This document shows positions 1 to 64,000 of a stretch of DNA of 64,000 nucleotides, piece after piece (positions within the stretch are counted from its first letter, which is position 1; each line of letters begins with the position of its first letter). Source of the DNA: Bdellovibrio bacteriovorus (GTDB lineage Bacteria > Bdellovibrionota > Bdellovibrionia > Bdellovibrionales > Bdellovibrionaceae); contig NZ_CP102930.1 of NCBI RefSeq assembly GCF_025558485.1, forward strand, positions 124,001 to 188,000, written 5' to 3'. A program made the position numbers and the translations under genes. The notes under the pieces were generated by a model, which was not told the DNA's origin, searched no databases, and saw only the letters and a list, made by a program, of their open reading frames with translations.

Positions 1-636
1 CACAAATCTTTGCATTCCCGTTCCAAAGTGACGGCGGATGAACATCGTGCCAATAAAAAGAAAAACCTCAAACCCCAGCTATTCTTGGCAATTATGCTCA
101 GCTTCGCGGTGGCAGCAGAGATTATGATTTCCTCCCGCCTGGCGCTTTACATGCAGCGCACTTGGAATTTTTCGATGGAGGCGTCCAGCCTTTATGTGAC
201 CTATTTCTTTGTCTGCATGATGCTGGGCCGACTGACTTTTGCGGTGATTCACTTTCACCAGTCCGCCCGCTTTCTGCTTTCGGCATCCCTTGTGGGTAGT
301 TTGGTTCTGCTGCTGGCGGGACTTTTCATTCATCCGCTTTTCCTGGCAGGAGCCGGTCTGGCCGTGGCACCGTTCTATCCACTGGCAATTTCGTGGATAT
401 CTTCTGAATTCCCGCAGGATCTGGATACCGCTGTGACCTATATGATGACGACGGATTCGCTGATGTTGATTCTGATGCACTTGGTGATCGGAAAGCTGAC
501 CGACTTTATCGGCATTCACAATGCCATTCTGGCGGGCTCCTTCTTCCTGATCGGGTCCTTTGTTATGGTGAACAGCTACACTTGGTTGTTTAAAAAGCAA
601 CCAGCCCTGGTGTCCGCCCCTGGTCAGGCCCATTAA
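1..636 (+). CDS. MFS transporter, C-terminal part (5' end outside window)
   Basis: This is the carboxyl half of a major facilitator superfamily permease in the inner membrane. About six hydrophobic helices can be seen, with a loop containing GRLTFAVIHF after the second one and a conserved-looking APFYPLAISWISSEF segment. The frame stays open to base 1 and a full MFS protein has about 12 helices and 400 residues, so the true start lies upstream. A TTG at base 10 is only the first possible start inside the window. The substrate cannot be told from this half. Confidence 0.8.
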   Translation, partial: HKSLHSRSKVTADEHRANKKKNLKPQLFLAIMLSFAVAAEIMISSRLALYMQRTWNFSMEASSLYVTYFFVCMMLGRLTFAVIHFHQSARFLLSASLVGSLVLLLAGLFIHPLFLAGAGLAVAPFYPLAISWISSEFPQDLDTAVTYMMTTDSLMLILMHLVIGKLTDFIGIHNAILAGSFFLIGSFVMVNSYTWLFKKQPALVSAPGQAH

Positions 637-696
637 TATTTACAATTTCCATAATTTCAGAGGAATATTTCTTCTGACTTCTTTAAAAATAAGCCC

Positions 697-1488
697 ATGC
701 GCACAGGGCTTATTTCTATTCTTTTCTTTGTCTTTCATTTTGCCAATGCCACCATCGTGGATTTGCCACCCGAAGGTCACCTGCCGTCATTAATGCTGAA
801 TCAAAATGACGAGGAACTATATGCTCGCGGAATCATCCCCAACGCCGGTCCAAGTTCTTTATGTGGTCCCGCCAGCGCCATCAATTGGTTGCAACTGGAA
901 TACGGTCCCTTCAGTAAGGATCGGCAGATTCAACTTCTACAACTGGCCGCCCAGCTCAGCTTGCAGCAAGGGGTTGATGTTCACAATGGCCTGATTGAAC
1001 CGCAACTGATTCAGTACATGCGCAATCTGGATACGCTTCTTGTAAAAGAACACACCTATCAGGGCAAAGGGCGTTACTTTTCAGATAACGAGCTAACGAC
1101 TGAGGACCTGTTTTCCTCGAAACGGCAGATTCTGTTGCTGCGCTATGATTCGCGCCCAACAGCGCCACCGTCCATGGGACGCCGGGACCGCGGCCCTCGT
1201 GGTGGTCAAGATCCCATGATTCCCATCGTGAATGAAAACGAGATTCGTGGATTTCATTTCGTGCTGAAAGTGGCCGCCCTGCCTGAAACTCGGGAGATCG
1301 TGTTTCTTGATCCGGAAAACCCCGCACGCTATTCCCGTGCGAAGCTGGAAATTCGCAACAACCCCCGCAACCAAAAACCGGAACTGCGTTTACTGCCGTC
1401 TTCACGACAGGATCTGGCAAGCTTCAGCGGAAGTGGTCTGATGCTCTGGACAGCGCTTTCGTCTATCGAGAAACATAAAGGTGAATGA
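697..1488 (+). CDS. secreted C39-like cysteine peptidase-like protein
   Basis: A 263-residue exported protein. Residues 1-18 form a signal peptide ending in FANA. A motif around Cys56 (GPSSLCGPAS) resembles the active-site cysteine region of C39-like papain-fold peptidases. A later His187 (GFHFVLKV) and Asp205 (FLDPENP) are placed as a Cys-His-Asp triad would be. A basic proline/glycine-rich loop lies at about 153-172. Family assignment by motif is an inference; an inactive C39-like domain is also possible. It stands alone, convergent with the slyD-like gene 20 bp away. Confidence 0.6.
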   Translation: MRTGLISILFFVFHFANATIVDLPPEGHLPSLMLNQNDEELYARGIIPNAGPSSLCGPASAINWLQLEYGPFSKDRQIQLLQLAAQLSLQQGVDVHNGLIEPQLIQYMRNLDTLLVKEHTYQGKGRYFSDNELTTEDLFSSKRQILLLRYDSRPTAPPSMGRRDRGPRGGQDPMIPIVNENEIRGFHFVLKVAALPETREIVFLDPENPARYSRAKLEIRNNPRNQKPELRLLPSSRQDLASFSGSGLMLWTALSSIEKHKGE

Positions 1489-1508
1489 CTGGCATGCGAT
1501 GCTCACGC

Positions 1509-1994
1509 CTAATGACGGAGAATGCCGTCATCGCTCTCTTCCGGCAGGGAGTCCTGAATTTCTTCCGGTGTAGCTTCTCGAACATCCAGGGCCTCGATTT
1601 CAAAAATCAGATCCTGTCCAGCCAAAGGATGATTTCCATCCAGGGTAATCCGGTCTTGCGACAGATCCGTCACACGAAACTTTTCAACGTTTTTTCCTTC
1701 GCGGGCAAACAGAACACTTTCACCCACTTTCAACTTGGAACTGCCGACCAGGGATTCCCGCGCCAGCTCAAGCACTTTGGTGGTGTCGTAAAATCCATAG
1801 GCTTCCTCGGCACTAAGTTCAATCTGACGTTTTTCACCCTTGCGAATGTCCTTTAGTCCCACCGACAGGCCCGGTAAAGAATGATCCGTCCCTTCCGGTA
1901 ATGAAGTCAGAACATCACGGTTGTACGTGGAGCTGATAATCTGCCCCAGTTTGTTTTTAAGAACACAGTGAAACGATACAATCTGAACGTTCAT
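1509..1994 (-). CDS. slyD: FKBP-type peptidyl-prolyl isomerase, SlyD-like
   Basis: A 161-residue cytoplasmic prolyl isomerase and chaperone of the SlyD branch. The N-terminal FKBP strand is followed by LPGLSVGLKDIRKGEKRQIELSAEEAYG (in two parts: a GL..GL.D...GEKR core, then the EEAYG motif) that leads into the insert-in-flap domain, and the chain then returns to the FKBP fold with NHPLAGQDLIFEI. These are diagnostic SlyD features. The metal-binding His/Cys-rich tail of the E. coli protein is missing; the tail here is short and acidic. No signal peptide is present. A perfect 7-bp inverted repeat lies at 1512-1531 at the 3' end. Confidence 0.85.
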   Translation of the reverse strand: MNVQIVSFHCVLKNKLGQIISSTYNRDVLTSLPEGTDHSLPGLSVGLKDIRKGEKRQIELSAEEAYGFYDTTKVLELARESLVGSSKLKVGESVLFAREGKNVEKFRVTDLSQDRITLDGNHPLAGQDLIFEIEALDVREATPEEIQDSLPEESDDGILRH

Positions 1995-2197
1995 AGCATG
2001 TCCTTTTGTTGGCGAAACATTGTTTGTTCAAAAACCCGGATGCATTTGTGGTTCAGTATCTAAAGAAAACAGCGAACGAGTATCAATTTGAGTCACGTGG
2101 ATCACATGGGCGACCTGGCAAGAACTGCGGTCCCGACGTTTAGTATAACACTCTAAACCTATCCTGCCAGTCCTAATACCAAAAAAAATCCCGAAGA

Positions 2198-2575
2198 TTA
2201 CTTAAATCTATCGTATTTGAGCTCAACCGCAGGTCCCAGCCACAGGGCCGCCTGGGTATGGTCATAAAGATCGTCCCCTGTCAGCTCATGCACCAGGACC
2301 GAAAGATCGCCGCGTTCATGCATAAGCCACAAAACCACTTCGGTAAAATGTTCTTTGGGGAAATTGATTTCAAACATAGGAACCGGGTGAGGTCCGATTG
2401 CTTCAGGGATCATCTCACCCACAAAAACTTTTTTACCTTCGAACATACGAATGGCTTCGTCACGCAAACGGGACGCCTTATCACGATGAACTTCATCGAA
2501 GTAAATATGCGCATCGAACTGACGAGGAAAGCCCGGAGGCAAAAGCTGACTATTTACTTTGTAAGATCGCTCCAT
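2198..2575 (-). CDS. DOPA 4,5-dioxygenase family protein
   Basis: A 125-residue protein of the small DOPA 4,5-dioxygenase-like family, which in fungi and plants opens catechol rings; the bacterial role is unknown. Visible family features are the FDAHIYF start of the fold, the IGPHPVPMFEINF motif with its histidine, and LSVLVHELTGDDLYDHTQAALWLG with two more histidines. An upstream start would add 46 residues of unlikely sequence inside the kinase gene. The ATG at 2575 has a GGGGAGG ribosome binding site and is preferred. It follows the heptose kinase gene by 35 bp on the same strand. Confidence 0.8.
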   Translation of the reverse strand: MERSYKVNSQLLPPGFPRQFDAHIYFDEVHRDKASRLRDEAIRMFEGKKVFVGEMIPEAIGPHPVPMFEINFPKEHFTEVVLWLMHERGDLSVLVHELTGDDLYDHTQAALWLGPAVELKYDRFK

Positions 2576-2610
2576 AGCCTCCCCTTTCGCGCTTCCCAAA
2601 GATACCTCGC

Positions 2611-3639
2611 CTAGTGCGCAGTTTGGATATATTCTTTCAGTTCCGGGATTTCGCAAGGAACACAGCCGACTTTGCCAACAACCACGCCTGCAGCATAGTT
2701 TGCCAACATGCAAGAGTGAACCAGCGACAAGCCTGACATCAGCCCCAAAGCCAGGGCCGCAATAACGGTGTCTCCTGCACCCGTCACGTCGAAAACTTTG
2801 CGCGCATAGGTTGGAACCTCTGTGATCTCGTCACCAGACACAATGGTCATGCCATCTTTTCCGCGCGTCAGAACAACGTCCTTGGCACCGGTGATCTTTT
2901 GCAGCTCACGCGCCACTTCGATCACCTTGTTGGGATTGTCACGCAGGTCATTGAAGTCCTTGCCAGTCAAAACCACGGCTTCGTCATAGTTGGGTTTGAT
3001 CAAGTCCACGCCCTGATAGAAGGAACCGTGATTATTGCGATGGGGATCGACCATCAGTTTCTTGCCGTGCTTTTTGCAAATCGCAGAAACTTTTTCCACC
3101 ACGTTGCGAGAGATCACGCCCTTGGCATAATCTTCAATCACCACGCAGTCGGCTTTGGCCACATTCTTTTCCACAGCTTCGATCAAACGCGCTTCCGCTT
3201 CGGCAGAAAGATATTTTTTTAATTCATAGTCCACGCGCACCAAGTGGTGGTGCTTAGCCATCACGCGGGTTTTACGCGTGGTCGGACGGGCCTTGTCCAC
3301 GATCATGTATTCCCAGCTCACGCCATTTTTTTCAAACAAATCGCGCAGCAGGTTGGCCCCGGTGTCATCACCGACCACAGAGATCAACATCGCTTCCCCA
3401 CCCAGGCTGGCCACGTTTTGCGCCACGTTCGCCGCCAGGCCCAAACGCATGTCTTCTTCTTCGACTTCCAGAACAGGAACCGGAGCTTCCGGGCTGATAC
3501 GACGGACCTGCCCCATCACGTATTCATCCAGACCGACGTCGCCAATAATAAGGATCTTCTTACCCTTCAAAAAAGGGATTTGATTTAAGAGAAGTTCTTT
3601 TTCCTGAGGGCCTACGGTGGCCTTTACGGGTGTTGTCAT
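2611..3639 (-). CDS. rfaE1: D-glycero-beta-D-manno-heptose-7-phosphate kinase
   Basis: A 342-residue PfkB/ribokinase-fold kinase that phosphorylates heptose 7-phosphate at C1 on the route to ADP-heptose for the LPS inner core. Seen: the N-terminal IIGDVGLDEYVMG motif, RISPEAPVPV substrate region typical of the HldE kinase domain, and the C-terminal PfkB signature VTGAGDTVIAALALG with the catalytic aspartate. Its length fits the kinase domain alone, without the nucleotidyltransferase fused in E. coli HldE. A GGAG site precedes the ATG. The ADP-heptose transferase at 31.8 kb is a likely downstream user of the product. Confidence 0.9.
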   Translation of the reverse strand: MTTPVKATVGPQEKELLLNQIPFLKGKKILIIGDVGLDEYVMGQVRRISPEAPVPVLEVEEEDMRLGLAANVAQNVASLGGEAMLISVVGDDTGANLLRDLFEKNGVSWEYMIVDKARPTTRKTRVMAKHHHLVRVDYELKKYLSAEAEARLIEAVEKNVAKADCVVIEDYAKGVISRNVVEKVSAICKKHGKKLMVDPHRNNHGSFYQGVDLIKPNYDEAVVLTGKDFNDLRDNPNKVIEVARELQKITGAKDVVLTRGKDGMTIVSGDEITEVPTYARKVFDVTGAGDTVIAALALGLMSGLSLVHSCMLANYAAGVVVGKVGCVPCEIPELKEYIQTAH

Positions 3640-3755
3640 TTTTTCATTCTCCGGAAAGCTGATATGGCTCTTTTGTAGCCCATGGGGACGAGACTGTCAC
3701 CCCTAAAACCCCGGACTTGGCGGCAAGCCCACCCTCATGATAGAACCCTCAGCCT

Positions 3756-4673
3756 ATGTTTAAACCCAAAGGCAAGTTTCAAGGCAAATCCCCCGCGCAC
3801 AAAGGCGCCCCGGCCCGCAATCAAGGGACCGAACGCCCTTCGGAAAAGAGCCTGCCTTACGGGTTGATCTATAAACAAAACTATATCTCTGCCCGCGAAA
3901 AAACCGAGATCATGGAATACCTAAGAACCCTGTATCCGATCTGGGAAATGCGTTATTCCAAAAACAACCCGCCTCCGGAAAATCAGAAGCAACGACCGTT
4001 GCTGCGCCCGGTGTACTGGCTGGGGAACTGGCAGTTTGCGTGTCTGAACTACTATCATCCGCCCAAGGGCATCTACAACCGCTGTGTAACGGCCGAAGGA
4101 TATCCACCGATTTTGGAATATCTGATCCAAAAGATCGAAGCCCTGATCCACGACACCTATGCCCCACGTGACATTCCCCGGGGCTGGCACTTGAACACGT
4201 GTCTGATCAATTACTATGGAGATCAAATAGCGGAAGACGGGAAAAAGAACGACTGCGCCCGTGTGGGTGAGCACAAAGACTTTGAACCCGGCCCTGTGGC
4301 ATCGATTTCATTCGGTGAACGTGCGTTTTTTCAATTTGTTTCAAGTCAGGGCACAGAGTCGAAATCCAACGTGGTCTTTCAACAGTGGCTGGAAGACAGC
4401 TCTTTGCAAATTTTCGGTGGGGATAAATTCAAGAAACATCTGTTCCATCGCGTGCAGCGTGTGGATCGCAAAGAGGATCATATTTTTCCTCTGAACGATA
4501 TCGACAACTTTGAAACCCGTCGGATCAACTTCACCTTCCGCTATGTTCCGGATGAACATGTCACGCCCTTTTACCGACTGCCCGCCGAAGCCCGGGAAGA
4601 CGTCAGCGGATACATGGAAAAGCTGGCGGAGCATTCAGATTTTTTTAAAGAGCAACTGGCCAGACAGCCTTAA
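3756..4673 (+). CDS. alkB: AlkB-like 2-oxoglutarate/Fe(II) dioxygenase
   Basis: A 305-residue protein of the AlkB family, which removes alkyl groups from nucleic acid bases using iron and 2-oxoglutarate. The core shows INYY (about 151-154), an HxD iron motif at His173 and Asp175 (GEHKDFEPGPVASISFG), a later histidine near 228-231, and the 2-oxoglutarate arginine motif RRINFTFR at about 255-262. A basic, proline-rich N-terminal stretch of about 35 residues precedes the fold and could bind nucleic acid. The ribosome binding site is weak. The 3' end overlaps the convergent hydrolase gene by 29 bp. The exact substrate class is uncertain. Confidence 0.8.
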   Translation: MFKPKGKFQGKSPAHKGAPARNQGTERPSEKSLPYGLIYKQNYISAREKTEIMEYLRTLYPIWEMRYSKNNPPPENQKQRPLLRPVYWLGNWQFACLNYYHPPKGIYNRCVTAEGYPPILEYLIQKIEALIHDTYAPRDIPRGWHLNTCLINYYGDQIAEDGKKNDCARVGEHKDFEPGPVASISFGERAFFQFVSSQGTESKSNVVFQQWLEDSSLQIFGGDKFKKHLFHRVQRVDRKEDHIFPLNDIDNFETRRINFTFRYVPDEHVTPFYRLPAEAREDVSGYMEKLAEHSDFFKEQLARQP

Positions 4674-6372
4674 GAATGGCTTTCCCCTGACTTTGATCAA
4701 TGGAGATTTTTAGATTCTGGTTTAACCAGCGCACGATCATTTCCTGCTCTGACCCGGTCATGTCCTGATTCAAAAAGCGGAAATCAAATTGCGACAGCGG
4801 CAGGCTCAGGTTCATGGATTTTTCCTTGCCCCTGGCATTTTCCACCTCCAGGGCAATGGTCACGAAACCGGCTTTCTTGCCCGGCTCTTCCACCTCAAAG
4901 CGCACGCTTGAACCTTGATCAAAGAAACCCTTCCATTCTTCGTCTGACAGATCCACATCCAGATGCCGCTCAGTCATTTTAAAGTCCGGCGAATGGGACA
5001 AAACATACGACTGGAACAATGACGTGATCGCCGACCAGTCATAAGGCACCGGCAACGTGCAATGAACCCCCTGAGGCAGTTCCACCACGCGGATGTTTTT
5101 GCTGTCCACTTTCAGTTCTTTATTCTGCAACTGCTGGGCATTTAAATCATACGGCACGGCAGGGTCCTGTTCTGTCGCATAGATCAAAACCGGCTCTTTC
5201 ACCTGTTTGTAGTGGCGCCAGAAATCATTCAACTCCCAGAAGTGGGTGTTGTCCTCAACCCCCGGCGGCAGCTTGACCGAGTTCACATAAGAAAGACCAC
5301 CATGATAAGTTCGCGCGATCTCAGAGATGGCTTTGCTTAAGTAAGAGAAACTTTCAAAGCTTTCCAGTGCCGGAATCTTGCGATCCAACCCTTGCAAACG
5401 CTGACGACTCCACAAATCGACAAAAGCGGATTTAACCCCACTGTGGGTCAGACTTTCCATCGTCGCGCGCAGATTCACCACCGGGCACAACGCCATGAAG
5501 GAATTAATCAGTGGCCCCCGCTTTGGGGAATTATATTTATTCAGTAGCGACGAATACAAAACCCCGTGCCCGCCCAGACTGATCCCAAAAAGATGAATGC
5601 TGTCCACCAACTGAGACAAAGGCTCCACCGGGTCTGTCAATAAACGCGCCACCTGAATGTTTTGAATGCCCTCGTCATAGCCCCCGAAAGAAAAGCGACT
5701 GTTGTTAGCCACAAAATCCGGGCTCGACATATTTTCAAGCATCAGGACATTAAACGGTGACTGTTCAAAGAACATCATCAACCATGCGCGCTCGGGTTTG
5801 AAGTCCTCGACGTTGGAAAAAATCCCCAGACGCACAATCACCAGAGGACGGCGCTTCATGTCGCCTTTAAGGCCCAACAGACCTTTTAGCTTCACATTCC
5901 CCGGCAGATTGACAACCACCCGGCGCAAAAACGGATGACCCTGTGGATTGTATTTCATCGTCATCATACGTCGGACATTCACAAACCAGCCATCATCGCC
6001 GGTTTCCAGCTCTGCACGGCAATCCTGGAAGTATTTCTGAACCAGTGCTCCCTGCAACTGAACGGATTTTTGGACGCGAGGGTCCTGCAGGCGGGCGGCC
6101 CATACTTCCGGAGCACAGGCCGTGGACATCAATTTGGGCTCTCCCGTGGGAATCCAGCTGATGATGTTGGTCATTATAAAGTTCAGCGGCTCCGGATAAC
6201 GCCCCGGGCTGTCTGCCAGAAGAGGTGAGTTGTCTCCCGGAAAACTGATGCGAGAGCTTTGAAACTGTTCAAGAAAAGCTCGTTGCGGGTTGGCGGCGAG
6301 GACGTTGGAGCTGACGACTATAAGGCTGAAAAAACATAACCACGACCGAAGCATAGGCCTCATTGTGGCCAA
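4645..6372 (-). CDS. secreted alpha/beta hydrolase
   Basis: A 575-residue protein with a signal peptide (hydrophobic stretch ending at about VLAA, residue 27). The middle carries the nucleophile elbow FGISLGGHG with Ser265. Later ATEQDPAVP (about residue 405) and QGVHCTLP (about 438) are placed as the acid and histidine of a serine hydrolase triad. The last 130 residues look like a separate domain. It probably acts in the periplasm or outside the cell as an esterase, lipase or peptidase; the substrate is unknown. A second ATG three codons in is an equal start candidate. Confidence 0.7.
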   Translation of the reverse strand: MATMRPMLRSWLCFFSLIVVSSNVLAANPQRAFLEQFQSSRISFPGDNSPLLADSPGRYPEPLNFIMTNIISWIPTGEPKLMSTACAPEVWAARLQDPRVQKSVQLQGALVQKYFQDCRAELETGDDGWFVNVRRMMTMKYNPQGHPFLRRVVVNLPGNVKLKGLLGLKGDMKRRPLVIVRLGIFSNVEDFKPERAWLMMFFEQSPFNVLMLENMSSPDFVANNSRFSFGGYDEGIQNIQVARLLTDPVEPLSQLVDSIHLFGISLGGHGVLYSSLLNKYNSPKRGPLINSFMALCPVVNLRATMESLTHSGVKSAFVDLWSRQRLQGLDRKIPALESFESFSYLSKAISEIARTYHGGLSYVNSVKLPPGVEDNTHFWELNDFWRHYKQVKEPVLIYATEQDPAVPYDLNAQQLQNKELKVDSKNIRVVELPQGVHCTLPVPYDWSAITSLFQSYVLSHSPDFKMTERHLDVDLSDEEWKGFFDQGSSVRFEVEEPGKKAGFVTIALEVENARGKEKSMNLSLPLSQFDFRFLNQDMTGSEQEMIVRWLNQNLKISIDQSQGKAILKAVWPVAL

Positions 6373-6462
6373 AAAGAATCATCGAGTCATCACCTTTTTC
6401 CGGAGTGACTTTGAGTATTTACTTCACTAAAATTTTTCGGTGTATTTAAGGAGACACATATC

Positions 6463-7737
6463 ATGGAACACAAGATAGAGCCTCTCTATGACGGGCCTCT
6501 TTTCAGAAACGCCATTCAAACTCTCGATGAAGCTGCCAAAATTATCAACTGCGATCCCAACATTCTTGAGCGTCTGAAAAGACCTCGTCGTTGCATCACT
6601 GTTTCCGTCCCTGTGCGCATGGACGATCACAGCGTGAAAGTATTCACAGGATATCGCGTGCAGTATTCTCCAACCTTGGGCCCTTACAAAGGGGGCATCC
6701 GTTATCACCAAAACGTGGATCTTTCTGAAGTTGTCGGCCTTGCAGCTTTGATGACTTTCAAAAACTCTGTGTTGGGTCTGCCGTTGGGCGGAGCCAAAGG
6801 TGGTATCACTGTTGATCCAACCAAACTTTCCCGCACTGAAAAACAAAGCCTGACTCGTCGTTATGCTTCCGAGATCGGACCTTTTGTTGGACCAACTAAA
6901 GACATCCCGGCTCCGGACGTGGGTACAGATCCACAGACGATGGCTTGGTTCATGGACACTTATTCCCAGGAAAACGGTGGCTTTGCACAGCCAGGCGTTG
7001 TGACTGGAAAACCTGTTGAAGTCGGCGGTTCTTTGGGCCGTAACCATGCAACAGGTTTGGGTGTGGTTTATGTTGCGGAAAAAGCTTTCGAAGTTTGCAA
7101 CATGAGCATGAAGGGCGCAGCCATCGCGATCCAGGGCTTCGGCAACGTGGGTTCATTCGCGGCGAAGTTTGCTTTTGAACGTGGTGCGCGTATCGTTGCA
7201 GTCAGCGACGTTTCCGGTGGTATCTTCAACGGCGACGGTCTGGATATCAACGATGTGATGGAATACGTGAAAGCTCACAAATTCCTGAAGGGCTATCCAA
7301 AAGCTCAGCCAATCAGCAACGAAGAACTGCTTGAAGTAAAATGTGATGCTTTGTTCCCGTGCGCTTTGGAAAACCAAATCGACACTCACAACGCAGAAAA
7401 AGTTCAGGCAAAAATCATCGTGGAAGGCGCGAACGGTCCTATCACAAACGCAGCGACCAAGATCCTTCATAAACGCGGTGTTTTCATTGCTCCGGATGTT
7501 ATCGCCAACGGCGGCGGCGTGATCGTTTCTTACTTTGAATGGGTGCAGGACACTATGTCCTTCTTCTGGGACGAAGAAGAAATCAATGGCCGCTTGAAAG
7601 GCATCATCACCAAAGCATTCGACAAAGGTTATTCTTTGGCGAAAGAAAAGAACGTGGACATGAGATCTGCTGCGATGGCAGTTTCTGTTCAACGTCTTGA
7701 GCGTGCGATGCTTCTAAGAGGCTTGTACCCAAGATAA
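6463..7737 (+). CDS. gdhA: glutamate dehydrogenase (Glu/Leu/Phe/Val family)
   Basis: A 424-residue dehydrogenase linking glutamate to 2-oxoglutarate and ammonia. Seen: substrate segment GPYKGGIRYH, the catalytic lysine motif LPLGGAKGGI, DIPAPDVGTD, the Rossmann glycines IQGFGNVGS, and the late PDVIANGGGVIVSYFEWVQ motif. The length matches the compact hexameric catabolic enzymes (RocG/GudB type). A good AAGGAGA site precedes the ATG. It heads an apparent operon; its stop codon overlaps an ATG (TAATG) that would be the natural start of pyrD but for the duplication there. Amino acid use as fuel suits a predator, which is inference. Confidence 0.92.
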   Translation: MEHKIEPLYDGPLFRNAIQTLDEAAKIINCDPNILERLKRPRRCITVSVPVRMDDHSVKVFTGYRVQYSPTLGPYKGGIRYHQNVDLSEVVGLAALMTFKNSVLGLPLGGAKGGITVDPTKLSRTEKQSLTRRYASEIGPFVGPTKDIPAPDVGTDPQTMAWFMDTYSQENGGFAQPGVVTGKPVEVGGSLGRNHATGLGVVYVAEKAFEVCNMSMKGAAIAIQGFGNVGSFAAKFAFERGARIVAVSDVSGGIFNGDGLDINDVMEYVKAHKFLKGYPKAQPISNEELLEVKCDALFPCALENQIDTHNAEKVQAKIIVEGANGPITNAATKILHKRGVFIAPDVIANGGGVIVSYFEWVQDTMSFFWDEEEINGRLKGIITKAFDKGYSLAKEKNVDMRSAAMAVSVQRLERAMLLRGLYPR

Positions 7738-7752
7738 TGCGCGGGACGCAGG

Positions 7753-7826
7753 ATTTGAAACTGGACTTTATCAAAAAGCCTTGGTTACTATTTGAAACTG
7801 GACTTTATCAAAAAGCCTTGGTTACT
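7753..7826 (+). repeat. 37-bp perfect tandem duplication at the pyrD start
   Basis: Two identical 37-bp units lie head to tail at 7753-7789 and 7790-7826. Since 37 is not a multiple of three, the unit shifts the reading frame that begins at the ATG at 7737, so this frame ends at 7931 after 64 codons. Removing one unit would join that ATG to the complete pyrD frame. Confidence 0.95.
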
Positions 7827-8793
7827 TTTACCACCCCAGTGGGCTCACGATCTGAGCTCACTGGGTCTTCCTTTCTACTCTTTGCTTCACGGACGAAAAA
7901 CTCCGCAATGGAACAGCTTTACCTGGCGTGATCTTCATTTCGCCAATCCCCTGGGTATTGCCGGTGGTGTCGATAAGAATGCAGAACATCTGAAAGAGTG
8001 GTGGGCTTTGGGATGCGGCTTCGTTGAAGTCGGCACAGTCACTCCCCGCGCTCAAACCCCAAATCCTGGAAAAATCATGGACCGCGACCTGAATCTTCAG
8101 GCTATGTGGAACAAGATGGGTTTCCCAAGCCACGGGGCAGACGAGGTGTTTTACAATCTGGCGTACTATGCACCGAACTACCGAACCCCGATCTTTGTTA
8201 ATATCGGAAAAAACCGCCACACCCCGAACAACAGTGCGGTGAGTGACTATCTAAAACTGGTGGATCAGTTCCGTCCATTTGCAGATGCCTTTGTTGTGAA
8301 TATCTCCAGCCCCAATACATCGGGCCTGCGAGATCTTCAGAAAAAAGAGAATCTGCGCGCCCTGATTTCACCCATCATGGACCGTGTATCCCACTTTGAA
8401 CCCACACCGGTTTTGGTGAAACTGTCTCCGGACATGGGCGATGAGGGACTTGCTGAGGCTGTGAACAATTGCCAAGAATTGGGCGTTGATGGCTTCGTTT
8501 TGACGAACACCACGCTGTCCCGCCCCGCAGGCTGCCACTTCCCGGCAGAGGGAGGACTTTCCGGTGCTCCCTTAAAGGATCTTTCCAAGCGTGCGCTTGA
8601 AGTTGCTGTTCAAACTTTAGGCAAAAACCGCGAAGGACTGCTTTTAGTCAGCGTTGGGGGCATTATGAGCCCAGAAGATGTCTTTGAAAGATTGCAAATG
8701 GGCGCCGATCTTGTTCAAATTTATAGTGCACTTGTGTTCCATGGACCAGGTTTCTTCCATCACGTAGCAAGAAGGTATAATGACGGGCGATAG
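7792..8793 (+). CDS. pyrD: dihydroorotate dehydrogenase (quinone), class 2
   Basis: A 333-residue membrane-associated flavoenzyme of pyrimidine synthesis. The short N-terminal helix KKPWLLLPPQWAHDL fits class 2 enzymes, followed by NPLGIAGGVDKN, GFVEVGTVTPR, NKMGFPSHG, NISSPNTSGLR with the catalytic serine region, VLVKLSPD, LTNTT and VSVGGI. The first in-frame start is a TTG at 7792 with no clear ribosome binding site; an in-frame TGA sits at 7756. The likely ancestral start is the ATG at 7737 overlapping the gdhA stop, now out of frame because of the 37-bp tandem duplication. The enzyme may still be made from the TTG by coupling to upstream translation. Confidence 0.9.
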   Translation: MKLDFIKKPWLLLPPQWAHDLSSLGLPFYSLLHGRKTPQWNSFTWRDLHFANPLGIAGGVDKNAEHLKEWWALGCGFVEVGTVTPRAQTPNPGKIMDRDLNLQAMWNKMGFPSHGADEVFYNLAYYAPNYRTPIFVNIGKNRHTPNNSAVSDYLKLVDQFRPFADAFVVNISSPNTSGLRDLQKKENLRALISPIMDRVSHFEPTPVLVKLSPDMGDEGLAEAVNNCQELGVDGFVLTNTTLSRPAGCHFPAEGGLSGAPLKDLSKRALEVAVQTLGKNREGLLLVSVGGIMSPEDVFERLQMGADLVQIYSALVFHGPGFFHHVARRYNDGR

Positions 8794-9241
8794 CGCAGTG
8801 GAGACAAAACCAAAAAAATCAAAAATCCGCAAGGGTCATTGGATTCCTGTGGTCGCTGGTTTTTTGCGCAAAGACGGCAAGATTCTTGTCGGTCAACGCC
8901 CTGAAAACAACTCTTTGGCGGGCCAATGGGAATTCCCCGGCGGTAAGATCGAAAATGGCGAAACACCTGAAGAAGCTTTGGCTCGTGAACTAAATGAAGA
9001 GCTGGGTATCGAGGCCGAAGTCGGCGAATTAAAGCTGGCCTGCACACATTCCTACGGAGATGTAGGGATTCTCATATTATTCTATGAAATCCTATACTGG
9101 AAAGGCGAACCCCGTGCCAAGCATCATATGATGCTGGAATGGATTCATCCGGAAGAGCTTAAACACCGTAATATTCCGGAAGCCAACCGCAAGATCTTGC
9201 ACAGGATCTACAAAGCTTTAGGACTTGAATGGCGAAAATAA
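8780..9241 (+). CDS. mutT: Nudix hydrolase, MutT-like (8-oxo-dGTP diphosphatase)
   Basis: A 153-residue Nudix protein. The box GGKIENGETPEEALARELNEELGI (G.....E.......RE.NEELG) is complete and lies after QWEFPGG, the arrangement typical of MutT enzymes that clear oxidised nucleotides. The N-terminal 15 residues are basic and not part of the fold. The gene overlaps the end of pyrD by 14 bp and the next gene by 13 bp, so it is part of the same operon. The exact nucleotide substrate is inferred. Confidence 0.85.
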   Translation: MTGDSAVETKPKKSKIRKGHWIPVVAGFLRKDGKILVGQRPENNSLAGQWEFPGGKIENGETPEEALARELNEELGIEAEVGELKLACTHSYGDVGILILFYEILYWKGEPRAKHHMMLEWIHPEELKHRNIPEANRKILHRIYKALGLEWRK

Positions 9242-10341
9242 TACTGGTGAGCAAACATGTAAATGCGACTTCCTGGCAGCTTGCACAAGCTCTGAAGGCG
9301 CAACAACATGAAGTGGTTCTGCTGACCAGTTACGGTGAAACTCCCCGCGATACCAGCGGCATCGAGTTCATGGGTTATTTCAAAAAATGGAGTTTTCTGG
9401 AGGGCATCCGCATTATTCCTGGCCTGTTCGGACTGCAACCGCAGATCCTGCATGTGCTGTTGGATGAAGACCGCATGAGTCCCGCCCAAATGGTGCTTTC
9501 GACTTTTGCCAAATCCCATCCGACTTGCGTTTTAACGACGTCTCTTCTGAACATTCGCAAAGGTTTAAGCCGCAGAAATCCGGTTCGCTATCTGATTGAG
9601 GAAAGTGACATCATCACCTGCCCAACAGTGGAAGCTTTGGGGTTGTTGCGCGGACTGGATGTGCGATCCAACCGACAGGGCCGTGGGATTCTGCCACCAG
9701 TTCTGGATTTGAAAGCGACTCCTCCAGCCGAAGAGGCTGTCGATAGCAGTGAGTTGCATTTACTGGAAACTCTGGCACAAAAACCTTATGTGGTGATTCC
9801 TTTTAATGAGCCTCGCTTTAATCCGAACGCTGAAAGCTTTATTCGTCTGCGCACGGTTGCGCAGAAATATAAAGTCGCCCTGTGGGGAACTTATTCCCAC
9901 TGGTCCTTGCGTGATCGCAAAAAATTCGCCGCGTGGATGGAGGAATTCCAATGCGCGGACCGCTGGCTTTTGACTGGACCTCTGTCTGCCTCTTTGACTC
10001 AGAATCTGCTTCAGAAAAGCACGGCCTTGATGCTCGCCGGACAGCAGTTCACGCCGGTTGAAATGACGGAATATTATTTGCGTGCGATCCAATCCCAGGC
10101 CGTTTTGATTCTGGACTCGCGCCAGACCAGCGTGCACTCGGATCTTTGGAAAAACACGGTGAACTGCTGGGTTCTGAACCACGGTCAGCTGCAAAAAGAC
10201 CTCATCAAACTTTTGGCCAAGAGCCATCTGAAACTGCCGGAATCCCTGTCTGAAAAACTGGCGGAAGATCGCCATCTGATCGACTCCTCCATGAATGAAC
10301 TCAATCGTCTGTACAACAAGGCCTTGAATCATCTAAGATAA
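9229..10341 (+). CDS. glycosyltransferase-like protein (GT-B-like)
   Basis: A 370-residue protein that starts with a Rossmann-like strand (KIILVSKHVNATSWQLAQAL) followed by EVVLLTSYGE, the usual opening of GT-B glycosyltransferases. The C-terminal donor-binding motif expected of family 4 (E-x7-E) is not clear, so it may be a divergent or inactive relative. It overlaps mutT by 13 bp and is followed after 3 bp by a clear glycosyltransferase, suggesting that the two act together on an envelope glycan or glycolipid. Confidence 0.55.
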   Translation: MAKIILVSKHVNATSWQLAQALKAQQHEVVLLTSYGETPRDTSGIEFMGYFKKWSFLEGIRIIPGLFGLQPQILHVLLDEDRMSPAQMVLSTFAKSHPTCVLTTSLLNIRKGLSRRNPVRYLIEESDIITCPTVEALGLLRGLDVRSNRQGRGILPPVLDLKATPPAEEAVDSSELHLLETLAQKPYVVIPFNEPRFNPNAESFIRLRTVAQKYKVALWGTYSHWSLRDRKKFAAWMEEFQCADRWLLTGPLSASLTQNLLQKSTALMLAGQQFTPVEMTEYYLRAIQSQAVLILDSRQTSVHSDLWKNTVNCWVLNHGQLQKDLIKLLAKSHLKLPESLSEKLAEDRHLIDSSMNELNRLYNKALNHLR

Positions 10342-10344
10342 GGC

Positions 10345-11604
10345 ATGGTCAAAAAGTCCCGTCTGCCGGAAACACTTAATATCTGTCTGACATCTCATCG
10401 CTTTCCGATTCTCAGTCGTGCGACCGATCATGGTTTTTTGTGGCCGATTGCCAAAGGCCTGGCTCGTGAAGGGCACAAGGTCACGGTGCTTGCGGCCAGC
10501 TCTGCCATGAAAAAACCCGAAGTGCTTCGCGATGGTGTGAAGGTTCACTACCTGTTCGAGGGCGAAAAGAATCTTTCGCACCTAAGCTTCCAAATGGCGG
10601 TTCGCCAGAAATTCGCGCAACTTCACAAGGAAGACCCGTTTCACATTCTTCATAGCATCGACAAATCCGGTTACCGCGTCGGAACTCGCAAGAAAAACCT
10701 CAAAGTCGCGATGGCTTACGACGTGGAAGCTACTCAGATGTCCCAGCTTTTTGCCATTCTGGCGATGAAGCAGGAAACCCTGGGCAGCATGCTGACCACT
10801 GGAATCGCAACCGCGTATAAGTTTCTGACAACTTACTATGGTGGTGACCGTCAGTTGCTTTCAACTGCCGATGGAATTTTTGTCACCAATCCTCAGCAGC
10901 GGATTATTCTGGAAAGATATTATCTGTATCCGGATTATCACACCTACACAGTGCCTTACGGCATTGAACTGGGTGATTTGACTCCGAAAGAAAAGTCACT
11001 GGAGCTAAGAAAAAAACTGGGCATTCCTGAAAATGCCCATGTCGCGGTTTCCATCACGGACATGACCGAGGTACAGGAAGTGATTCCTCTGCTTCGCGCA
11101 TTTGAAAAGGTTGCCATCAAAAAACCGGGCAGCTATTTGCTCTTGGTCGGTAACGGCCCCAAATTCAAAGAAATCGAATTCCAGGTTTTGAATCTGGCGC
11201 TGGGAAATCGTGTGATCATGACCGGTGCCGTTCCCACCGGAGAACTGGAAGATTATATCGTTTTGGGTGATGTTTTCGTGAATATGGGCTCGCGTACCAC
11301 CGGGTTTGAGCCTTCCACCTTGGAAGCCATGGCCCAGAAAAAGGTCGTTTTGGGCTCGGAAGTGTCCCCAATTGCCAATATTATCGAAGATGGTCGAGAC
11401 GGGTTCCTTTTAAGACCGGCCGATGTCGACTCTATGAGTAATTTGCTGGTTGAGATCTTTTCCGGGACGATGCCAGCCGAAGAAATCGGCGAAAGGGCCC
11501 GCCAGAAGGTCGTTGACCTGTTTGATACCCAGAAAATGGTCCAGTCAGTCCTTGATGCTTACCGTAAAATCCTGCTCAATACGGGCTTGTATAAGAAGCA
11601 TTGA
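10345..11604 (+). CDS. group 1 (GT4-like) glycosyltransferase
   Basis: A 419-residue GT-B enzyme that probably transfers a sugar from a nucleotide donor to an envelope acceptor. The N-terminal domain has HRFPILSRATDHGFLWPIAKGLAREGHKV in spread form (glycine-rich start, then GLAREGHKVTVL). The C-terminal domain has SYLLLVGNGPKFKE and the donor motif FEPSTLEAMAQKKVVLGSEVSP with two spaced glutamates. It is the last gene of the gdhA operon. A neighbouring GT-like protein 3 bp upstream may be its partner. The acceptor is not known. Confidence 0.85.
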   Translation: MVKKSRLPETLNICLTSHRFPILSRATDHGFLWPIAKGLAREGHKVTVLAASSAMKKPEVLRDGVKVHYLFEGEKNLSHLSFQMAVRQKFAQLHKEDPFHILHSIDKSGYRVGTRKKNLKVAMAYDVEATQMSQLFAILAMKQETLGSMLTTGIATAYKFLTTYYGGDRQLLSTADGIFVTNPQQRIILERYYLYPDYHTYTVPYGIELGDLTPKEKSLELRKKLGIPENAHVAVSITDMTEVQEVIPLLRAFEKVAIKKPGSYLLLVGNGPKFKEIEFQVLNLALGNRVIMTGAVPTGELEDYIVLGDVFVNMGSRTTGFEPSTLEAMAQKKVVLGSEVSPIANIIEDGRDGFLLRPADVDSMSNLLVEIFSGTMPAEEIGERARQKVVDLFDTQKMVQSVLDAYRKILLNTGLYKKH

Positions 11605-11623
11605 GTTAAATCGTTGAAAAGTG

Positions 11624-11652
11624 GTAGTCAGCCCCCGGCTCTTCTGTATAAT
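11624..11652 (+). promoter_or_regulatory. candidate promoter of the HU/IHF gene
   Basis: A perfect TATAAT -10 box lies at 11647-11652, 67 bp before the ATG, immediately preceded by TG. The -35 region 16-17 bp upstream (around GTAGTC) is a poor match, so the call rests on the -10 box and on the need for a new start point after the operon end. Confidence 0.45.
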
Positions 11653-11718
11653 CGAGAGTGTTATCAATACTTTAAGTAGGTCAGTTGAGATCTTGGAAGT
11701 TCTGAAGGACGCGAGAAG

Positions 11719-12015
11719 ATGACAAAAGCGGATTTGATTAATTTGATCTCTGAAAAAGCGGGTATTACCCGTGTAAAAGCAGAAACCGTTGTAAACACCA
11801 TTTTTGATTCTATGGTTGAAGCTTTGATGCGCGATGACCGTATCGAAATCCGTGGTTTTGGTTCATTTGTGAATCGTCAATACGGTGCTTACAAAGGGCG
11901 TAACCCTCGCACGGGTGAAATCATCAATGTTGATGAAAAGAAATTGCCGTTCTTCAAAGTCGGTAAAGAATTAAAAGAAGACATCAACGGCGGCCCAGAC
12001 GACGGGCAAGAATAA
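11719..12015 (+). CDS. HU/IHF family nucleoid protein (IHF-beta-like)
   Basis: A 98-residue DNA-bending protein. The alpha-helical base (TKADLINLISEKAGITRVKAE) leads into the beta arm with IRGFGSFVNRQYGAYKGRNPRTGE, whose RNPRTGE tip intercalates into DNA in this family. The spacing and the PFFKVGKELKEDIN end resemble IHF beta. The tail DGQE is acidic. It is monocistronic and ends in a strong terminator; the last part of the gene and the terminator are duplicated just downstream. Confidence 0.9.
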   Translation: MTKADLINLISEKAGITRVKAETVVNTIFDSMVEALMRDDRIEIRGFGSFVNRQYGAYKGRNPRTGEIINVDEKKLPFFKVGKELKEDINGGPDDGQE

Positions 12016-12043
12016 AAAAGGGAGCTGCAAAGCTCCCTTTTTT
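12014..12043 (+). terminator. intrinsic terminator of the HU/IHF gene, copy 1
   Basis: A-rich start, stem GGGAGCT/AGCTCCC with tetraloop GCAA, then a run of six T. It begins at the stop codon. Confidence 0.9.
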
Positions 12044-12097
12044 ATTTTCTGCGATTAAAAGAAGACATCAACGGTGGCCCGGACGACGGCCAAGAAT

Positions 12098-12128
12098 AAA
12101 AAAAGGGAGCTTTGCAGCTCCCTTTTTT
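12098..12128 (+). terminator. intrinsic terminator, duplicated copy 2
   Basis: Same stem GGGAGCT/AGCTCCC with loop TTGC and a run of seven T. Being symmetric with A and T tracts on both sides, it may also stop the convergent small gene at 12152. Confidence 0.88.
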
Positions 12129-12151
12129 TATTTTCTGCGACTCAAAACAAC

Positions 12152-12433
12152 TTAGTCACAAGTTGTGTAATTCACCTGATAGAAGTATTCAGAATCCACA
12201 AACGTCGTCACACAAGTATAAGTTTTTCCATTGTAACCGCGAACTGTCGTTTGAACAGCCAAGTCTGCACCCGGAACACTTACGAATTTGTGACCATCGA
12301 CTCTGACAATGCCTTCATCGAAACCCAAAGTTTCCAATACGCTTTCATTTGTCATCGTGTAGATTTCTTTCATTTTTCCGGCAAATGCAGGAGCAGAAAC
12401 AAATACCAAAGCCGCAATCAAAAGACCCTTCAT
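12152..12433 (-). CDS. small exported protein
   Basis: A 93-residue protein of unknown function. The ATG at 12433 follows a GGAGG site and gives a clean signal peptide (MKGLLIAALVFVSAPAFAG); upstream starts would spoil it. The mature part has about 75 residues, two cysteines near the end (YTCVTT and YTTCD) that could form a disulfide, and no recognisable domain. It is convergent with the HU/IHF gene and probably shares the terminator region. Confidence 0.7.
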   Translation of the reverse strand: MKGLLIAALVFVSAPAFAGKMKEIYTMTNESVLETLGFDEGIVRVDGHKFVSVPGADLAVQTTVRGYNGKTYTCVTTFVDSEYFYQVNYTTCD

Positions 12434-12571
12434 AATGGAACCTCCGTTAGAATGTAAAAAGATGACCCTTTCTAACGGAGCCCCCATAAATAAAACAGTC
12501 AAGATTCCCTTTTTGTCTTTTTTTCATCTACAAACCTGTGCGATTATCCATAAAAATCACATGGGGGCCCT

Positions 12572-13141
12572 ATGAGCACAGTAGATATAACCATCCCAAC
12601 TTTGCAAACTGAACGCCTTATTCTGCGGGCCTTTTCCCTGAATGACGCCAAAGAAATTCAACGTCAGGCCGGTTCCCCTAAAATTGCGGCAACCACGCTG
12701 GCCATTCCCCACCCCTACCCTGACGGAGCGGCGGAGGACTGGATTTCACATCATCAGGAAAATTTTAAGAATGGTCACGGTGCAGACTGGGCCATCACTC
12801 TAAAAAGCACCAACGAACTGATTGGTTGTATCAGCCTGATGAGCAGCAAAAACCATCATCGCGCTGAAGTCGGCTATTGGGTTGGCGAAGCTCATTGGAG
12901 TAAAGGTTATTGTACTGAGGCCACAAAAGCCGCGATTCTCTATGGCTTTGAATCTTTGGGGCTGAACAAAATCACTGCCTGCCACATGGCCCACAATCCC
13001 GCTTCCGGCAAAGTCATGGTCAAAGCCGGAATGGAAAAAGAGGGCTACCTAAAACAACAAATTCTAAAGAACAACGAATACGTGGATCTTGTCGTTTACG
13101 GCCTCATAAAAGCCAACTGGCTTAAACAAAACACAGTGTAG
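12572..13141 (+). CDS. GNAT family N-acetyltransferase, RimJ/RimL-like
   Basis: A 189-residue acetyltransferase. It opens with LQTERLILRAFSLNDAKEI, the standard start of the RimJ/RimL branch, and has EVGYWVGEAHWSKGYCTEATKAAILYGFESLGLNKI (acetyl-CoA-binding loop in its middle part) and HNPASGKVMVKAGMEKEG near the end. These enzymes acetylate protein N-termini or small amines; the substrate here is unknown. A purine-rich GGGGG stretch precedes the ATG. It converges on the macB gene, 25 bp away. Confidence 0.85.
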   Translation: MSTVDITIPTLQTERLILRAFSLNDAKEIQRQAGSPKIAATTLAIPHPYPDGAAEDWISHHQENFKNGHGADWAITLKSTNELIGCISLMSSKNHHRAEVGYWVGEAHWSKGYCTEATKAAILYGFESLGLNKITACHMAHNPASGKVMVKAGMEKEGYLKQQILKNNEYVDLVVYGLIKANWLKQNTV

Positions 13142-13166
13142 CCAGAAAAAAAAAACCAGGCACCTT

Positions 13167-15116
13167 TTATTCGTAGCGGAGGGCTTCTATGGGATGCAGC
13201 TTGGAAGCCTTCGAGGCTGGGTAACTGCCGAAGACAATTCCGATCAGCGCTGAAAATCCAAACGACAACAGCACGGAAGATGGCGAAACGACTGTGGTCC
13301 ATCCGACGACTTTGGAAATGAAAAGCGAGAACCCCACACCTAGAGCGATTCCTAATAAGCCGCCACACACACTGACCACGATGGATTCCGCCAGGAATTG
13401 CAGCAGAATATCGCGGCGGCGCGCGCCGATGGCTTTGCGCAAACCGATTTCTTTGGTTCTTTCCGTCACTGACACCAGCATGATGTTCATGATTCCGATA
13501 CCACCGACGACCAAAGAAATTGCCGCGATGGATGCCAGCAACATGGACATGGTCTGACTGGTGGAATTCAACGCCTGCTGAATATCCGCCATATTAAAGA
13601 CGTTGAAAGCATCCCCTTGCGCTGAAACCGGAACGCGATGACGCTTGTTCATCAGCTCTTGCAAAGAATCCTGCACGTCAGGAATATCATTGGCATCGCG
13701 CACTTCAATATCCACCGAATCCACATAGTTTTTTCCGAACAGACGATACATCGCGGAAACAACCGGCACCAGAATACGATCATCCTGATCCTGAGGACCC
13801 GCGGCACCTTTTTCCGGCAGTACACCAATCACACGGAAATTCACCTTGTTGATTTTGATCATTTCACCTATGGGGGATTTTTCTCCAAACAATTCACGTG
13901 CGACTGTGGTGCCAATCACAGCCACCAAAGCCCGGCGCTGATTTTCCTCTTCCGAAAAGAATCTTCCGTAAATCGGCGTGCTGGCGCGCATTTGTTCATA
14001 GGATGGCGCAACCCCCATCACCGACGTGTTCCAGTTTTTATTCAAATAAGTCACCTGACCTCGTCCGGAAGACGACGGAGACACATCTTTAATTGCCGGG
14101 ATTTGGCTTTTAATCGTTGCCACATCATCCAATGTGACTCGAATCCTCACCCCGGATTCCTGCACCACACCTCCCACTCGCACATTGCCCGCACGCAGAA
14201 CAAGAAGGTTGGAGCCCAGCGATGACAGCTGCTTTTCAATCGACTGCCGGGCACCGGTTCCCAGTGCCAGCATTCCCACCACGGCTGCCACACCAATTAA
14301 AATCCCCAGCATGGAAAGACCTGAGCGCACCTTGTTGGCGGCCAAAGTCTGAAATCCCTGATGAAGATGTTCAACCATTTCCCGCACCGGGAATTTGGGT
14401 GGCCGCAGCTCCCGAACTGTCTTTTCTGAACCAGCAGAACTTAGCGGCTGAAGCCTTTCGTCTGACTGGATCACTCCATCCCTTAAGCGAATCAGACGCT
14501 TGGCCTGCTGACCGATTTCCTCTTCATGTGTGACGATGATAATCGTAATCCCCTGCTCATTCAGTTTGCGCAGGATCTCCATGATTTCTTTTTCGCTTTT
14601 GGAATCCAGATTCCCAGTGGGTTCATCGGCAAAAATAATGCGTGGATTGTTAATCAAGGAACGGGCGATGGCGATTCTTTGCTGTTGTCCCCCGGACAGT
14701 TCATTGGACTTATGATGAATTCTTTCTGCCAGACCCACCTTGTCCAAAAGGACCTGCGCTTTATCAAAGCTAAAACCATCCTCGCTGTAAATCAGCGGCA
14801 GGGATACGTTCTGCCAGGCTTCCATTCTGGGCAGCAGATTGAACTGCTGAAAAATAAACCCGACTTCCTCTCTGCGTACCACGGCCAGTTCATCTTCAGA
14901 AAGACTTGCGACCTCGCGACCATTTAAATTGTATGATCCGCTGGTGGGAATATCCAGCAAACCCAGGATATGCATCAAAGTGGACTTGCCTGATCCCGAT
15001 GGCCCCATGATCGCCACAAAATCACCGCGCTCAATTTGCAGACTGATGCCTTTCAGCACATCCACCGATTGATCGCCCATTTTATATGACTTGCGAATAT
15101 CCTTTATTTCGATCAT
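13167..15116 (-). CDS. macB: MacB-like ABC exporter, fused ATPase and permease
   Basis: A 649-residue inner-membrane half-transporter. The N-terminal ATPase has Walker [10 protein letters not shown] (38-46), the signature LSGGQQQR, Walker [14 protein letters not shown] and a switch histidine (IIVTHEEE). The permease part has one helix at about 270, a large periplasmic domain, and three C-terminal helices of the FtsX/MacB type ending [17 protein letters not shown]. It overlaps macA by 4 bp (ATGA), so translation is coupled. With macA and tolC it forms a tripartite exporter. Substrates of such pumps include macrolides, peptides and siderophores; none can be named here. Confidence 0.92.
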
Positions 15117-16084
15117 CGCCCACCTGACCTAGGCCGGGTGCGAGATGGCGGTCCGAAAGGATTTGTACTCTGAGAGGACTTTGCCCCCAGTCTGAATTCA
15201 GTCACCAAAACCATATCATTTTCAGAAAGCCCTTCAACCACTTCCGTGTTTTTCCCATCGGTGATGCCGGTGCGGATTTCCCGCATGACACCTTCCTTGG
15301 AATTTGGCTTTTTCACCAGCACCATGGTGCGCCCCTCGCTGACACGCAGGGCTTCACTGGGCACAATCAAAACATCCTTTTTTGCGGCAATATTAAACGT
15401 CACATTGGCCGTCATCCCACTGCGCATGAAATCCGGGGTTTCCACCGGAATCACGTCCACAATGTATGTGGTCACACTGTTCACCGTTGTCGCATCAAAG
15501 GCAATTTGATCCACGATTGCAGGCTGTGGATTTTGCGGATAAGCATCCAGTACAATTGTCGCTTTTTCTTTCAGCTTGATCTGGGCAATATCCGTTTCAT
15601 CAACCTGCGCTTTCACTGTTAAACGGTCTGACATCACAAAAATTGCATCCGTTGTGGTGAAGGTCTGACCGGGCTCGACATTTTTCAGAATCAATGTCCC
15701 AGAGATCGGGGCCATCACCGGTGTCGCCAGATAAAGCTCGGACCATTTTTTGTATTCCTCTGCACCTTGCGCGCGGGCGGCATCCAGCATTGCCGCTCGT
15801 TCTGTGGAACTCATCCAGGCCAGAATCTGCCCTTTGCGGATTTGCTGACCTTCTTTCACCAGAATCTGTTCAATACGGCCCGCCACCGGGGCCTTGATTT
15901 CCAGCCTGTTCTTCGGCTGTACGGTGCCTGTCGCTAAAATAGTGATTTCCAGATCCCCCGTGGTAACAGGAATTTCCCGATACTTTGGAGCTTCATTCTT
16001 TTCTTTGTTCCAGAAATAATAGCCGCCGCTTAATAAAAGCACCGCCCCCAGACTGGCAAAGATGAGCTTCTTGGATCGTGTCAT
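15113..16084 (-). CDS. macA: MacA-like periplasmic adaptor (membrane fusion protein)
   Basis: A 323-residue adaptor anchored by one N-terminal helix (LIFASLGAVLLLSGGYYFW). The lipoyl-type halves IKAPVAGRIEQILVKEGQQIRKGQ and VMAPISGTLILKNVEPGQ surround a very short helical hairpin (ERAAMLDAARAQGAEEYKKWSELY), shorter than in E. coli MacA. Beta-barrel and membrane-proximal domains follow. It joins MacB to the TolC-like channel. The gene overlaps both neighbours by 4 bp. Confidence 0.9.
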   Translation of the reverse strand: MTRSKKLIFASLGAVLLLSGGYYFWNKEKNEAPKYREIPVTTGDLEITILATGTVQPKNRLEIKAPVAGRIEQILVKEGQQIRKGQILAWMSSTERAAMLDAARAQGAEEYKKWSELYLATPVMAPISGTLILKNVEPGQTFTTTDAIFVMSDRLTVKAQVDETDIAQIKLKEKATIVLDAYPQNPQPAIVDQIAFDATTVNSVTTYIVDVIPVETPDFMRSGMTANVTFNIAAKKDVLIVPSEALRVSEGRTMVLVKKPNSKEGVMREIRTGITDGKNTEVVEGLSENDMVLVTEFRLGAKSSQSTNPFGPPSRTRPRSGGR

Positions 16085-17337
16085 TGCAGAACCCCCACAC
16101 CTTGAGTTTTTTCCCAGTTGGCTTCTGCCACAACCCGGTCACGACGTTTCAGTGTCTGATCTTTCTGATAAGAAATCAGATCATTTTCAATTTTATCCCA
16201 GTCATCGAAACTGGAAAGGCCATTGTTGTATTTACTGCGCCCGATTTCAGCGCGAACTGCCCCGGCTTCGACAAAGGCATCGCTGACTTTCACTTGTTCA
16301 GAGGATTCAATAAAATCAGCAAAGGCCTGCCGCAGTTGTGCGATCAGCTCCAGTTCCGAATTCTTCCAGTTATTTTCCGCCACCAGCTTTTGTGCAACGG
16401 CACTTTTCTGTGTGAAATAGTCCTTACCACCGGAAAACAAGGACCATGACAAGGTCGCCCCGACACTCCAGCGGTCCCGATCCGGGAAGAAATCCTCTCC
16501 AGTTTTACCGATAGAACCTGACAGATCCAAAGATGGTAAAAACTCTGAACGGGAATTTTTCAAACTGGCATCGGCGCTTTGAATCAGGCCTTGTGCCTGT
16601 AAAAATCCGGGTGTCTGCTGCGCCAAACTGGCAAAAGCCGGTGTTGCCAAGGGAGGTGTGTTTTCCGGAACCCGACCTTGAACTTCGACCTCCTGATCCG
16701 GAGCCAGTCCCAGAACACGAATCAGGGAACTGCGCGAAGTCTGATACAGATTTTCTGCCTTCAGAACATCAAGCTGCGCCTGCTTTAGATAAGCTTTGGA
16801 CAAAAGCACCGAACCTTTGTTTTCCCGTCCGCTTTGAAAACGCAATTCCACCAGATTCAAGTTATCGGACCGGCGTTTCTGAATGTTTTTGGAAAGCTTC
16901 AATGAATCCTGGGCATAGACCACGCTGGCAAAGATGGATTTTAAGTCATAGCTTAACTTAGCCTTCACCGAGCGCAGATTCGCTTCGGCGACTTTTACTT
17001 TTCCTTCCGCCTCAGAAATACGGGCACTGTCAGAAAAACCATTGAAAATATTCTGAGTGGCATTCAGTGTGGCAGAATAGCCTTCACTGTCCACACTGTC
17101 TGTTTCGCCCTTTTGATAGCCCAGGTTCGCAGAAATCTGCGGCAGGTAATTACCATACAAAGCTCTCATCTGTGACTGAACGGCTTGCAGATTCTGTTCA
17201 GCTGAAATCAGTTCTGCATTGTTCTTTTTCAGGATTTCCAGACAGTCCGCAAAGGAATAGGTCGCGGCCCGGCCAGAGACGGCGGCGAATATCAGAATCA
17301 GGAAAACAATGTTCTTTATCATCACTCTAAATCCCAC
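16081..17337 (-). CDS. tolC: TolC-like outer membrane efflux protein
   Basis: A 418-residue exported protein with signal peptide (IVFLILIFAAVSGRA) and two repeats of the outer membrane efflux family, each with long helical stretches (for example SAEQNLQAVQSQMRALYGNYLPQIS in spread form and NSELELIAQLRQAFADFIESSEQVKV). The short DLSGSIG and YLPQISANLGYQKG strands belong to the barrel part. It is the first gene of the tolC-macA-macB operon. The start at 17337 gives MGFRVMIKN; an ATG at codon 6 is also possible. Confidence 0.88.
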   Translation of the reverse strand: MGFRVMIKNIVFLILIFAAVSGRAATYSFADCLEILKKNNAELISAEQNLQAVQSQMRALYGNYLPQISANLGYQKGETDSVDSEGYSATLNATQNIFNGFSDSARISEAEGKVKVAEANLRSVKAKLSYDLKSIFASVVYAQDSLKLSKNIQKRRSDNLNLVELRFQSGRENKGSVLLSKAYLKQAQLDVLKAENLYQTSRSSLIRVLGLAPDQEVEVQGRVPENTPPLATPAFASLAQQTPGFLQAQGLIQSADASLKNSRSEFLPSLDLSGSIGKTGEDFFPDRDRWSVGATLSWSLFSGGKDYFTQKSAVAQKLVAENNWKNSELELIAQLRQAFADFIESSEQVKVSDAFVEAGAVRAEIGRSKYNNGLSSFDDWDKIENDLISYQKDQTLKRRDRVVAEANWEKTQGVGVLQ

Positions 17338-17407
17338 AGACTTATTGCAACCCTCACTGAAGAGTGAGTCAACTGTCTTAGGATAATCAAGGAGTGATGA
17401 TCAATTA

Positions 17408-17436
17408 TGGAAGGACCTTCTGTTCGCCGAAGGTCC
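17408..17436 (-). terminator. possible terminator after the S74 fibre gene
   Basis: An 8-bp perfect stem GGACCTTC/GAAGGTCC with an 8-base loop lies 25 bp past the stop of the minus-strand fibre gene. The T tract after it is weak, so the call is tentative. Confidence 0.45.
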
Positions 17437-17459
17437 AGAATTCTCTTATATCGGGGGCC

Positions 17460-20400
17460 TTACTTTTCCTCTTTGCAGAAGGCAAGATCAGCGTCCTTGC
17501 CACAAAGCGCCTTCTTAATGACCGCAATTTCTTCGACCTTCTTCCTGAGCCGCTCGTTGTCTTCTTTCAAAGAGGTGATCTCACGTTTCTGTTTCGACAA
17601 CTCACTGCGAATTTCCTGTGAGTCCCCCAGCCATTTTGCGTGAAGTTCTTTAATCGCCTCAATCAACGGCGCCACCAGATTTTGATAAGCCACTGACTTA
17701 TAACCGCCAGCATCAGTTTCCACCACCTCTGGGAACACCTGTTCCACTTCCTGGGCAATCAGCCCCATCTGTTTGCTGTGCGCTTTACTTTCATCTTTCC
17801 AGAAATAAGTCACGCCCCGCAATTTCAGAATGTCATTCAATGCGCCGTCAATACCGACAATGTCTTTTTTAAAACGAACATCCGAGGACTGAGTCAAAGT
17901 TCCCGATAACGTCGCATTCCCGGTCGTATAAAGACTGAAGTAGCAAACCCCGATGGCAAAACACATGGAGTTTGCGCCCAGTGGGGCCGCCGTGGAAGAC
18001 GACAACCATTTCCATTGCTGCCCCCCAGCCGCAGCGTTGGCATTCACGATGGAGGTATATTGCGCACTTGAAGACACGTGCAGATGCCCTGTGGGATTGG
18101 TGGTTCCAATCCCCAAACTGCCTGTGCTGGTCAAACGCATTTTCTCTGACATTGCCACACCTGACTGCTTATAAGCAAAACGCAGATTGTCTGTCGGGTC
18201 ATCGCCAAAATAAAGTGTCGTGTCGCCGTCGTTGGTGGTGCTGGTGTCACCATCACGATCCCACAAGGTCAGACCACCAAAATCATTGGCCGAACCGTAA
18301 ACAGAAATGCCCAGACCTGAGTTGTCCGAAGTGGTTCCCAGATATAGATCCGCGATGGTGAACTTAGTCAGTGGTGAAGTCAGCCCCACACCGACCATTC
18401 CCGTGGCTGTCACGGTCACACGAGGAGTATCGTCCGTTACCAAATGTAAAGGATGTGCACTGCCAGTTCCGACACCAAAGTTGGTGGCAGGACTTGTTGT
18501 ATAAGTCCGTAACATGACAGAGTCCGCCTTCGGAATCGTGGATGATCCCCAAGTTCCGGTCACTCCCGTTCCGTAGGAAATCAACTGCGCCCCCGCCCCA
18601 TCGGCCTCAACATCCACGGCTGAAGCAGCATTATCCGCAATACTGGCATTTCGAATCAATAAAGCCGTGTCTGTCGCCTGATCTTTTTGAATATGAACCT
18701 GTTTGATCGGAACTGATACTCCTACACCTATGGAGCCTTCCGACGTCACACGCATTTTTTCTGTGGCAGAAGCTCCGGTCATGGTTACAATACTCAACGC
18801 CCCATTAATTGTGCTTGGAGTGGCACTGTCCCAAACAGTCTCTGCATAAGTGCGCACACCTGCCGCTTCGACAAAGGCTGAACCATTGTAAGCTCGTGAC
18901 TGAATAGACCCCACCAAACTTCCCGCAGGCATTACCGCAGGCACCGCCGCTGTCCCATAGGATCTATTCATAATAAGAGCCGGTGTATTTGTCGCCGAAT
19001 GACTGAAAATACCAATATCATCATTTGCATCGCCAACCCCGTCATTGACCAGAGTCAGGCCCGAGGCGGGAGCAATCGTGCCGATCCCCAAGCGCCCCGT
19101 CGTCGTCAAAGCCATACGAGCTGTTCCACCCGTCACAAATTGCAGATTCTGCGCGTCCGTTGTGCCGAGATTGGCAGCAGCTCCAAAAGTATTGCCACCC
19201 TGTTTGAAGTAACTGTTGTCGTAAGCGTCCGCCGGAAGATCCGCAGCCGCGATAGTTCTAAATGATGGCGCTCCGCCAGCCCCAGTAGGTGCCGCCAGGA
19301 AAGTCTTGGCCGTCTGGGTGCCAAAATTCATTTTACCCAAGGCAATGGTTCCTGAAATATTAGATTCCGTGATGGAAATACTCTGACACGCGAAAGAGTC
19401 CGTCAAAGAGGACCAGTTCAAAGTTTTATCCGCCGCGCACGAAGAACCCGGGAAGATTGTATTTCCCGGAGTCACCGTTGATCGAATATCAGCAAGGCTT
19501 AAGAAGTTTGGTCCATACTGAGCCCCATCATAACGAAGCACCTGCCCCGTGGCCGTGGGAGCCGTCGCCGAAATCGCTTTTCCACGCAGCTTTACCACAT
19601 CGGGATTCGGATAAGTTCCATCCAAATCACCGCCCGCAGCACCTCCCGGAGCCACTCCAGAAATCGTCAACTCAGTTACGGCTGTCAAACGTCCCTGAGC
19701 ATCCACTGCAAACTGCGGAACCTTGGTCGCAGTTCCGTAAGTTCCAGCGACAACAGTTGTGTTGGCCAAATTCAAAGTGACAGCTCCCGAAGAACCACCA
19801 CCTGAAAGTCCCGTGCCCGGATTGACCGACGTGATCGTCCCACCTGTTCCCGTGGCACTGATCGTGATACCACCGGGACCATTATTAATACTCACACCGC
19901 TGCCGGCACTCAAAAGTGCTGCCTGCGGAGCATCCCCGGTTTTACCAATCAGAATCTGACCGTCTTCCAAAGCCGATGCTTCAACAATTTTCCCGGCACT
20001 GGAAACCATAAGACGGCTGTTGTTCAGAGCCGTCCCACTTCCCGTTCCCCCTTGAGAAACCGGAAGGACTCCGTTAATGCCACTGGCTTTGCCAGAAATA
20101 TCTCCGGAAATCTTAGCCCCTGAAATCGAGCCCGAAATCTGAGATTCTGTGAAATCCAAAGTCACAGGCTCCCAGATATTGGACCCGTTCAATTTTAAAA
20201 CCTGCCCTGGAGTGGCCGCCGTCGCACTGACATTCACGCCACGGATCTTTTCAGCATTCAGAAAACGACTGTCATCACCGGCAGCCAAAGTTCCCGCCGT
20301 GGCTCCAACAACTGCCGACACCGTTGGCAATGAGGCTGTGCCGCTTTTACTTAAGTAGGGTCCGGTGACTGCAATGTCCGCCACCATCCCGGCACCACCA

Positions 20401-20993
20401 GCATCATTTTTACAAAGAAAGTTTGTACCATCATAGGTCAGATACTGCCCTGTCGCGCATGAATTAAAAGAAGTCTTTAAAACAAAATCGCTGGGAAGTT
20501 TATCGCCCAATTTGGAAGATGAATAAGAATAGCTGGCAAACGGAACCGAGCGAATGATGTTATTTGGAGTGATCGCCTTCCATCCCACACCATCATGGAA
20601 TTGCACCTTCAGAACACGCACTTCATCCAGGTCAGGAGTATAAGGCGTAGCCACCCCGGAACACTTATGTTCCAAAGAGTTATTAAAGACATCGCGAAGT
20701 CCATAATCGGCAGTTGCAGGATAAAGCTTGGTCCCTTCGCCGATGGCAATATCGAAAACCCCTTTTGACCCCTGCATATTCACACCATCGCGCTGTTCCC
20801 GATAGAAAATGCAAGAACCGCTGGCATTTGTGATTTCAAAAGCGAAGCTGACGTTGTTGAACTCCAGCGGAGTTCCATCAGATTTTATGATTCGTCCCTG
20901 ATAATTCAATGTCGCGGGCGTGGCGGAAGCCACCGAAGCCATACCGATAAGAATGGCGCATATCATTTCAAGACGTTCCGTAATTGTTCCCAT
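17460..20993 (-). CDS. large surface fibre protein with S74 intramolecular chaperone domain
   Basis: A 1,177-residue exported protein. An N-terminal signal peptide (ICAILIGMASVASA) is followed by a domain starting TPATLNYQGRI. The middle is low-complexity, Gly/Ser/Thr/Ala-rich tail-fibre-like sequence with repeated G.(L/I/V)G(I/V)G...P segments. The C-terminus carries a peptidase S74 chaperone domain: SDVRFK with Ser1037 and Lys1042 five residues apart, as in phage endosialidases where this pair cuts the chaperone off after trimer folding, then GLIAQEVEQVFPEVV and a coiled coil from about 1115 to 1160. It probably forms a trimeric fibre outside the cell. No phage genes lie nearby. An ATG at 20966 is an alternative start. 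Confidence 0.85.
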   Translation of the reverse strand: MGTITERLEMICAILIGMASVASATPATLNYQGRIIKSDGTPLEFNNVSFAFEITNASGSCIFYREQRDGVNMQGSKGVFDIAIGEGTKLYPATADYGLRDVFNNSLEHKCSGVATPYTPDLDEVRVLKVQFHDGVGWKAITPNNIIRSVPFASYSYSSSKLGDKLPSDFVLKTSFNSCATGQYLTYDGTNFLCKNDAGGAGMVADIAVTGPYLSKSGTASLPTVSAVVGATAGTLAAGDDSRFLNAEKIRGVNVSATAATPGQVLKLNGSNIWEPVTLDFTESQISGSISGAKISGDISGKASGINGVLPVSQGGTGSGTALNNSRLMVSSAGKIVEASALEDGQILIGKTGDAPQAALLSAGSGVSINNGPGGITISATGTGGTITSVNPGTGLSGGGSSGAVTLNLANTTVVAGTYGTATKVPQFAVDAQGRLTAVTELTISGVAPGGAAGGDLDGTYPNPDVVKLRGKAISATAPTATGQVLRYDGAQYGPNFLSLADIRSTVTPGNTIFPGSSCAADKTLNWSSLTDSFACQSISITESNISGTIALGKMNFGTQTAKTFLAAPTGAGGAPSFRTIAAADLPADAYDNSYFKQGGNTFGAAANLGTTDAQNLQFVTGGTARMALTTTGRLGIGTIAPASGLTLVNDGVGDANDDIGIFSHSATNTPALIMNRSYGTAAVPAVMPAGSLVGSIQSRAYNGSAFVEAAGVRTYAETVWDSATPSTINGALSIVTMTGASATEKMRVTSEGSIGVGVSVPIKQVHIQKDQATDTALLIRNASIADNAASAVDVEADGAGAQLISYGTGVTGTWGSSTIPKADSVMLRTYTTSPATNFGVGTGSAHPLHLVTDDTPRVTVTATGMVGVGLTSPLTKFTIADLYLGTTSDNSGLGISVYGSANDFGGLTLWDRDGDTSTTNDGDTTLYFGDDPTDNLRFAYKQSGVAMSEKMRLTSTGSLGIGTTNPTGHLHVSSSAQYTSIVNANAAAGGQQWKWLSSSTAAPLGANSMCFAIGVCYFSLYTTGNATLSGTLTQSSDVRFKKDIVGIDGALNDILKLRGVTYFWKDESKAHSKQMGLIAQEVEQVFPEVVETDAGGYKSVAYQNLVAPLIEAIKELHAKWLGDSQEIRSELSKQKREITSLKEDNERLRKKVEEIAVIKKALCGKDADLAFCKEEK

Positions 20994-21103
20994 GTAGAAC
21001 TTTACGGTCTTAACCTGTTGAATCTTTAACTACATTTCCAAAGGATAATTCGCGATTGCTCCGCTGTGTTCCACATCCTTTCAGATGCAAAACAAAAGAC
21101 GTC

Positions 21104-22315
21104 TCAAAGTGGGAAAAGGCGCAGGGAAGTAATGTCCGTTGTGTCCGTCAAAGCCATAAAAAGACGCTCGACTCCCAAGGCTATTCCCCCGGATGGTGGC
21201 ATTCCGGCTTCCAGACATTGGAAGAACTCAGGGTCTAAAGAAATCTCTTCTTTCTTCATTTCGGCTTTTTTCTGCAAATCCTCATCAGAGCGTAACCGCT
21301 GAATCACAGGATCATTCAGTTCGTGGAAGGCATTGCACAACTCAAGACCTTTCCAATACGCCTCAAAGCGATCGCCCCACCCGTCAGATGTCAGTCGCGC
21401 CAATGCCGCCTGATAGGGAGGATACTTTTCCACAAAGACCAGTTCATCGGCTGGCAACTGGGTTTCAATCTTTTCCATAAAGATCAGGAAGAAATAATCA
21501 TCAATGCTTTCGGCACTGCGAACATCGACACCACACTTTTCAGCCAGTGTTTTCAATTCATCCTTGGACGTGTCGGGCTTTAAATCAAAACCACAATGAA
21601 TTTTAAAAAGCTCGGCCACTGAATACGAGCGCACAGCTTTCGGCGCAGAAGCACCCAAAGCTTTCGCCAACACCTGCACCAAAGAAATCATGTCTTCTTT
21701 GATCAAGGTCAGGTTCGCATAAGCGCGATACCATTCCAGCATCAAAAACTCGGGCTGATGACGTTCCGTCATCTCCCCGTTACGGAAACAAGGGGCTAGT
21801 TCAAAGATCTTTTCAGCCCCCAAAGCCAGGGCTTTTTTTAAATGCAATTCCGGACTGGTCGGCAAAAACAGTTTTTGCTTTTTTGATCCTACCTTCAGTT
21901 CGGTGGAAAACACATCCAAACTAGGCTCTGTCCCCGGGCATACAACAAGGCTTGGGGTCTTTAATTCTACAAACCCCTGATCGACAAAAAAAGCGCGTAG
22001 AGCCGTCAGATAAAGCCCCCACTGTGTCGTCAGTTCCTTGTTCCAGGAACGCGAAGGCAGCGACTGAAGTTGGGGCGCCAATAGAATTAGCTCTTCGGCA
22101 GAAACCACGGCCACCAAATCACCTTCAATCAGGTGTTCGGAATAAGGCGGTGCTTTTTCAAAGTGAATTTTATGGGTCTTGGAGTCGCGGTGAAGGGTCA
22201 GCTTCAAGCCACCGTCTTCCCGTTCGATCTGATAAATGCGCCCGGCGGCCTGAGCATTGTCAGGCATTGCAGGATAAGCGGGCCAAATCTGGGTTAAGTA
22301 TTCATTCCGATTCAA
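21104..22315 (-). CDS. epmA: elongation factor P--lysine ligase-like (class II LysRS paralogue)
   Basis: A 403-residue class II aminoacyl-tRNA synthetase-like enzyme. Motif 1 region LRAFFVDQGFVELKTPSLV, motif 2 FELAPCFRNGEMTERHQPEFLMLEWY (in two halves around the arginine FRNGE) and motif 3 GGIALGVERLFMALT are present. The catalytic core matches EpmA (GenX/PoxA), which adds beta-lysine to EF-P, and lacks the full tRNA anticodon-binding domain. About 85 extra N-terminal residues make it longer than the E. coli enzyme (about 325); their role is unclear. No EF-P or EpmB gene lies in the window. Confidence 0.85.
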   Translation of the reverse strand: MNRNEYLTQIWPAYPAMPDNAQAAGRIYQIEREDGGLKLTLHRDSKTHKIHFEKAPPYSEHLIEGDLVAVVSAEELILLAPQLQSLPSRSWNKELTTQWGLYLTALRAFFVDQGFVELKTPSLVVCPGTEPSLDVFSTELKVGSKKQKLFLPTSPELHLKKALALGAEKIFELAPCFRNGEMTERHQPEFLMLEWYRAYANLTLIKEDMISLVQVLAKALGASAPKAVRSYSVAELFKIHCGFDLKPDTSKDELKTLAEKCGVDVRSAESIDDYFFLIFMEKIETQLPADELVFVEKYPPYQAALARLTSDGWGDRFEAYWKGLELCNAFHELNDPVIQRLRSDEDLQKKAEMKKEEISLDPEFFQCLEAGMPPSGGIALGVERLFMALTDTTDITSLRLFPL

Positions 22316-22327
22316 AGCCCTGCCACT

Positions 22328-22564
22328 TTAGCGGCAAAGGCCCTGATCACGCAAGGAATCAAGCTGGGACAAGATAGAATCCAGGTCATTCGCACCGTAA
22401 ACGACATCCTCGTTCACTACGATACGGTGCTTCACCCAAGCTCCATCGAAAATACCTTCGCTTTGCATTCTACAGCTGGGAGTGTCCAAGGTTGCAGCCT
22501 CGGCGTTAACGTGAATAACCATCATCATGAAACCTGTTGCTAATGCTGCTAGAAGTACTCTCAT
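22328..22564 (-). CDS. small exported protein
   Basis: A 78-residue protein with a signal peptide (LLAALATGFMMMVIHVNAEA) and a mature part of about 55 residues with two cysteines, one early (TPSCRM) and one at the end (GLCR). The ATG follows a very strong GGGGAGGGG ribosome binding site. It lies 12 bp upstream of epmA on the same strand and could be transcribed with it. No family is recognised. Confidence 0.65.
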   Translation of the reverse strand: MRVLLAALATGFMMMVIHVNAEAATLDTPSCRMQSEGIFDGAWVKHRIVVNEDVVYGANDLDSILSQLDSLRDQGLCR

Positions 22565-22799
22565 AATCTTTCCCCTCCCCTTGTTTGGCTGTAAGCTGGT
22601 TCCTTATGGCACCAGCGACCTCCTTGGATTTATATAAAGCAAACGCCTTGCCAAAACATTTTGACCCCTCTTTGGCACCCTCGCCCCCAAAGTACCAATC
22701 CACGAGACTTTTCATTCAGTGCCCTGAAAGGTTGTTTTTTAGGCCCGCATCCGATATGGAAGTGCTTAATTCCATTTAACTATTCAAAAAAGGACTTGC

Positions 22800-24224
22800 A
22801 TGCTTCACCTTGAAAGAACCATGAACTCCCTGAAAGGGACGGCCGACTGGATCAGTTTGCGTCACGTGACTGAAAAAACCACCTTCCGCACCGTGCGCGA
22901 TGAAAAACCAGATCGCAATCATATCTCGTTCGATCAAGGGGTCATGGTCGAGGTTCTTGTGGACGGACACTTTGGTTTCGCCGGCACCAGTGATCTGAGC
23001 GACAGCGGCATCAAGCGCGCTTTGCACAAAGCTGTTTCCATCGCCAAAGCCGCCGCCTTGCACAAGGTTCATGCTTTCAGTGCCGATCACCGTCCCGTGG
23101 CCGAAGGGAAATACAGTTCTCCGGTGGTAAAACCTTTGGATTCTTTCTCTGCCAAGGAAATCTCTGACATCTTCGTGGAGGCCACTCGCGCCATGAGTGT
23201 TTCTGACAAAATCGTCAGCCGTTCTGCCACCGCGATGATTGTTGAAACTCATTTCCACACCGTGACTTCCAGTGGTTCTGACTTTGAACAGCGTTTTTCC
23301 ATCGTCAGCACCGATTTTTCTGCAACCGCCGGAGCCGGGGGCGAAATGCAAACCCGTTCCGACAGCGGTGGTTTGGCGCGCTGTCTGCAAATCGGGGCCG
23401 AGGTTTTTGACCGTGCTTCGATCATCGACCGTTCTAAAAAACTGGCGAATGAAGCTGTCGAGCTTCTGTCCGCGGAAAACTGCCCGGACACTTCCATGGA
23501 TCTGTTACTGGCACCAGACCAGATGACTTTGCAGGTGCACGAGTCTATCGGACATCCTTTGGAATACGACCGCATTCTGGGCGATGAAAGAAACTATGCC
23601 GGATGGAGCTTCGTAAAACCTGAAGACTTCGGAAAACTTCAGTACGGTTCCAAACTGATGAACGTGACCTTCGATCCGACCGTATCCGATGCCATGGCTT
23701 CTTACGCGTTTGATGATTCCGGTCACAAGGCGACCAAAGAATTCCTGATCCACGACGGCTTGCTCATTCGCGGCCTGGGCGGGCTTGAGTCCCAGTCCCG
23801 TCTGAACCTGCCGGGCGTTGCCAACTTCCGCTCTTCATCCTGGAATCGTGCGCCGATTGACCGTATGGCGAATATCAATCTGGAACCGGGCACCTCCAAG
23901 CTGGAAGACATGATTGCCTCTGTAGAGCGCGGCGTATTCATGCAGGCGAACAAATCCTGGTCCATTGATGATTACCGCAACAAATTCCAGTTCGGCTGCG
24001 AATACGGCCAACTGATCGAAAACGGCAAACTGACCAAGACCGTGAAAAATCCAAATTATCGCGGCACGACTGTGAAGTTCTGGAACAACCTAAAAGCAGT
24101 CAGCGAAGTGCGCGAAACCTTTGGGTCCCCGTTCTGCGGCAAGGGCGAGCCAAATCAGGTCATTCGCGTGGGCCATACGAATCCTTATTGCCTGTTCACC
24201 AACGTTGAAGTCTTCGGAGCCTAA
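22800..24224 (+). CDS. tldD: TldD-like metalloprotease subunit
   Basis: A 474-residue protein of the TldD/PmbA family. The zinc motif HESIGH (247-252, HExxxH) and the late FGSPFCGKGEPNQ segment with the third-ligand cysteine are both present. With TldE it forms a heterodimeric protease that trims unfolded or modified peptides; in E. coli it processes microcin B17 and degrades CcdA. The next gene, 11 bp away, is the partner subunit. An internal ATG at codon 8 (MNSLKG) is a possible start. Confidence 0.9.
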   Translation: MLHLERTMNSLKGTADWISLRHVTEKTTFRTVRDEKPDRNHISFDQGVMVEVLVDGHFGFAGTSDLSDSGIKRALHKAVSIAKAAALHKVHAFSADHRPVAEGKYSSPVVKPLDSFSAKEISDIFVEATRAMSVSDKIVSRSATAMIVETHFHTVTSSGSDFEQRFSIVSTDFSATAGAGGEMQTRSDSGGLARCLQIGAEVFDRASIIDRSKKLANEAVELLSAENCPDTSMDLLLAPDQMTLQVHESIGHPLEYDRILGDERNYAGWSFVKPEDFGKLQYGSKLMNVTFDPTVSDAMASYAFDDSGHKATKEFLIHDGLLIRGLGGLESQSRLNLPGVANFRSSSWNRAPIDRMANINLEPGTSKLEDMIASVERGVFMQANKSWSIDDYRNKFQFGCEYGQLIENGKLTKTVKNPNYRGTTVKFWNNLKAVSEVRETFGSPFCGKGEPNQVIRVGHTNPYCLFTNVEVFGA

Positions 24225-24235
24225 AGGAGTCGCCC

Positions 24236-25573
24236 ATGAATTTTACTGAAAAAACAAAACTTGCCTTCAATGCCGTGGCCGACCATCTGCTGGGAAATCT
24301 AAAATCCCATGAACAGGCTTTGGTGAATCTTCATGCCGAAGAATCCCTGTTCGTGCGTTTTAACGGCAACAAAGTCCGTCAGAACACGCATGTGGAACAG
24401 CGCTCTTTAAGCCTGCAACTGCAAAAAGATAAAAAAACCGCCAATATCACTTTCTCTATCACTGGTGAAATTGAAGAAGATAAAAAGCGTGCTGACTTCT
24501 GGCTGGAACAAGCCCGTCAGGAATGTGATCTTCTTCCCGAAGATCCTTATCAGGTTCCGATCAAAAACAACGGCACCAGTGACAGCACCTTCAAAGGCAC
24601 TTTGCTGAGCGATGAAGACGTGGTTAAAGCCATTACGGCTCCGGCAGTGGGAACAGACCTTGCCGGTCTTTACTGCGCGGGTCCGATTATTTCTGCCAAC
24701 AAAAATTCTCAAGGGCAAAGTCACTGGTTTGCGACAGAAAACTTCTTCGTGGATTATTCGCTCTATTTGGGTGAAAAAGCCGTGAAGTCCATCTATGCCG
24801 GAACAAGCTGGGATCAAAAGGCCTTTGAAGAAAATCTGGCGCAGACTAAAAATCAACTGAACCTGATGGATCGTCCTAAAAAAGTTCTGCAGCCAGGGGC
24901 TTACCGCACTTATCTGGCTCCGGGGGCTGTGGCGGAACTTTCCACCATGTTTGCCTGGGGTGCCTTAAGCTTTAATGCTTACAAACAAGGGGCCAGTGCC
25001 ATGCAACGTCTGGCCGATAAAGAGCGCTCCCTTTCGCCTTTGTTCAACTTGCGTGAAAACTTCAGCATGGGTCTGACTCACCAGTACAACTCTTTAGGAG
25101 AGCTTGCGCCAGAAAAGCTGGATTTGATCAAAGCCGGAGAGCTGCAAAGCTTCCTGATCAGCAGCCGTTCTGCCAAAGAATACGGTGTGACCAGCAATGC
25201 CGGTGACAGTGGTGAGTCTCCACGTGCGATGGAGATCCTACCGGGCACTTTGAAAAAGGACGAGATCCTGAAAGAATTGGGAACGGGCCTGTACCTGTCC
25301 AACCTGCACTATCTGAACTGGTCGGACCGTCTGAATGCCCGTATCACCGGGATGACCCGCTATGCCTGCTTCTGGGTGGAAAACGGTGAAATCGTGGCCC
25401 CGATCGCGGATTTGCGCTTTGATGAGTCTCTTTTTGACTGTTTGGGCGCAAACCTTCTGGCCGTGACAGACTTCCAAGAGATTGATCCTCAGGTTTCCAC
25501 TTATGAGAGCCGTGCTTTAGGTGGCAAAAAAATTCCGGGCATGCTAATCAAGGACTTCAAATTCACTCTTTAA
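24236..25573 (+). CDS. pmbA: TldE/PmbA-like protease subunit
   Basis: A 445-residue partner of TldD. It has the general TldD/PmbA architecture with an AEESLFVRFNGNKVRQNTHVE start region, but lacks the HExxxH zinc motif, which is normal for the TldE subunit. The C-terminal domain carries ITGMTRYACFWVENGEIVAPI, matching the family. A GGAG site lies before the ATG. The pair is transcribed with a DUF4286 gene just after it. Confidence 0.88.
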   Translation: MNFTEKTKLAFNAVADHLLGNLKSHEQALVNLHAEESLFVRFNGNKVRQNTHVEQRSLSLQLQKDKKTANITFSITGEIEEDKKRADFWLEQARQECDLLPEDPYQVPIKNNGTSDSTFKGTLLSDEDVVKAITAPAVGTDLAGLYCAGPIISANKNSQGQSHWFATENFFVDYSLYLGEKAVKSIYAGTSWDQKAFEENLAQTKNQLNLMDRPKKVLQPGAYRTYLAPGAVAELSTMFAWGALSFNAYKQGASAMQRLADKERSLSPLFNLRENFSMGLTHQYNSLGELAPEKLDLIKAGELQSFLISSRSAKEYGVTSNAGDSGESPRAMEILPGTLKKDEILKELGTGLYLSNLHYLNWSDRLNARITGMTRYACFWVENGEIVAPIADLRFDESLFDCLGANLLAVTDFQEIDPQVSTYESRALGGKKIPGMLIKDFKFTL

Positions 25574-25581
25574 GGGGCGAC

Positions 25582-25905
25582 ATGGTTACTTATATTGTTC
25601 ATATCTCTGTCAGACATGAAGTTTACACTGAGTACGTTGATTGGCTCAAAAACGAACACATCGCTGAAGTTCTTACTCTACCCGGCTTCCTAAAGGCCGA
25701 ACTTTGTTTAAGAAAAGGCGGCAGCATGGAAGCCTCCAGCAAAGATCTTAAGATCGTTTACACGATCAAAGATGAAGACGCGATGAAGACTTACATGACT
25801 GAATACGCAATGGGAATGCGCGAAAAGGGTCTTGAGAAGTTCCCGGGGCAGTTTTCTGCCCAACGCGAAGTCTGGTTGGAAACAATTAATTTTACGTCAA
25901 AATAG
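25582..25905 (+). CDS. DUF4286 family protein
   Basis: A 107-residue cytoplasmic protein resembling the DUF4286 family, which has a dimeric ferredoxin-like alpha/beta-barrel fold. It opens with VTYIVHISVRHEVYTEYVDWLKNEHIAEVLTLPGF in pieces typical of this group, with conserved W and HI. It lies 8 bp after the tldE gene with a GGGG site, so it is probably translated with it. The function is unknown. Confidence 0.75.
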   Translation: MVTYIVHISVRHEVYTEYVDWLKNEHIAEVLTLPGFLKAELCLRKGGSMEASSKDLKIVYTIKDEDAMKTYMTEYAMGMREKGLEKFPGQFSAQREVWLETINFTSK

Positions 25906-25971
25906 GCTTGAGGGACTAGGAAATCCCCCGGGCGCAGTGTATGTTGGGAAATGTAAACAAAGGAGACCGTT

Positions 25972-26445
25972 GTGGCATCTGCAGCTTTCCAAAAAATTCT
26001 TGAAAATCTTTCTGGTAACAAAAACGTACAAAACCTTCTTGAAAGCTTCCAAAAGCTAAGTGACGAGATCAAAAAGAAAGAAGCGGAACTTAAAGGCCGT
26101 TTCGATCAGGAAAAAGAAGACAAGATCGAACTTGCCTGGAAGAAGTATCAGGAGATCGTAAAAGCTCTTTCTGTTTCTGAAGCAAAATTGGAAAAAGAAG
26201 TGAACAGCACTATTTCCAAAATCAAAAAATCCGCTGACGATCTGGAAAAGAACATTCAGGCTTACAAGAAAAAAGCCATCGTTCAAAAAACCAAATTGGA
26301 AAAAACTTTGTTCAAAAAACAAACCACGAAGAAAGCTTCTTCCAAAAAAGCAGCTCCTAAAGCGAAAGCTGCAACAACAAAAAAAGCGACAACTAAAAAA
26401 GCTGTTGCTCGCAAAACCACCAAGAAAGTTGCAAAGAAGAAATAA
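25972..26445 (+). CDS. histone H1-like basic protein with coiled coil
   Basis: A 157-residue protein with two parts. Residues 1-100 are rich in Lys and Glu and predict a long coiled coil (SDEIKKKEAELKGRF, SEAKLEKEVNSTISKIKKSADDLEKN). Residues about 105-157 are almost only Lys, Ala and Thr in KKAxxKKAT-type repeats, like the tail of eukaryotic H1 and of bacterial H1-like proteins (Hc1, AlgP). It probably binds and compacts DNA. The start is a GTG after an AGGAGA site. A terminator follows. Confidence 0.7.
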   Translation: MASAAFQKILENLSGNKNVQNLLESFQKLSDEIKKKEAELKGRFDQEKEDKIELAWKKYQEIVKALSVSEAKLEKEVNSTISKIKKSADDLEKNIQAYKKKAIVQKTKLEKTLFKKQTTKKASSKKAAPKAKAATTKKATTKKAVARKTTKKVAKKK

Positions 26446-26468
26446 GCTTCTGACTTTTCAAGGTCGCA

Positions 26469-26505
26469 AAAAAGGGAAGGCTCAACACCTTCCCTTTTTT
26501 TATTT
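26469..26505 (+). terminator. intrinsic terminator after the H1-like gene
   Basis: Perfect 10-bp stem AAAGGGAAGG/CCTTCCCTTT with a 7-base loop and a T tract. Confidence 0.9.
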
Positions 26506-26565
26506 TATCTATCAAAAACTTCCACCGCACTTTAATAAAATGCCACCACCGAAAGTGACCGACAA

Positions 26566-27423
26566 TTAGGTCATTCCCAACAGGAAGGCTTCAGCGTTAC
26601 CGGCATTCAGACCGTCTGATCGACTGGCAAAATAGCGCTGATAAATATCCGCGCCAGACACATATTCGGCATTTTTAAAGCCTGCCTGCTTTGCCATCGC
26701 TACAATTTCATCCGGCGCAAAAAGACTTAAGAACGGCGTCCCCGCTTCGGCGGTTCTTTTCATCACGAATTCCATGATGGCTTTTTCCTGCGGCTCTAAC
26801 AGATCCAAGGCCAGCATAAAGGTCATTGCGAAAATGGAACCGGGCGCAAGTTTTGCCATCTGCTGCAAAGTCGTCATATTGGTTTCTTTGCTCAGGTACA
26901 TCGACACCCCGGTTGAAACGATCACGGCAGGCTTGCTGGAATCAAATCCCGCAGCCAGCAACTGTGCCCACCAGGACTGTCCCGCTTCAAAATCCACAGG
27001 CACAAAGTGCAAGGACGGCGGTGTGGCCAATCCAGCTTCAGACAGACGCTTTTGCTTCCAGGCCTGCGGTCCCGGCTGATCGACTTCAAAAATTTGTATC
27101 TGGGATGCCAGTTCAGGGCGACGTTGGGCAAAGGTGTCCAGCCCTGCCCCCAGAATCACATACTGGGTGACACCTTTTTGGAATTGTTCTTCCACAAGGT
27201 CTTCGATCAAACGGGCCCGCCCCACGATGGAGGCACGCATTCCTTTGGAAAAATCCGGATTCATATCCTGACGACTGCGCCAGTTTTCTTCAGCGACAAG
27301 TTTTTCCCCGAGCTCGTCAGAAAAGACATGGGGGGCAGGATCAATTTGAACGTGCAGTGCGCGCCACAAGGCCACGCGAACCGCCGTATGTTCTGGTGCT
27401 ATAAGGTTTTTATCGACTGTCAT
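26566..27423 (-). CDS. class I SAM-dependent methyltransferase (leucine carboxyl/PPM1-like family)
   Basis: A 285-residue methyltransferase. It shows SKGMRASIVGRARLIEDLVEEQF and the SAM motif QYVILGAGLDTFAQRRPEL, then an EVDQPGPQAWKQKRL segment, which together mark the PPM1/TIGR00027 family common in actinobacteria and present in some predators. The ATG at 27423 removes 28 unlikely upstream residues from a GTG start at 27507, but has no clear ribosome binding site. The substrate is unknown; members often modify small molecules. Confidence 0.8.
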   Translation of the reverse strand: MTVDKNLIAPEHTAVRVALWRALHVQIDPAPHVFSDELGEKLVAEENWRSRQDMNPDFSKGMRASIVGRARLIEDLVEEQFQKGVTQYVILGAGLDTFAQRRPELASQIQIFEVDQPGPQAWKQKRLSEAGLATPPSLHFVPVDFEAGQSWWAQLLAAGFDSSKPAVIVSTGVSMYLSKETNMTTLQQMAKLAPGSIFAMTFMLALDLLEPQEKAIMEFVMKRTAEAGTPFLSLFAPDEIVAMAKQAGFKNAEYVSGADIYQRYFASRSDGLNAGNAEAFLLGMT

Positions 27424-27552
27424 GCTGTTTATCGTAGCGCAAGACACACAAAGAGGTCGAGTCCCAAGTCTTGTTCCACGATAAACTGTGGACAGTTCTT
27501 CCTGCACCTTGAGAGCATAAATATGTTCGACCGTTTTTCAGGGGGAAATATT

Positions 27553-27885
27553 ATGAAACACCTATTGCTTTCTTTAACTGTTTTGTTGTCCGGAGCTGCG
27601 GCTCAAGCTCAGGATCTATTCTGCAATCTGAAAGTTAACAACGACGTGATCGCCGACACGAAAGTGACGACGATTGAAGGAAAGAATGTTGTCTTTGGCA
27701 CTTATGGCAGCTATCAGGCCAGCGTGCGCAATCTGGGTTCTTCCAAATTCTATATTGAAATCTACGAAACCAATGTGTCCCGCACTTATGCCGACGGTGT
27801 TCTAAGAACCGAAGATGACGAGATCAAGTGGACCCTTTGGAGCCGCGAAATCCTTCTGGAAGCTTCCTGCCGTCTGGCGATCTAA
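27553..27885 (+). CDS. small exported protein
   Basis: A 110-residue protein. The ATG at 27553 follows a GGGGGA site and gives a typical signal peptide (LLLSLTVLLSGAAAQAQ). The mature part (about 90 residues) is beta-rich with two cysteines (DLFCNL near the start and EASCRLAI at the end) likely to pair. No family is recognised. It ends before a large hairpin at 27898-27937. Confidence 0.7.
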   Translation: MKHLLLSLTVLLSGAAAQAQDLFCNLKVNNDVIADTKVTTIEGKNVVFGTYGSYQASVRNLGSSKFYIEIYETNVSRTYADGVLRTEDDEIKWTLWSREILLEASCRLAI

Positions 27886-27897
27886 GGTCCTTTCCCG

Positions 27898-27937
27898 GCA
27901 AGGGTGACAGTTTTGGGCTCAACCCCACCACCCTTGC
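27898..27937 (+). other. long hairpin, possibly a terminator
   Basis: A perfect 9-bp stem GCAAGGGTG/CACCCTTGC encloses a shorter GGG/CCC stem. There is no T tract after it. It lies 12 bp past the stop of the small exported protein and may mark the end of its transcript. Confidence 0.4.
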
Positions 27938-27997
27938 ACACCCATATCTAATATAAGCCATTCTCAAAAAGGCAGGGTCCTTGCTGTATTTCAGGGA

Positions 27998-28855
27998 ATG
28001 GTTAAGAAGTTATTATTCTTTAGTTTGTTCGTCCTTCAGCTTCTGGTCACCCCGGTCTGGGCGGACTCTTACGACTATGCCCGTATTTTCGATGTCACCT
28101 TCAAAGCCATGACCCAAAAGGACCTGTACAAGGCCCTGAACGAATCCGTCCTGCAACAGAAAAAACCCCTGACACAAAGTCAGATCGTTTTCCTGCTGAA
28201 AAAGAACCCTGAATACATCCGTATTCTTGATCAAACCCTTAGTCGGTTGAAAAGCTCTCAGGAGGAATCCCCGGAAGCTTATGCCCAGGCCTTAAGTGAA
28301 ATCAAAGTTCAATTAAAAGCCGTGATACAGACACCGGCCTTTGCGGCTCAATTGGCGGCCTATGAAAGTCCGTCGCAGCCCCTGACAATGGACCTTCCCG
28401 GCGGAGCCCCCGGCTATCGTTCCATGCGTCTGTTCGTCAATCACCCTCACTTGAAAGACGCCGCAGATCCAAAAAGCCGTGTTTTGCCCGGTGATGATCT
28501 GCGCAAAGTCGTGATTGATTTCATTCGCGGGGCCGAACAGGAAATCTGGTACAATGTTTTTGATTTCGATTTGAAAGTCATCGCTGACGCTTTGAAAAAC
28601 CAGCACATCAAAAAGAATGTGAAGGTCACGGGCGGTATCGACGCCGGAACCATCACAGCACGCCCCGAGGTCAAAGCCATCTTTGATGATCTGGCGACGT
28701 TGGAAAGTGAAAACTTCAAAACCGTGGCGGTTCGCTCTGTTGGTTTGAATCACCAGAAGATTATTCTGCGCGATCCATTCGGTCCAAAGGCGGCCGTGCT
28801 GTTCCTTTCCGGGAATTTCACCACGCCCAGGGCATTGTCTGTGCGCGCTTCCTGA
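27998..28855 (+). pseudogene. phospholipase D-like exported protein, truncated or frameshifted
   Basis: The open frame gives 285 residues with a signal peptide (LLFFSLFVLQLLVTPVWA). From about residue 150 the chain looks like a PLD-fold domain: EQEIWYNVFDFD then an HxK motif LNHQKIILRD and SGNFT. It stops soon after the first HxK motif, while PLD enzymes normally have two such motifs or pair as dimers. In another frame the DNA continues open from about 28822 to a stop at 28930 and encodes a plausible end (HAQGIVCARFLNQN onward), so a frameshift or internal deletion near 28820-28850 is likely. A short natural form cannot be excluded. Confidence 0.6.
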
Positions 28856-28914
28856 ACCAGAACATAGTACGCACCGACGACGCGGCCACGCAGCAAAAAT
28901 GTTATCTGACGAAG

Positions 28915-28930
28915 TGGCAGGGGGTGTGCT
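28915..28930 (+). promoter_or_regulatory. possible sigma-54-type promoter before gcvP
   Basis: The sequence TGGCAGGGGGTGTGCT matches the -24/-12 consensus (TGGCACG-N4-TTGCT) at all but two consensus positions, with GG and GC correctly spaced, 33 bp before the gcvP ATG. There is no test of use; one match of this kind can occur by chance. Confidence 0.35.
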
Positions 28931-28962
28931 AGTCTCGGGGCGTCTATTTTTTAGAGGTGCTC

Positions 28963-31836
28963 ATGAAAATTGCAGATCTTTCTTCCAAGAACGAATTTAT
29001 TCCCCGTCATATTGGTCCAACAGATTCAGACATTCACGAGATGTTGAAAACACTGGGTTTCAACTCTTTGGATCAAATGGCTGATAAAGTGATCCCTTCC
29101 CAAATCCGCACCACTCACAAATACGAGGACGTTGGTTCCGGTATTTCTGAATACGCGCTTTTGAATCATCTGAAACAGATGGTTTCCAAAAACAAAGTTT
29201 TCAAAAGCTACATCGGCATGGGTTACCACGACACCATCACTCCGACTGTGATTCAAAGAAACATCTTTGAAAATCCAGTGTGGTACACAGCCTACACTCC
29301 TTATCAGCCGGAAATTTCCCAAGGCCGTCTGGAAGCTCTGTTGAACTTCCAAACCATGATCGCGGATCTGAACGGCATGGAAATCGCCAACGCGTCTTTG
29401 CTGGATGAAGGCACTGCCGCTGCCGAAGCGATGTTCATGGCGCATTCTCTTTGCAAAAACAAAGCAAACGCTTTTGTGGTTTCTCCGGACATGCACCCGC
29501 ATGTGATCGAAGTGCTGGGCACTCGCGCAGAGCCTCTGGGTTTTGAAATGATCGTGGTTGATCCGGCGAAATATGATTTCGCCAAACCGGTCTTCGGTGT
29601 GTTCTTCCAATATCCAAATACAAACGGAACTGTTGAAGACTATTCCGCGCTTGCCAAAAAATACAAAGACCACGGCGCGCTGGTGACAGCTTCCAGTGAT
29701 CTTCTGGCGATGACTTTGTTGACGCCTCCGGGTGAGTGGGGCGCTGACATGGTTGTCGGTAACTCTCAACGCTTTGGTGTGCCCATGGGCTTCGGAGGTC
29801 CTCACGCAGGTTATCTGGCTACGAAAGATGCTTACAAGCGTTTGATGCCAGGCCGTCTGGTGGGTGTCAGCGTGGATTCTCAAGGCAAGTCTGCTTTGCG
29901 TCTGGCTTTGCAAACTCGCGAACAACACATCCGTCGTGAAAAAGCGACTTCCAATATCTGTACGGCCCAAGTGCTTTTGGCCAACATGGCTTCCATGTAC
30001 GCTGTTTACCACGGACCACAAGGTCTTAAGAAAATCGCGTTGCGCGTTCAGCGTCTGACGGCAATTTTGGCGGAAGGCTTGAAAAAGCTGGGCCACAATG
30101 TGGCGGCAGGATCTTTCTTTGACACTTTGACTGTAACGACAGACAAAGCGGCTGCGATTATCGCACAAGCTGAAAAAATGCAGATCAACTTCCGCAACTT
30201 CGGCGGGAACAAGCTGGGCATCTCTTTGAATGAAACAACTTCCGTGGAAGATGTGGAAATGATCTGGGCGGCCTTCAACATGGGTAACATGGCAGGCTTT
30301 ACGGCTTTGTCTGTGGATGAAGCTCTGGGTGATGTGACTTTGCCAGCGGCCCTGACTCGTACTTCGGCTTACATGACTCATTCTGTGTTTAACTCTCACC
30401 ACAGTGAAACTGAAATCCTTCGTTACATCCATCATCTGCAAAACAAGGATCTGACGCTGACTCATTCCATGATCCCACTGGGTTCATGCACGATGAAACT
30501 AAATGCAACGACAGAACTGGTTCCTGTTTCCTGGCCGGAAATCAGCAAGCTGCACCCGTTTGCGCCAACAGTTCAGGCCACAGGTCTGATTGAAATGATC
30601 CACGATCTTGAGAAAAAACTTTGCGACATCACCGGCTTTGCGGCCGTGAGCTTGCAGCCGAATGCGGGCTCTCAGGGTGAATACGCGGGTCTTTTGGTGA
30701 TCCGTAAGTATCACCAATCCCGTGGTCAGGCTCATCGTAATATCTGTCTGATCCCATCTTCTGCCCATGGAACCAATCCAGCTTCCGCTTCACTGGTAAA
30801 CATGCAGGTGGTGGTCGTGGCCTGTGACGATCAGGGGAACGTGGACGTTGCTGATCTGAAGTTGAAAGCAGAACAACACAAAGACAATCTGGCAGCGTTG
30901 ATGATCACTTATCCTTCCACACACGGTGTGTTTGAAGAAGGTATCGTTGAAATCTGCAAAATCATCCACGACAACGGCGGTCAGGTTTACATGGACGGCG
31001 CGAACATGAATGCCCTGGTGGGTATGTGCCGCCCGGGAACATTCGGTCCGGACGTTTCCCACATGAACTTGCACAAGACCTTCTCCATCCCTCACGGTGG
31101 TGGCGGTCCGGGCGTGGGTCCTATCGGTGTGGGTGCACACCTGGCTCCATTCCTGCCAAAACATTCCATGGTTCCTGAAGCAGGTCCTAAAGAGGGTATT
31201 TCTGCTGTGACATCGGCTCCTTGGGGCAGCGCCAGCATTTTGCCGATCTCTTGGGCGTACATCACCATGATGGGCGCAGAGGGGCTTCGCAAAGCTACTT
31301 TGGTCAGTATCCTGAGTGCGAACTACATCGCAAAAAAACTGGAACCGCACTATCCTGTTCTTTACAAAGGTAAAAACGGTCTGGTGGCGCACGAATGTAT
31401 CGTGGATGTGCGTGAGATCAAAAAGACCTCTGGCATCGACGTGACAGACGTTGCTAAACGTTTGATGGACTTCGGTTTCCACGCTCCGACCATGAGCTTC
31501 CCTGTGGCAGGAACTTTGATGATCGAACCCACTGAATCTGAATCCAAAAAAGAACTGGATCGTTTCATTGATTCCATGGTGACCATCCGCAAGGAAATCA
31601 GCGCTGTTGAATCCGGCAAGATGGACAAGGAAAACAACACACTGAAAAACTCCCCGCACACGGCGCAGATGCTGATGAAACCGGAATGGAATCATCCGTA
31701 TTCTCGTGAAGAAGCGGTTTATCCGGTGGAATGGCTGCGTGTGAATAAGTTCTGGCCGGTCGTGGGCCGCGTGGATAACGCTTACGGTGATCGCAATCTT
31801 ATTTGTTCTTGCCCCAGCGTTGAAGAGTACACGTAA
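28963..31836 (+). CDS. gcvP: glycine dehydrogenase (aminomethyl-transferring), P protein
   Basis: A 957-residue PLP enzyme that decarboxylates glycine and passes the aminomethyl group to lipoyl-GcvH. The long single-chain form is seen, with both halves fused: [21 protein letters not shown] at the N-terminus, [40 protein letters not shown], and the PLP-lysine region [23 protein letters not shown] (in two pieces around [14 protein letters not shown]). The ATG at 28963 has an AGAGG site; a GTG two codons earlier is also in frame. Unusually it is 7.3 kb from gcvT-gcvH. No glycine riboswitch is visible in the 107 bp before it. Confidence 0.95.
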
Positions 31837-31839
31837 CGA

Positions 31840-32841
31840 ATGAAGCGTGTACTGCTGATCCGTTTAGATAAAATCGGCGACCTGATCTGCACTATGTGTG
31901 TAGATCAGGTTTCTTTTTTAAAGGACTGGGATCAGCAATGGGTTATCGCCAAGGGATTGGGATTTGTACCCGATCATGCCGATCCCCACAGAAAATACAT
32001 CGAGCTTGCCAAAGAAGACTCTAAAGAGTCCCTGCAAAAACTTCGCGCTTTCCTGAAAGAATACAAACCCGACCTGGCCGTCAGCTTCCAAGCCCCCTGG
32101 TGGGTCAGCTATGCTCTGTGGGCGGAAGGTGTTCCGGTTCGCGCCGGTGTTCGTTCGCAGTGGCACAGTTTTTTGTTCCTGAACAAAGGCCTGCGCCAGC
32201 GGCGCAGTCTGGCGGTAAAGCACGAAGCCGAATACAATCTGGATGTTCTGAAACATGCTTTGAACAATACCAGTTCTGACCCGGCTCCGGTTTTAAAACT
32301 GCAAGCCCCGACAAATCCCGAGCTATTGGCAAAACATCATTTGTCAGCAGGTGGCTATGTCGTGGTCCATCCGGGAATGGCGGGTTCAGCCCTGAACTGG
32401 CCCATTGCCAATTATGTCGAGTTTATCAAGCAGGTCCGTACTCATACCCAAGTTGTTCTGACGGGCACCGCTGCGGATGAAAAATGGCTGACTGATATCA
32501 AGGCCACTTTTAAAGGTGATACCAACGTCCTCTGCCTGCAAGGACTGCTAAAAGCATCCGAGCTGTTTACGGTGCTTAAGAATGCCAAGGCCGTGGTCGT
32601 ACCCAGCACGGGTGTCGCCCATATGGCAGCATCTTTAGGAGCTACGGTTCTGGGGATCTATCCTCATGTGCGCGTGCAAAAGCCTGTGCGCTGGGCCGCT
32701 CGCGGGCCTCATGTTCATATTTTTGAAGCGCCAACACTCAATCCGGATGGCAGTCACTGCGATGGCACCCACTGTGAAGAATTTCACTGTATGGAGAAAA
32801 TCACGGTGGAACAATTGCTTCACACCCTGTCCTCGCTTTAG
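31840..32841 (+). CDS. glycosyltransferase family 9, ADP-heptose:LPS heptosyltransferase-like
   Basis: A 333-residue GT9 enzyme that likely adds heptose to LPS core from ADP-heptose. It starts with KRVLLIRLDKIGDLICTM, the family hallmark, and has the donor region VVVHPGMAGSALNWP (PGMAGSALNWP near 180) and VVVPSTGVAHMAASLGATVLGIYP. It follows gcvP by 3 bp, so it is transcribed with it. It may use the product of the heptose kinase at 2.6-3.6 kb. Confidence 0.88.
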   Translation: MKRVLLIRLDKIGDLICTMCVDQVSFLKDWDQQWVIAKGLGFVPDHADPHRKYIELAKEDSKESLQKLRAFLKEYKPDLAVSFQAPWWVSYALWAEGVPVRAGVRSQWHSFLFLNKGLRQRRSLAVKHEAEYNLDVLKHALNNTSSDPAPVLKLQAPTNPELLAKHHLSAGGYVVVHPGMAGSALNWPIANYVEFIKQVRTHTQVVLTGTAADEKWLTDIKATFKGDTNVLCLQGLLKASELFTVLKNAKAVVVPSTGVAHMAASLGATVLGIYPHVRVQKPVRWAARGPHVHIFEAPTLNPDGSHCDGTHCEEFHCMEKITVEQLLHTLSSL

Positions 32842-32850
32842 AATAACTTC

Positions 32851-33867
32851 ATGCAAAGAGAATTCAGCTTCCCGGCTTCATTTGAAGAATCCATTGATCG
32901 TGCCCTGGCGACTTACAAGTTGTCGCTGAAGGATTCCAAGGCATTGGCCAAGTGTGTGCTGGCTCTTTCTGATTACTTTATCGCCAAGCCCGACAGTCCA
33001 ACCCCCTGGAACGAATCCTGGGCGCAGGTGGCTTATCTTTGCTATTATCTGCCGCTGAATTCCACCCGTCTGACCGGACTGTTTGCCGAAGCCGACAAAA
33101 GAAATTTCTTTGCGGGCCTTGAACACGTGATTGATTTCGGCGCAGGACTGGCCACCGCTTCAATCACTTTGAATGAACGTCACAAGTTCAGCTATCAGTT
33201 GATCGAACGCGCCTCAGAACCGCAGCAGATTATTGAAAAGCACTTCACTCAGTTCCCGCGTCAGGACTGGCAACGTACTTTCAGTGCAGGTCGCATGAAA
33301 GACGGATACAAGACTTTGGCTTTATTTTCTTATTCTTTGACCGAACTAAGTGATCTGCCGGAATGGGCTTATCAGTGTGAAGCCCTGATGCTGGTGGAAC
33401 CATCCACCCAGCAGGATGGCCGCAAGCTGTTGCAACTTCGCCAGAAGCTTTTGGAAAAAGGTTATCACGTTTGGGCGCCATGCACGCATGAAGGCCCCTG
33501 CCCGCTGTTGACCCAATCCAAAACCGACTGGTGTCATGATCGTGTGCATTTCAAAGCCCCGCAGTGGTTCCTGAATCTGGAAGCCGAACTGCCGATGAAA
33601 AACCGCACACTGACCATGAGCTATCTTTTGATGCGCAAGACCCCTCCGGCCCCGGTGACTGCGGCCCGGGTTGTGGGGGATCGCCTAAAGGAAAAGGGCA
33701 AAGACCGTCAGATGATCTGCCGTGGGTCTGATCGCGAGTTTTTGGCGTGGATGCATAAGAACAAGCTGGAACAGGAAATCCCCCGTGGAGTTCTTATTGA
33801 ACTGCCGCCGGGCTTACAAAAGGTTTCAAACGAACTTCGGGTGACTGAAGAGCTGACGGTTTTGTAG
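32851..33867 (+). CDS. Rsm22-like methyltransferase (small ribosomal subunit)
   Basis: A 338-residue protein of the Rsm22/METTL17 family, which helps small ribosomal subunit assembly. A SAM-type motif VIDFGAGLATASI lies at about 93-105. The family-specific cysteine cluster is clear: VWAPCTHEGPCPL, then DWCHDRVHF and a later MICRGSDREF, four cysteines that bind an iron-sulfur cluster in eukaryotic homologues. It follows the heptosyltransferase by 9 bp. Its 3' end overlaps the convergent solute-binding gene by 42 bp. Confidence 0.8.
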   Translation: MQREFSFPASFEESIDRALATYKLSLKDSKALAKCVLALSDYFIAKPDSPTPWNESWAQVAYLCYYLPLNSTRLTGLFAEADKRNFFAGLEHVIDFGAGLATASITLNERHKFSYQLIERASEPQQIIEKHFTQFPRQDWQRTFSAGRMKDGYKTLALFSYSLTELSDLPEWAYQCEALMLVEPSTQQDGRKLLQLRQKLLEKGYHVWAPCTHEGPCPLLTQSKTDWCHDRVHFKAPQWFLNLEAELPMKNRTLTMSYLLMRKTPPAPVTAARVVGDRLKEKGKDRQMICRGSDREFLAWMHKNKLEQEIPRGVLIELPPGLQKVSNELRVTEELTVL

Positions 33868-34605
33868 TAGAAACGCCCCCAAAAATTTTTTCCATTCACC
33901 GGATCTTCGCAAACGCTGGATTTCACCTTCCAGCCATTTTTGCAGATGTTTATCCGCATCTCTGGACAGAAGAAACTTGCGTTCAAACTTTTCAACGGAT
34001 CGGTCGGAAATATAAATATCCTGTCCCAAATTCAGATCCTGAATTAAATAATCCGCAACCAGTCGTCCTGTAATCATAAAATCAATCCGCCCTCGCGCCA
34101 GCATCTTAAGACCGTTGCTCAGGGAATTTGTAGGCAAAGAATCCACTTCGCCTGTGTGCTGCAAGTTTGTCACAGTTTCCATGCTGTGCCCGCTAACCAC
34201 AGTGGTTTTTAAATGCTTCAGGGAATCCATCCCGCGGAAATCCACAGGTTTTTTGCGTGGAGAAAGTACCAGATTTTCATCATCCATCATGGCTGAAGTC
34301 CAAAAGAACTTTTTTTCCTCTGCATCTTCAAACCACTTAGGCGCCACCAACGGGACCACCACCACACCGCTTTTTTCCAGGACCTTCAGCAGACGTGTTC
34401 GGGGCAAAACGCTGACTTTAAATTCGTATTTCCCCCGGGATCGTGCGGTTAAAAGGGCCGCCAATTCAAAGACCAAACCCTCTTCTTTTTTCTGATCCAC
34501 AATGAAAGGAGGAGTATCGTAAGGAGAAATCATCACAATGACTTCTTTGGAAAAAGCCTGCACGGAAAAAGATAATAGAACCAATACGATCCAGAGCAGA
34601 CGCAT
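33826..34605 (-). CDS. periplasmic solute-binding protein, family 3-like
   Basis: A 259-residue exported protein. The ATG at 34605 follows an AAGGAG site and gives a signal peptide (LLWIVLVLLSFSVQAFS). The mature part looks like a type 3 periplasmic binding fold: SPYDTPPFIVDQKKEEGLVFELAALL, LKTTVVSGHSMETVTNL, and LARGRIDFMITGRLVADYLI (hinge strand). No ABC transporter genes adjoin it, so it may be an orphan sensor or binding protein. The ligand is unknown, commonly an amino acid for this family. Confidence 0.75.
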   Translation of the reverse strand: MRLLWIVLVLLSFSVQAFSKEVIVMISPYDTPPFIVDQKKEEGLVFELAALLTARSRGKYEFKVSVLPRTRLLKVLEKSGVVVVPLVAPKWFEDAEEKKFFWTSAMMDDENLVLSPRKKPVDFRGMDSLKHLKTTVVSGHSMETVTNLQHTGEVDSLPTNSLSNGLKMLARGRIDFMITGRLVADYLIQDLNLGQDIYISDRSVEKFERKFLLSRDADKHLQKWLEGEIQRLRRSGEWKKFLGAFLLQNRQLFSHPKFV

Positions 34606-34781
34606 ATAGAACAACTCCTTCGCCTGTGCCCTGATTGTATCACGTCCACCCCCCTGCAAGATGAACTAATTTGAAACGCGAGAATTACGCCCCCGCCATA
34701 TCGGATTACCACTTAAAGATTAGAGCAAACATACCGATATGTATATATATTGGGGTAATACACTTGAATACACGGTACGTA

Positions 34782-37700
34782 ATGGAAAAATTCATTGTAT
34801 GGATTTGCGCCAGTATTTGGATTGCTGGTTGCACCATAAAAACCAGTGTTCACAATGGTGAACTTAAGGCCTCTCTGCAAGGTGCAGAATCCCCCGCTTA
34901 TTACACGAACAAATCCCCGGTCAAAGTCCGGATCAGCTTCAACCGCGCACCTGATGTCGTCCATGCAGAACAGTTTCAGGCACAAAATGCCGCGATATCC
35001 AATATTATTCGCGTCACGGGAACTGAGTATATTATTGAACTGATTCCTTCAAATCAGGGCCTTATCACAATGCAGTTGCCAGCCGGCATAGCCATCGGAA
35101 GTCGAGGCGAAAAGTCTTCAGAGTCTGAAGCTTTTGAAGTTCATTTTGATGACATTCTTCCCACTATCGGCACCGCCACTATTCTGCCCGCCTCGGTCAG
35201 TCCCGTGGCTCGTCCGTCTGTTGCAGGCACCACAGAACCTAAAGCCATTGTGACTTTATTTAACTCCATCACTTGCAGCGGCGACATTCTGGCGAACTCT
35301 ACCGCCGATGCCACCACCGGGAATTATTCTTTTGAACTGGGACAGGCTTTACCAGCCGAAGGCAACTATGCCTGGAGCATTCTGGCGGAAGACGCCGCTG
35401 GGAACACCTACTGCTATCCTTATCCTCTGGCATACACTCTGGATCAGACGGCGCCATCCACACCGGCCATTGCGTTGATTCATGGAACGATCTCAGACAA
35501 CCCGGTGGCGGTGGATTTAAGTTCTTGTGATGACGACAATCAGGCGCCGGATTCTTTCTATCAAGTGATCTTCACCCAAGACGGCTCCACCCCTCCAGCT
35601 CTGGATGATCCGGCGTGGATGTCCTGCTCTGCCGGAGCCAACAATGTCACCCTGACCGGAGCTGACGGCAGTCACACCATCACAATGTGGGCTCGCGACG
35701 AAGCCGGAAATCTGACCGTCAGTAATTCCATCACAGTGACTTTGGATACAAAAACACCCAGCCTGACAGCACCTGCCACCATCAGTCTGGATCGTAACAG
35801 CGCCAGCACCGAACTTTTCGCAGATGTCCTGGTTGATTCCGACGAGGAAGGTGCCGGAACTTACAGTCTGGCGACTGCGGATGCCCCGCGATGTTCTGAT
35901 TTTGGAAGCGTGTCCATTGATGCTGACACCGGGGCCTTGACTTACGCACCAACAGCCCACTATTTCAATCGCTACAGCGGTGCCGATCATCATGGCGGGC
36001 CTTGCAATATCAAAATACAATTTGCCGATCAGGTTCAGCCGACTCCGCACCTGGCAACCGCCAACGTTGCGGTCACAGTGAATTTCATCAATGAGCCCGT
36101 GAAGATCACCGTGTGGCCGGGAACCAGTGGCACTGCCCTGGAAAAATGTGGCAACAAGTGTTTTGCCAATTCCATCTTTGATTTGACCTTCACCGTGTCT
36201 CCGGGCGGAGATGCCACCTTCCCTGATCCCCAGCCCTTAACATGTTCAGGTTCTACGGCTGATGCCTATTACGTCGATATCGCCAATTGCAGTGTTTCCG
36301 GCACCACCGGAACTTTGGCGGTGCAGATGGGAACAGCCCATGCGTCTTCCACAGATGGCACTGTGATTACTTTTTCCGCCACGGATGGAATCGGTACGGA
36401 TTCAAAAACCTTCAGTCTGCACGTGGATAACTATGTGATGAGCATGTATCCGGCATTAGCAGTCAGCACCCAGCTTTCCTGTATCTTATGTCACGCCAAC
36501 ATTCAGGCTGATATCGTCACCGACTTTGGCGTGTCGCAAGCCAACTATACCAACGCCAGCAATCTTCTGGGTGTCGCCAATCTTGCCGGGTCTTACATCT
36601 ATCACAACGATAACAACGTGATTGATTTCCTAGTGACGGGTTCCATCTATATGCCGAACATCACGGTGACGGATAAGAACTTTATTAAACAAACCTCCGG
36701 CAATCCCAATTCCGGTCCGATCAATCTGAAAAACTTCCTGCAAAACAACTGGAATCAGTACAGCCCCCTCACCGACAGTCAGGGAACGATCCTGATGGAT
36801 GGCGATGGTTACATGCAAGTCGACCCGACTCCGGTGGCGAAAGTGCCGCAACTGGTTCCCCCGAAAGTTCAAGGGGGATTGCAACTGAAGTCCTCCATCA
36901 CAATCCGCGCACCTTCGGATGCGGAAGTGCTGGCGCTGGACAGCTCTTTAAGTGCGGGAACAACAGCCTTTGTCTATAAAGGTCCGAACTCCAAACCCGC
37001 CCTTAGCGGACTGCAAATTCATGACTTTGGCTACGGGCAGTTCGTGCGCAACAACGGCACCATCGTCTGCCATGGAAGTATTATCATCAGCGGAACGTTG
37101 TATTTGAATAATCCCGATATCCAAACCGACGACGTGGGCTGTTCGATTTACGTTGCAGGAAATATCTTTATCGAAACCAATCGTGGGACGGCCATTCATT
37201 ATGTGGGTGGTGCGGCTTCACCGACTTTGCAAATCACAAGTTCCCGCAACATCCATATGGGTATTGGACTTTATGACATCCGCTTTATCCGCCGCAGTTT
37301 GAACAACTTTGAAGACGCTCAGAAAATCGTCAACGCCGCCAATCCGGGCGGTCTGCGCGATGCCGCTGAAGGTGCTTTGACAATCAAATCCAACGGCGAT
37401 GCCGGAGCCTGGGAATGGATGCGCTGTCCACTGCGCCCGGAACATGCGCAGTATCTGGATGCTCACTATATTTCCAACGGAACTTATTCCGCCTGTGATC
37501 CCGCGCTGGACCCGTGGAAATGTGCAATGGCTAAAGAGTTATTTAATAACTGGATTGGTGCGGTGAATGGGTACGATCATCTTCTGGATGTCAAAGTCAT
37601 CAATCAGTCCGGCACTTTGATCAACCCCGTGGTGGCTTATGAAAACATGTGCCGCTGGAACGGCTATCAGATGTCGAACTACACAGCGCACTCCTGGCAA

Positions 37701-37964
37701 TGGTCAGGATACTGGGGTGAACAACCTGATCGTGTGGGGGCAGCGACGGTCAACTCCACCCGCGTTTCCACTGTTTTTGATCACGTTCGTATCAATGCAC
37801 AGAATGTTCACAGCCGTTATTACGGTGAATTGCGTGGATCAGTGATTGCCCCTTGGGCTTTGTTCGCCGTCGGAAATCTGGTCTTTAAATACGACACCCG
37901 ATTAAACAACGTCGTACCCTACCCACGCCTAATGGTCCCAAATCCGATTTTTGATGTACAATAA
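34782..37964 (+). CDS. large lipoprotein with Ig/cadherin-like domains and a CXXCH motif
   Basis: A 1,060-residue exported protein. The ATG at 34782 gives a lipoprotein signal (VWICASIWIAGC, lipobox IAGC). The first half holds bacterial Ig-like domains: TPSTPAIALIHGTISDN-like linkers in short form (DQTAPSTPAIAL), VTLDTKTPSLTAPATISL and a cadherin-like TGALTYAPTAHYFNRYSG. At residues 567-571 there is CILCH, the covalent haem c motif. The C-terminal 400 residues are beta-rich (QLKSSITIRAPSD, IHDFGYGQFVRNNGTIVCHGSIIISGTLYL, then LFAVGNLVFKYD) and look like a beta-helix or polymer-forming domain. Unusual combination; function unknown. The ribosome binding site is weak. Confidence 0.7.
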   Translation: MEKFIVWICASIWIAGCTIKTSVHNGELKASLQGAESPAYYTNKSPVKVRISFNRAPDVVHAEQFQAQNAAISNIIRVTGTEYIIELIPSNQGLITMQLPAGIAIGSRGEKSSESEAFEVHFDDILPTIGTATILPASVSPVARPSVAGTTEPKAIVTLFNSITCSGDILANSTADATTGNYSFELGQALPAEGNYAWSILAEDAAGNTYCYPYPLAYTLDQTAPSTPAIALIHGTISDNPVAVDLSSCDDDNQAPDSFYQVIFTQDGSTPPALDDPAWMSCSAGANNVTLTGADGSHTITMWARDEAGNLTVSNSITVTLDTKTPSLTAPATISLDRNSASTELFADVLVDSDEEGAGTYSLATADAPRCSDFGSVSIDADTGALTYAPTAHYFNRYSGADHHGGPCNIKIQFADQVQPTPHLATANVAVTVNFINEPVKITVWPGTSGTALEKCGNKCFANSIFDLTFTVSPGGDATFPDPQPLTCSGSTADAYYVDIANCSVSGTTGTLAVQMGTAHASSTDGTVITFSATDGIGTDSKTFSLHVDNYVMSMYPALAVSTQLSCILCHANIQADIVTDFGVSQANYTNASNLLGVANLAGSYIYHNDNNVIDFLVTGSIYMPNITVTDKNFIKQTSGNPNSGPINLKNFLQNNWNQYSPLTDSQGTILMDGDGYMQVDPTPVAKVPQLVPPKVQGGLQLKSSITIRAPSDAEVLALDSSLSAGTTAFVYKGPNSKPALSGLQIHDFGYGQFVRNNGTIVCHGSIIISGTLYLNNPDIQTDDVGCSIYVAGNIFIETNRGTAIHYVGGAASPTLQITSSRNIHMGIGLYDIRFIRRSLNNFEDAQKIVNAANPGGLRDAAEGALTIKSNGDAGAWEWMRCPLRPEHAQYLDAHYISNGTYSACDPALDPWKCAMAKELFNNWIGAVNGYDHLLDVKVINQSGTLINPVVAYENMCRWNGYQMSNYTAHSWQWSGYWGEQPDRVGAATVNSTRVSTVFDHVRINAQNVHSRYYGELRGSVIAPWALFAVGNLVFKYDTRLNNVVPYPRLMVPNPIFDVQ

Positions 37965-38000
37965 AAAAACCGAGAGCCTTGCGAGCCCTCGGTTTTTAGT
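37962..38000 (+). terminator. bidirectional terminator between the lipoprotein and the short TIGR02147-like gene
   Basis: A-rich start, outer stem ACCGAG/CTCGGT with an imperfect inner part, then five T. The A tract on the left can serve the other strand. Confidence 0.75.
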
Positions 38001-38024
38001 CGAATTTATTTTTGAATTCCGTAA

Positions 38025-38501
38025 CTACTCGGTCACGTAGCCGGAAACCGGGATCAAGGACACAGAGATCTGATAAGTCTTGCCTTGAACAACGCCCGCA
38101 TCCAGGAATTGCGCCAGTTCACGACGGAAGCCTTTGATTTTTTCTTTGGCTTCAGTCAAACGCGCTTCATCCACATTGATTGTGATCGTGGAATGTTCAC
38201 GCTCTTCACTTGGCATTTTCTCCAAAAGACGTTCCAACTTGCGTTTCATCTTCTTTTCGCGGCTGATTTCGCCGAAACGCTGAAGTTCATCCGGAGTCAG
38301 GTTCAAACGCTCCCCGAACATACGGATTGTTCTCATTGTTACAGTACGTTTGCCATTCAGGATTTTGGACAAGAAAGACGAGTCCACTTCCAGGTGACGA
38401 GCAAACGCACGCAAAGAGTAACGGGGATAGTTTTGGCTACGACGAGCCAATTCATCTTCAAGAAATTGTCTAAAATCTGAGTTTTTATTTACATCCTGCA
38501 T
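38025..38501 (-). CDS. short TIGR02147-like DNA-binding regulator
   Basis: A 158-residue protein with an N-terminal helix-turn-helix region typical of TIGR02147 proteins: DFRQFLEDELARRSQNYPRYSLRAFARHLEVDSSFLSKILNGKRTVT (key parts YSLRAFA and SSFLSKILNGKR). The C-terminus (ITINVDEARLTEAKEKIKGFRRELAQFLD, YQISVSLIPVS) matches the end of the full-length family member at 49.5 kb. The central domain of about 100 residues present in that protein is missing. The start at 38501 is preferred to 38549 because it begins the conserved region, though no ribosome binding site is clear. Confidence 0.75.
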   Translation of the reverse strand: MQDVNKNSDFRQFLEDELARRSQNYPRYSLRAFARHLEVDSSFLSKILNGKRTVTMRTIRMFGERLNLTPDELQRFGEISREKKMKRKLERLLEKMPSEEREHSTITINVDEARLTEAKEKIKGFRRELAQFLDAGVVQGKTYQISVSLIPVSGYVTE

Positions 38502-38604
38502 GAGGACACAATTATTTGCAGGGCCCCTGATAATCAATATTTTGTTCACAATCTTACAGACATTTAATCCAGCTGTTCGGAGCGCGTCATAAAGTCGCCG
38601 AACA

Positions 38605-39135
38605 TTACAGAATTTTATCGAATATCAACAACTTACGATTTCGTCCTCGCTCTTCAACGGAAAGCATTTCGCAGTCTGTCTTGAAGGTGTTTGGAAGGAC
38701 TTTTTGTAATAAATCAGACAGCATCTGCTCATCTCTTTGTGGACCCAATATCAATCTGTCTGCACTTAAAAGTCCGTTTTCAGTCAAAGACTGGACAATT
38801 TTTAAGATAGTGTGCGCCCCTACTCCGGCAATAACCACAGTGCCTGACACAGGCTGCTGCAAATCCTCCCCGGGTCGAGAATGAAATCCCGCCTGAGTCA
38901 GCGCATCGTCACGGAAATATTCTGCCTGAAAACGAACCTCCAGCTGCTCTACGATGTGCGGCACCTGATCGACGAAATGAACCTCGGAAAAAAGCCCGCT
39001 TTCATAGGCATTCAGCCCCAGATAACCATGGTCACAACAGAAGTCCCAGACGGGTTTTCCGGGCAAAAGATGATCGAATATAAGCTGCATGCGGCGAGAG
39101 AGTTTGAACATCGGGTCGCAAGATAGAATCCTCAT
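38605..39135 (-). CDS. trmK: TrmK-like SAM-dependent methyltransferase
   Basis: A 176-residue methyltransferase resembling tRNA (adenine-22-N1) methyltransferase TrmK. Signs are LSRRMQLIFDHLLPGKPVWDFCCDHGYLGLNAYESG with the family's D.G(C)CDHGYL-type SAM motif (DFCCDHGYLGL) and VVIAGVGAHTILKIVQSL, matching IAGMGG.LI.KIL. It is shorter than B. subtilis TrmK (about 235 residues). The assignment to this exact tRNA site is an inference. An internal ATG at codon 9 (MFKLSRR) is an alternative start. Confidence 0.65.
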   Translation of the reverse strand: MRILSCDPMFKLSRRMQLIFDHLLPGKPVWDFCCDHGYLGLNAYESGLFSEVHFVDQVPHIVEQLEVRFQAEYFRDDALTQAGFHSRPGEDLQQPVSGTVVIAGVGAHTILKIVQSLTENGLLSADRLILGPQRDEQMLSDLLQKVLPNTFKTDCEMLSVEERGRNRKLLIFDKIL

Positions 39136-39165
39136 TGACTGAATGTCACGGGGAAAGGGATATTC

Positions 39166-40257
39166 ATGCGCATGAAAAAGACTCCATTAGCAGAAACACA
39201 CGAGAAGCTCGGCGGTCGCATGGTCGATTTCGCCGGTTGGTATATGCCTGTTCAGTACGTGGGTGTTCGTGAAGAACACAATAACGTGCGCACGAACGTC
39301 GGTCTGTTTGACGTTTCCCACATGGGAGAAATCCGCGTCAAAGGCCCTAAATCCCTGGAAACTCTGGAATGGCTGACGACAAACGATGTGGCGAAGCTGA
39401 ACGTGGGTGAAGCTCAATACTCTTTGCTACCAAATGATCAGGGCGGCCTGGTTGACGACATTATCGTTTATTGTCTGGAAAAAGACGCCGACTACCTGGT
39501 TTGCGCCAATGCTTCCAACAAAGACAAAGACTTTGCCTGGATGACCAAACATAACAAAGGCGCGGATATCACCGACGAATCCGACCGTTGGGGGCAAATC
39601 GCGATCCAAGGCCCTAAAGCTTTGGAACTTTGCGACCGTGTTTTCGACATCAAAGTCAGCGAAATGAAGCCTTTCAATTTGAAAGTGGGGCAGTTCAAAA
39701 ACCACAAAATCATGATCGCTACGACGGGCTATACTGGCGAAAAGGGCTGCGAAGTCTTTATCGATGCAGCCGGGACCGTGGATCTGTGGACGACTTTGCT
39801 GGAAAAAGGCAAAGATCTGGGCGTGATGAGCATCGGTTTGGGTGCCCGTGACACTCTAAGAACCGAAATGAAATATTCCCTGTACGGTCATGAAATTGAT
39901 GACACAACGAATCCCTATGAAGCCGGCCTTGGCTGGGTGATTAAACCCGCCAAAAAGGACTTCTTCAATAAAGCCCAAATTGTGGGCAAAAAAGAAGCCG
40001 GCTTAAGCCGAAATCTTGTGGGATTTAAGATGCTTGAGAAGGGTATTCCTCGTCAGGGTTACAGCCTGTTTTCTTTTGACAACAAAGAAATCGGCAAGGT
40101 AACTAGTGGTACTCACTCCCCGACCCTGGATGAACCTATCGGTATTGCTTTTATCGATGTAGCTTACGCAAAAGAAGGAACCGAGTTCCTTTTGGACATC
40201 CGCGGTCGTAAAGTGAAGGCCGTGGTTTGCAAAACACCATTTGTCAGCGGACGCTGA
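39166..40257 (+). CDS. gcvT: glycine cleavage system aminomethyltransferase, T protein
   Basis: A 363-residue tetrahydrofolate-dependent enzyme that releases ammonia from the aminomethyl-lipoyl arm and makes methylene-THF. Seen: the start KKTPLAETHEKLGGRMVDFAGWYMPVQY, FDVSHMGEIRVKG, YTGEKGCEVF, LGARDTLRTEMKYSLYGHEID and the C-terminal barrel RQGYSLFS...VTSGTHSPTLDEPIGIAF. A GGGGAAAGG region lies 10 bp before the ATG; a second ATG is two codons in. It forms an operon with gcvH. The third partner gcvP is 7.3 kb upstream. Confidence 0.95.
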   Translation: MRMKKTPLAETHEKLGGRMVDFAGWYMPVQYVGVREEHNNVRTNVGLFDVSHMGEIRVKGPKSLETLEWLTTNDVAKLNVGEAQYSLLPNDQGGLVDDIIVYCLEKDADYLVCANASNKDKDFAWMTKHNKGADITDESDRWGQIAIQGPKALELCDRVFDIKVSEMKPFNLKVGQFKNHKIMIATTGYTGEKGCEVFIDAAGTVDLWTTLLEKGKDLGVMSIGLGARDTLRTEMKYSLYGHEIDDTTNPYEAGLGWVIKPAKKDFFNKAQIVGKKEAGLSRNLVGFKMLEKGIPRQGYSLFSFDNKEIGKVTSGTHSPTLDEPIGIAFIDVAYAKEGTEFLLDIRGRKVKAVVCKTPFVSGR

Positions 40258-40302
40258 GAATGTGGCAACTGAACTGCGCTAACAAAAAATAAGGAGCCAG
40301 AC

Positions 40303-40692
40303 ATGGGATTTCATATTCCTGAAGACTATTACTACACTAAAGAACACGAATGGGCTCAAGTTGATGAGAACATCGTTACTGTAGGTATCACTGAATTTGC
40401 TCAAGATTCTTTGGGCGAAGTTGTTTACGTTGAACTTCCAGAAGAAGGTCAAAAGATCACTCAAGGCCAAACTTTCGGCGTTATCGAGTCCGTTAAAGCG
40501 GTGAGTGACCTTTATGCCCCGGTTTCCGGCACTGTAATCGAAGTAAACTCATCCCTAAGCGATGATCCGTCTGTTTTGAACGACGACCCAGTAAATGAAG
40601 GCTGGTTGGTTCGTATCGAAATGGATACTGAAAAAGAGCTCGCAAACCTTATGAGAGCTCCAGACTACAAAAAATTGATCAGCGAGAAATAG
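40303..40692 (+). CDS. gcvH: glycine cleavage system H protein
   Basis: A 129-residue lipoyl carrier that moves the aminomethyl group between the P, T and L proteins. The lipoylated lysine lies in GVIESVKAVSDLYAPVSG, in the typical hammerhead fold with VTVGITEFAQDSLGEVVYVELPE before it and DPSVLNDDPVNEGWLVRIE after. An AAGGAG site precedes the ATG. It is 45 bp after gcvT. The L protein (dihydrolipoyl dehydrogenase) is not in the window. Confidence 0.95.
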   Translation: MGFHIPEDYYYTKEHEWAQVDENIVTVGITEFAQDSLGEVVYVELPEEGQKITQGQTFGVIESVKAVSDLYAPVSGTVIEVNSSLSDDPSVLNDDPVNEGWLVRIEMDTEKELANLMRAPDYKKLISEK

Positions 40693-40792
40693 GCTGAGTT
40701 CAGGGCAAGCGGACGTTTTTTTGAAATTTCCGCTTGCAATCGGCCTCCGAAATAAGCTATCTATAGTGCTTCCTTGAGCCTAGAGATGTGTT

Positions 40793-40875
40793 GCCCCGCT
40801 GGTGAAATTGGCAGACACGCTAGACTTAGGATCTAGTGCGCAAGCGTGGGGGTTCAAGTCCCTCGCGGGGCACCA
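40793..40875 (+). tRNA. tRNA-Leu (anticodon TAG)
   Basis: An 83-base leucine tRNA with a 7-bp acceptor stem GCCCCGC/GCGGGGC, discriminator A and an encoded CCA. The anticodon stem CTAGA/TCTAG frames the loop CTTAGGA, with anticodon TAG that reads CTN leucine codons. A long variable arm (GTGCGCAAGCGT) and the T arm GGGGGTTCAAGTCCCTC complete the class II fold. Confidence 0.97.
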
Positions 40876-40900
40876 AATCTCTAAGCTTAAGAACCACTAA

Positions 40901-40930
40901 AAAGCCGACTGAATAAGTTGGCTTTTTTTA
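40901..40930 (+). terminator. terminator after tRNA-Leu
   Basis: Imperfect stem AAGCCGACT/AGTTGGCTT with a short loop and seven T. Confidence 0.85.
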
Positions 40931-40940
40931 TGTCCAAAAT

Positions 40941-42602
40941 CTACGGCAGGGCCGGTCGGTTCGGAATCGCCCAATTGTCAGCACCTGTTGCATAGTCCGT
41001 GGAGGTCGTGACACTTCCAATATTCCACCCACTGAGATTTTGATTAAAGGCTGGCGCGTAATGGAACAGAGAATTCATGTTCGTGACACTGCCTGTATTC
41101 CACAGGCTGATGTCCTGATTGAACTTCTCTGCCAGACCGAACATACCTTCCATACTCAGAACATTGCCGGTATTCCAAGTGCCAATTGGTTTATTGAAAG
41201 CACGTGTATTGGCAAACATATACTTCATTGTGGTGACGGCCGACGTATCCCAGCCTCCGATATCCTGATCGAAGGATTCCGCGCGGAAGAACATGCCTTC
41301 CATGTTTTTCACCTTCGACATATCCCAAATACCACCGGCCCCTTTGTTGATAGGCTGATTAAACGCCAACGCATAATCAAACATATAGTAGGTCGATTCC
41401 AAGCTGGAGGTGTTCCAGCCGCCAATGGGTTGATTGAAGCTTTCGGCACTGGCAAACATGCTGCCCATGTCTTTCACATTCCCCGTGTCCCAGCCCCCGA
41501 TATTCTGATTGAAGGCCTTGGCGTCATAGAACATCCAGCTCATCGAAGTCACCTGGGATACGTCCCAGCTTCCGATGGGCTGATTAAAGCTCGTGGCACC
41601 AGAAAACATGGCGGTCATATCCGTAAGGCTTGAAGTATCCCAACTTCCAATAGGTTGGTTGAAAGCCGCAGCCCCCAGAAACATCGAATGCATTTCGGTC
41701 ACATTGGAAGTGATCCAATGCCCGATGGGACTGTTAAAGGAGGTCGCTCCCGAAAACATACTCTTCATATTAGTTACGTTGCTCAGATCCGGCGCATCTG
41801 TTGCCGAGATTTGCACATTCGCACATCCAGCAAACATGCCCTCCATATTTGACCATGCGGCAGGTCCCCATTGCTCGATGTCCAAAATTTTTAATTTGTC
41901 GGCCTGCGCACAGAAGGGAATCGACGGGATCTGACTTCCGCGAATTTTAATTCGATAAGTACCCGGTGTAATATAAGAGTGCGTCGCGGTTCTATTTTCT
42001 CCGGTCCCGTCGCTCACTGCCAAAATCACCGGTTCGTCAGCGCTTCCGTCACCCCAATTGATCATAAAATTGTAGGCTGTCCAGTCCGACACAGGAATGA
42101 CAACAGTGTCATTCGGTGATCCACCAGACAGCAAAGTTGTATCAATTTTCACAATCATGGAGTTTCTGATCATCGCAGGCGAAGAAGGTCCCGCAGCCAA
42201 CGCCTGATTTCCCAAAGCATCCCGCGCTGAATCCGCAGCAATGGAAATTGTCACCGGTCCATCCCCCGAACAGTCGGTCACTGTCACTGTGCGAGTACTG
42301 GTCCCGGAGCCAGTAACGGTCTTCGTGCAGCCGGTGGTATCTGCTCCACCCAAAGTAATATCCAGATCATCCAAATCAACCACGTCGGCATTGGTATAAC
42401 TCACAGTATAGACAAAGCTGGTGGAAATATCGCCGGAGGGAATGTCTGGCCCTGTAATAACCAACCCCAGAGGCGGAGCCATATCCTTGGAGGCCAAATT
42501 AGTCTCACCAACCAAACTGACATCTATAGAACAACCCATGAGATTGGTAAGTCCGACCATCAATAATATGAACCGTGGCAAGAGACGTTCCGATTGTTTC
42601 AT
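40941..42602 (-). CDS. BspA/DUF285-repeat surface lipoprotein with PKD-like domain
   Basis: A 553-residue exported lipoprotein. The ATG at 42602 gives a signal with lipobox LMGC. After a short linker a domain with [28 protein letters not shown] follows, then a PKD-like domain ([27 protein letters not shown]), then about ten DUF285 repeats of some 25 residues with the core MFxxAxxFNQPIGxWDTSxVTxM. Such BspA repeats mediate binding to surfaces or host cells in other bacteria. It ends in [21 protein letters not shown]. It lies directly after the tRNA-Leu and is convergent with it. Prey attachment is possible but not shown. Confidence 0.85.
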
Positions 42603-42709
42603 CGGATAACTTATCGGAAGCCTCGCAACTGGACTCAATAAAAGTCTCAATATGAGGCGCAGCAAAAATGTATTACCCAAATACGCTGGCTATTTAACTT
42701 TGGCTCGTC

Positions 42710-43360
42710 CTACAACATGACATCAATAAAGCTTTTTAAGAAGCCATCGCCACATCGAGCGGTGTCTTCATAGAATTTAGCCGCTTGTTTTGCGCGATGA
42801 TTGATTGGTTGCTCCGATTTCACCGCCGCTGCTTTTTCCTGAGCCGCAGGCGCCGCATCAGCAGTGGCCGACTTCTGAGCCGTGGCAGATGACTTAGCTG
42901 GCTCCGCCGCAGGTTCTGCTGAAGAGGTCTTTGCTTTTTCAGAAGCTTTTTCTGAGGCTTTCGGGGCTTCTTCTTTGGCTCCAAAATCTGGCGGCGTCCA
43001 CTTCTGTGCAGCACTGGTGGATGTTTTTGGAGTCGCTGGTTTTGTGGCCGTCGTGCGCACAGTAGCGTCGTAACGCTGCCTTGCCACCGGGTCCATCAAG
43101 GTGTCCCGCGTGGTATTAAGCTTTTTCATCACTTCGGTTGCAACTTTTAACTTCTGCGGCTCATTCAAGTAACGGTCCGGATGATATGTCTTCATCAAAC
43201 GACGGTAGGCCGTGCGGATTTCATCTGTCGATGCGTTCTTGCTTATGTTTAAAACTTCGTAAAAGCTGCTTTGTGAATTCATAATACGACGAACTTCATC
43301 AGCCGTCTGGGCCAACGCCCATCCCGGAAACAACATCAAAAATAAAATCAACGACTTCAT
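42710..43360 (-). CDS. exported J-domain (DnaJ-like) protein
   Basis: A 216-residue protein with a signal peptide (LILFLMLFPGWALA) followed by a J domain at about 31-86 with the essential HPD motif (RLMKTYHPDRYL). A long Ala/Lys/Ser/Glu-rich, probably disordered, linker follows, and a C-terminal piece (HRAKQAAKFYEDTARCGDGFLKSFIDVML) with one cysteine. J domains work with DnaK, which is in the cytoplasm, so export is unexpected. The start is the ATG at 43360, with a GGAG site, whose ATGA overlaps the stop of the upstream gene. Confidence 0.8.
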   Translation of the reverse strand: MKSLILFLMLFPGWALAQTADEVRRIMNSQSSFYEVLNISKNASTDEIRTAYRRLMKTYHPDRYLNEPQKLKVATEVMKKLNTTRDTLMDPVARQRYDATVRTTATKPATPKTSTSAAQKWTPPDFGAKEEAPKASEKASEKAKTSSAEPAAEPAKSSATAQKSATADAAPAAQEKAAAVKSEQPINHRAKQAAKFYEDTARCGDGFLKSFIDVML

Positions 43361-44910
43361 TTGCACACTCCGGATTTGGAGGATTCACGAATTGCATCGG
43401 GCACTTTTTCAGGCTTCTTTTTAATAAGATCCAGAACCTGTTTACGTTCGCTCTGGGACAGGTCCGACAAGTAACCCAGGAACATGCCCATTTCCTCGGA
43501 ATCAACTTTCTTCTGACTGCTTTCCAGAACCTTCAGCACATCTTTATCCGCAGAAATTTCCTTCAACGACACGGCTAGTGACTTGATGGATTCCGCTTCG
43601 ACTTTACGGCCCTCTTTTGCCACCTTGGCATAAGAACCCAAACGGGAAGCTTGGGCCGCATTTTTCATGACTTTCAAGCCCGCGCCAAATGGAAGAATCG
43701 ACGCTGCGGAAAATCCCGCTTCGGCCAGGTCAGAATAGGCCTTTTCGCTTGCCTGATCCGCTTTGCTGAAAGCTTCTTTTGCGGACCCTTCTGCAAATGC
43801 AGACGCCTTCAAGCTGCGCGCTTCAATAAAAGATTCATGCGCTTTCGTCGAGGCATAAATGGCTTCCCCGCCCCCGGCAAGGGTTCCGGCCAAAGCCGCC
43901 CCGGCAGCAACTGTTGTCAAAGTGCCCGCAGCGGCAGTTCCGGACAGAACAGCAGCTCCCGCACCCGCACCAATACCTGTTGCCAGTAAAACACCACCCA
44001 CCACCAAACCACCCCAGAAGATGGCCTTGTCCAAAGTTTCTTTATTCCGGGCCTTTCTGTCGTAGTCCTGCAAAAGCTTGCACACCATTCCCATCGCACC
44101 CGGGTTTTCCATCAGATATTGGGCACTGGCCGCCGGGTTCGTTACCAGCAGACTTTGCAAAGCCTCATCCACGTCTTTTTTGACGCTGTCTTTTAAATAG
44201 TCCGCATGGATTTTAAGCTCATCATCGACTTCCTTAAAAGCCGTGACGATATCTTTCCTGACAATGATGTCTTTATTTTTTCTTTCACGGATCGCTTTGG
44301 TGTAAAGCAAAAGCTCTGTCCCTGCTTGTGGAGGTTTCACAGACATTTCCCGTTCCCGGTCCGTCAGCTCCACTGCGATATCCAATGCATCTTTTTTTGC
44401 AGCATCCTTCCAGTAAGATTGGGTTTTGCTTAGCTGCTTTTGAGCAGAATCCAAGATCCTGGCCCTTGCCTCCTCTTTCATGTTTTTATCAAGGGCCCGC
44501 CCAAATCCTTGCAGCTTCCGGCTGTTCTGAATCACATTGGCACAGATGTCGGAGTTAAGAGCCTGCGCATTCAACGACCTGGCCAACGCCTCAGAAACCC
44601 CCTGTGCCGCAGCATGGGACAGCAGACACTTTTGCAAGTCTTCCTGAAGCTTGGTCACCGCCAGCAGGTTGTTCCCCTGCTGCAGAATCTTTTGGCCTTC
44701 AGGCGTTTCCAACTGGGCCATTTTGGATTTATCAGCCAGAAGTTCTTTAAATGAAGAACGGAAAGAGGCCACGATCTGGTCGTCCTCTAAATTCGCGGCC
44801 GTCCAGGCAATTTGTTTGGTGTATAAAAGCTCCAGATCAGCACCGGACGCCCCCGCCATTTCAGAAAAAAGAAGACATAAAATAAGAAGGGCTGAAACCG
44901 GATTACTCAT
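43357..44910 (-). CDS. exported protein with glycine-rich hydrophobic hairpin
   Basis: A 517-residue protein of unknown family. A signal peptide (VSALLILCLLFSEMAGA) opens it. A largely helical charged region of about 280 residues follows, with cysteines (KCLLSH, DICANV, MVCKLL). At about 310-365 lies a Gly/Ala-rich hydrophobic double helix (WGGLVVGGVLLATGIGAGAGAAV, then AAAGTLTTVAAGAALAGTL; glycine-zipper pattern), so it may insert in a membrane. A charged helical tail ends in GVCK. It is coupled by a 4-bp overlap to the exported J-domain gene, which suggests joint action. Confidence 0.6.
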   Translation of the reverse strand: MSNPVSALLILCLLFSEMAGASGADLELLYTKQIAWTAANLEDDQIVASFRSSFKELLADKSKMAQLETPEGQKILQQGNNLLAVTKLQEDLQKCLLSHAAAQGVSEALARSLNAQALNSDICANVIQNSRKLQGFGRALDKNMKEEARARILDSAQKQLSKTQSYWKDAAKKDALDIAVELTDREREMSVKPPQAGTELLLYTKAIRERKNKDIIVRKDIVTAFKEVDDELKIHADYLKDSVKKDVDEALQSLLVTNPAASAQYLMENPGAMGMVCKLLQDYDRKARNKETLDKAIFWGGLVVGGVLLATGIGAGAGAAVLSGTAAAGTLTTVAAGAALAGTLAGGGEAIYASTKAHESFIEARSLKASAFAEGSAKEAFSKADQASEKAYSDLAEAGFSAASILPFGAGLKVMKNAAQASRLGSYAKVAKEGRKVEAESIKSLAVSLKEISADKDVLKVLESSQKKVDSEEMGMFLGYLSDLSQSERKQVLDLIKKKPEKVPDAIRESSKSGVCK

Positions 44911-45060
44911 CCCTTTCCTATCGGAAATTATCTGGACTTATTTATGCTGACCATAGTCCAGTCTCAGCGAAAACAGTTCAATGATATTAAGTGTTTCCTA
45001 TTCTGGACCTCACGACCATCCGGCCTTGCTGATTAACAAGGCAAAACTCATAATTTAACT

Positions 45061-45825
45061 ATGGATTTATTTATAGTTACAGGCGGCTCTAAAGGGCTGG
45101 GGGAACAGGTTTGTCTGCAAGCTCTGGAACAAGGGCATCAGGTACTCAACCTTTCCCGCTCCCGTCCCACTTTTAAATCAGCTAAATCAGCTCAATTCAA
45201 ACATATGACCGCCGATTTCAGTCGCGGCCTCAGCACTATTAAGAAAGTGGAAATAGTTCTGGAAAATCTGGATCTTTCCTCTTTCCGCAGGATTCATCTG
45301 ATCAACAACGCCGCTTTGATAAATCCCGTGGGTTCACTGGCAGATCTAAATCCGGATGACATCAACACTCATCTGGTCACTAACTTGATTTCACCCGTGC
45401 TGCTTTCCCAGGTTTGTGCCCGTCTGGCCACCGAAGAAAAGAAACCTTTAACGATTTTCAATATTGGTTCAGGTGCAGCCTTCCGTCCGATTTCAGGGTG
45501 GTCAATGTACTGTTCTTCCAAAGCAGGGCTTAAGATGTTTACAGAAAACACCGCTTTGGATCTGGAAACCTCAAAGAATAAGAAAATCAAAATCTATCAT
45601 TTCAGTCCCGGCGTGCTGGACACACAAATGCAGCAGACCATCCGCAGCTTCAAGAAAAAAGACTTTCCAGATGTCGCCAGCTTCAAAAAGCTCAAGACAG
45701 ATCATCAATTGCGCTCTCCTGCCGATGTGGCGGCCCTCGTGGTCGGGTTCTGTTTGCAACCTCAAAAATATAAAATGCAATCTTCTTTGATCTCGGTTCA
45801 GGATTTGGAAAAAAAGGGACGTTGA
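45061..45825 (+). CDS. SDR-family NAD(P)-dependent oxidoreductase
   Basis: A 254-residue short-chain dehydrogenase with the cofactor loop TGGSKGLG at about residue 8, the NNAA motif, and the catalytic YxxxK in SMYCSSKAGLKMF with the preceding serine (NIGSGAAFRPISGWS). The sepiapterin reductase/benzil reductase branch is the closest resemblance. It heads a three-gene run with an FG-GAP/UnbV protein and a SnoaL-like protein. The substrate is unknown. Confidence 0.82.
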   Translation: MDLFIVTGGSKGLGEQVCLQALEQGHQVLNLSRSRPTFKSAKSAQFKHMTADFSRGLSTIKKVEIVLENLDLSSFRRIHLINNAALINPVGSLADLNPDDINTHLVTNLISPVLLSQVCARLATEEKKPLTIFNIGSGAAFRPISGWSMYCSSKAGLKMFTENTALDLETSKNKKIKIYHFSPGVLDTQMQQTIRSFKKKDFPDVASFKKLKTDHQLRSPADVAALVVGFCLQPQKYKMQSSLISVQDLEKKGR

Positions 45826-45827
45826 AA

Positions 45828-47471
45828 ATGAAACGATTTTTTATCAGTGGCTTCGTTGTAGGATTCTTTGCTCTTGGTTTCACCCTGTCCAATCCGGAGT
45901 GGCGCTTTCACACATCTTCAGCTCACTCAGAGGAATTCAGCTCCACAGCCTCGCAGTTTCAGGATGTCACGACCTCTTCCGGGCTTCCCGCCTTGCACAC
46001 CACAACCCTGGCCTTCGGGGACTATGACAACGATGGCTGGGTGGATATGCTGGCCGGTGGAAAACTGTTTAGAAATATCAGCAGCAAAAATAGCATTCAA
46101 TTTTCCGATGTCACAGAGCTTGTGGGCATTCGTGAAATGAAAGGTGCGCCCCTGTTTGTGGATCTGGATAACAATCGCCTGCTGGACATTATGACCACCA
46201 AGGGTCAGGTCTTTATGCAGACCACAAAAGGAAAATTTATCGAATCATCCCAAGCGCTGGGCTTCATTCTTCCTGAACACGCCCACGCACTGGCCATTGT
46301 GGATGTGAACAAGGATGGCTGGATTGATGTCCTGGCGGGATTCAGCGAACCTAAGTTCGGTGATCCGCTGTTGCCGTCAAAAATGTACATAAACACCAAA
46401 GGTAAACGTTTGACAGACGCCACACCGCTGGCGCTACGCCAAAGTCAAAACTATCTGCGCGGCATTGCTGTTGCCGATTATAACAACAACGGATCTATCG
46501 AGGCTTATTTCTCAAATTACCGTCTTCGTCCAAATAATTTCTATACGCTGGGAAGCTTTCTTCTGATGGATCAGGCCCCACTTTTGGGAATTCAAGGGGA
46601 CCACGATCCAAAAAAATTCTATGACCAGTCCCGCAAGGCATATTATGGCCCACAGTACGGTCACACGATATCTTCGGTCTGGGCGGACTTCAACAATGAT
46701 GGAAATCTGGATCTTTGGGTTTCAAATCTGGTGCACAAATTTGTCGGCATGACCAACAAAGGCACTTTCGACCAACGCGGATATCTTTGTGACGATTCTA
46801 AAATCTATCGCAACAGCGGTGCTCCTTTTTATCGCCTGATGGATGTGCGCCCGGCTTCAGGAATTGCCTACCGCCCGATCGGGGATTTCTCAAAATATAA
46901 AGGCGACGAACTATGGGCACAAACCACGGCTGCCGACTTTGACAATGACGGGCTGCTGGATGTTTACATCAGTCAGGTTTACGATCTGGCGTACTCGTAT
47001 TCCCTGCTTTACAAAAACATCGGTGGCTTTAAATTCAAAGATGTCGGCGCTGAACAGGGCATACGTGTCTTTGACAGCTATGCAGCTGCATGGGCGGATC
47101 TGAACAATGACGGCAAAATGGATCTGGTTCAATCAGGACGTCTGCGTAATGGGGAAGCGCCTGGCATTCGCGTCTTACAGAATGTAGTGAATGACAATAA
47201 CAACTTCCTGCGCGTGCAACTGAAGGGCACTCGTTCCGGCACGCAGGCTGTGACAGCCCAGGTACGAGTGTTCCATCGCGGCGGCGTTTTCCTGCGCCAG
47301 CAGGATGGCGTGACAGGAACCATGAATCAGCAAAATGATCCAACATTGCATTTCGGTTTAGGGCAAATCAAAGAAATCACCAAAGTGGAAATCCGCTGGC
47401 CATCCGGAAAGGTGCAAACTCTGGGGCCAACAGCTGTAAACCAAACTCTTAGAATTGAGGAACCCCGCTAA
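45828..47471 (+). CDS. exported FG-GAP/VCBS repeat protein with UnbV/ASPIC domain
   Basis: A 547-residue exported protein, N-terminal helix GFVVGFFALGFTL. It carries about seven calcium-binding repeats with DxDxDG-type loops (GDYDNDGWVDML, VDVNKDGWIDVL, ADFNNDGNLDLW, ADFDNDGLLDVY, ADLNNDGKMDLV), which fold as a beta-propeller. The C-terminal domain NFLRVQLKGTRSGTQAVTAQVRVFHRGGVFLRQ (shared short pieces LKGTRSG and IRWPSGKVQTLGP) is UnbV/ASPIC, as in CRTAC1-like proteins. The ATG at 45828 is 3 bp after the SDR stop; a TTG at 45822 would add two codons. The role is unknown; similar proteins can bind extracellular matter. Confidence 0.85.
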   Translation: MKRFFISGFVVGFFALGFTLSNPEWRFHTSSAHSEEFSSTASQFQDVTTSSGLPALHTTTLAFGDYDNDGWVDMLAGGKLFRNISSKNSIQFSDVTELVGIREMKGAPLFVDLDNNRLLDIMTTKGQVFMQTTKGKFIESSQALGFILPEHAHALAIVDVNKDGWIDVLAGFSEPKFGDPLLPSKMYINTKGKRLTDATPLALRQSQNYLRGIAVADYNNNGSIEAYFSNYRLRPNNFYTLGSFLLMDQAPLLGIQGDHDPKKFYDQSRKAYYGPQYGHTISSVWADFNNDGNLDLWVSNLVHKFVGMTNKGTFDQRGYLCDDSKIYRNSGAPFYRLMDVRPASGIAYRPIGDFSKYKGDELWAQTTAADFDNDGLLDVYISQVYDLAYSYSLLYKNIGGFKFKDVGAEQGIRVFDSYAAAWADLNNDGKMDLVQSGRLRNGEAPGIRVLQNVVNDNNNFLRVQLKGTRSGTQAVTAQVRVFHRGGVFLRQQDGVTGTMNQQNDPTLHFGLGQIKEITKVEIRWPSGKVQTLGPTAVNQTLRIEEPR

Positions 47472-47803
47472 TGACCACCGAACAAAGAGTTGCACTGGTG
47501 CAAGGGCAACTGGATGCCTACAACAACCGCGATATCGACAAGTTTTGCTCTTTCTACCATCCTGAGGTCACGGCTTATCGTCTGGGGCAGGACGGGCCCT
47601 TCTGTGTGGGTATGGAAACTTTTCGCAAACTCTATGATGAAAAGTTCAGGAACACTCCGGATCTGCACTGCACCCTGAAAAGCCGTATTGTTCTGAACAA
47701 CAAGGTGCTGGATGAAGAATCCGTGGTTCCCAGCGGCTCTCACGTCGTTGCCATCTATGAATTCAAAGATGGCCTGATTAAAGACATCTGGTTTGCCTAC
47801 TAA
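47471..47803 (+). CDS. SnoaL-like (NTF2 fold) protein
   Basis: A 110-residue protein with the NTF2-like fold: VQGQLDAYNNRDIDKFCSFYHPEVTAYRL at the start (conserved YN.RD and F...Y), then GMETFRKLYDEKF and SHVVAIYEFKDGLIKDIWFAY at the end. SnoaL-like proteins are cyclases or isomerases or bind small molecules. Its ATG overlaps the stop of the previous gene (TAATG). It closes the three-gene run. Confidence 0.8.
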   Translation: MTTEQRVALVQGQLDAYNNRDIDKFCSFYHPEVTAYRLGQDGPFCVGMETFRKLYDEKFRNTPDLHCTLKSRIVLNNKVLDEESVVPSGSHVVAIYEFKDGLIKDIWFAY

Positions 47804-47808
47804 AACAC

Positions 47809-47843
47809 TTTCCATGGGAATCCTTTCCGGGGTTCCCTGGAAA
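47809..47843 (+). terminator. hairpin after the SDR/FG-GAP/SnoaL operon
   Basis: A long imperfect stem TTTCCATGGGAA against TTCCCTGGAAA with a 10-base loop, six bases after the stop; A-rich but without a long T tract. Confidence 0.5.
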
Positions 47844-47947
47844 AACACGGAACAACTCCGACTCTCTTAACAGATTCAAAACACGACAAATCACCCTTTT
47901 GCAGTCAAAAAGCTGTTTCCAACAAACACTTTTGAAAAGGGGTTCCC

Positions 47948-48283
47948 ATGAAAGCTTTCTTCGCCCTGCTGGCGGCACTTTCCACTTCCACTTCAGCCTT
48001 GGCTTCTGAAACCGTGACTTGCGAAGGTCCATTGAAATCCGGCACACATGCTGCCTTTGAAATGACTGGTAGCACAGCCACTTTGGCTTTCGATTATCGC
48101 GAATTTGTGATCGACATGGATTGCAGAGAATACGCAGCCGATCTTCCGGTTCTGGTTTGTGTTGAAAACATCCCGGGTGACCACAAATATGTGGTGCAAT
48201 TGGCAAACGGTCAGGCTCATGTGACTTTGGAAGCCAGCAACCCCAACGCGACTGTTTATAAGGGCGCTTTGAACTGCAAATAG
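47948..48283 (+). CDS. small exported protein
   Basis: A 111-residue protein with a signal peptide (FFALLAALSTSTSALAS) and four cysteines in the mature part (VTCEG, DMDCRE, VLVCVE, ALNCK) likely forming two disulfides. A GGGG site lies before the ATG. No family is recognised. It is the first of several small exported genes in 47.9-50.6 kb. Confidence 0.7.
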   Translation: MKAFFALLAALSTSTSALASETVTCEGPLKSGTHAAFEMTGSTATLAFDYREFVIDMDCREYAADLPVLVCVENIPGDHKYVVQLANGQAHVTLEASNPNATVYKGALNCK

Positions 48284-48414
48284 TCCCATTCCAGGCTGCC
48301 ATTTACGGCGGCCTTTCTTTTTATGCACGAAAAGAATATATACTTTCTTTCAATGTAATTTACAAATACCCCTACCAAGCCTACAAAAGCCCCATCAAAC
48401 ACGGAGTAATAAAT

Positions 48415-48918
48415 ATGAAGTTCTTGTTGATGCTATTGTTGACTGCTTTTTCCCTGAATTCCCTGGCCTCTTCCCATGCGGAAGATTTGTTCATTAAAAA
48501 AGTCTATGCAGTGACCGAGGCAAACAACGGGCGCAGCGAAGATGTGGACCCGGAAACTCTGACCTCCAGGCAAATCGACGGTCTGATGAAGGCTGCAAAT
48601 GCAGAAGCCGACATCTGGTATGACACGATTCTCGAAGGCGACTATATGCTGAATTCCGAGGCTGAAGTCGAAGTGGCGGCTTTAAGCAAATACTATTCGG
48701 CCTCTGGTGAATTTGTGGCTTATCGTGCAATCATCCAGCATGCAGCCTATGACGTGGGCAGCTGTGATATCGACTGGGAAGAAGATCAGGACAAAATGGA
48801 TCAGTTTCTGAAAGGAAACTGCACACCCGGTTATATTTCCAGCGGAATCTTCATCAGCCCGGACTTCAAATTCCACTTCCGCGACGAAAATGCCATTGAG
48901 GATTTTTCCGAAGAATAG
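48415..48918 (+). CDS. exported protein of unknown function
   Basis: A 167-residue protein with a signal peptide (FLLMLLLTAFSLNSLAS). The mature part is acidic and mixed in structure, with two cysteines (GSCDIDWE and GNCTPGYI). A GGAG site precedes the ATG. It is convergent with the small exported gene at 48955. No family is recognised. Confidence 0.65.
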   Translation: MKFLLMLLLTAFSLNSLASSHAEDLFIKKVYAVTEANNGRSEDVDPETLTSRQIDGLMKAANAEADIWYDTILEGDYMLNSEAEVEVAALSKYYSASGEFVAYRAIIQHAAYDVGSCDIDWEEDQDKMDQFLKGNCTPGYISSGIFISPDFKFHFRDENAIEDFSEE

Positions 48919-48954
48919 GAAGCCACGAAGCAAGCCGTGACTTCCCTGACGAAG

Positions 48955-49311
48955 TTACGGCAATGCCGGATAGGCACAAATCAACGAATCCGCTTGTCCC
49001 ACCGACAAAACATCATTCGGCATCTTTGCCACAATGTGGGTCACTTGAGAAAACTCCATTTCAAAAATCTGCCCTTCATAACGTGCGGCGCCCTCCACCA
49101 AAAGCCCCTTGTCCTGTGCCTTCACTTGTCCGGCTACCAGAACCACCAAATCAATATCCCCGGTCAACTCATCGGCAATGCCCATCACGCTCAGCGCTGA
49201 ATCCACAGTCGGCAGACTTTCACAGTGAAAAACCACCGCTCCATCCCCGTTCCCTGCCATTGCCTGCGCCCCTGCCATAACCAATACTGCTGATACGATC
49301 CATGCTTTCAT
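48955..49311 (-). CDS. small exported protein, paralogue of the product at 50308
   Basis: A 118-residue protein with a signal peptide (WIVSAVLVMAGAQAMAG). The mature part has GNGDGAVVFHCES near the start, a Val/Leu-rich strand (IDLVVLVAGQVKAQD), then KGLLVEGAARYEGQIFEMEFSQVTH and a late cysteine (SLICAY). The same pattern appears in the product of 50308-50649. It is divergent from the TIGR02147 regulator, and the shared upstream region holds three palindromes. Confidence 0.7.
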   Translation of the reverse strand: MKAWIVSAVLVMAGAQAMAGNGDGAVVFHCESLPTVDSALSVMGIADELTGDIDLVVLVAGQVKAQDKGLLVEGAARYEGQIFEMEFSQVTHIVAKMPNDVLSVGQADSLICAYPALP

Positions 49312-49390
49312 ATGCTCTCCTTGTAAGAGGTTTATGTGTTTGTCTTGAGTGGGGTTGTAATTGAAGTCTCTCTAACTTAGCCAGCATTAT

Positions 49391-49452
49391 TGACACAAAG
49401 CGTGTCAGTTTATGACACATGAAAAACCTGCCTCCGTGTCAGTTTTTGACAC
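49391..49452. promoter_or_regulatory. three TGACA palindromes (probable operator cluster)
   Basis: Three 17-bp inverted repeats with a 5-base spacer lie in the divergent promoter region: TGACAC-AAAGC-GTGTCA (49391-49407), GTGTCA-GTTTA-TGACAC (49402-49418), GTGTCA-GTTTT-TGACAC (49436-49452). The first two share one half-site. They lie 56 bp or more before the regulator's ATG (49508) and about 80-140 bp before the start of the divergent gene. The regulator downstream is the natural candidate ligand; this is inference. Confidence 0.7.
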
Positions 49453-49507
49453 AAATTGCGGCAAAAAAACTGGATCTTAAATTCCACTGGTGTTAAACCC
49501 CTGCCCT

Positions 49508-50311
49508 ATGGAGCTTCACCGTTTGAAAAGTAAAAGAATCCAGGCCCGCAGCTTTAAACAACTTCTGCAGGAAGAACTCGTTGCGCGTTGTCGCTCCAAT
49601 CCAAACTACTCTCTTCGTTCCTTCGCTCGATCCCTGCAGGTAGAGCCTTCCGCATTATCACAAATGATCAACGGCAAACGTCCTATTACAGAGAAAATGA
49701 AAATGCGTCTGGGCTCTGCCTTGGGGCTGACAACGGATCAACTTCGCCGTCTGCCAGCTTCTGCCGAAGCCATGCAGGGGCACAATGAAATCAGAATCCA
49801 GTTTCAGCAGCTGACGATGGATTCTTTCGCCGTTATATCCGACTGGTATCACTATGCGATTTTGGAGCTAACTTATCTGGAGGACTTCAAATCTGATGCC
49901 ATCTGGATCGCTCAGCGTTTGGGCATCACCAAGTCCGAGGTTAATATTGCAGTCAACCGTCTGCTGCGTCTGGGACTTTTAAAGAAAAATGAAAAGGGTA
50001 AATGGATTGATGCCTCTGAAAATGGGGAACTGACTCACCTTAGCCCCTCAGAAACATCCGATGCGGCACGAAAGTATCAGATCCAACTGCTGGAACTTTC
50101 CCAAAATGCCGTGCGTGAGATTGCTGTGAAAAAACGCAATCATACTTCAGCCACGCTCTGTTTTGATCCTGAGGATCTTGAGCTGGCTATTGAACGTATT
50201 GCCGACTTCAGAAGATCTTTTGCCCGGGACTTCCAGCCCAAGAAAGCCAAAGATGTCTATCAACTGCAAATCAGCTTCTTCCCGCTGACAAAACAAAAGG
50301 ACAATGTATGA
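49508..50311 (+). CDS. TIGR02147 family transcriptional regulator
   Basis: A 267-residue DNA-binding protein. The N-terminal helix-turn-helix (FKQLLQEELVARCRSNPNYSLRSFARSLQVEPSALSQMINGKRPIT, key parts YSLRSFA and SALSQMINGKR) is followed by the DUF4423-type middle (DSFAVISDWYHYAILELTYLEDFKSDAIWIAQRLGITKSEV) and a C-terminal domain (CFDPEDLELAIERIADFRRSF). This matches the full TIGR02147 arrangement. The ATG at 49508 is preferred over a GTG at 49490. Its TGA overlaps the ATG of the next gene, so both are translated together. Confidence 0.85.
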   Translation: MELHRLKSKRIQARSFKQLLQEELVARCRSNPNYSLRSFARSLQVEPSALSQMINGKRPITEKMKMRLGSALGLTTDQLRRLPASAEAMQGHNEIRIQFQQLTMDSFAVISDWYHYAILELTYLEDFKSDAIWIAQRLGITKSEVNIAVNRLLRLGLLKKNEKGKWIDASENGELTHLSPSETSDAARKYQIQLLELSQNAVREIAVKKRNHTSATLCFDPEDLELAIERIADFRRSFARDFQPKKAKDVYQLQISFFPLTKQKDNV

Positions 50312-50649
50312 AAACCCATATCTGTGTCTGCGCTCTGCTTTTAACAAGCCTTTCTGCCCCGGCTCGCATACGTCAAGGTGTTAAGGAAGGTGGTGGAGAC
50401 TCCGCAGCTGTGTTTGTGTGCGAGTCTCAGAACCAAAAAATTCCTATTCGAATTTATGGATTTTCTTCAATGACCGATGGTTTGGAACTACAAGTCTATT
50501 TGAACGGAAAGCTGACCGCCCGGGATGCCGGGCAGCTTCAGGAAAATGCATTTTCAGGGACTCAATATAGGATCACTTTCGCAAAGATCAGCACTTTATC
50601 TTCGGTACATAACACACAGACTTTTCCACTCACTTGTATCTTTAATTAA
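50308..50649 (+). CDS. small exported protein, paralogue of the product at 48955
   Basis: A 113-residue protein with a short signal peptide (ICVCALLLTSLSAPA). The mature part has GGGDSAAVFVCES, then LELQVYLNGKLTARDAGQLQENAFSGTQYRITFAKIST and a late cysteine (LTCIFN). This lines up with the protein at 48955-49311 over its whole length. It starts inside the regulator's stop codon (ATGA overlap). Confidence 0.72.
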   Translation: MKTHICVCALLLTSLSAPARIRQGVKEGGGDSAAVFVCESQNQKIPIRIYGFSSMTDGLELQVYLNGKLTARDAGQLQENAFSGTQYRITFAKISTLSSVHNTQTFPLTCIFN

Positions 50650-50651
50650 AG

Positions 50652-50695
50652 CTTCTTCGGGGACCGCCAGCATCGGGGCCGGTCCCCGTCTGAAG
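50652..50695 (+). terminator. strong hairpin after the TIGR02147 cassette
   Basis: A perfect 9-bp stem CGGGGACCG/CGGTCCCCG within a wider CTTC/GAAG stem, 13-base loop. There is no T tract, so it may act as a weak terminator or protect the end of the message. Confidence 0.55.
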
Positions 50696-50803
50696 TAACA
50701 TCAACTGTCCCTTTGATTTCCAACAAAAAAAGCTCGGCCCCGCGCCACAACTCCTGAAATAATTTTGACAACAAGAGAGCCTTTTCCAGAGTATGATGGC
50801 ACC

Positions 50804-51242
50804 ATGAACAACGGTCGCTTCCCTCTGAACTTTCTATTTGTTGTAAAAGGTCAATGGCACCTATGTGCTGTCCTATGAAACCCCCTCATGGCAATTCTGG
50901 CAAAGAGGGGATCAGAACTTCCAGGCCGAACCTGACGACAAGATCTATTTCTTCGCCCAGATTTTTTCCCCGGCCCGTTTTAGCGACTCCGTAATCCTGC
51001 ACTGGTACTACAAAGACCCGGTGCGCGGCTGGCAGACCACAGACAAAATTCCCATGACCATTGCCGGAGGCCGCGAGGGCGGTTATCGAGGCTTTGCATC
51101 CAAGCAGAACTATTCAGAAGGCCGCTGGAGGATCAGCGTGGAAACCACGGACGGACGTGAAATCGGCCGGATTTATTTCGATGTCACCAAAGTCAGCGAG
51201 ATCAATCCCCACCGCGCCTTTTACAAAGACATTTTCCGATAA
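50804..51242 (+). pseudogene. DUF2914 protein remnant (internal deletion)
   Basis: From 50847 to 51242 an open frame encodes KVNGTYVLSYETPSWQFWQRG and a complete DUF2914 domain (IYFFAQIFSPARFSDSVILHWYYKDP, AGGREGGYRGFASKQNYSEGRWRISVETTDGREIGRIYFDV), but the first possible start is a GTG at 50865. An ATG at 50804 begins a 20-codon piece in another frame (NNGRFPLNFLFVVKG). Full-length DUF2914 proteins often have several membrane helices before the domain. I infer that the middle was lost, joining the start to the end out of frame. The 125-residue domain alone could still be made. Confidence 0.6.
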
Positions 51243-51243
51243 T

Positions 51244-51276
51244 AAAAAAGCCGCTGCGAAAAACAGCGGCTTTAAA
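51244..51276 (+). terminator. intrinsic terminator, convergent genes
   Basis: Perfect 7-bp stem GCCGCTG/CAGCGGC with A and T tracts on both sides, between the DUF2914 frame and the minus-strand barrel gene. Confidence 0.85.
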
Positions 51277-51313
51277 TCAAGACTCAAAAATTCGAGGCCT
51301 TCTTTTATTAGTA

Positions 51314-52159
51314 TTAGAACCCAAAACGGGCTGCAACTGACAAGTTAATAATGTCAAATTTGGAAGCCTCACTATGAGAGAAGTCATAGTCCAAACGTGG
51401 AAGCAATGCCCAGCTACCAAACGGCATGCGAGAGTATAAAGACAAACCTGTTGTATTAAAGGATTTGATTTCGCCCGTCATACCTTCGCTGGTCAGTTTT
51501 GCAGTGTCATAACTAGCGTAGTTCAAAGAACCACCAAGAATCACATCTGTAATTGCAGTTTCATAGAAAGCAGACAGTCCCAGGACGTTACCATCTTTTG
51601 TTTTTACATCCGGCCCACCCTCTTCTTCACGAGTGCGCTCCATCATAAATGTATAGAACAAACGCCCTCCGACAGATCCGCCAGCCGCTTCAGTATCTAC
51701 ACCCACGTATGGAGCAAAAGAGAAGCCCCCGGAAGCCGTATTGGAATCACCATTGGCTTTATCTTCGGCCTTTTCAAGGCTCAAACCAGCACGAAGACCA
51801 AAACGAAGATTCGCATTCCCCATATCAGAAGTTCCTTTTAGAACAACCTGCGGGTCCTGCAGCCCAGAAGTCTTAGTTTTTGGAGTGGAGTCAGTTTCAT
51901 AAGAGGAATACAAAAGAGTTCCTTCAACAGAAAACATCTCATTGATTCCGTATTCATAGGAAACACCCGATTGGTAGATTCCAGAGAATTTCGTTTCAAC
52001 AGCTCCAGCTCCTTTTCCCTTAACAGCTGCGCTTACGTATCCCAAACGCGGCGTCAGATCGCTTTGACCTGCTTTGGATTGATAGAAAAATTCGCTGTCA
52101 GCAGCGTGGGCGCTGAAGGAAGCAAGTACGATCAGGGATGCAAATAATTTAGAATACAC
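51314..52159 (-). CDS. outer membrane beta-barrel protein
   Basis: A 281-residue exported protein. The GTG at 52159 follows an AGGAG site and gives a signal peptide (LFASLIVLASFSAHAA); the longer frame would add 15 residues without a better site. The mature part shows alternating strands typical of a barrel and ends with an aromatic (LSVAARFGF), the outer-membrane insertion signal. A charged loop lies at ERTREEEGGPDVKTKDG. The channel or ligand is unknown. Confidence 0.8.
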   Translation of the reverse strand: MYSKLFASLIVLASFSAHAADSEFFYQSKAGQSDLTPRLGYVSAAVKGKGAGAVETKFSGIYQSGVSYEYGINEMFSVEGTLLYSSYETDSTPKTKTSGLQDPQVVLKGTSDMGNANLRFGLRAGLSLEKAEDKANGDSNTASGGFSFAPYVGVDTEAAGGSVGGRLFYTFMMERTREEEGGPDVKTKDGNVLGLSAFYETAITDVILGGSLNYASYDTAKLTSEGMTGEIKSFNTTGLSLYSRMPFGSWALLPRLDYDFSHSEASKFDIINLSVAARFGF

Positions 52160-52238
52160 GATGAACTCCTGTTGTTGTTTTGCAATCGAGATCTCTATGT
52201 TCATAGATGCGCAAGAACTTAGTCAACAGAAGCAGAAA

Positions 52239-52270
52239 ATAAAAAACACCGCCGGGGGACAGCGGTGTTA
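52239..52270 (-). terminator. terminator of the small gene at 52298
   Basis: Stem AACACCGC/GCGGTGTT with a 9-base loop; on the minus strand it is followed by a run of T. Confidence 0.8.
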
Positions 52271-52297
52271 GGGGAAACGTTATCAAATTTTCTTAAC

Positions 52298-52540
52298 TTA
52301 ATGTCGAGCCTGGACCAAGCGAACTTCAAAGTCCTGGGAGGGGCTTTCTGTTTGAAGTTGCTCCGGGGTTTGCTCATTGGCGGCCACGGCCACCTGCTGC
52401 GAATTTAAAATCCGCAAAAGCCGCTTCCTTAAAAGCTTCTGACTCATCGAAGCCTCCTGAATCATCCCGTTAAAGTTTTGAACCTCGGCCTTGGCAAAAG
52501 CCGCCCACAATAAAATCGTCATAACCACCAAGAAGCGCAT
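52298..52540 (-). CDS. small exported protein
   Basis: An 80-residue protein. The ATG at 52540 follows AGGAGGG and gives a signal peptide (FLVVMTILLWAAFAKAEV). The rest is charged and helical (SQKLLRKRLLRILNSQQ) and then Gln/Glu-rich. It lies 53 bp past the end of the antiporter gene on the same strand. No family is recognised. Confidence 0.65.
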   Translation of the reverse strand: MRFLVVMTILLWAAFAKAEVQNFNGMIQEASMSQKLLRKRLLRILNSQQVAVAANEQTPEQLQTESPSQDFEVRLVQARH

Positions 52541-52593
52541 CCGTGCCCTCCTAACCATTCCTATTGGTAAGACCAGCCCCGCCCCCAAAAAGG

Positions 52594-54408
52594 TTAAAAC
52601 AAATCTTTGTCCCCGGTCTGCGGTTCAATATAAGTCTTTTCCGCGTCTTCTTTGAGGACCTGTGCCAGCTGCTGAACGGCCTGTCTGGATACGTCAATAA
52701 AGCTCTTTTGATCGTGGCGGACTTTGAATTGTTCCCACAACATCAGTTCATCATGACGGCGGAATCGTTCAATGATCGCATGAGCCCGTGCCTCAGGGGT
52801 TCCCATCGCCACCAGAAGCTGACCACTCAAATTAATACTGGAATCCAAAGTTTCACGGCGAACAAACTTGATCCCGGCCTCTAGCAAATCAAAGGTATGC
52901 TGACGATTACGGGCGCGAGCAAACACCTGAACGTGCGGATAATCCTCTTTCAGAATCTGCGCAATACGATTGGATGTTTCGACATCATCCACCGCCAGAA
53001 TGAAAAACTTGGCATTGCGAATACCGGCGGCTTCCAGAATTTCCTTGCGAGCGGCATCACCGTAATAAACCTTATTACCAAAACGACGAAGCAGTTCGAT
53101 TTGCTCGGTATCATGTTCAATCGCTGTGAACGGAATATCCTGCGTTCTTAGAATACGACCGAAGATCTGACCGAAACGACCAAAGCCGGCAATAATAACC
53201 GGATTGTTGGTTTCTTCAAATTTGTCATATTCTTTTGCACCTGCTGCCGGAGTTTTGCAGGCGATCCACGCCTGAATCTTTTCGTTCAAAACAATAATCA
53301 ACGGGCTGGCAATCATGGACAGGGTCACAACCAAAGTGAATCGCTGAGTCCAATCCGCAGAAATCACCTGCGCACTTTGCCCAACACCAAAGATCACAAA
53401 GGCAAATTCCCCGCCCTGCACAAGATACACGGACAGGTTGTTAGATGCCTGTGAGTGCAGTTTCATGATTCGGCCCACGGTAAAGATCAAAAGACCTTTT
53501 AAGATCATATAGCCCACAACCAATGACAAAATCATCACTGGAGACTGCAACAACAACGACAGTTTGACGGACATACCGACAGAAACAAAGAACAACCCCA
53601 TCAACAAGCCCTTGAAGGGCTCAAGGTCCGCTTCAAGTTCGTGACGATATTCTGATTCCGACAATAGAACCCCGGCCAGGAAGGCCCCCAACGCCATCGA
53701 CAGCCCCACGCTTTCCATCAGGAAGGCCACTCCGATCACAATCAGCAAGGTCACGCCTGTGAACAGTTCACGACTGCGGGTTTCCGCGACCACTTGCAGG
53801 AAACGACCCATCAAAAGGCGGCTGCCAATAGCCAAACCAATAAAGATCGCAATGGCTCCGCCCCAGTTCACAGAATGAGTGTTTGCCGCCACCAGACCTA
53901 AACTTGGAATCACCGCCAAAGCCGGGATCGCCACCACGTCCTGCATCAGCAGGATCGCAAAAGAAGCGCGCCCGAATTCCGTATTCAGAACCTTTCTTTC
54001 CGCCAAAGACTGCAAAGCAAAAGCTGTCGAAGACAGGGACAAAGCAAAGCCCACCACTGCGGCACTGGCCCAGGCAATGCCCAGTTGATGCCCGATCACG
54101 GTAAAGACCACGGTGCAAAAAAGAATTTGCAATCCACCAAAGCCGATCAGTGTTTTTCGCAAGGACCACAATTTTCGCGGCTGAAGCTCCAAACCGATGA
54201 TGAAAAGAAGAAAGACAACACCAAATTCGGCGATATTCTGCACGAACTGAAAATCAGAAATCAGTCCCCAACCCAAAGGACCAATTAGAATCCCCGCTGC
54301 CAAATATCCCAAGATGGTTCCCAATCCCAGTTTTTGAAACAGTGAAACCAGAACCACGGAAAAACCCAAGAATGCCAAAATCTGCAGAAGCTGTTCGTGT
54401 AAAATCAT
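52594..54408 (-). CDS. kefB: Kef-type CPA2 cation:proton antiporter with RCK domain
   Basis: A 604-residue inner-membrane protein with about 12 helices of the Na+/H+ exchanger type (GTILGYLAAGILIGPLGW, FLLFIIGLELQPRKLW, SLSSTAFALQSLAERK, MALGAFLAGVLLSESEYRHELEADLEPFKGLLMGLFFVSVGM) followed by a TrkA-N domain with the Rossmann glycines IAGFGRFGQIFGR. This is the KefB/KefC layout for K+ efflux, but a glutathione role is not shown. The ATG at 54408 begins the first helix; the longer frame overlaps the divergent gene. Confidence 0.88.
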   Translation of the reverse strand: MILHEQLLQILAFLGFSVVLVSLFQKLGLGTILGYLAAGILIGPLGWGLISDFQFVQNIAEFGVVFLLFIIGLELQPRKLWSLRKTLIGFGGLQILFCTVVFTVIGHQLGIAWASAAVVGFALSLSSTAFALQSLAERKVLNTEFGRASFAILLMQDVVAIPALAVIPSLGLVAANTHSVNWGGAIAIFIGLAIGSRLLMGRFLQVVAETRSRELFTGVTLLIVIGVAFLMESVGLSMALGAFLAGVLLSESEYRHELEADLEPFKGLLMGLFFVSVGMSVKLSLLLQSPVMILSLVVGYMILKGLLIFTVGRIMKLHSQASNNLSVYLVQGGEFAFVIFGVGQSAQVISADWTQRFTLVVTLSMIASPLIIVLNEKIQAWIACKTPAAGAKEYDKFEETNNPVIIAGFGRFGQIFGRILRTQDIPFTAIEHDTEQIELLRRFGNKVYYGDAARKEILEAAGIRNAKFFILAVDDVETSNRIAQILKEDYPHVQVFARARNRQHTFDLLEAGIKFVRRETLDSSINLSGQLLVAMGTPEARAHAIIERFRRHDELMLWEQFKVRHDQKSFIDVSRQAVQQLAQVLKEDAEKTYIEPQTGDKDLF

Positions 54409-54523
54409 GCTCTCAAAGCTATCAAGAGCATGCCATCCGTGCAATTGGATAGACTTAGGTAAATTTTTATTAATCTCAAAAGAGCTGCTGACAATTTTAG
54501 ATCGCTCTTCTAGCCTGAGCCCT

Positions 54524-55726
54524 ATGAAGAATTCAAAAGCTGGCATCTGGTTTATATTTATCACTGTGACTTTGGATATGGTTGGCCTGGGGCTTGTGAT
54601 CCCGTCTTTGCCGGATATCATGCGTCGCTTCGTTTCCAGTGAAACTTCTGTTTCGGAATACTTCGGCTATTTTATTTCCGTCTATGCCCTGATGCAGTTT
54701 CTGGCGTCCCCTTTGTTAGGGGCCCTATCGGACCGTTTTGGGCGCAGATCCATTTTATTGGTGTCCCTGCTGGTTGCGGGCTTTGATTATATTTTGATGG
54801 CCTTTGCCCCCACATTGGGAATTCTTTTCGCCGGACGAGTGATTGCCGGACTGACTGGAGCCAATATCACCGTGGCAATGGCTTATATCGCTGACGTCAG
54901 TGATGACACCAACCGTTCTGCCAACTTCGGAATGGTGGGCGCCGCTTTTGGGCTGGGCTTTATCATCGGCCCTGCCATCGGCGGTTTACTGGGACACCTG
55001 GGACCGGAGTATCCGTTTTTGGCAGCGGCGGGCTTAAATCTTTTAAACTTCCTGTTTGGTCTGTTCATCCTTCCGGAATCCCTGCCTCAGGAAATGCGCC
55101 GTAAAGTCGATTTGCGCAAAACCAACCCATTGCATTCTCTGGTGACAGTCTTCCGTTCCAAACATCTGCTGGCATTACTGCTGGTTTACTTCTTCTTCCA
55201 GTTGGGCGGGCAAACTCACCCATCTATTTGGACGTTGTACACGGAAACCCGCTTTAACTGGACAACCTCGCAAGTGGGTCTTTCTCTGGCTGCGGTGGGC
55301 CTGCTGTCCGCCATTGCTCAGGGCTGGCTGACACGTTTGGTGATCCCGAAGCTGGGTGAACATCGCACGGTGGTTATCGGAGCGTTCGGTTATGCGATTT
55401 CTTTCGCACTTTTCGGTTTCGCCACCGAAGGCTGGATGATGTATGTCATCTTGGTCGGCTCTGCGATTTTTTGGGTCGCACCACCGGCATTGCAGTCTTT
55501 GATCAGTCACAACACTCCACCGCAGGAACAGGGTGAGTTGCAGGGCTCTTTGGTCAGCCTGGCAAGTCTGGCTGCGATTATCACCCCTTTGGTCACAACT
55601 AAGTTGTTTGCTCACTTTTCTGCACCGCCGGAAGGTGTGCCATCCATTCCGGGTGCGCCTTATTTCTTCGCTGCCATCATTTGCCTGGTTTCCTGGGCCA
55701 TTATGGTCCGCAGAAAAGTCTCCTAA
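54524..55726 (+). CDS. MFS efflux transporter, TetA-like
   Basis: A 400-residue permease with 12 helices. LDMVGLGLVIPSLPDIM opens it, and the loop 2-3 motif GALSDRFGRRSILLVSLL and helix 5 motif FGLGFIIGPAIGGLLG match the tetracycline-type (DHA1) pumps. The ATG at 54524 starts the first helix; the frame extends upstream to 54407 but overlaps the divergent kef gene. Drug efflux is a family guess; the substrate may differ. Confidence 0.85.
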   Translation: MKNSKAGIWFIFITVTLDMVGLGLVIPSLPDIMRRFVSSETSVSEYFGYFISVYALMQFLASPLLGALSDRFGRRSILLVSLLVAGFDYILMAFAPTLGILFAGRVIAGLTGANITVAMAYIADVSDDTNRSANFGMVGAAFGLGFIIGPAIGGLLGHLGPEYPFLAAAGLNLLNFLFGLFILPESLPQEMRRKVDLRKTNPLHSLVTVFRSKHLLALLLVYFFFQLGGQTHPSIWTLYTETRFNWTTSQVGLSLAAVGLLSAIAQGWLTRLVIPKLGEHRTVVIGAFGYAISFALFGFATEGWMMYVILVGSAIFWVAPPALQSLISHNTPPQEQGELQGSLVSLASLAAIITPLVTTKLFAHFSAPPEGVPSIPGAPYFFAAIICLVSWAIMVRRKVS

Positions 55727-55776
55727 AGCGGGCTGGCCTTGCGGGGCCCGTCCTGCGGGAGTATCCTTAAAGAGTC

Positions 55777-56376
55777 ATGGATTCTAGTATCAAATCTTTG
55801 CTTCATACTGCCATCACCTCTTTCGAGCCGTTGGATCTGGCCCGACAAATGGCCCCGCATGCATGCGTGGCATTGATCCTGCGTGGTGAGTCCGAGGAAA
55901 ATCTGGAGCTGGGGTTTATCCAAAGAGCCATCCGTCCCGAAGACCGCTGGTCCGGACAACTGGCTTTTCCCGGCGGCAAACGCGAGGCTTTTGATGTCAC
56001 TGATCTGGATGCCGCCTTCAGAGAAACCATGGAGGAAATCGGTGTTCATCTGAATTCTCAGGAACTGCTGGGACGACTGGATGACATTCAGGCCCGCAAA
56101 GCCGGAACATTGCTGGATTTCTACATCCGTCCGTTTGTGTTTTATACCGAGCAAAGTTTTAATGTGACCTTGGATGCCAACGAAGTTGCGGATTATTTCT
56201 GGGTGCCCTTAAAGCACATTCGTGATCCGCAAAGACAAACCATTTACAAAGTTCAGCGCGAAAATATGTCTATTGAACTTCCCGCGGTCTATCTGGATCG
56301 GGAACCACCGCTATGGGGGCTTTCCTACATGATGACCTTGAATCTTTTTGAACGTTTGCAGAAGCTGTTAAAATAG
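55777..56376 (+). CDS. Nudix hydrolase, CoA pyrophosphatase-like
   Basis: A 199-residue Nudix protein. The box GGKREAFDVTDLDAAFRETMEEIGV follows LAFPGG, and the preceding RAIRPEDRWSGQ segment matches the NudL/CoA pyrophosphatase group that splits CoA derivatives. The Nudix glutamates are intact. It lies 50 bp after the MFS gene and may be cotranscribed. Confidence 0.82.
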   Translation: MDSSIKSLLHTAITSFEPLDLARQMAPHACVALILRGESEENLELGFIQRAIRPEDRWSGQLAFPGGKREAFDVTDLDAAFRETMEEIGVHLNSQELLGRLDDIQARKAGTLLDFYIRPFVFYTEQSFNVTLDANEVADYFWVPLKHIRDPQRQTIYKVQRENMSIELPAVYLDREPPLWGLSYMMTLNLFERLQKLLK

Positions 56377-56487
56377 ATTCGTCGCGATCAGAAACAAATT
56401 TTCCGTTTCAAAGCAGCACAGTCCGATATTTTTGAGCTTTTTCATTAAAAGGGCTCAACTATCCCAAGGTCCAGCCGATAAGTCTTA

Positions 56488-56504
56488 TGAACCCAAGAGG
56501 TTCA
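56488..56504 (+). other. short hairpin before the small ORF's ribosome binding site
   Basis: Perfect 6-bp stem TGAACC/GGTTCA with loop CAAGA, 23 bp before the ATG of the 28-codon ORF. It may shape the leader of the message. Confidence 0.35.
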
Positions 56505-56526
56505 CCTTGCACGAAAGGAGCCTTCA

Positions 56527-56613
56527 ATGGCTAATAAGACAGTACGTAAAGAGTATATCTGGAACAGGGAGATTCGTGAATTGGCTCTCCTGACCGGTAC
56601 GGGGCCGCCTTAA
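56527..56613 (+). CDS. 28-residue small ORF with strong ribosome binding site
   Basis: A 28-codon frame beginning MANKTVRKEYIWNRE and ending LTGTGPP. An AAAGGAG site is 6 bp upstream and a strong terminator follows 30 bp after the stop, so it has the layout of a separate, well-expressed transcript. The peptide is basic at the start and has no clear signal peptide or membrane helix. The next gene downstream is on the other strand, so it is not a leader for it. No family is recognised. Confidence 0.55.
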   Translation: MANKTVRKEYIWNREIRELALLTGTGPP

Positions 56614-56642
56614 CGCCTGTGCATTTTAAATTGGTGATTAAA

Positions 56643-56685
56643 TAAAAAAACCAGGACGAAAAAGGCGCCCTGGTTTTTTTATTTT
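56643..56685 (+). terminator. terminator after the small ORF
   Basis: Stem AAACCAGG/CCTGGTTT with inner CG/CG pairing, A tract before and seven T after. It may serve both this ORF and the convergent barrel gene. Confidence 0.88.
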
Positions 56686-56702
56686 TCAATTTGAGACAGC
56701 GA

Positions 56703-57641
56703 CTACAGGATAGAGAAGATCGTAGAGAAGCTCAACGTCGTGGAATCAGCCTTCAAATCTTTCGGGTAGAAGTTCAAATAAGGCGCAAAATAAATATCGC
56801 GGCTGAAAGCATAACCCATCCCCAAACGACCGCTCAGGGTTTTGTTCAAAAGATCCCATTCGCCATCACGCGCACGTGGATTCCAGAAGTTCATGGCCAC
56901 AGAAGTGTAAACATTCATTTTGTCAGAAACGTTGTATTTAACCTGCGGGTAGAAACCCAGGTGGTAACGGGAGGCTTTGCCGTCTTTAGGCTCATACCCG
57001 CGCTCATACAGGAACACGCTCAGGCCGGTATCCAAGCCCGCGGCAAAACCAGAGTTGCCAAGATTGTAAACCAAAGAGTTATCGTAAGACAAAGAAGCAT
57101 ACTGACCGACATCGCGGAAGTTCGGAACCGTTGTCCAGGAAGCGCCGTAAGAATTACGCAACTGAAGATCGCCCATACGGGAATTGCGGTCATAGCTGAT
57201 GAACGGAGTTTTCACATCCGTGCGCTCAACACCGTGGAACGGTGTCAAAGCGTTGATACCTGTTCCGGCACTGATCGCACTTTTGGAATCCAAACGGTAA
57301 CGACCACTGATGGAACCACTCAAAGAAACCTGATTCACACCGATGGAACCATCTGGATTTGGCTGCATTTTGCTGGAAAGATCACCCACTGGAGGGCCGA
57401 AGTAAGAAAGAGAGAACTTCAGGGAGTAGCGGGACAAGGAACCGGATTCCGCCTTAAGCTTGGCATCTGTGATGTCTTTGTCGTCTTCAAATTTTTTATT
57501 TTTCAGAACCTCACCCACAGAAGTGGATGTTTTTTGAGTTCCGGATTCCACAGAAGGAGTGGAAAGTGTGGTGGAAGAAGTCTGCGCATTGGCTGCCAAA
57601 GAAATCCCCACAATAAACCCGATCAAAAGCCCTTTAACCAT
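56703..57641 (-). CDS. outer membrane beta-barrel-like exported protein
   Basis: A 312-residue exported protein. The ATG at 57641 follows GGGGG and gives a signal peptide (LLIGFIVGISLAANAQ). A Ser/Thr-rich linker and a charged helical stretch (VGEVLKNKKFEDDKDITDAKLK) come before alternating barrel-like strands (SLKFSLSYFGPPVG, VSLSGSISGRYRL, FAPYLNFYP) and the end STTLSFSTIFSIL. The function is unknown; surface channel or adhesin is possible. Confidence 0.7.
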   Translation of the reverse strand: MVKGLLIGFIVGISLAANAQTSSTTLSTPSVESGTQKTSTSVGEVLKNKKFEDDKDITDAKLKAESGSLSRYSLKFSLSYFGPPVGDLSSKMQPNPDGSIGVNQVSLSGSISGRYRLDSKSAISAGTGINALTPFHGVERTDVKTPFISYDRNSRMGDLQLRNSYGASWTTVPNFRDVGQYASLSYDNSLVYNLGNSGFAAGLDTGLSVFLYERGYEPKDGKASRYHLGFYPQVKYNVSDKMNVYTSVAMNFWNPRARDGEWDLLNKTLSGRLGMGYAFSRDIYFAPYLNFYPKDLKADSTTLSFSTIFSIL

Positions 57642-57731
57642 GAAAACCCCCAAAAGTTTCGAGAGTTTGTACCTGTCCCGGGAGCAAAAGAAAAGTCATG
57701 CTTTTGTTATGTAATGCGCCAAGTAGAATTT

Positions 57732-58580
57732 TCAATCACCCTGACGAAGCTTATAGAGGACTTGAGGCAGTATTTCGACCACATCCGAGGCCATCATCGA
57801 CAAAAGATCCTTTTTTTGGGCCTTCCAAAGGTTCGCCGTGGCGCCGTGCACATAAGCTCCCAACAGAGCCGCCCGGGTCGGAGACAACCCCTGCGCCCTT
57901 AAAGCAGTGATGACTCCGGAAAGTACATCCCCGGTCCCCGATTTCGCCAACGCTGCATTCCCGGTTGAAATTCCATACACCCGTCGCCCGTTGGCCACCA
58001 AAGTTCCATGCCCTTTAAGCAGAACAACACACTGAAAAAGCTCTTGCGCCAGTTTTATAAATTCATAGCGATGGGTCGAAATTTCCTCTGCCGAAACTCC
58101 CAGACAACGGGCAAGTTCTCCGGCATGAGGTGTAACGATCCAGGTGCGCGGCAAGGGGAATAAATTCTCTTCTGCACATACGGTGATGGCATCGGCATCC
58201 AGAATGACGTTTGCGATCTGGCGCTCTTTGAGTTCCTGAATAATCCGGGCCGTAAACAAGTTCACACCAAAACCGGGCCCGCACAACATGGCATCAAACT
58301 TTTGTGAGTGCCATTCTTTCTGCGCCAAATCCAATAACAGAAAATCCGGATTTTCCAACGAGGATACGGAGATGTTTTTTTGCGCCAGGGTCACATAACC
58401 GCTTCCCATGCGCAAAGCCCCGCGCGCGGCCAGAATCCCGGCACCGGGATAGTCGGCACTTCCGGCCAGAAGCAGGCTGCGTCCGCGAGTGGCCTTGTTA
58501 TCCTGCTCGGAAATGGCTGGTAAAAGTTTCCTCGCAGATGATTTTTTCAGAATACGCACGGGATCGTTGGCTTTTTCCAT
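57732..58580 (-). CDS. nnrD: ADP/ATP-dependent NAD(P)H-hydrate dehydratase
   Basis: A 282-residue ribokinase-like repair enzyme that turns damaged NAD(P)H hydrate back into NAD(P)H. It shows the start LAGSADYPGAGILAARGALRMGSGYVTLA, the PHAGELARCLG motif, VVLLKGHGTLVANG, and the catalytic KSGTGDVLSGVITALRAQG. The epimerase domain fused in E. coli is absent. An ATG at 58607 (9 codons earlier) is the alternative start and overlaps the divergent map ATG; neither has a clear ribosome binding site. Confidence 0.82.
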   Translation of the reverse strand: MEKANDPVRILKKSSARKLLPAISEQDNKATRGRSLLLAGSADYPGAGILAARGALRMGSGYVTLAQKNISVSSLENPDFLLLDLAQKEWHSQKFDAMLCGPGFGVNLFTARIIQELKERQIANVILDADAITVCAEENLFPLPRTWIVTPHAGELARCLGVSAEEISTHRYEFIKLAQELFQCVVLLKGHGTLVANGRRVYGISTGNAALAKSGTGDVLSGVITALRAQGLSPTRAALLGAYVHGATANLWKAQKKDLLSMMASDVVEILPQVLYKLRQGD

Positions 58581-58605
58581 AGGGATCAGTGTATAACCCG
58601 AAGTC

Positions 58606-59364
58606 ATGATCGTAAAGACTGAAGCCGACCTTGAAGGTCTTAAAAAAATCGGAAAGATTGTCGCCAACTGCCTGCAATACATGGCTGGCAAAGTTGAACC
58701 CGGCATGAGCACCAAAGAGCTGGATAATCTGGGTGGAAAATATTTGGAACTTCATGGCGCCAAGTCCGGTCCCATGGCAGTTTACAATTTTCCCGGTTAC
58801 AACTGCATCAGCCTGAATCACGAAGTGGCTCACGGCGTGCCTTCTGACACTAAAAAAATTCAAAAAGGTGATCTGATCAATATCGATGTTTCTGCCGAAC
58901 TGGGCGGTTACTTTGCCGATAACGGCGGGTCGTTTGTGGTGCCTCCGGGCAAGAAAGCAGACGAAGAACTTTTGAAAGTCACACGTCTGGCGCTGGAAAC
59001 GGCCATCAAGGCTGTCAAAGCCGGCGAACTGATCAGCGTGATTGGCTACAACATTGAAAAGGTCGCCAAAGCGCACGGCTACACAGTGATTGAAAATCTG
59101 GGCAGTCATGGTGTGGGTCGCAGTCTGCATGAAGAACCAAAGTTTATTGCCAGCTATTACGACAAAGACGACCGTCGCAAACTAAAAGAAGGTCACGTTA
59201 TTACAATCGAACCGTTCGTTTCCACCGGAGCCCGTTTTGTCGATGAAGAAGCCGACAATTGGACTTTGGTTTCTGGCAAAAACCATCGCACAGCCCAGTT
59301 TGAACACACGATGGTGGTGTTGAAAGACCGTGCGCTGATCGTCACGATTCCTGATCCTGTTTAA
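58606..59364 (+). CDS. map: methionine aminopeptidase, type I
   Basis: A 252-residue metalloenzyme that removes the first methionine from new proteins. It starts IVKTEADLEGLKKIGKIVANC and has the metal ligands in NIDVSAELGGYFADNGGSF (two Asp), the GSHGVGRSLHEEP histidine motif, EPFVSTGARFV and the final FEHTMVV. The ATG is 1 bp from the possible upstream nnrD start on the other strand, so the two are divergent and may share a regulatory region. Confidence 0.93.
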   Translation: MIVKTEADLEGLKKIGKIVANCLQYMAGKVEPGMSTKELDNLGGKYLELHGAKSGPMAVYNFPGYNCISLNHEVAHGVPSDTKKIQKGDLINIDVSAELGGYFADNGGSFVVPPGKKADEELLKVTRLALETAIKAVKAGELISVIGYNIEKVAKAHGYTVIENLGSHGVGRSLHEEPKFIASYYDKDDRRKLKEGHVITIEPFVSTGARFVDEEADNWTLVSGKNHRTAQFEHTMVVLKDRALIVTIPDPV

Positions 59365-59435
59365 AAACATCAGACCTGCCTTTGCGGCAGGCTGTTCTTA
59401 AGTTCTAAGATTTCCTTTCAACCTTAGGAGACCTT

Positions 59436-59945
59436 ATGAACATGTCCTGCTCTTTATTTTTTGTTTCACTACTTCTTGCAAACACTTCGGCTTTTGCGGT
59501 CCCTGCTCCGACGGCAGGGCTTAAATTTGAAGCCACGATTTCCATGTCTTTGGCTGAAGAAGCTGCGCGCGAAGCCGTAGCCAATTGCGCCACGAAGGGC
59601 TATCAAGTGGCGGCCACGGTTGTCGATAAGGCCGGCGACATTAAAGCGCTCTTTCGCGCCGATGGCGCAGGCCCGCACACAGTGGATGCCAGTCGCCGCA
59701 AAGCCTATACAGCAGCCTCTGCCAAGAATGGTACCTCCGCAATGCTTGCAACATCTCAAAGCAATCCTGCCGCCCAAAATCTGGGGGACATTGACGGATT
59801 CCTTCTGCTTGGCGGGGGGCTTCCCATACGAGCTGGCAGTATCGTCATTGGTGCTATTGGTGTGGGCGGTGCTCCAGGCGGTCCTTTGGACGACCAGTGC
59901 GCTCAAGCCGGAATTGATAAAATCAAAGATCGAATAGGCAACTAG
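59436..59945 (+). CDS. exported GlcG/HbpS-type haem-binding family protein
   Basis: A 169-residue exported protein with signal peptide (SLFFVSLLLANTSAFA). The DUF336 (GlcG/HbpS) core is clear: GYQVAATVVDKAGDIKALFRADGAGPHTVDASRRKAYTA and LPIRAGSIVIGAIGVGGAPGG. HbpS binds haem or corrinoids and stress signals in streptomycetes; other members are of unknown role. It is a single gene. An ATG two codons in is a second start option. Confidence 0.85.
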   Translation: MNMSCSLFFVSLLLANTSAFAVPAPTAGLKFEATISMSLAEEAAREAVANCATKGYQVAATVVDKAGDIKALFRADGAGPHTVDASRRKAYTAASAKNGTSAMLATSQSNPAAQNLGDIDGFLLLGGGLPIRAGSIVIGAIGVGGAPGGPLDDQCAQAGIDKIKDRIGN

Positions 59946-60054
59946 TCCACCAGATTCCGCTTGAAAAAGGCTCTAGACACACTGCCTAAAGGCTTTCAGA
60001 GCGGAATAAAAGGTGAAAGGCTATGGGTGCTTCTTTTAATCACGGAGGACCTTT

Positions 60055-60450
60055 ATGAAAATGTTTTTTGCAATCGCTTCTTTGTTCGTCGCTTTCTCTG
60101 CTCACGCTGCTGACCGTAAGGTTGGAAACGTTATCGCTGTTGAAAGAGAAATCTCTGATCTTTACAACACATGCTTGAAAGCAGTTGAAAAACCCACTGA
60201 CAAGCCTCAAAGCTTCTTCTCTTGTGCTATCAAGTACGTAAAAGATGGCGAGATCCCGGTAAGCAAAGGCCGTCTGTTGAAATTGATGGACGAGCGTTGC
60301 CAGGTTCACGGTGAAGCTGTGAACGGTGTTGTGTTCATCACTTTCTCTGGTGCTAAATCCCCATCTTCTTTCGACACTTCCCGCGCCTGCCTTGAAAGAG
60401 CCTTGAGCGAGAAAGATTTCGCGAAAGTGATCGTTTACACTCTAGAGTAA
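60055..60450 (+). CDS. small exported protein
   Basis: A 131-residue protein with a signal peptide (MFFAIASLFVAFSAHAA). The mature part has four cysteines (NTCLKA, FSCAIKYV, ERCQVHG, RACLERA) that may pair. A GGAGG site precedes the ATG. A strong terminator follows. No family is recognised. Confidence 0.7.
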   Translation: MKMFFAIASLFVAFSAHAADRKVGNVIAVEREISDLYNTCLKAVEKPTDKPQSFFSCAIKYVKDGEIPVSKGRLLKLMDERCQVHGEAVNGVVFITFSGAKSPSSFDTSRACLERALSEKDFAKVIVYTLE

Positions 60451-60477
60451 GCCATCTTCACATCCCGGCTTTTTATG

Positions 60478-60512
60478 AAGGAAGAAGTGTTCCGCACTTC
60501 TTCCTTTTTTTA
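60478..60512 (+). terminator. terminator after the small exported gene
   Basis: Stem GGAAGAAGTG/CACTTCTTCC, a 5-base loop and at least six T. Confidence 0.92.
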
Positions 60513-60664
60513 TTTTTTTCTCAACTGTAAATAAACGCCTTTTCAGAGGAGAAAGGCGAGATATGTTATGCTTTTTATGCGTCCTTTTGCTTGCTTGCGC
60601 TTAGCCCCCTAATTAAACTGATAAGGTAACTTGAATATGCTTGCTGACAGTTCCAGGAGGTTTT

Positions 60665-61192
60665 ATGGCCAAGCTTTTTTTAACCGAGATCCCCTCCCGT
60701 GAAGCAATCCAGGAAGAGGCCGGTGTTTTGTATCCTCAAGTGAATCCCGAATCCTGGTATTCACATATTCTTCTGCGTAAAACCACCGCGGAATTTGAGA
60801 TCAATCTGGACAAGTTCTTTTCTCAATACAGCCTGTCTTCCGGTCGTTTTACGCTGATGATTCTTTTGAAGAAATACACCGACGGACTGATGCCGTCGGA
60901 ACTGGCTCACATGGTGGGCGTGACTCAGGCCACGATTTCCGGTTTGATCAACAGTCTGGAAAAAGCCGAAATCGTACAAAGGACCACGCACGAAAAAGAC
61001 GGCCGTTCCTACGTGATCAAACTGACGGAAAAAGGCAAAGAACAAACTTCAAAGATTCTTCCGGAATACCAATCACGTATCAATAACTTCTGGGCCGAGT
61101 TCGGTTCCGACGAAAAGAACTCGATCAATGATTTCTTCACCCGCCTGATCAAGCAGATGAAAGAGATCGGACAGAAGTCCACTGAGTCTTAA
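60665..61192 (+). CDS. MarR family transcriptional regulator
   Basis: A 175-residue winged-helix regulator. The recognition region is SELAHMVGVTQATISGLINSLEKAEIVQR, and the wing HEKDGRSYVIKLTEKGKEQ fits MarR. The N-terminal part has LEINLDKFFSQYSLSSGRFTLMILL-like helices (in pieces) that form the dimer interface. The ATG at 60665 follows AGGAGG. It stands alone with a terminator after it; its targets are unknown. Confidence 0.88.
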   Translation: MAKLFLTEIPSREAIQEEAGVLYPQVNPESWYSHILLRKTTAEFEINLDKFFSQYSLSSGRFTLMILLKKYTDGLMPSELAHMVGVTQATISGLINSLEKAEIVQRTTHEKDGRSYVIKLTEKGKEQTSKILPEYQSRINNFWAEFGSDEKNSINDFFTRLIKQMKEIGQKSTES

Positions 61193-61230
61193 GCTAACAA
61201 GTTCTTTAACGTTATTAATACCAAAAGCAA

Positions 61231-61266
61231 AAAACCAACTGAGCATCAAGTCAGTTGGTTTTTTAT
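61231..61266. terminator. bidirectional terminator after the MarR gene
   Basis: A 10-bp perfect stem AACCAACTGA/TCAGTTGGTT with an 8-base loop, A run before and T run after, between convergent genes. Confidence 0.9.
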
Positions 61267-61302
61267 TTGTGCAATGTAGTCCCAAAGGGTACGGCGTGCG
61301 TT

Positions 61303-62514
61303 TTACAAATCGCCCGCCAAAGAGCAGCTTACGATAGTGTCCAGTGTATAACCGGAAGTGTTCTGGAATGGACCGAAGTGGTTGTAAGAGCGGCCGACTG
61401 CCATGTGCGGGCTCACACAACGCTCTGCCGGAGCTTTCAAAGTGCCATTGGACTTCACATTGTAAGGATGCGTGTTCTTGGAACTTGTCGCATTCACTTG
61501 CACCGCGAAGCTGCCTGTCACTTTCGCTGCCGCACAGAAGGCATTGAAAGTCTGCATGGAGCTTCCCAGGATACGGATCAGATCTGCTTGAGAAGCATTC
61601 GTCTTGATCGTGTTTCTTGGATACAACTGATTCCATTCACGGATACAAGCCTGGATATTACCACCCGCGTCCGGAGTGAATTGGAACAGACCAATGTTCA
61701 AACGGGATTCTGCCGGTTGATATGGATCTTCATAGAAGTTCACCCCTGCCGGACGGCGATAACCTGACGGAGCGTATTTCGCTGCCACGTTTTTCGCTTT
61801 TTGTGTGTCGGCTGTGGTCAAAGATTCCATATAAGACAAGCACATCATGAATTTAGACCATAGCTTGGAAGCCTTCACATAACCTTCGCGGCTGCCAGAC
61901 AGAGCTTCACGACGATAGCCGTTCATCAAATCCGCAAACGTGTTGATTTTCTTGATCGTCGCTGCGGAAGGAATGTTCTTGCCGGACAATGTTGTGTTCA
62001 ATGTATCTGAAGTCACATTACACAGCGGATGCGAAATCAAACTGTTTGGCAGATAAGTGTTCACGTCCTTATTCAGATTGAAGTAAGAAGCCACATAGCC
62101 CAATTGCGCTTTGGACGGCTGCATTTTCAATTCAACCGCATAAGCAATACGATCAGCGAAACGGTCTTTGCCATCCAGTTGTGGATCAGCGCTGTCCGTT
62201 GCATGACCTTCCTGAGCATTACGAACCGGCAAAAGCTCGCGGTAGTTCTTATAGTTGTTATCCACGACACCGCCCACTGGATAGGAAACCTCGGTGAAGA
62301 CATCGAAGTTTTCCGGAGTGATGGAATCTGTCACCGCCGCAGGCTCACGGACCGGAGTCGGGGCTGGGGTTGGTGTTGTTGTCGGTGGTTTGGTTGGAGT
62401 CGTCGGTGTTGTGTTGATTGGCTTCTTTGACATTGCGAATGCCGTAGGAGCGATCAAAGTTGTTGTTACGATAAGGCCTAGCAAGATGTTGGTTGTGCTT
62501 TTTTGTGTTTTCAT
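61303..62514 (-). CDS. secreted Pro/Thr-rich protein with lysozyme-like fold
   Basis: A 403-residue exported protein. The signal peptide (LLGLIVTTTLIAPTAFA) is followed by a Thr/Pro linker (about 30-55), typical of a flexible surface or wall-spanning spacer. The core from about 215 has YMESLTT and, after some 50 residues, NIGLFQFTPDAGGNIQACIREWN, which resembles the catalytic-glutamate ES and GLFQ motifs of lytic transglycosylases. Activity on peptidoglycan is inferred; several cysteines suggest a disulfide-stabilised secreted enzyme. It could take part in cutting prey wall, but that is not shown. Confidence 0.6.
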   Translation of the reverse strand: MKTQKSTTNILLGLIVTTTLIAPTAFAMSKKPINTTPTTPTKPPTTTPTPAPTPVREPAAVTDSITPENFDVFTEVSYPVGGVVDNNYKNYRELLPVRNAQEGHATDSADPQLDGKDRFADRIAYAVELKMQPSKAQLGYVASYFNLNKDVNTYLPNSLISHPLCNVTSDTLNTTLSGKNIPSAATIKKINTFADLMNGYRREALSGSREGYVKASKLWSKFMMCLSYMESLTTADTQKAKNVAAKYAPSGYRRPAGVNFYEDPYQPAESRLNIGLFQFTPDAGGNIQACIREWNQLYPRNTIKTNASQADLIRILGSSMQTFNAFCAAAKVTGSFAVQVNATSSKNTHPYNVKSNGTLKAPAERCVSPHMAVGRSYNHFGPFQNTSGYTLDTIVSCSLAGDL

Positions 62515-62554
62515 ACCTGCTAGATCGGAGCTAGGTCGCGCGACTAAAGACGTC

Positions 62555-62575
62555 CTGGACCATTTTGAGGTCCAG
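62555..62575. other. leader hairpin upstream of the lysozyme-like gene
   Basis: Perfect 7-bp stem CTGGACC/GGTCCAG with a 7-base loop, 40 bp before the start of the minus-strand gene. It could be a leader structure. No other signal is seen in the 205 bp between the two divergent genes. Confidence 0.35.
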
Positions 62576-62719
62576 TTTTCAGGATGTTGGTAAAGTCGGG
62601 GAAAACTGAAAAATTATTGTTCAGTCATCTACCCGACATTGGTCGAAGATCAGAGTTTAAGAACTCTTCAAGGCCATCCGATAATAAAGAGGTAACCAAC
62701 ATAAAAAGGGAGTCTCATT

Positions 62720-63022
62720 ATGAGTCAGAAATATGATGTACCGAACCTCTTTAATTTCCTGCTGCATACTCCAGAGGGCGGTCTCCGAAAAATGCTCGTG
62801 GACAACAAGCCTTTTTCGGAAGCACATTTCAATCTGATGATGAAGGTTGTTCGTGCCTGCAATGAAAGTCAGTTCACCGAGCACTTCGACAAACAGGATT
62901 TCCCCAAGGTGAAAATGGGCCCTGCTGACATGAAAATTAAAGAGAAGTTCTGGTCCGACTGCATGACAGTCTGGGATAACCGTGGACTTCTGACTCCGGC
63001 TGTGGCAACTAAGGCGGCATGA
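62720..63022 (+). CDS. conserved-looking small protein of unknown function
   Basis: A 100-residue cytoplasmic protein without recognised domain. It is helical and charged (SEAHFNLMMKVVRACNESQF, DMKIKEKFWSDCMTVW). A GGGAG site precedes the ATG. Its stop overlaps the ATG of the next gene (ATGA), so it is translated with the methyltransferase. It may be a partner of that enzyme, but nothing proves it. Confidence 0.6.
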   Translation: MSQKYDVPNLFNFLLHTPEGGLRKMLVDNKPFSEAHFNLMMKVVRACNESQFTEHFDKQDFPKVKMGPADMKIKEKFWSDCMTVWDNRGLLTPAVATKAA

Positions 63023-63918
63023 TCGCGTATCTTGCTTCTGAAAAATTTCTGCCAGAACTTCTTGAAGAACTTAAAGACGTAAAGTCGGTTCACGGAAATC
63101 TGGTACTCACTGATGGGCCCTTGCAGAATTCTGTCTGGGCCCAAAACATTTGGCTTGATGCTCAAATCATTCCATTTGAATCCATATCCCAGGCATCCAA
63201 GGCCTTAAAAAGTCTGGGGAAGCTGTGGGCCTGTTATACCTTTGAAAATCATCGCCGTGCCCAGCTGATTCAGGATCAGCTTCCGAAACTGCGTCCGCGC
63301 GTTTTGGATTTCCTCAGTGAACTTCCGGAAAACAATCTGGGGGCATGGACCTTATTGGATAAAAACACCCTGCTGGCCTCCCCGACGACCAATTCTCGGT
63401 TCCCTTTGGGGGATGTGAAGTTCAATGAAGACAAGAAAACGCCGCCGTCCCGGGCCTACCTTAAGCTGTGGGAGCTTTTCACTGTTTATGGCATTCGCCC
63501 CGAACCGGGCCAGAGGGTTGTCGATTTCGGCAGTTGCCCCGGGGGATGGACGTGGGTTTTGCAAAGAATGGGCTGCGAAGTCATCAGTATTGACCGCGCT
63601 CCACTGGAGCCTTCCATTGCGGATTTGCCGGGCGTGAAGTTTATGAAGACCAACGCGTTCAATGTGAAGCCGGAGGATCTTGGCCGCATTGATTGGTTCT
63701 ATTCCGATATCATCTGTTATCCTGAAAAACTGCTGGAGCTGGTACAGACCTGGCAAGCTTCAGGACTTTGCTCAAACTTCGTTTGCACGATAAAATTCCA
63801 GGGTGAGACCGACTTTAAAACACTGAAAAAGTTTTTGCAGATGGAACACACCCGGATTCAGCATTTGCACCACAACAAGCACGAGGTCACGGTATGGATC
63901 AAACCACCTTCAAGCTGA
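63019..63918 (+). CDS. FtsJ/RlmM-like SAM-dependent 2'-O-methyltransferase
   Basis: A 299-residue methyltransferase. The C-terminal domain has the SAM motif VVDFGSCPGGWTWVLQRMG, an acidic motif SIDRAP, FYSDIICYP with the catalytic aspartate, IKFQG with the catalytic lysine and HEVTVWI with the glutamate, matching the K-D-K-E pattern. The N-terminal 150 residues resemble the RlmM type that methylates C2498 of 23S rRNA. The substrate is inferred. It overlaps both neighbouring genes. Confidence 0.82.
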   Translation: MIAYLASEKFLPELLEELKDVKSVHGNLVLTDGPLQNSVWAQNIWLDAQIIPFESISQASKALKSLGKLWACYTFENHRRAQLIQDQLPKLRPRVLDFLSELPENNLGAWTLLDKNTLLASPTTNSRFPLGDVKFNEDKKTPPSRAYLKLWELFTVYGIRPEPGQRVVDFGSCPGGWTWVLQRMGCEVISIDRAPLEPSIADLPGVKFMKTNAFNVKPEDLGRIDWFYSDIICYPEKLLELVQTWQASGLCSNFVCTIKFQGETDFKTLKKFLQMEHTRIQHLHHNKHEVTVWIKPPSS

Positions 63919-64000
63919 TAAGCCGCGCTGATGAAAAAGCGAAGCTTTGGGATGATATGGCGAAAGCGCGCGGAGAGTTTTTGTGCAAAGGCACCGAGGA
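63894..64000 (+). CDS. start of an unknown protein (cut by window end)
   Basis: An ATG at 63894 opens a frame that stays open to the window end. It begins MDQTTFKLISRADEKAKLWD and continues with ARGEFLCKGTE. Overlap with the previous gene by 25 bp fits the run of coupled genes here. The opening resembles the start of PilZ-like proteins, but too little is seen to name it. Confidence 0.5.
   Translation, partial: MDQTTFKLISRADEKAKLWDDMAKARGEFLCKGTE

Follow-up and report, generated by a model that had tools for sequence, protein, structure and literature searches.

A regulatory gene that stands between two genes for small exported proteins in Bdellovibrio bacteriovorus raises the question of whether the three genes form a unit governed by their own regulator, and of what the exported proteins have to do with it. 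The window is the whole stretch of DNA that was analyzed, 64,000 nucleotides long, and all coordinates are positions in it; the three genes of the 1.7 kb cassette are named R, P1, and P2. Reading and translation of the open reading frames give the layout of the preliminary description, in which R is flanked by the divergent P1 and by P2, whose start overlaps the stop of R in an ATGA at 50308. The features of the cassette are the following.

48955-49311, minus strand: P1, a likely exported protein of 118 aa with conserved cysteines C30 and C112; the untagged paralog, with its own putative operator
49381-49384, minus strand: conserved CTGG, +34 relative to the array start on the P1 side
49391-49418, minus strand: putative P1-facing operator array, with half-sites (plus strand) TGACAC at 49391, GTGTCA at 49402, and TGACAC at 49413, in 11 bp steps
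49436-49463, plus strand: putative R-facing operator array, with half-sites GTGTCA at 49436, TGACAC at 49447, and a degenerate GCGGCA at 49458, in 11 bp steps
49470-49473, plus strand: conserved CTGG, +34 relative to the array start on the R side
49508-50311, plus strand: R, a regulator with an N-terminal XRE/HigA-like helix-turn-helix (HTH) and a C-terminal DUF4423 domain (TIGR02147, PF14394)
50308-50649, plus strand: P2, a likely exported protein of 113 aa, translationally coupled to R, with a KEGGGD tag at its mature N-terminus

To the left of the cassette, the genes at 47948-48283 and 48415-48918 encode two further small exported proteins of unknown family; diverged relatives (31-42%) of the second product are present in most genomes of the genus.

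R exceeds the curated cut-offs of both models that define its family, with 103.4 bits against TIGR02147 (cut-off 50) and 132.7 bits against PF14394, or DUF4423 (cut-off 30). Its C-terminal DUF4423 domain spans 165 residues and contains a winged-helix segment, and the HTH at its N-terminus is similar to HigA structures (E 2e-6). There are about 14 TIGR02147/DUF4423 members in the genome of the window and about 6 to 31 copies per genome in the ten genomes examined. The library entries assign it no function, and the open-licence PMC papers searched contain no description of the operator, of the coupled exported partner, or of the tag. In the same literature search of open-licence PMC papers, no paper on TIGR02147 and no described function for DUF4423 regulators were found; one member, Bd3700, is mentioned in passing as upregulated during growth in prey (PMC12546842). 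The window holds a second, shortened DUF4423-type gene (L024; 38043-38501, minus strand), whose frame matches only positions 1-78 and 208-270 of TIGR02147, the middle with the wHTH region being gone; it is not followed by an exported partner and is probably a decayed member.

P1 and P2 had been described as related, a claim that a lack of any significant profile-profile match would have overturned; it stands, since hhalign of the two ortholog profiles gives a probability of 99.3 and E 6.8e-21, and BLASTP of the pair alone gives E 1e-8 over 99 residues. The P2 of the window is without the clear C-terminal block of P1, and the P2 of one relative, G020, retains a full P1-like C-terminus that bridges the two. 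By inspection, both proteins open with a signal-peptide-like segment; they are likely exported and would reach the periplasm or the outside. The name of secreted effectors, under which they were first described, is not supported: the proteins are small and probably all-beta as far as modeling indicates, each with a conserved pair of cysteines, and they match no Pfam or NCBIfam family and no fold. The AF2 model of P1, built from an alignment of P1 and P2 alone, is all-beta at pLDDT 47 and was set aside. Against PDB sequences, the A2 profile gave a chance-level match only (E 0.22), and the weak sigma-54 matches of the A3 profile (E 0.14 and worse) were ignored. In L029 and L030, the P1 leader (~2640-2710 in R-forward orientation) has a conserved inverted repeat, ATGAAGGG...CCCTTCAT, immediately ahead of the start codon, which may form a hairpin that would control P1 translation.

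The three genes are inherited together. A comparison of 24 genomes of the genus finds orthologs of R (61-84% identity) in six besides that of the window, giving seven carriers and 17 non-carriers, and the P1/P2 family is restricted to the same seven of 148 genomes that have R. P1 is divergent from R-P2 in the genome of the window, G002, and G023; the order is P1-R-P2 in a row in G020 and R-P2-P1 in G001, G018, and G007. P2 follows R at a spacing of -4 in six of the seven loci and at +4 in one. The two left neighbors at 47948-48283 and 48415-48918 are also present in G002 and G023 and not in the other four carriers. An empty site is preserved in G006, which lacks exactly the P2-R-P1 unit, a segment of ~1.68 kb whose two ends lie behind the stops of P2 and P1; its alignment with G002 is collinear for ~4 kb on each side, and G023 has the same junctions against G006. 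The cassette is gained or lost as a block. The unit has no terminal repeats beyond chance 6-7-mers, and thus no transposon signature. Carriage of R by phages or plasmids was rejected, as no relative was found in phages and a Bdellovibrio plasmid gave one partial match at 29%.

The arrangement of R and P2 recurs well beyond this genus. For 97 DUF4423 genes from the genome of the window and its relatives, the codirectional gene that follows nearly always encodes a protein that is exported by a crude signal-peptide rule, mostly at ATGA spacing. A Gly-rich GxGG tag behind the signal peptide is found in 58 of 77 downstream partners against 11 of 196 exported genes at other places in these loci (Fisher p 3e-31), where the counts are neighborhood samples around DUF4423 loci and this first set also served to define the tag pattern. 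Another 80 loci, taken from named Bdellovibrionota MAGs and sharing a few genomes with the first set, give 43/59 against 9/176 (p 7e-25). With the two sets combined, a codirectional ORF lies within 60 bp of 156 of the 178 regulators, and among 150 non-redundant partners the commonest spacing is -4 (72 partners) and a slightly wider tag pattern occurs in 120. The cassette has both features of the class, an exported gene within ~60 bp behind the DUF4423 gene (P2, by way of the ATGA) and a GxGG tag that follows the signal peptide in this coupled partner (KEGGGD). Judged by these sequence features, the trio is one case of Bdellovibrionota-wide operons of a DUF4423 regulator and a tagged exported partner that have their own palindromes. 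No published account of the arrangement was found in the open-licence PMC papers, and the coupling is apparently new to the literature.

Other DUF4423 groups have palindromes of similar geometry, namely GTTTCA-N5-TGAAAC, a doubled CGGGAC-N5-GTCCCG, and GGTAATTACC. Upstream of 37 of 93 DUF4423 genes, against 12 of 158 controls, there are inverted repeats whose 6-bp arms are separated by 5 bp (p 1e-9, a value to be taken as indicative because orthologs are not independent), and the nested gaps of 3 and 7 are raised along with the 5-bp gap. A three-gene form with the GTTTCA-N5-TGAAAC palindrome recurs in L015, L122, L093, L095, L120, and L106 and consists of a DUF4423 regulator, an untagged small lipoprotein, and a tagged GNGGD protein. 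A DUF4423 and tagged-partner operon also appears in a record titled Lysobacteraceae (L155, JAGTJX010000003.1), likely a mis-binned contig or a transfer.

Many partners in these sister operons share a domain with the elements GxGGD, Cys, LDxYE, D, C..Q.A, and HExxY, in which G30, D114, H165, E166, Y169, S180, and R184 are invariant (L200 numbering) and which has no Pfam or NCBIfam assignment. Of its 58 members in ten genomes, 49 are found no more than 1.5 kb behind a DUF4423 gene, against an expectation of ~0.3% per member. AF2 models the domain well (pLDDT 84); Foldseek returned nothing significant (none at E below 0.5), and the top rows of VIA were mainly zincins at low Z, the best being 4.6 over 100 residues. 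The model makes a zincin-like fold possible, with weak alignment to AsaP1, selecase, SprT, and IrrE and with the HExxY segment as points of likeness, but most of the sister proteins lack the second His and have HExxY instead of HExxH. A partner subgroup with HEFGHH, a complete zincin-type HExxH, is encoded downstream of L117, L119, L130, L131, and L138, and its regulators have CGGGAC-N5-GTCCCG operators, in two copies in most members. P1 and P2 themselves are without the domain; they are too short for it and have no HE motif, and the match of P2 to the profile of the zincin-like partner family (A4) covers 34 N-terminal residues only (prob 40) and does not place P2 in it.

The tag is more durable than the proteins that bear it. 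KEGGGD is invariant in the P2 of all seven loci while every codon varies synonymously. In G002 and G023 an unrelated-looking protein of 85 aa takes the place of the P2 body, and what still matches the profile of the other P2s is the signal peptide and the tag only (37 residues). P1 is without the tag in six of the seven, that of the window having only GNGD. Because P2 keeps the tag and P1 mostly lacks it, the tag follows the slot behind R and not the regulon or export as such. It may quite possibly be a signal for sorting, anchoring, or processing after export, with R merely a local regulator, as it sits at the mature N-terminus right behind the predicted signal peptidase site and is common to different bodies. 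A general signal of that kind, however, predicts many tagged exported proteins without a DUF4423 neighbor, whereas elsewhere only ~5% are tagged, and the zincin-like tagged proteins stand in their large majority right behind a DUF4423 gene.

The control of the cassette is best read from the region between P1 and R. Exact GTGTCA-N5-TGACAC lies at 49402-49418 and 49436-49452, and exact TGACAC-N5-GTGTCA at 49391-49407. The three palindromes first described are all present, but they are truly parts of two mirrored arrays, one on each gene side, of three half-sites alternating at 11-bp steps of about one helical turn. The exact operators, in both forms, occur at this locus only in the 3.34-Mb genome. 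Two mismatches are enough to take away the rarity of the pattern in the window (expected 2.0), and only exact and orthology-based counts are used here because the mismatched search runs at chance level. TGACAC-N5-GTGTCA is at the locus in 7/7 carriers, and its sole occurrences among the 17 non-carriers are strays in G004 and in G012 (Fisher p 1e-4); for the mirror form the counts are 5/7 carriers and 0/17 non-carriers (p 5e-4); because the genomes are related, these sites and genes are not independent observations. Arrays stand upstream of both R-P2 and P1 in all seven genomes, so that the palindromes are conserved through three gene orders, some half-sites being degenerate or missing (the R-facing array of G001 is degenerate, and that of G020 has just two clear half-sites). 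Each of the 14 arrays keeps the same orientation toward its gene, and most are trailed by CTGG or TGG at about +34. A promoter search of the operator region found no sigma-70-like promoter.

The locus is very probably a self-contained autoregulated cassette that R controls via the two arrays, and a member of the Bdellovibrionota-wide class. Autoregulation is strongly indicated because the sites are exclusive to the locus, they co-occur with R, P1 and P2 are present in the same seven genomes, the arrays are kept, and an empty site exists. The earlier reading of an autoregulated cassette with two secreted effectors is thus strongly supported by comparative genomics in its first part, and a role as effectors is not supported. 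In the scheme that we infer, R would be a dimeric XRE-type DUF4423 regulator that binds the two GTGTCA-N5-TGACAC-N5-GTGTCA arrays on one helix face, one array governing the R-P2 operon and the other P1, each from upstream. All three genes would most likely be repressed by R until a signal lifts the repression, upon which both related exported proteins would appear together. Against this scheme, some arrays are imperfect, as in the R-facing ones of G020 and G001, the arrays may instead bind one of the ~13 other DUF4423 paralogs, and R may be an activator.

Repression by occlusion is not readable from the region because no sigma-70-like promoter is visible there, and the absence of such a promoter overlapping the arrays also suits an activator that recruits RNA polymerase to them. 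An odd number of half-sites in a fixed orientation is what would be required if an activator had to sit at a constant place with respect to the polymerase; the arrays are indeed directional, always with G-T-G toward the gene, and the conserved CTGG follows them at about +34. The fixed orientation, however, fits occlusion of a promoter of unknown type equally well, and the P1- and R-facing arrays lie back to back, so that R would activate itself. Activation is possible on these grounds but rather unlikely.

Within the autoregulated cassette, the exported partner could also feed back on its regulator, an idea suggested by the tie of the tag to the slot behind R. The P2 precursor would be a ligand of R: unexported P2 would hold R through KEGGGD, and its export would change the activity of R, so that coupled translation would make R and P2 together and transcription would follow P2 export. 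The concentration of the tag in the gene directly behind DUF4423 speaks for this, several of the 11 tagged genes elsewhere being second genes of the same operons, as do the constancy of KEGGGD through codon change and body replacement, the prevalence of ATGA coupling, and the lack of the tag in most copies of P1, which is exported and of the same inferred regulon but not directly behind R. On the other side, 30 of the 150 coupled partners have no tag, and the tag may be a mere structural or sorting element because it lies just after the signal peptide and the bodies are often zincin-like. Such feedback is unlikely. It is also quite improbable that the Bdellovibrionota use many parallel, insulated one-component circuits in which each DUF4423 regulator would read the export state of its partner via the portable tag and use its own operator code in the 11-bp geometry.

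The cassette also resembles other known systems. HigA/XRE-type autorepressors have an HTH related to that of R, and their palindrome-based autoregulation would operate alike; the cassette differs in the extra DUF4423 domain, the arrays of three half-sites, and an exported partner instead of a toxin. RRNPP quorum sensing also pairs a regulator with a secreted peptide, and in the cassette an HTH regulator likewise adjoins a small exported product; P1 and P2, however, are proteins of folded size with two cysteines and not short peptides, and no TPR domain was identified in R, in contrast to RRNPP systems. A reading of R and P2 as toxin and antitoxin of the HigA kind, which the nearness of the HTH to HigA structures might suggest, is highly implausible and was rejected: R scores 36.8 bits against TIGR02607 (HigA) under a curated cut-off of 47.7 and has the DUF4423 domain besides, and P1 and P2 both start with a signal-peptide-like segment where a cytoplasmic HigB toxin would adjoin.

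In predatory Bdellovibrio, DUF4423 proteins belong to the more often repeated regulators, and the most notable point beyond the autoregulated trio first described is their phylum-wide coupling to tagged exported proteins. Many of the exported partners have a possible metallopeptidase-like domain, and the partners as a whole are candidates for a function in the periplasm or directed at prey; a portable tag that outlasts the replacement of the protein body calls for an explanation of its own. The operators of these circuits can be read from the sequence, and DUF4423 proteins acting as local autoregulators with recognizable operators and tagged partners would make a layer of predator gene control directly testable.
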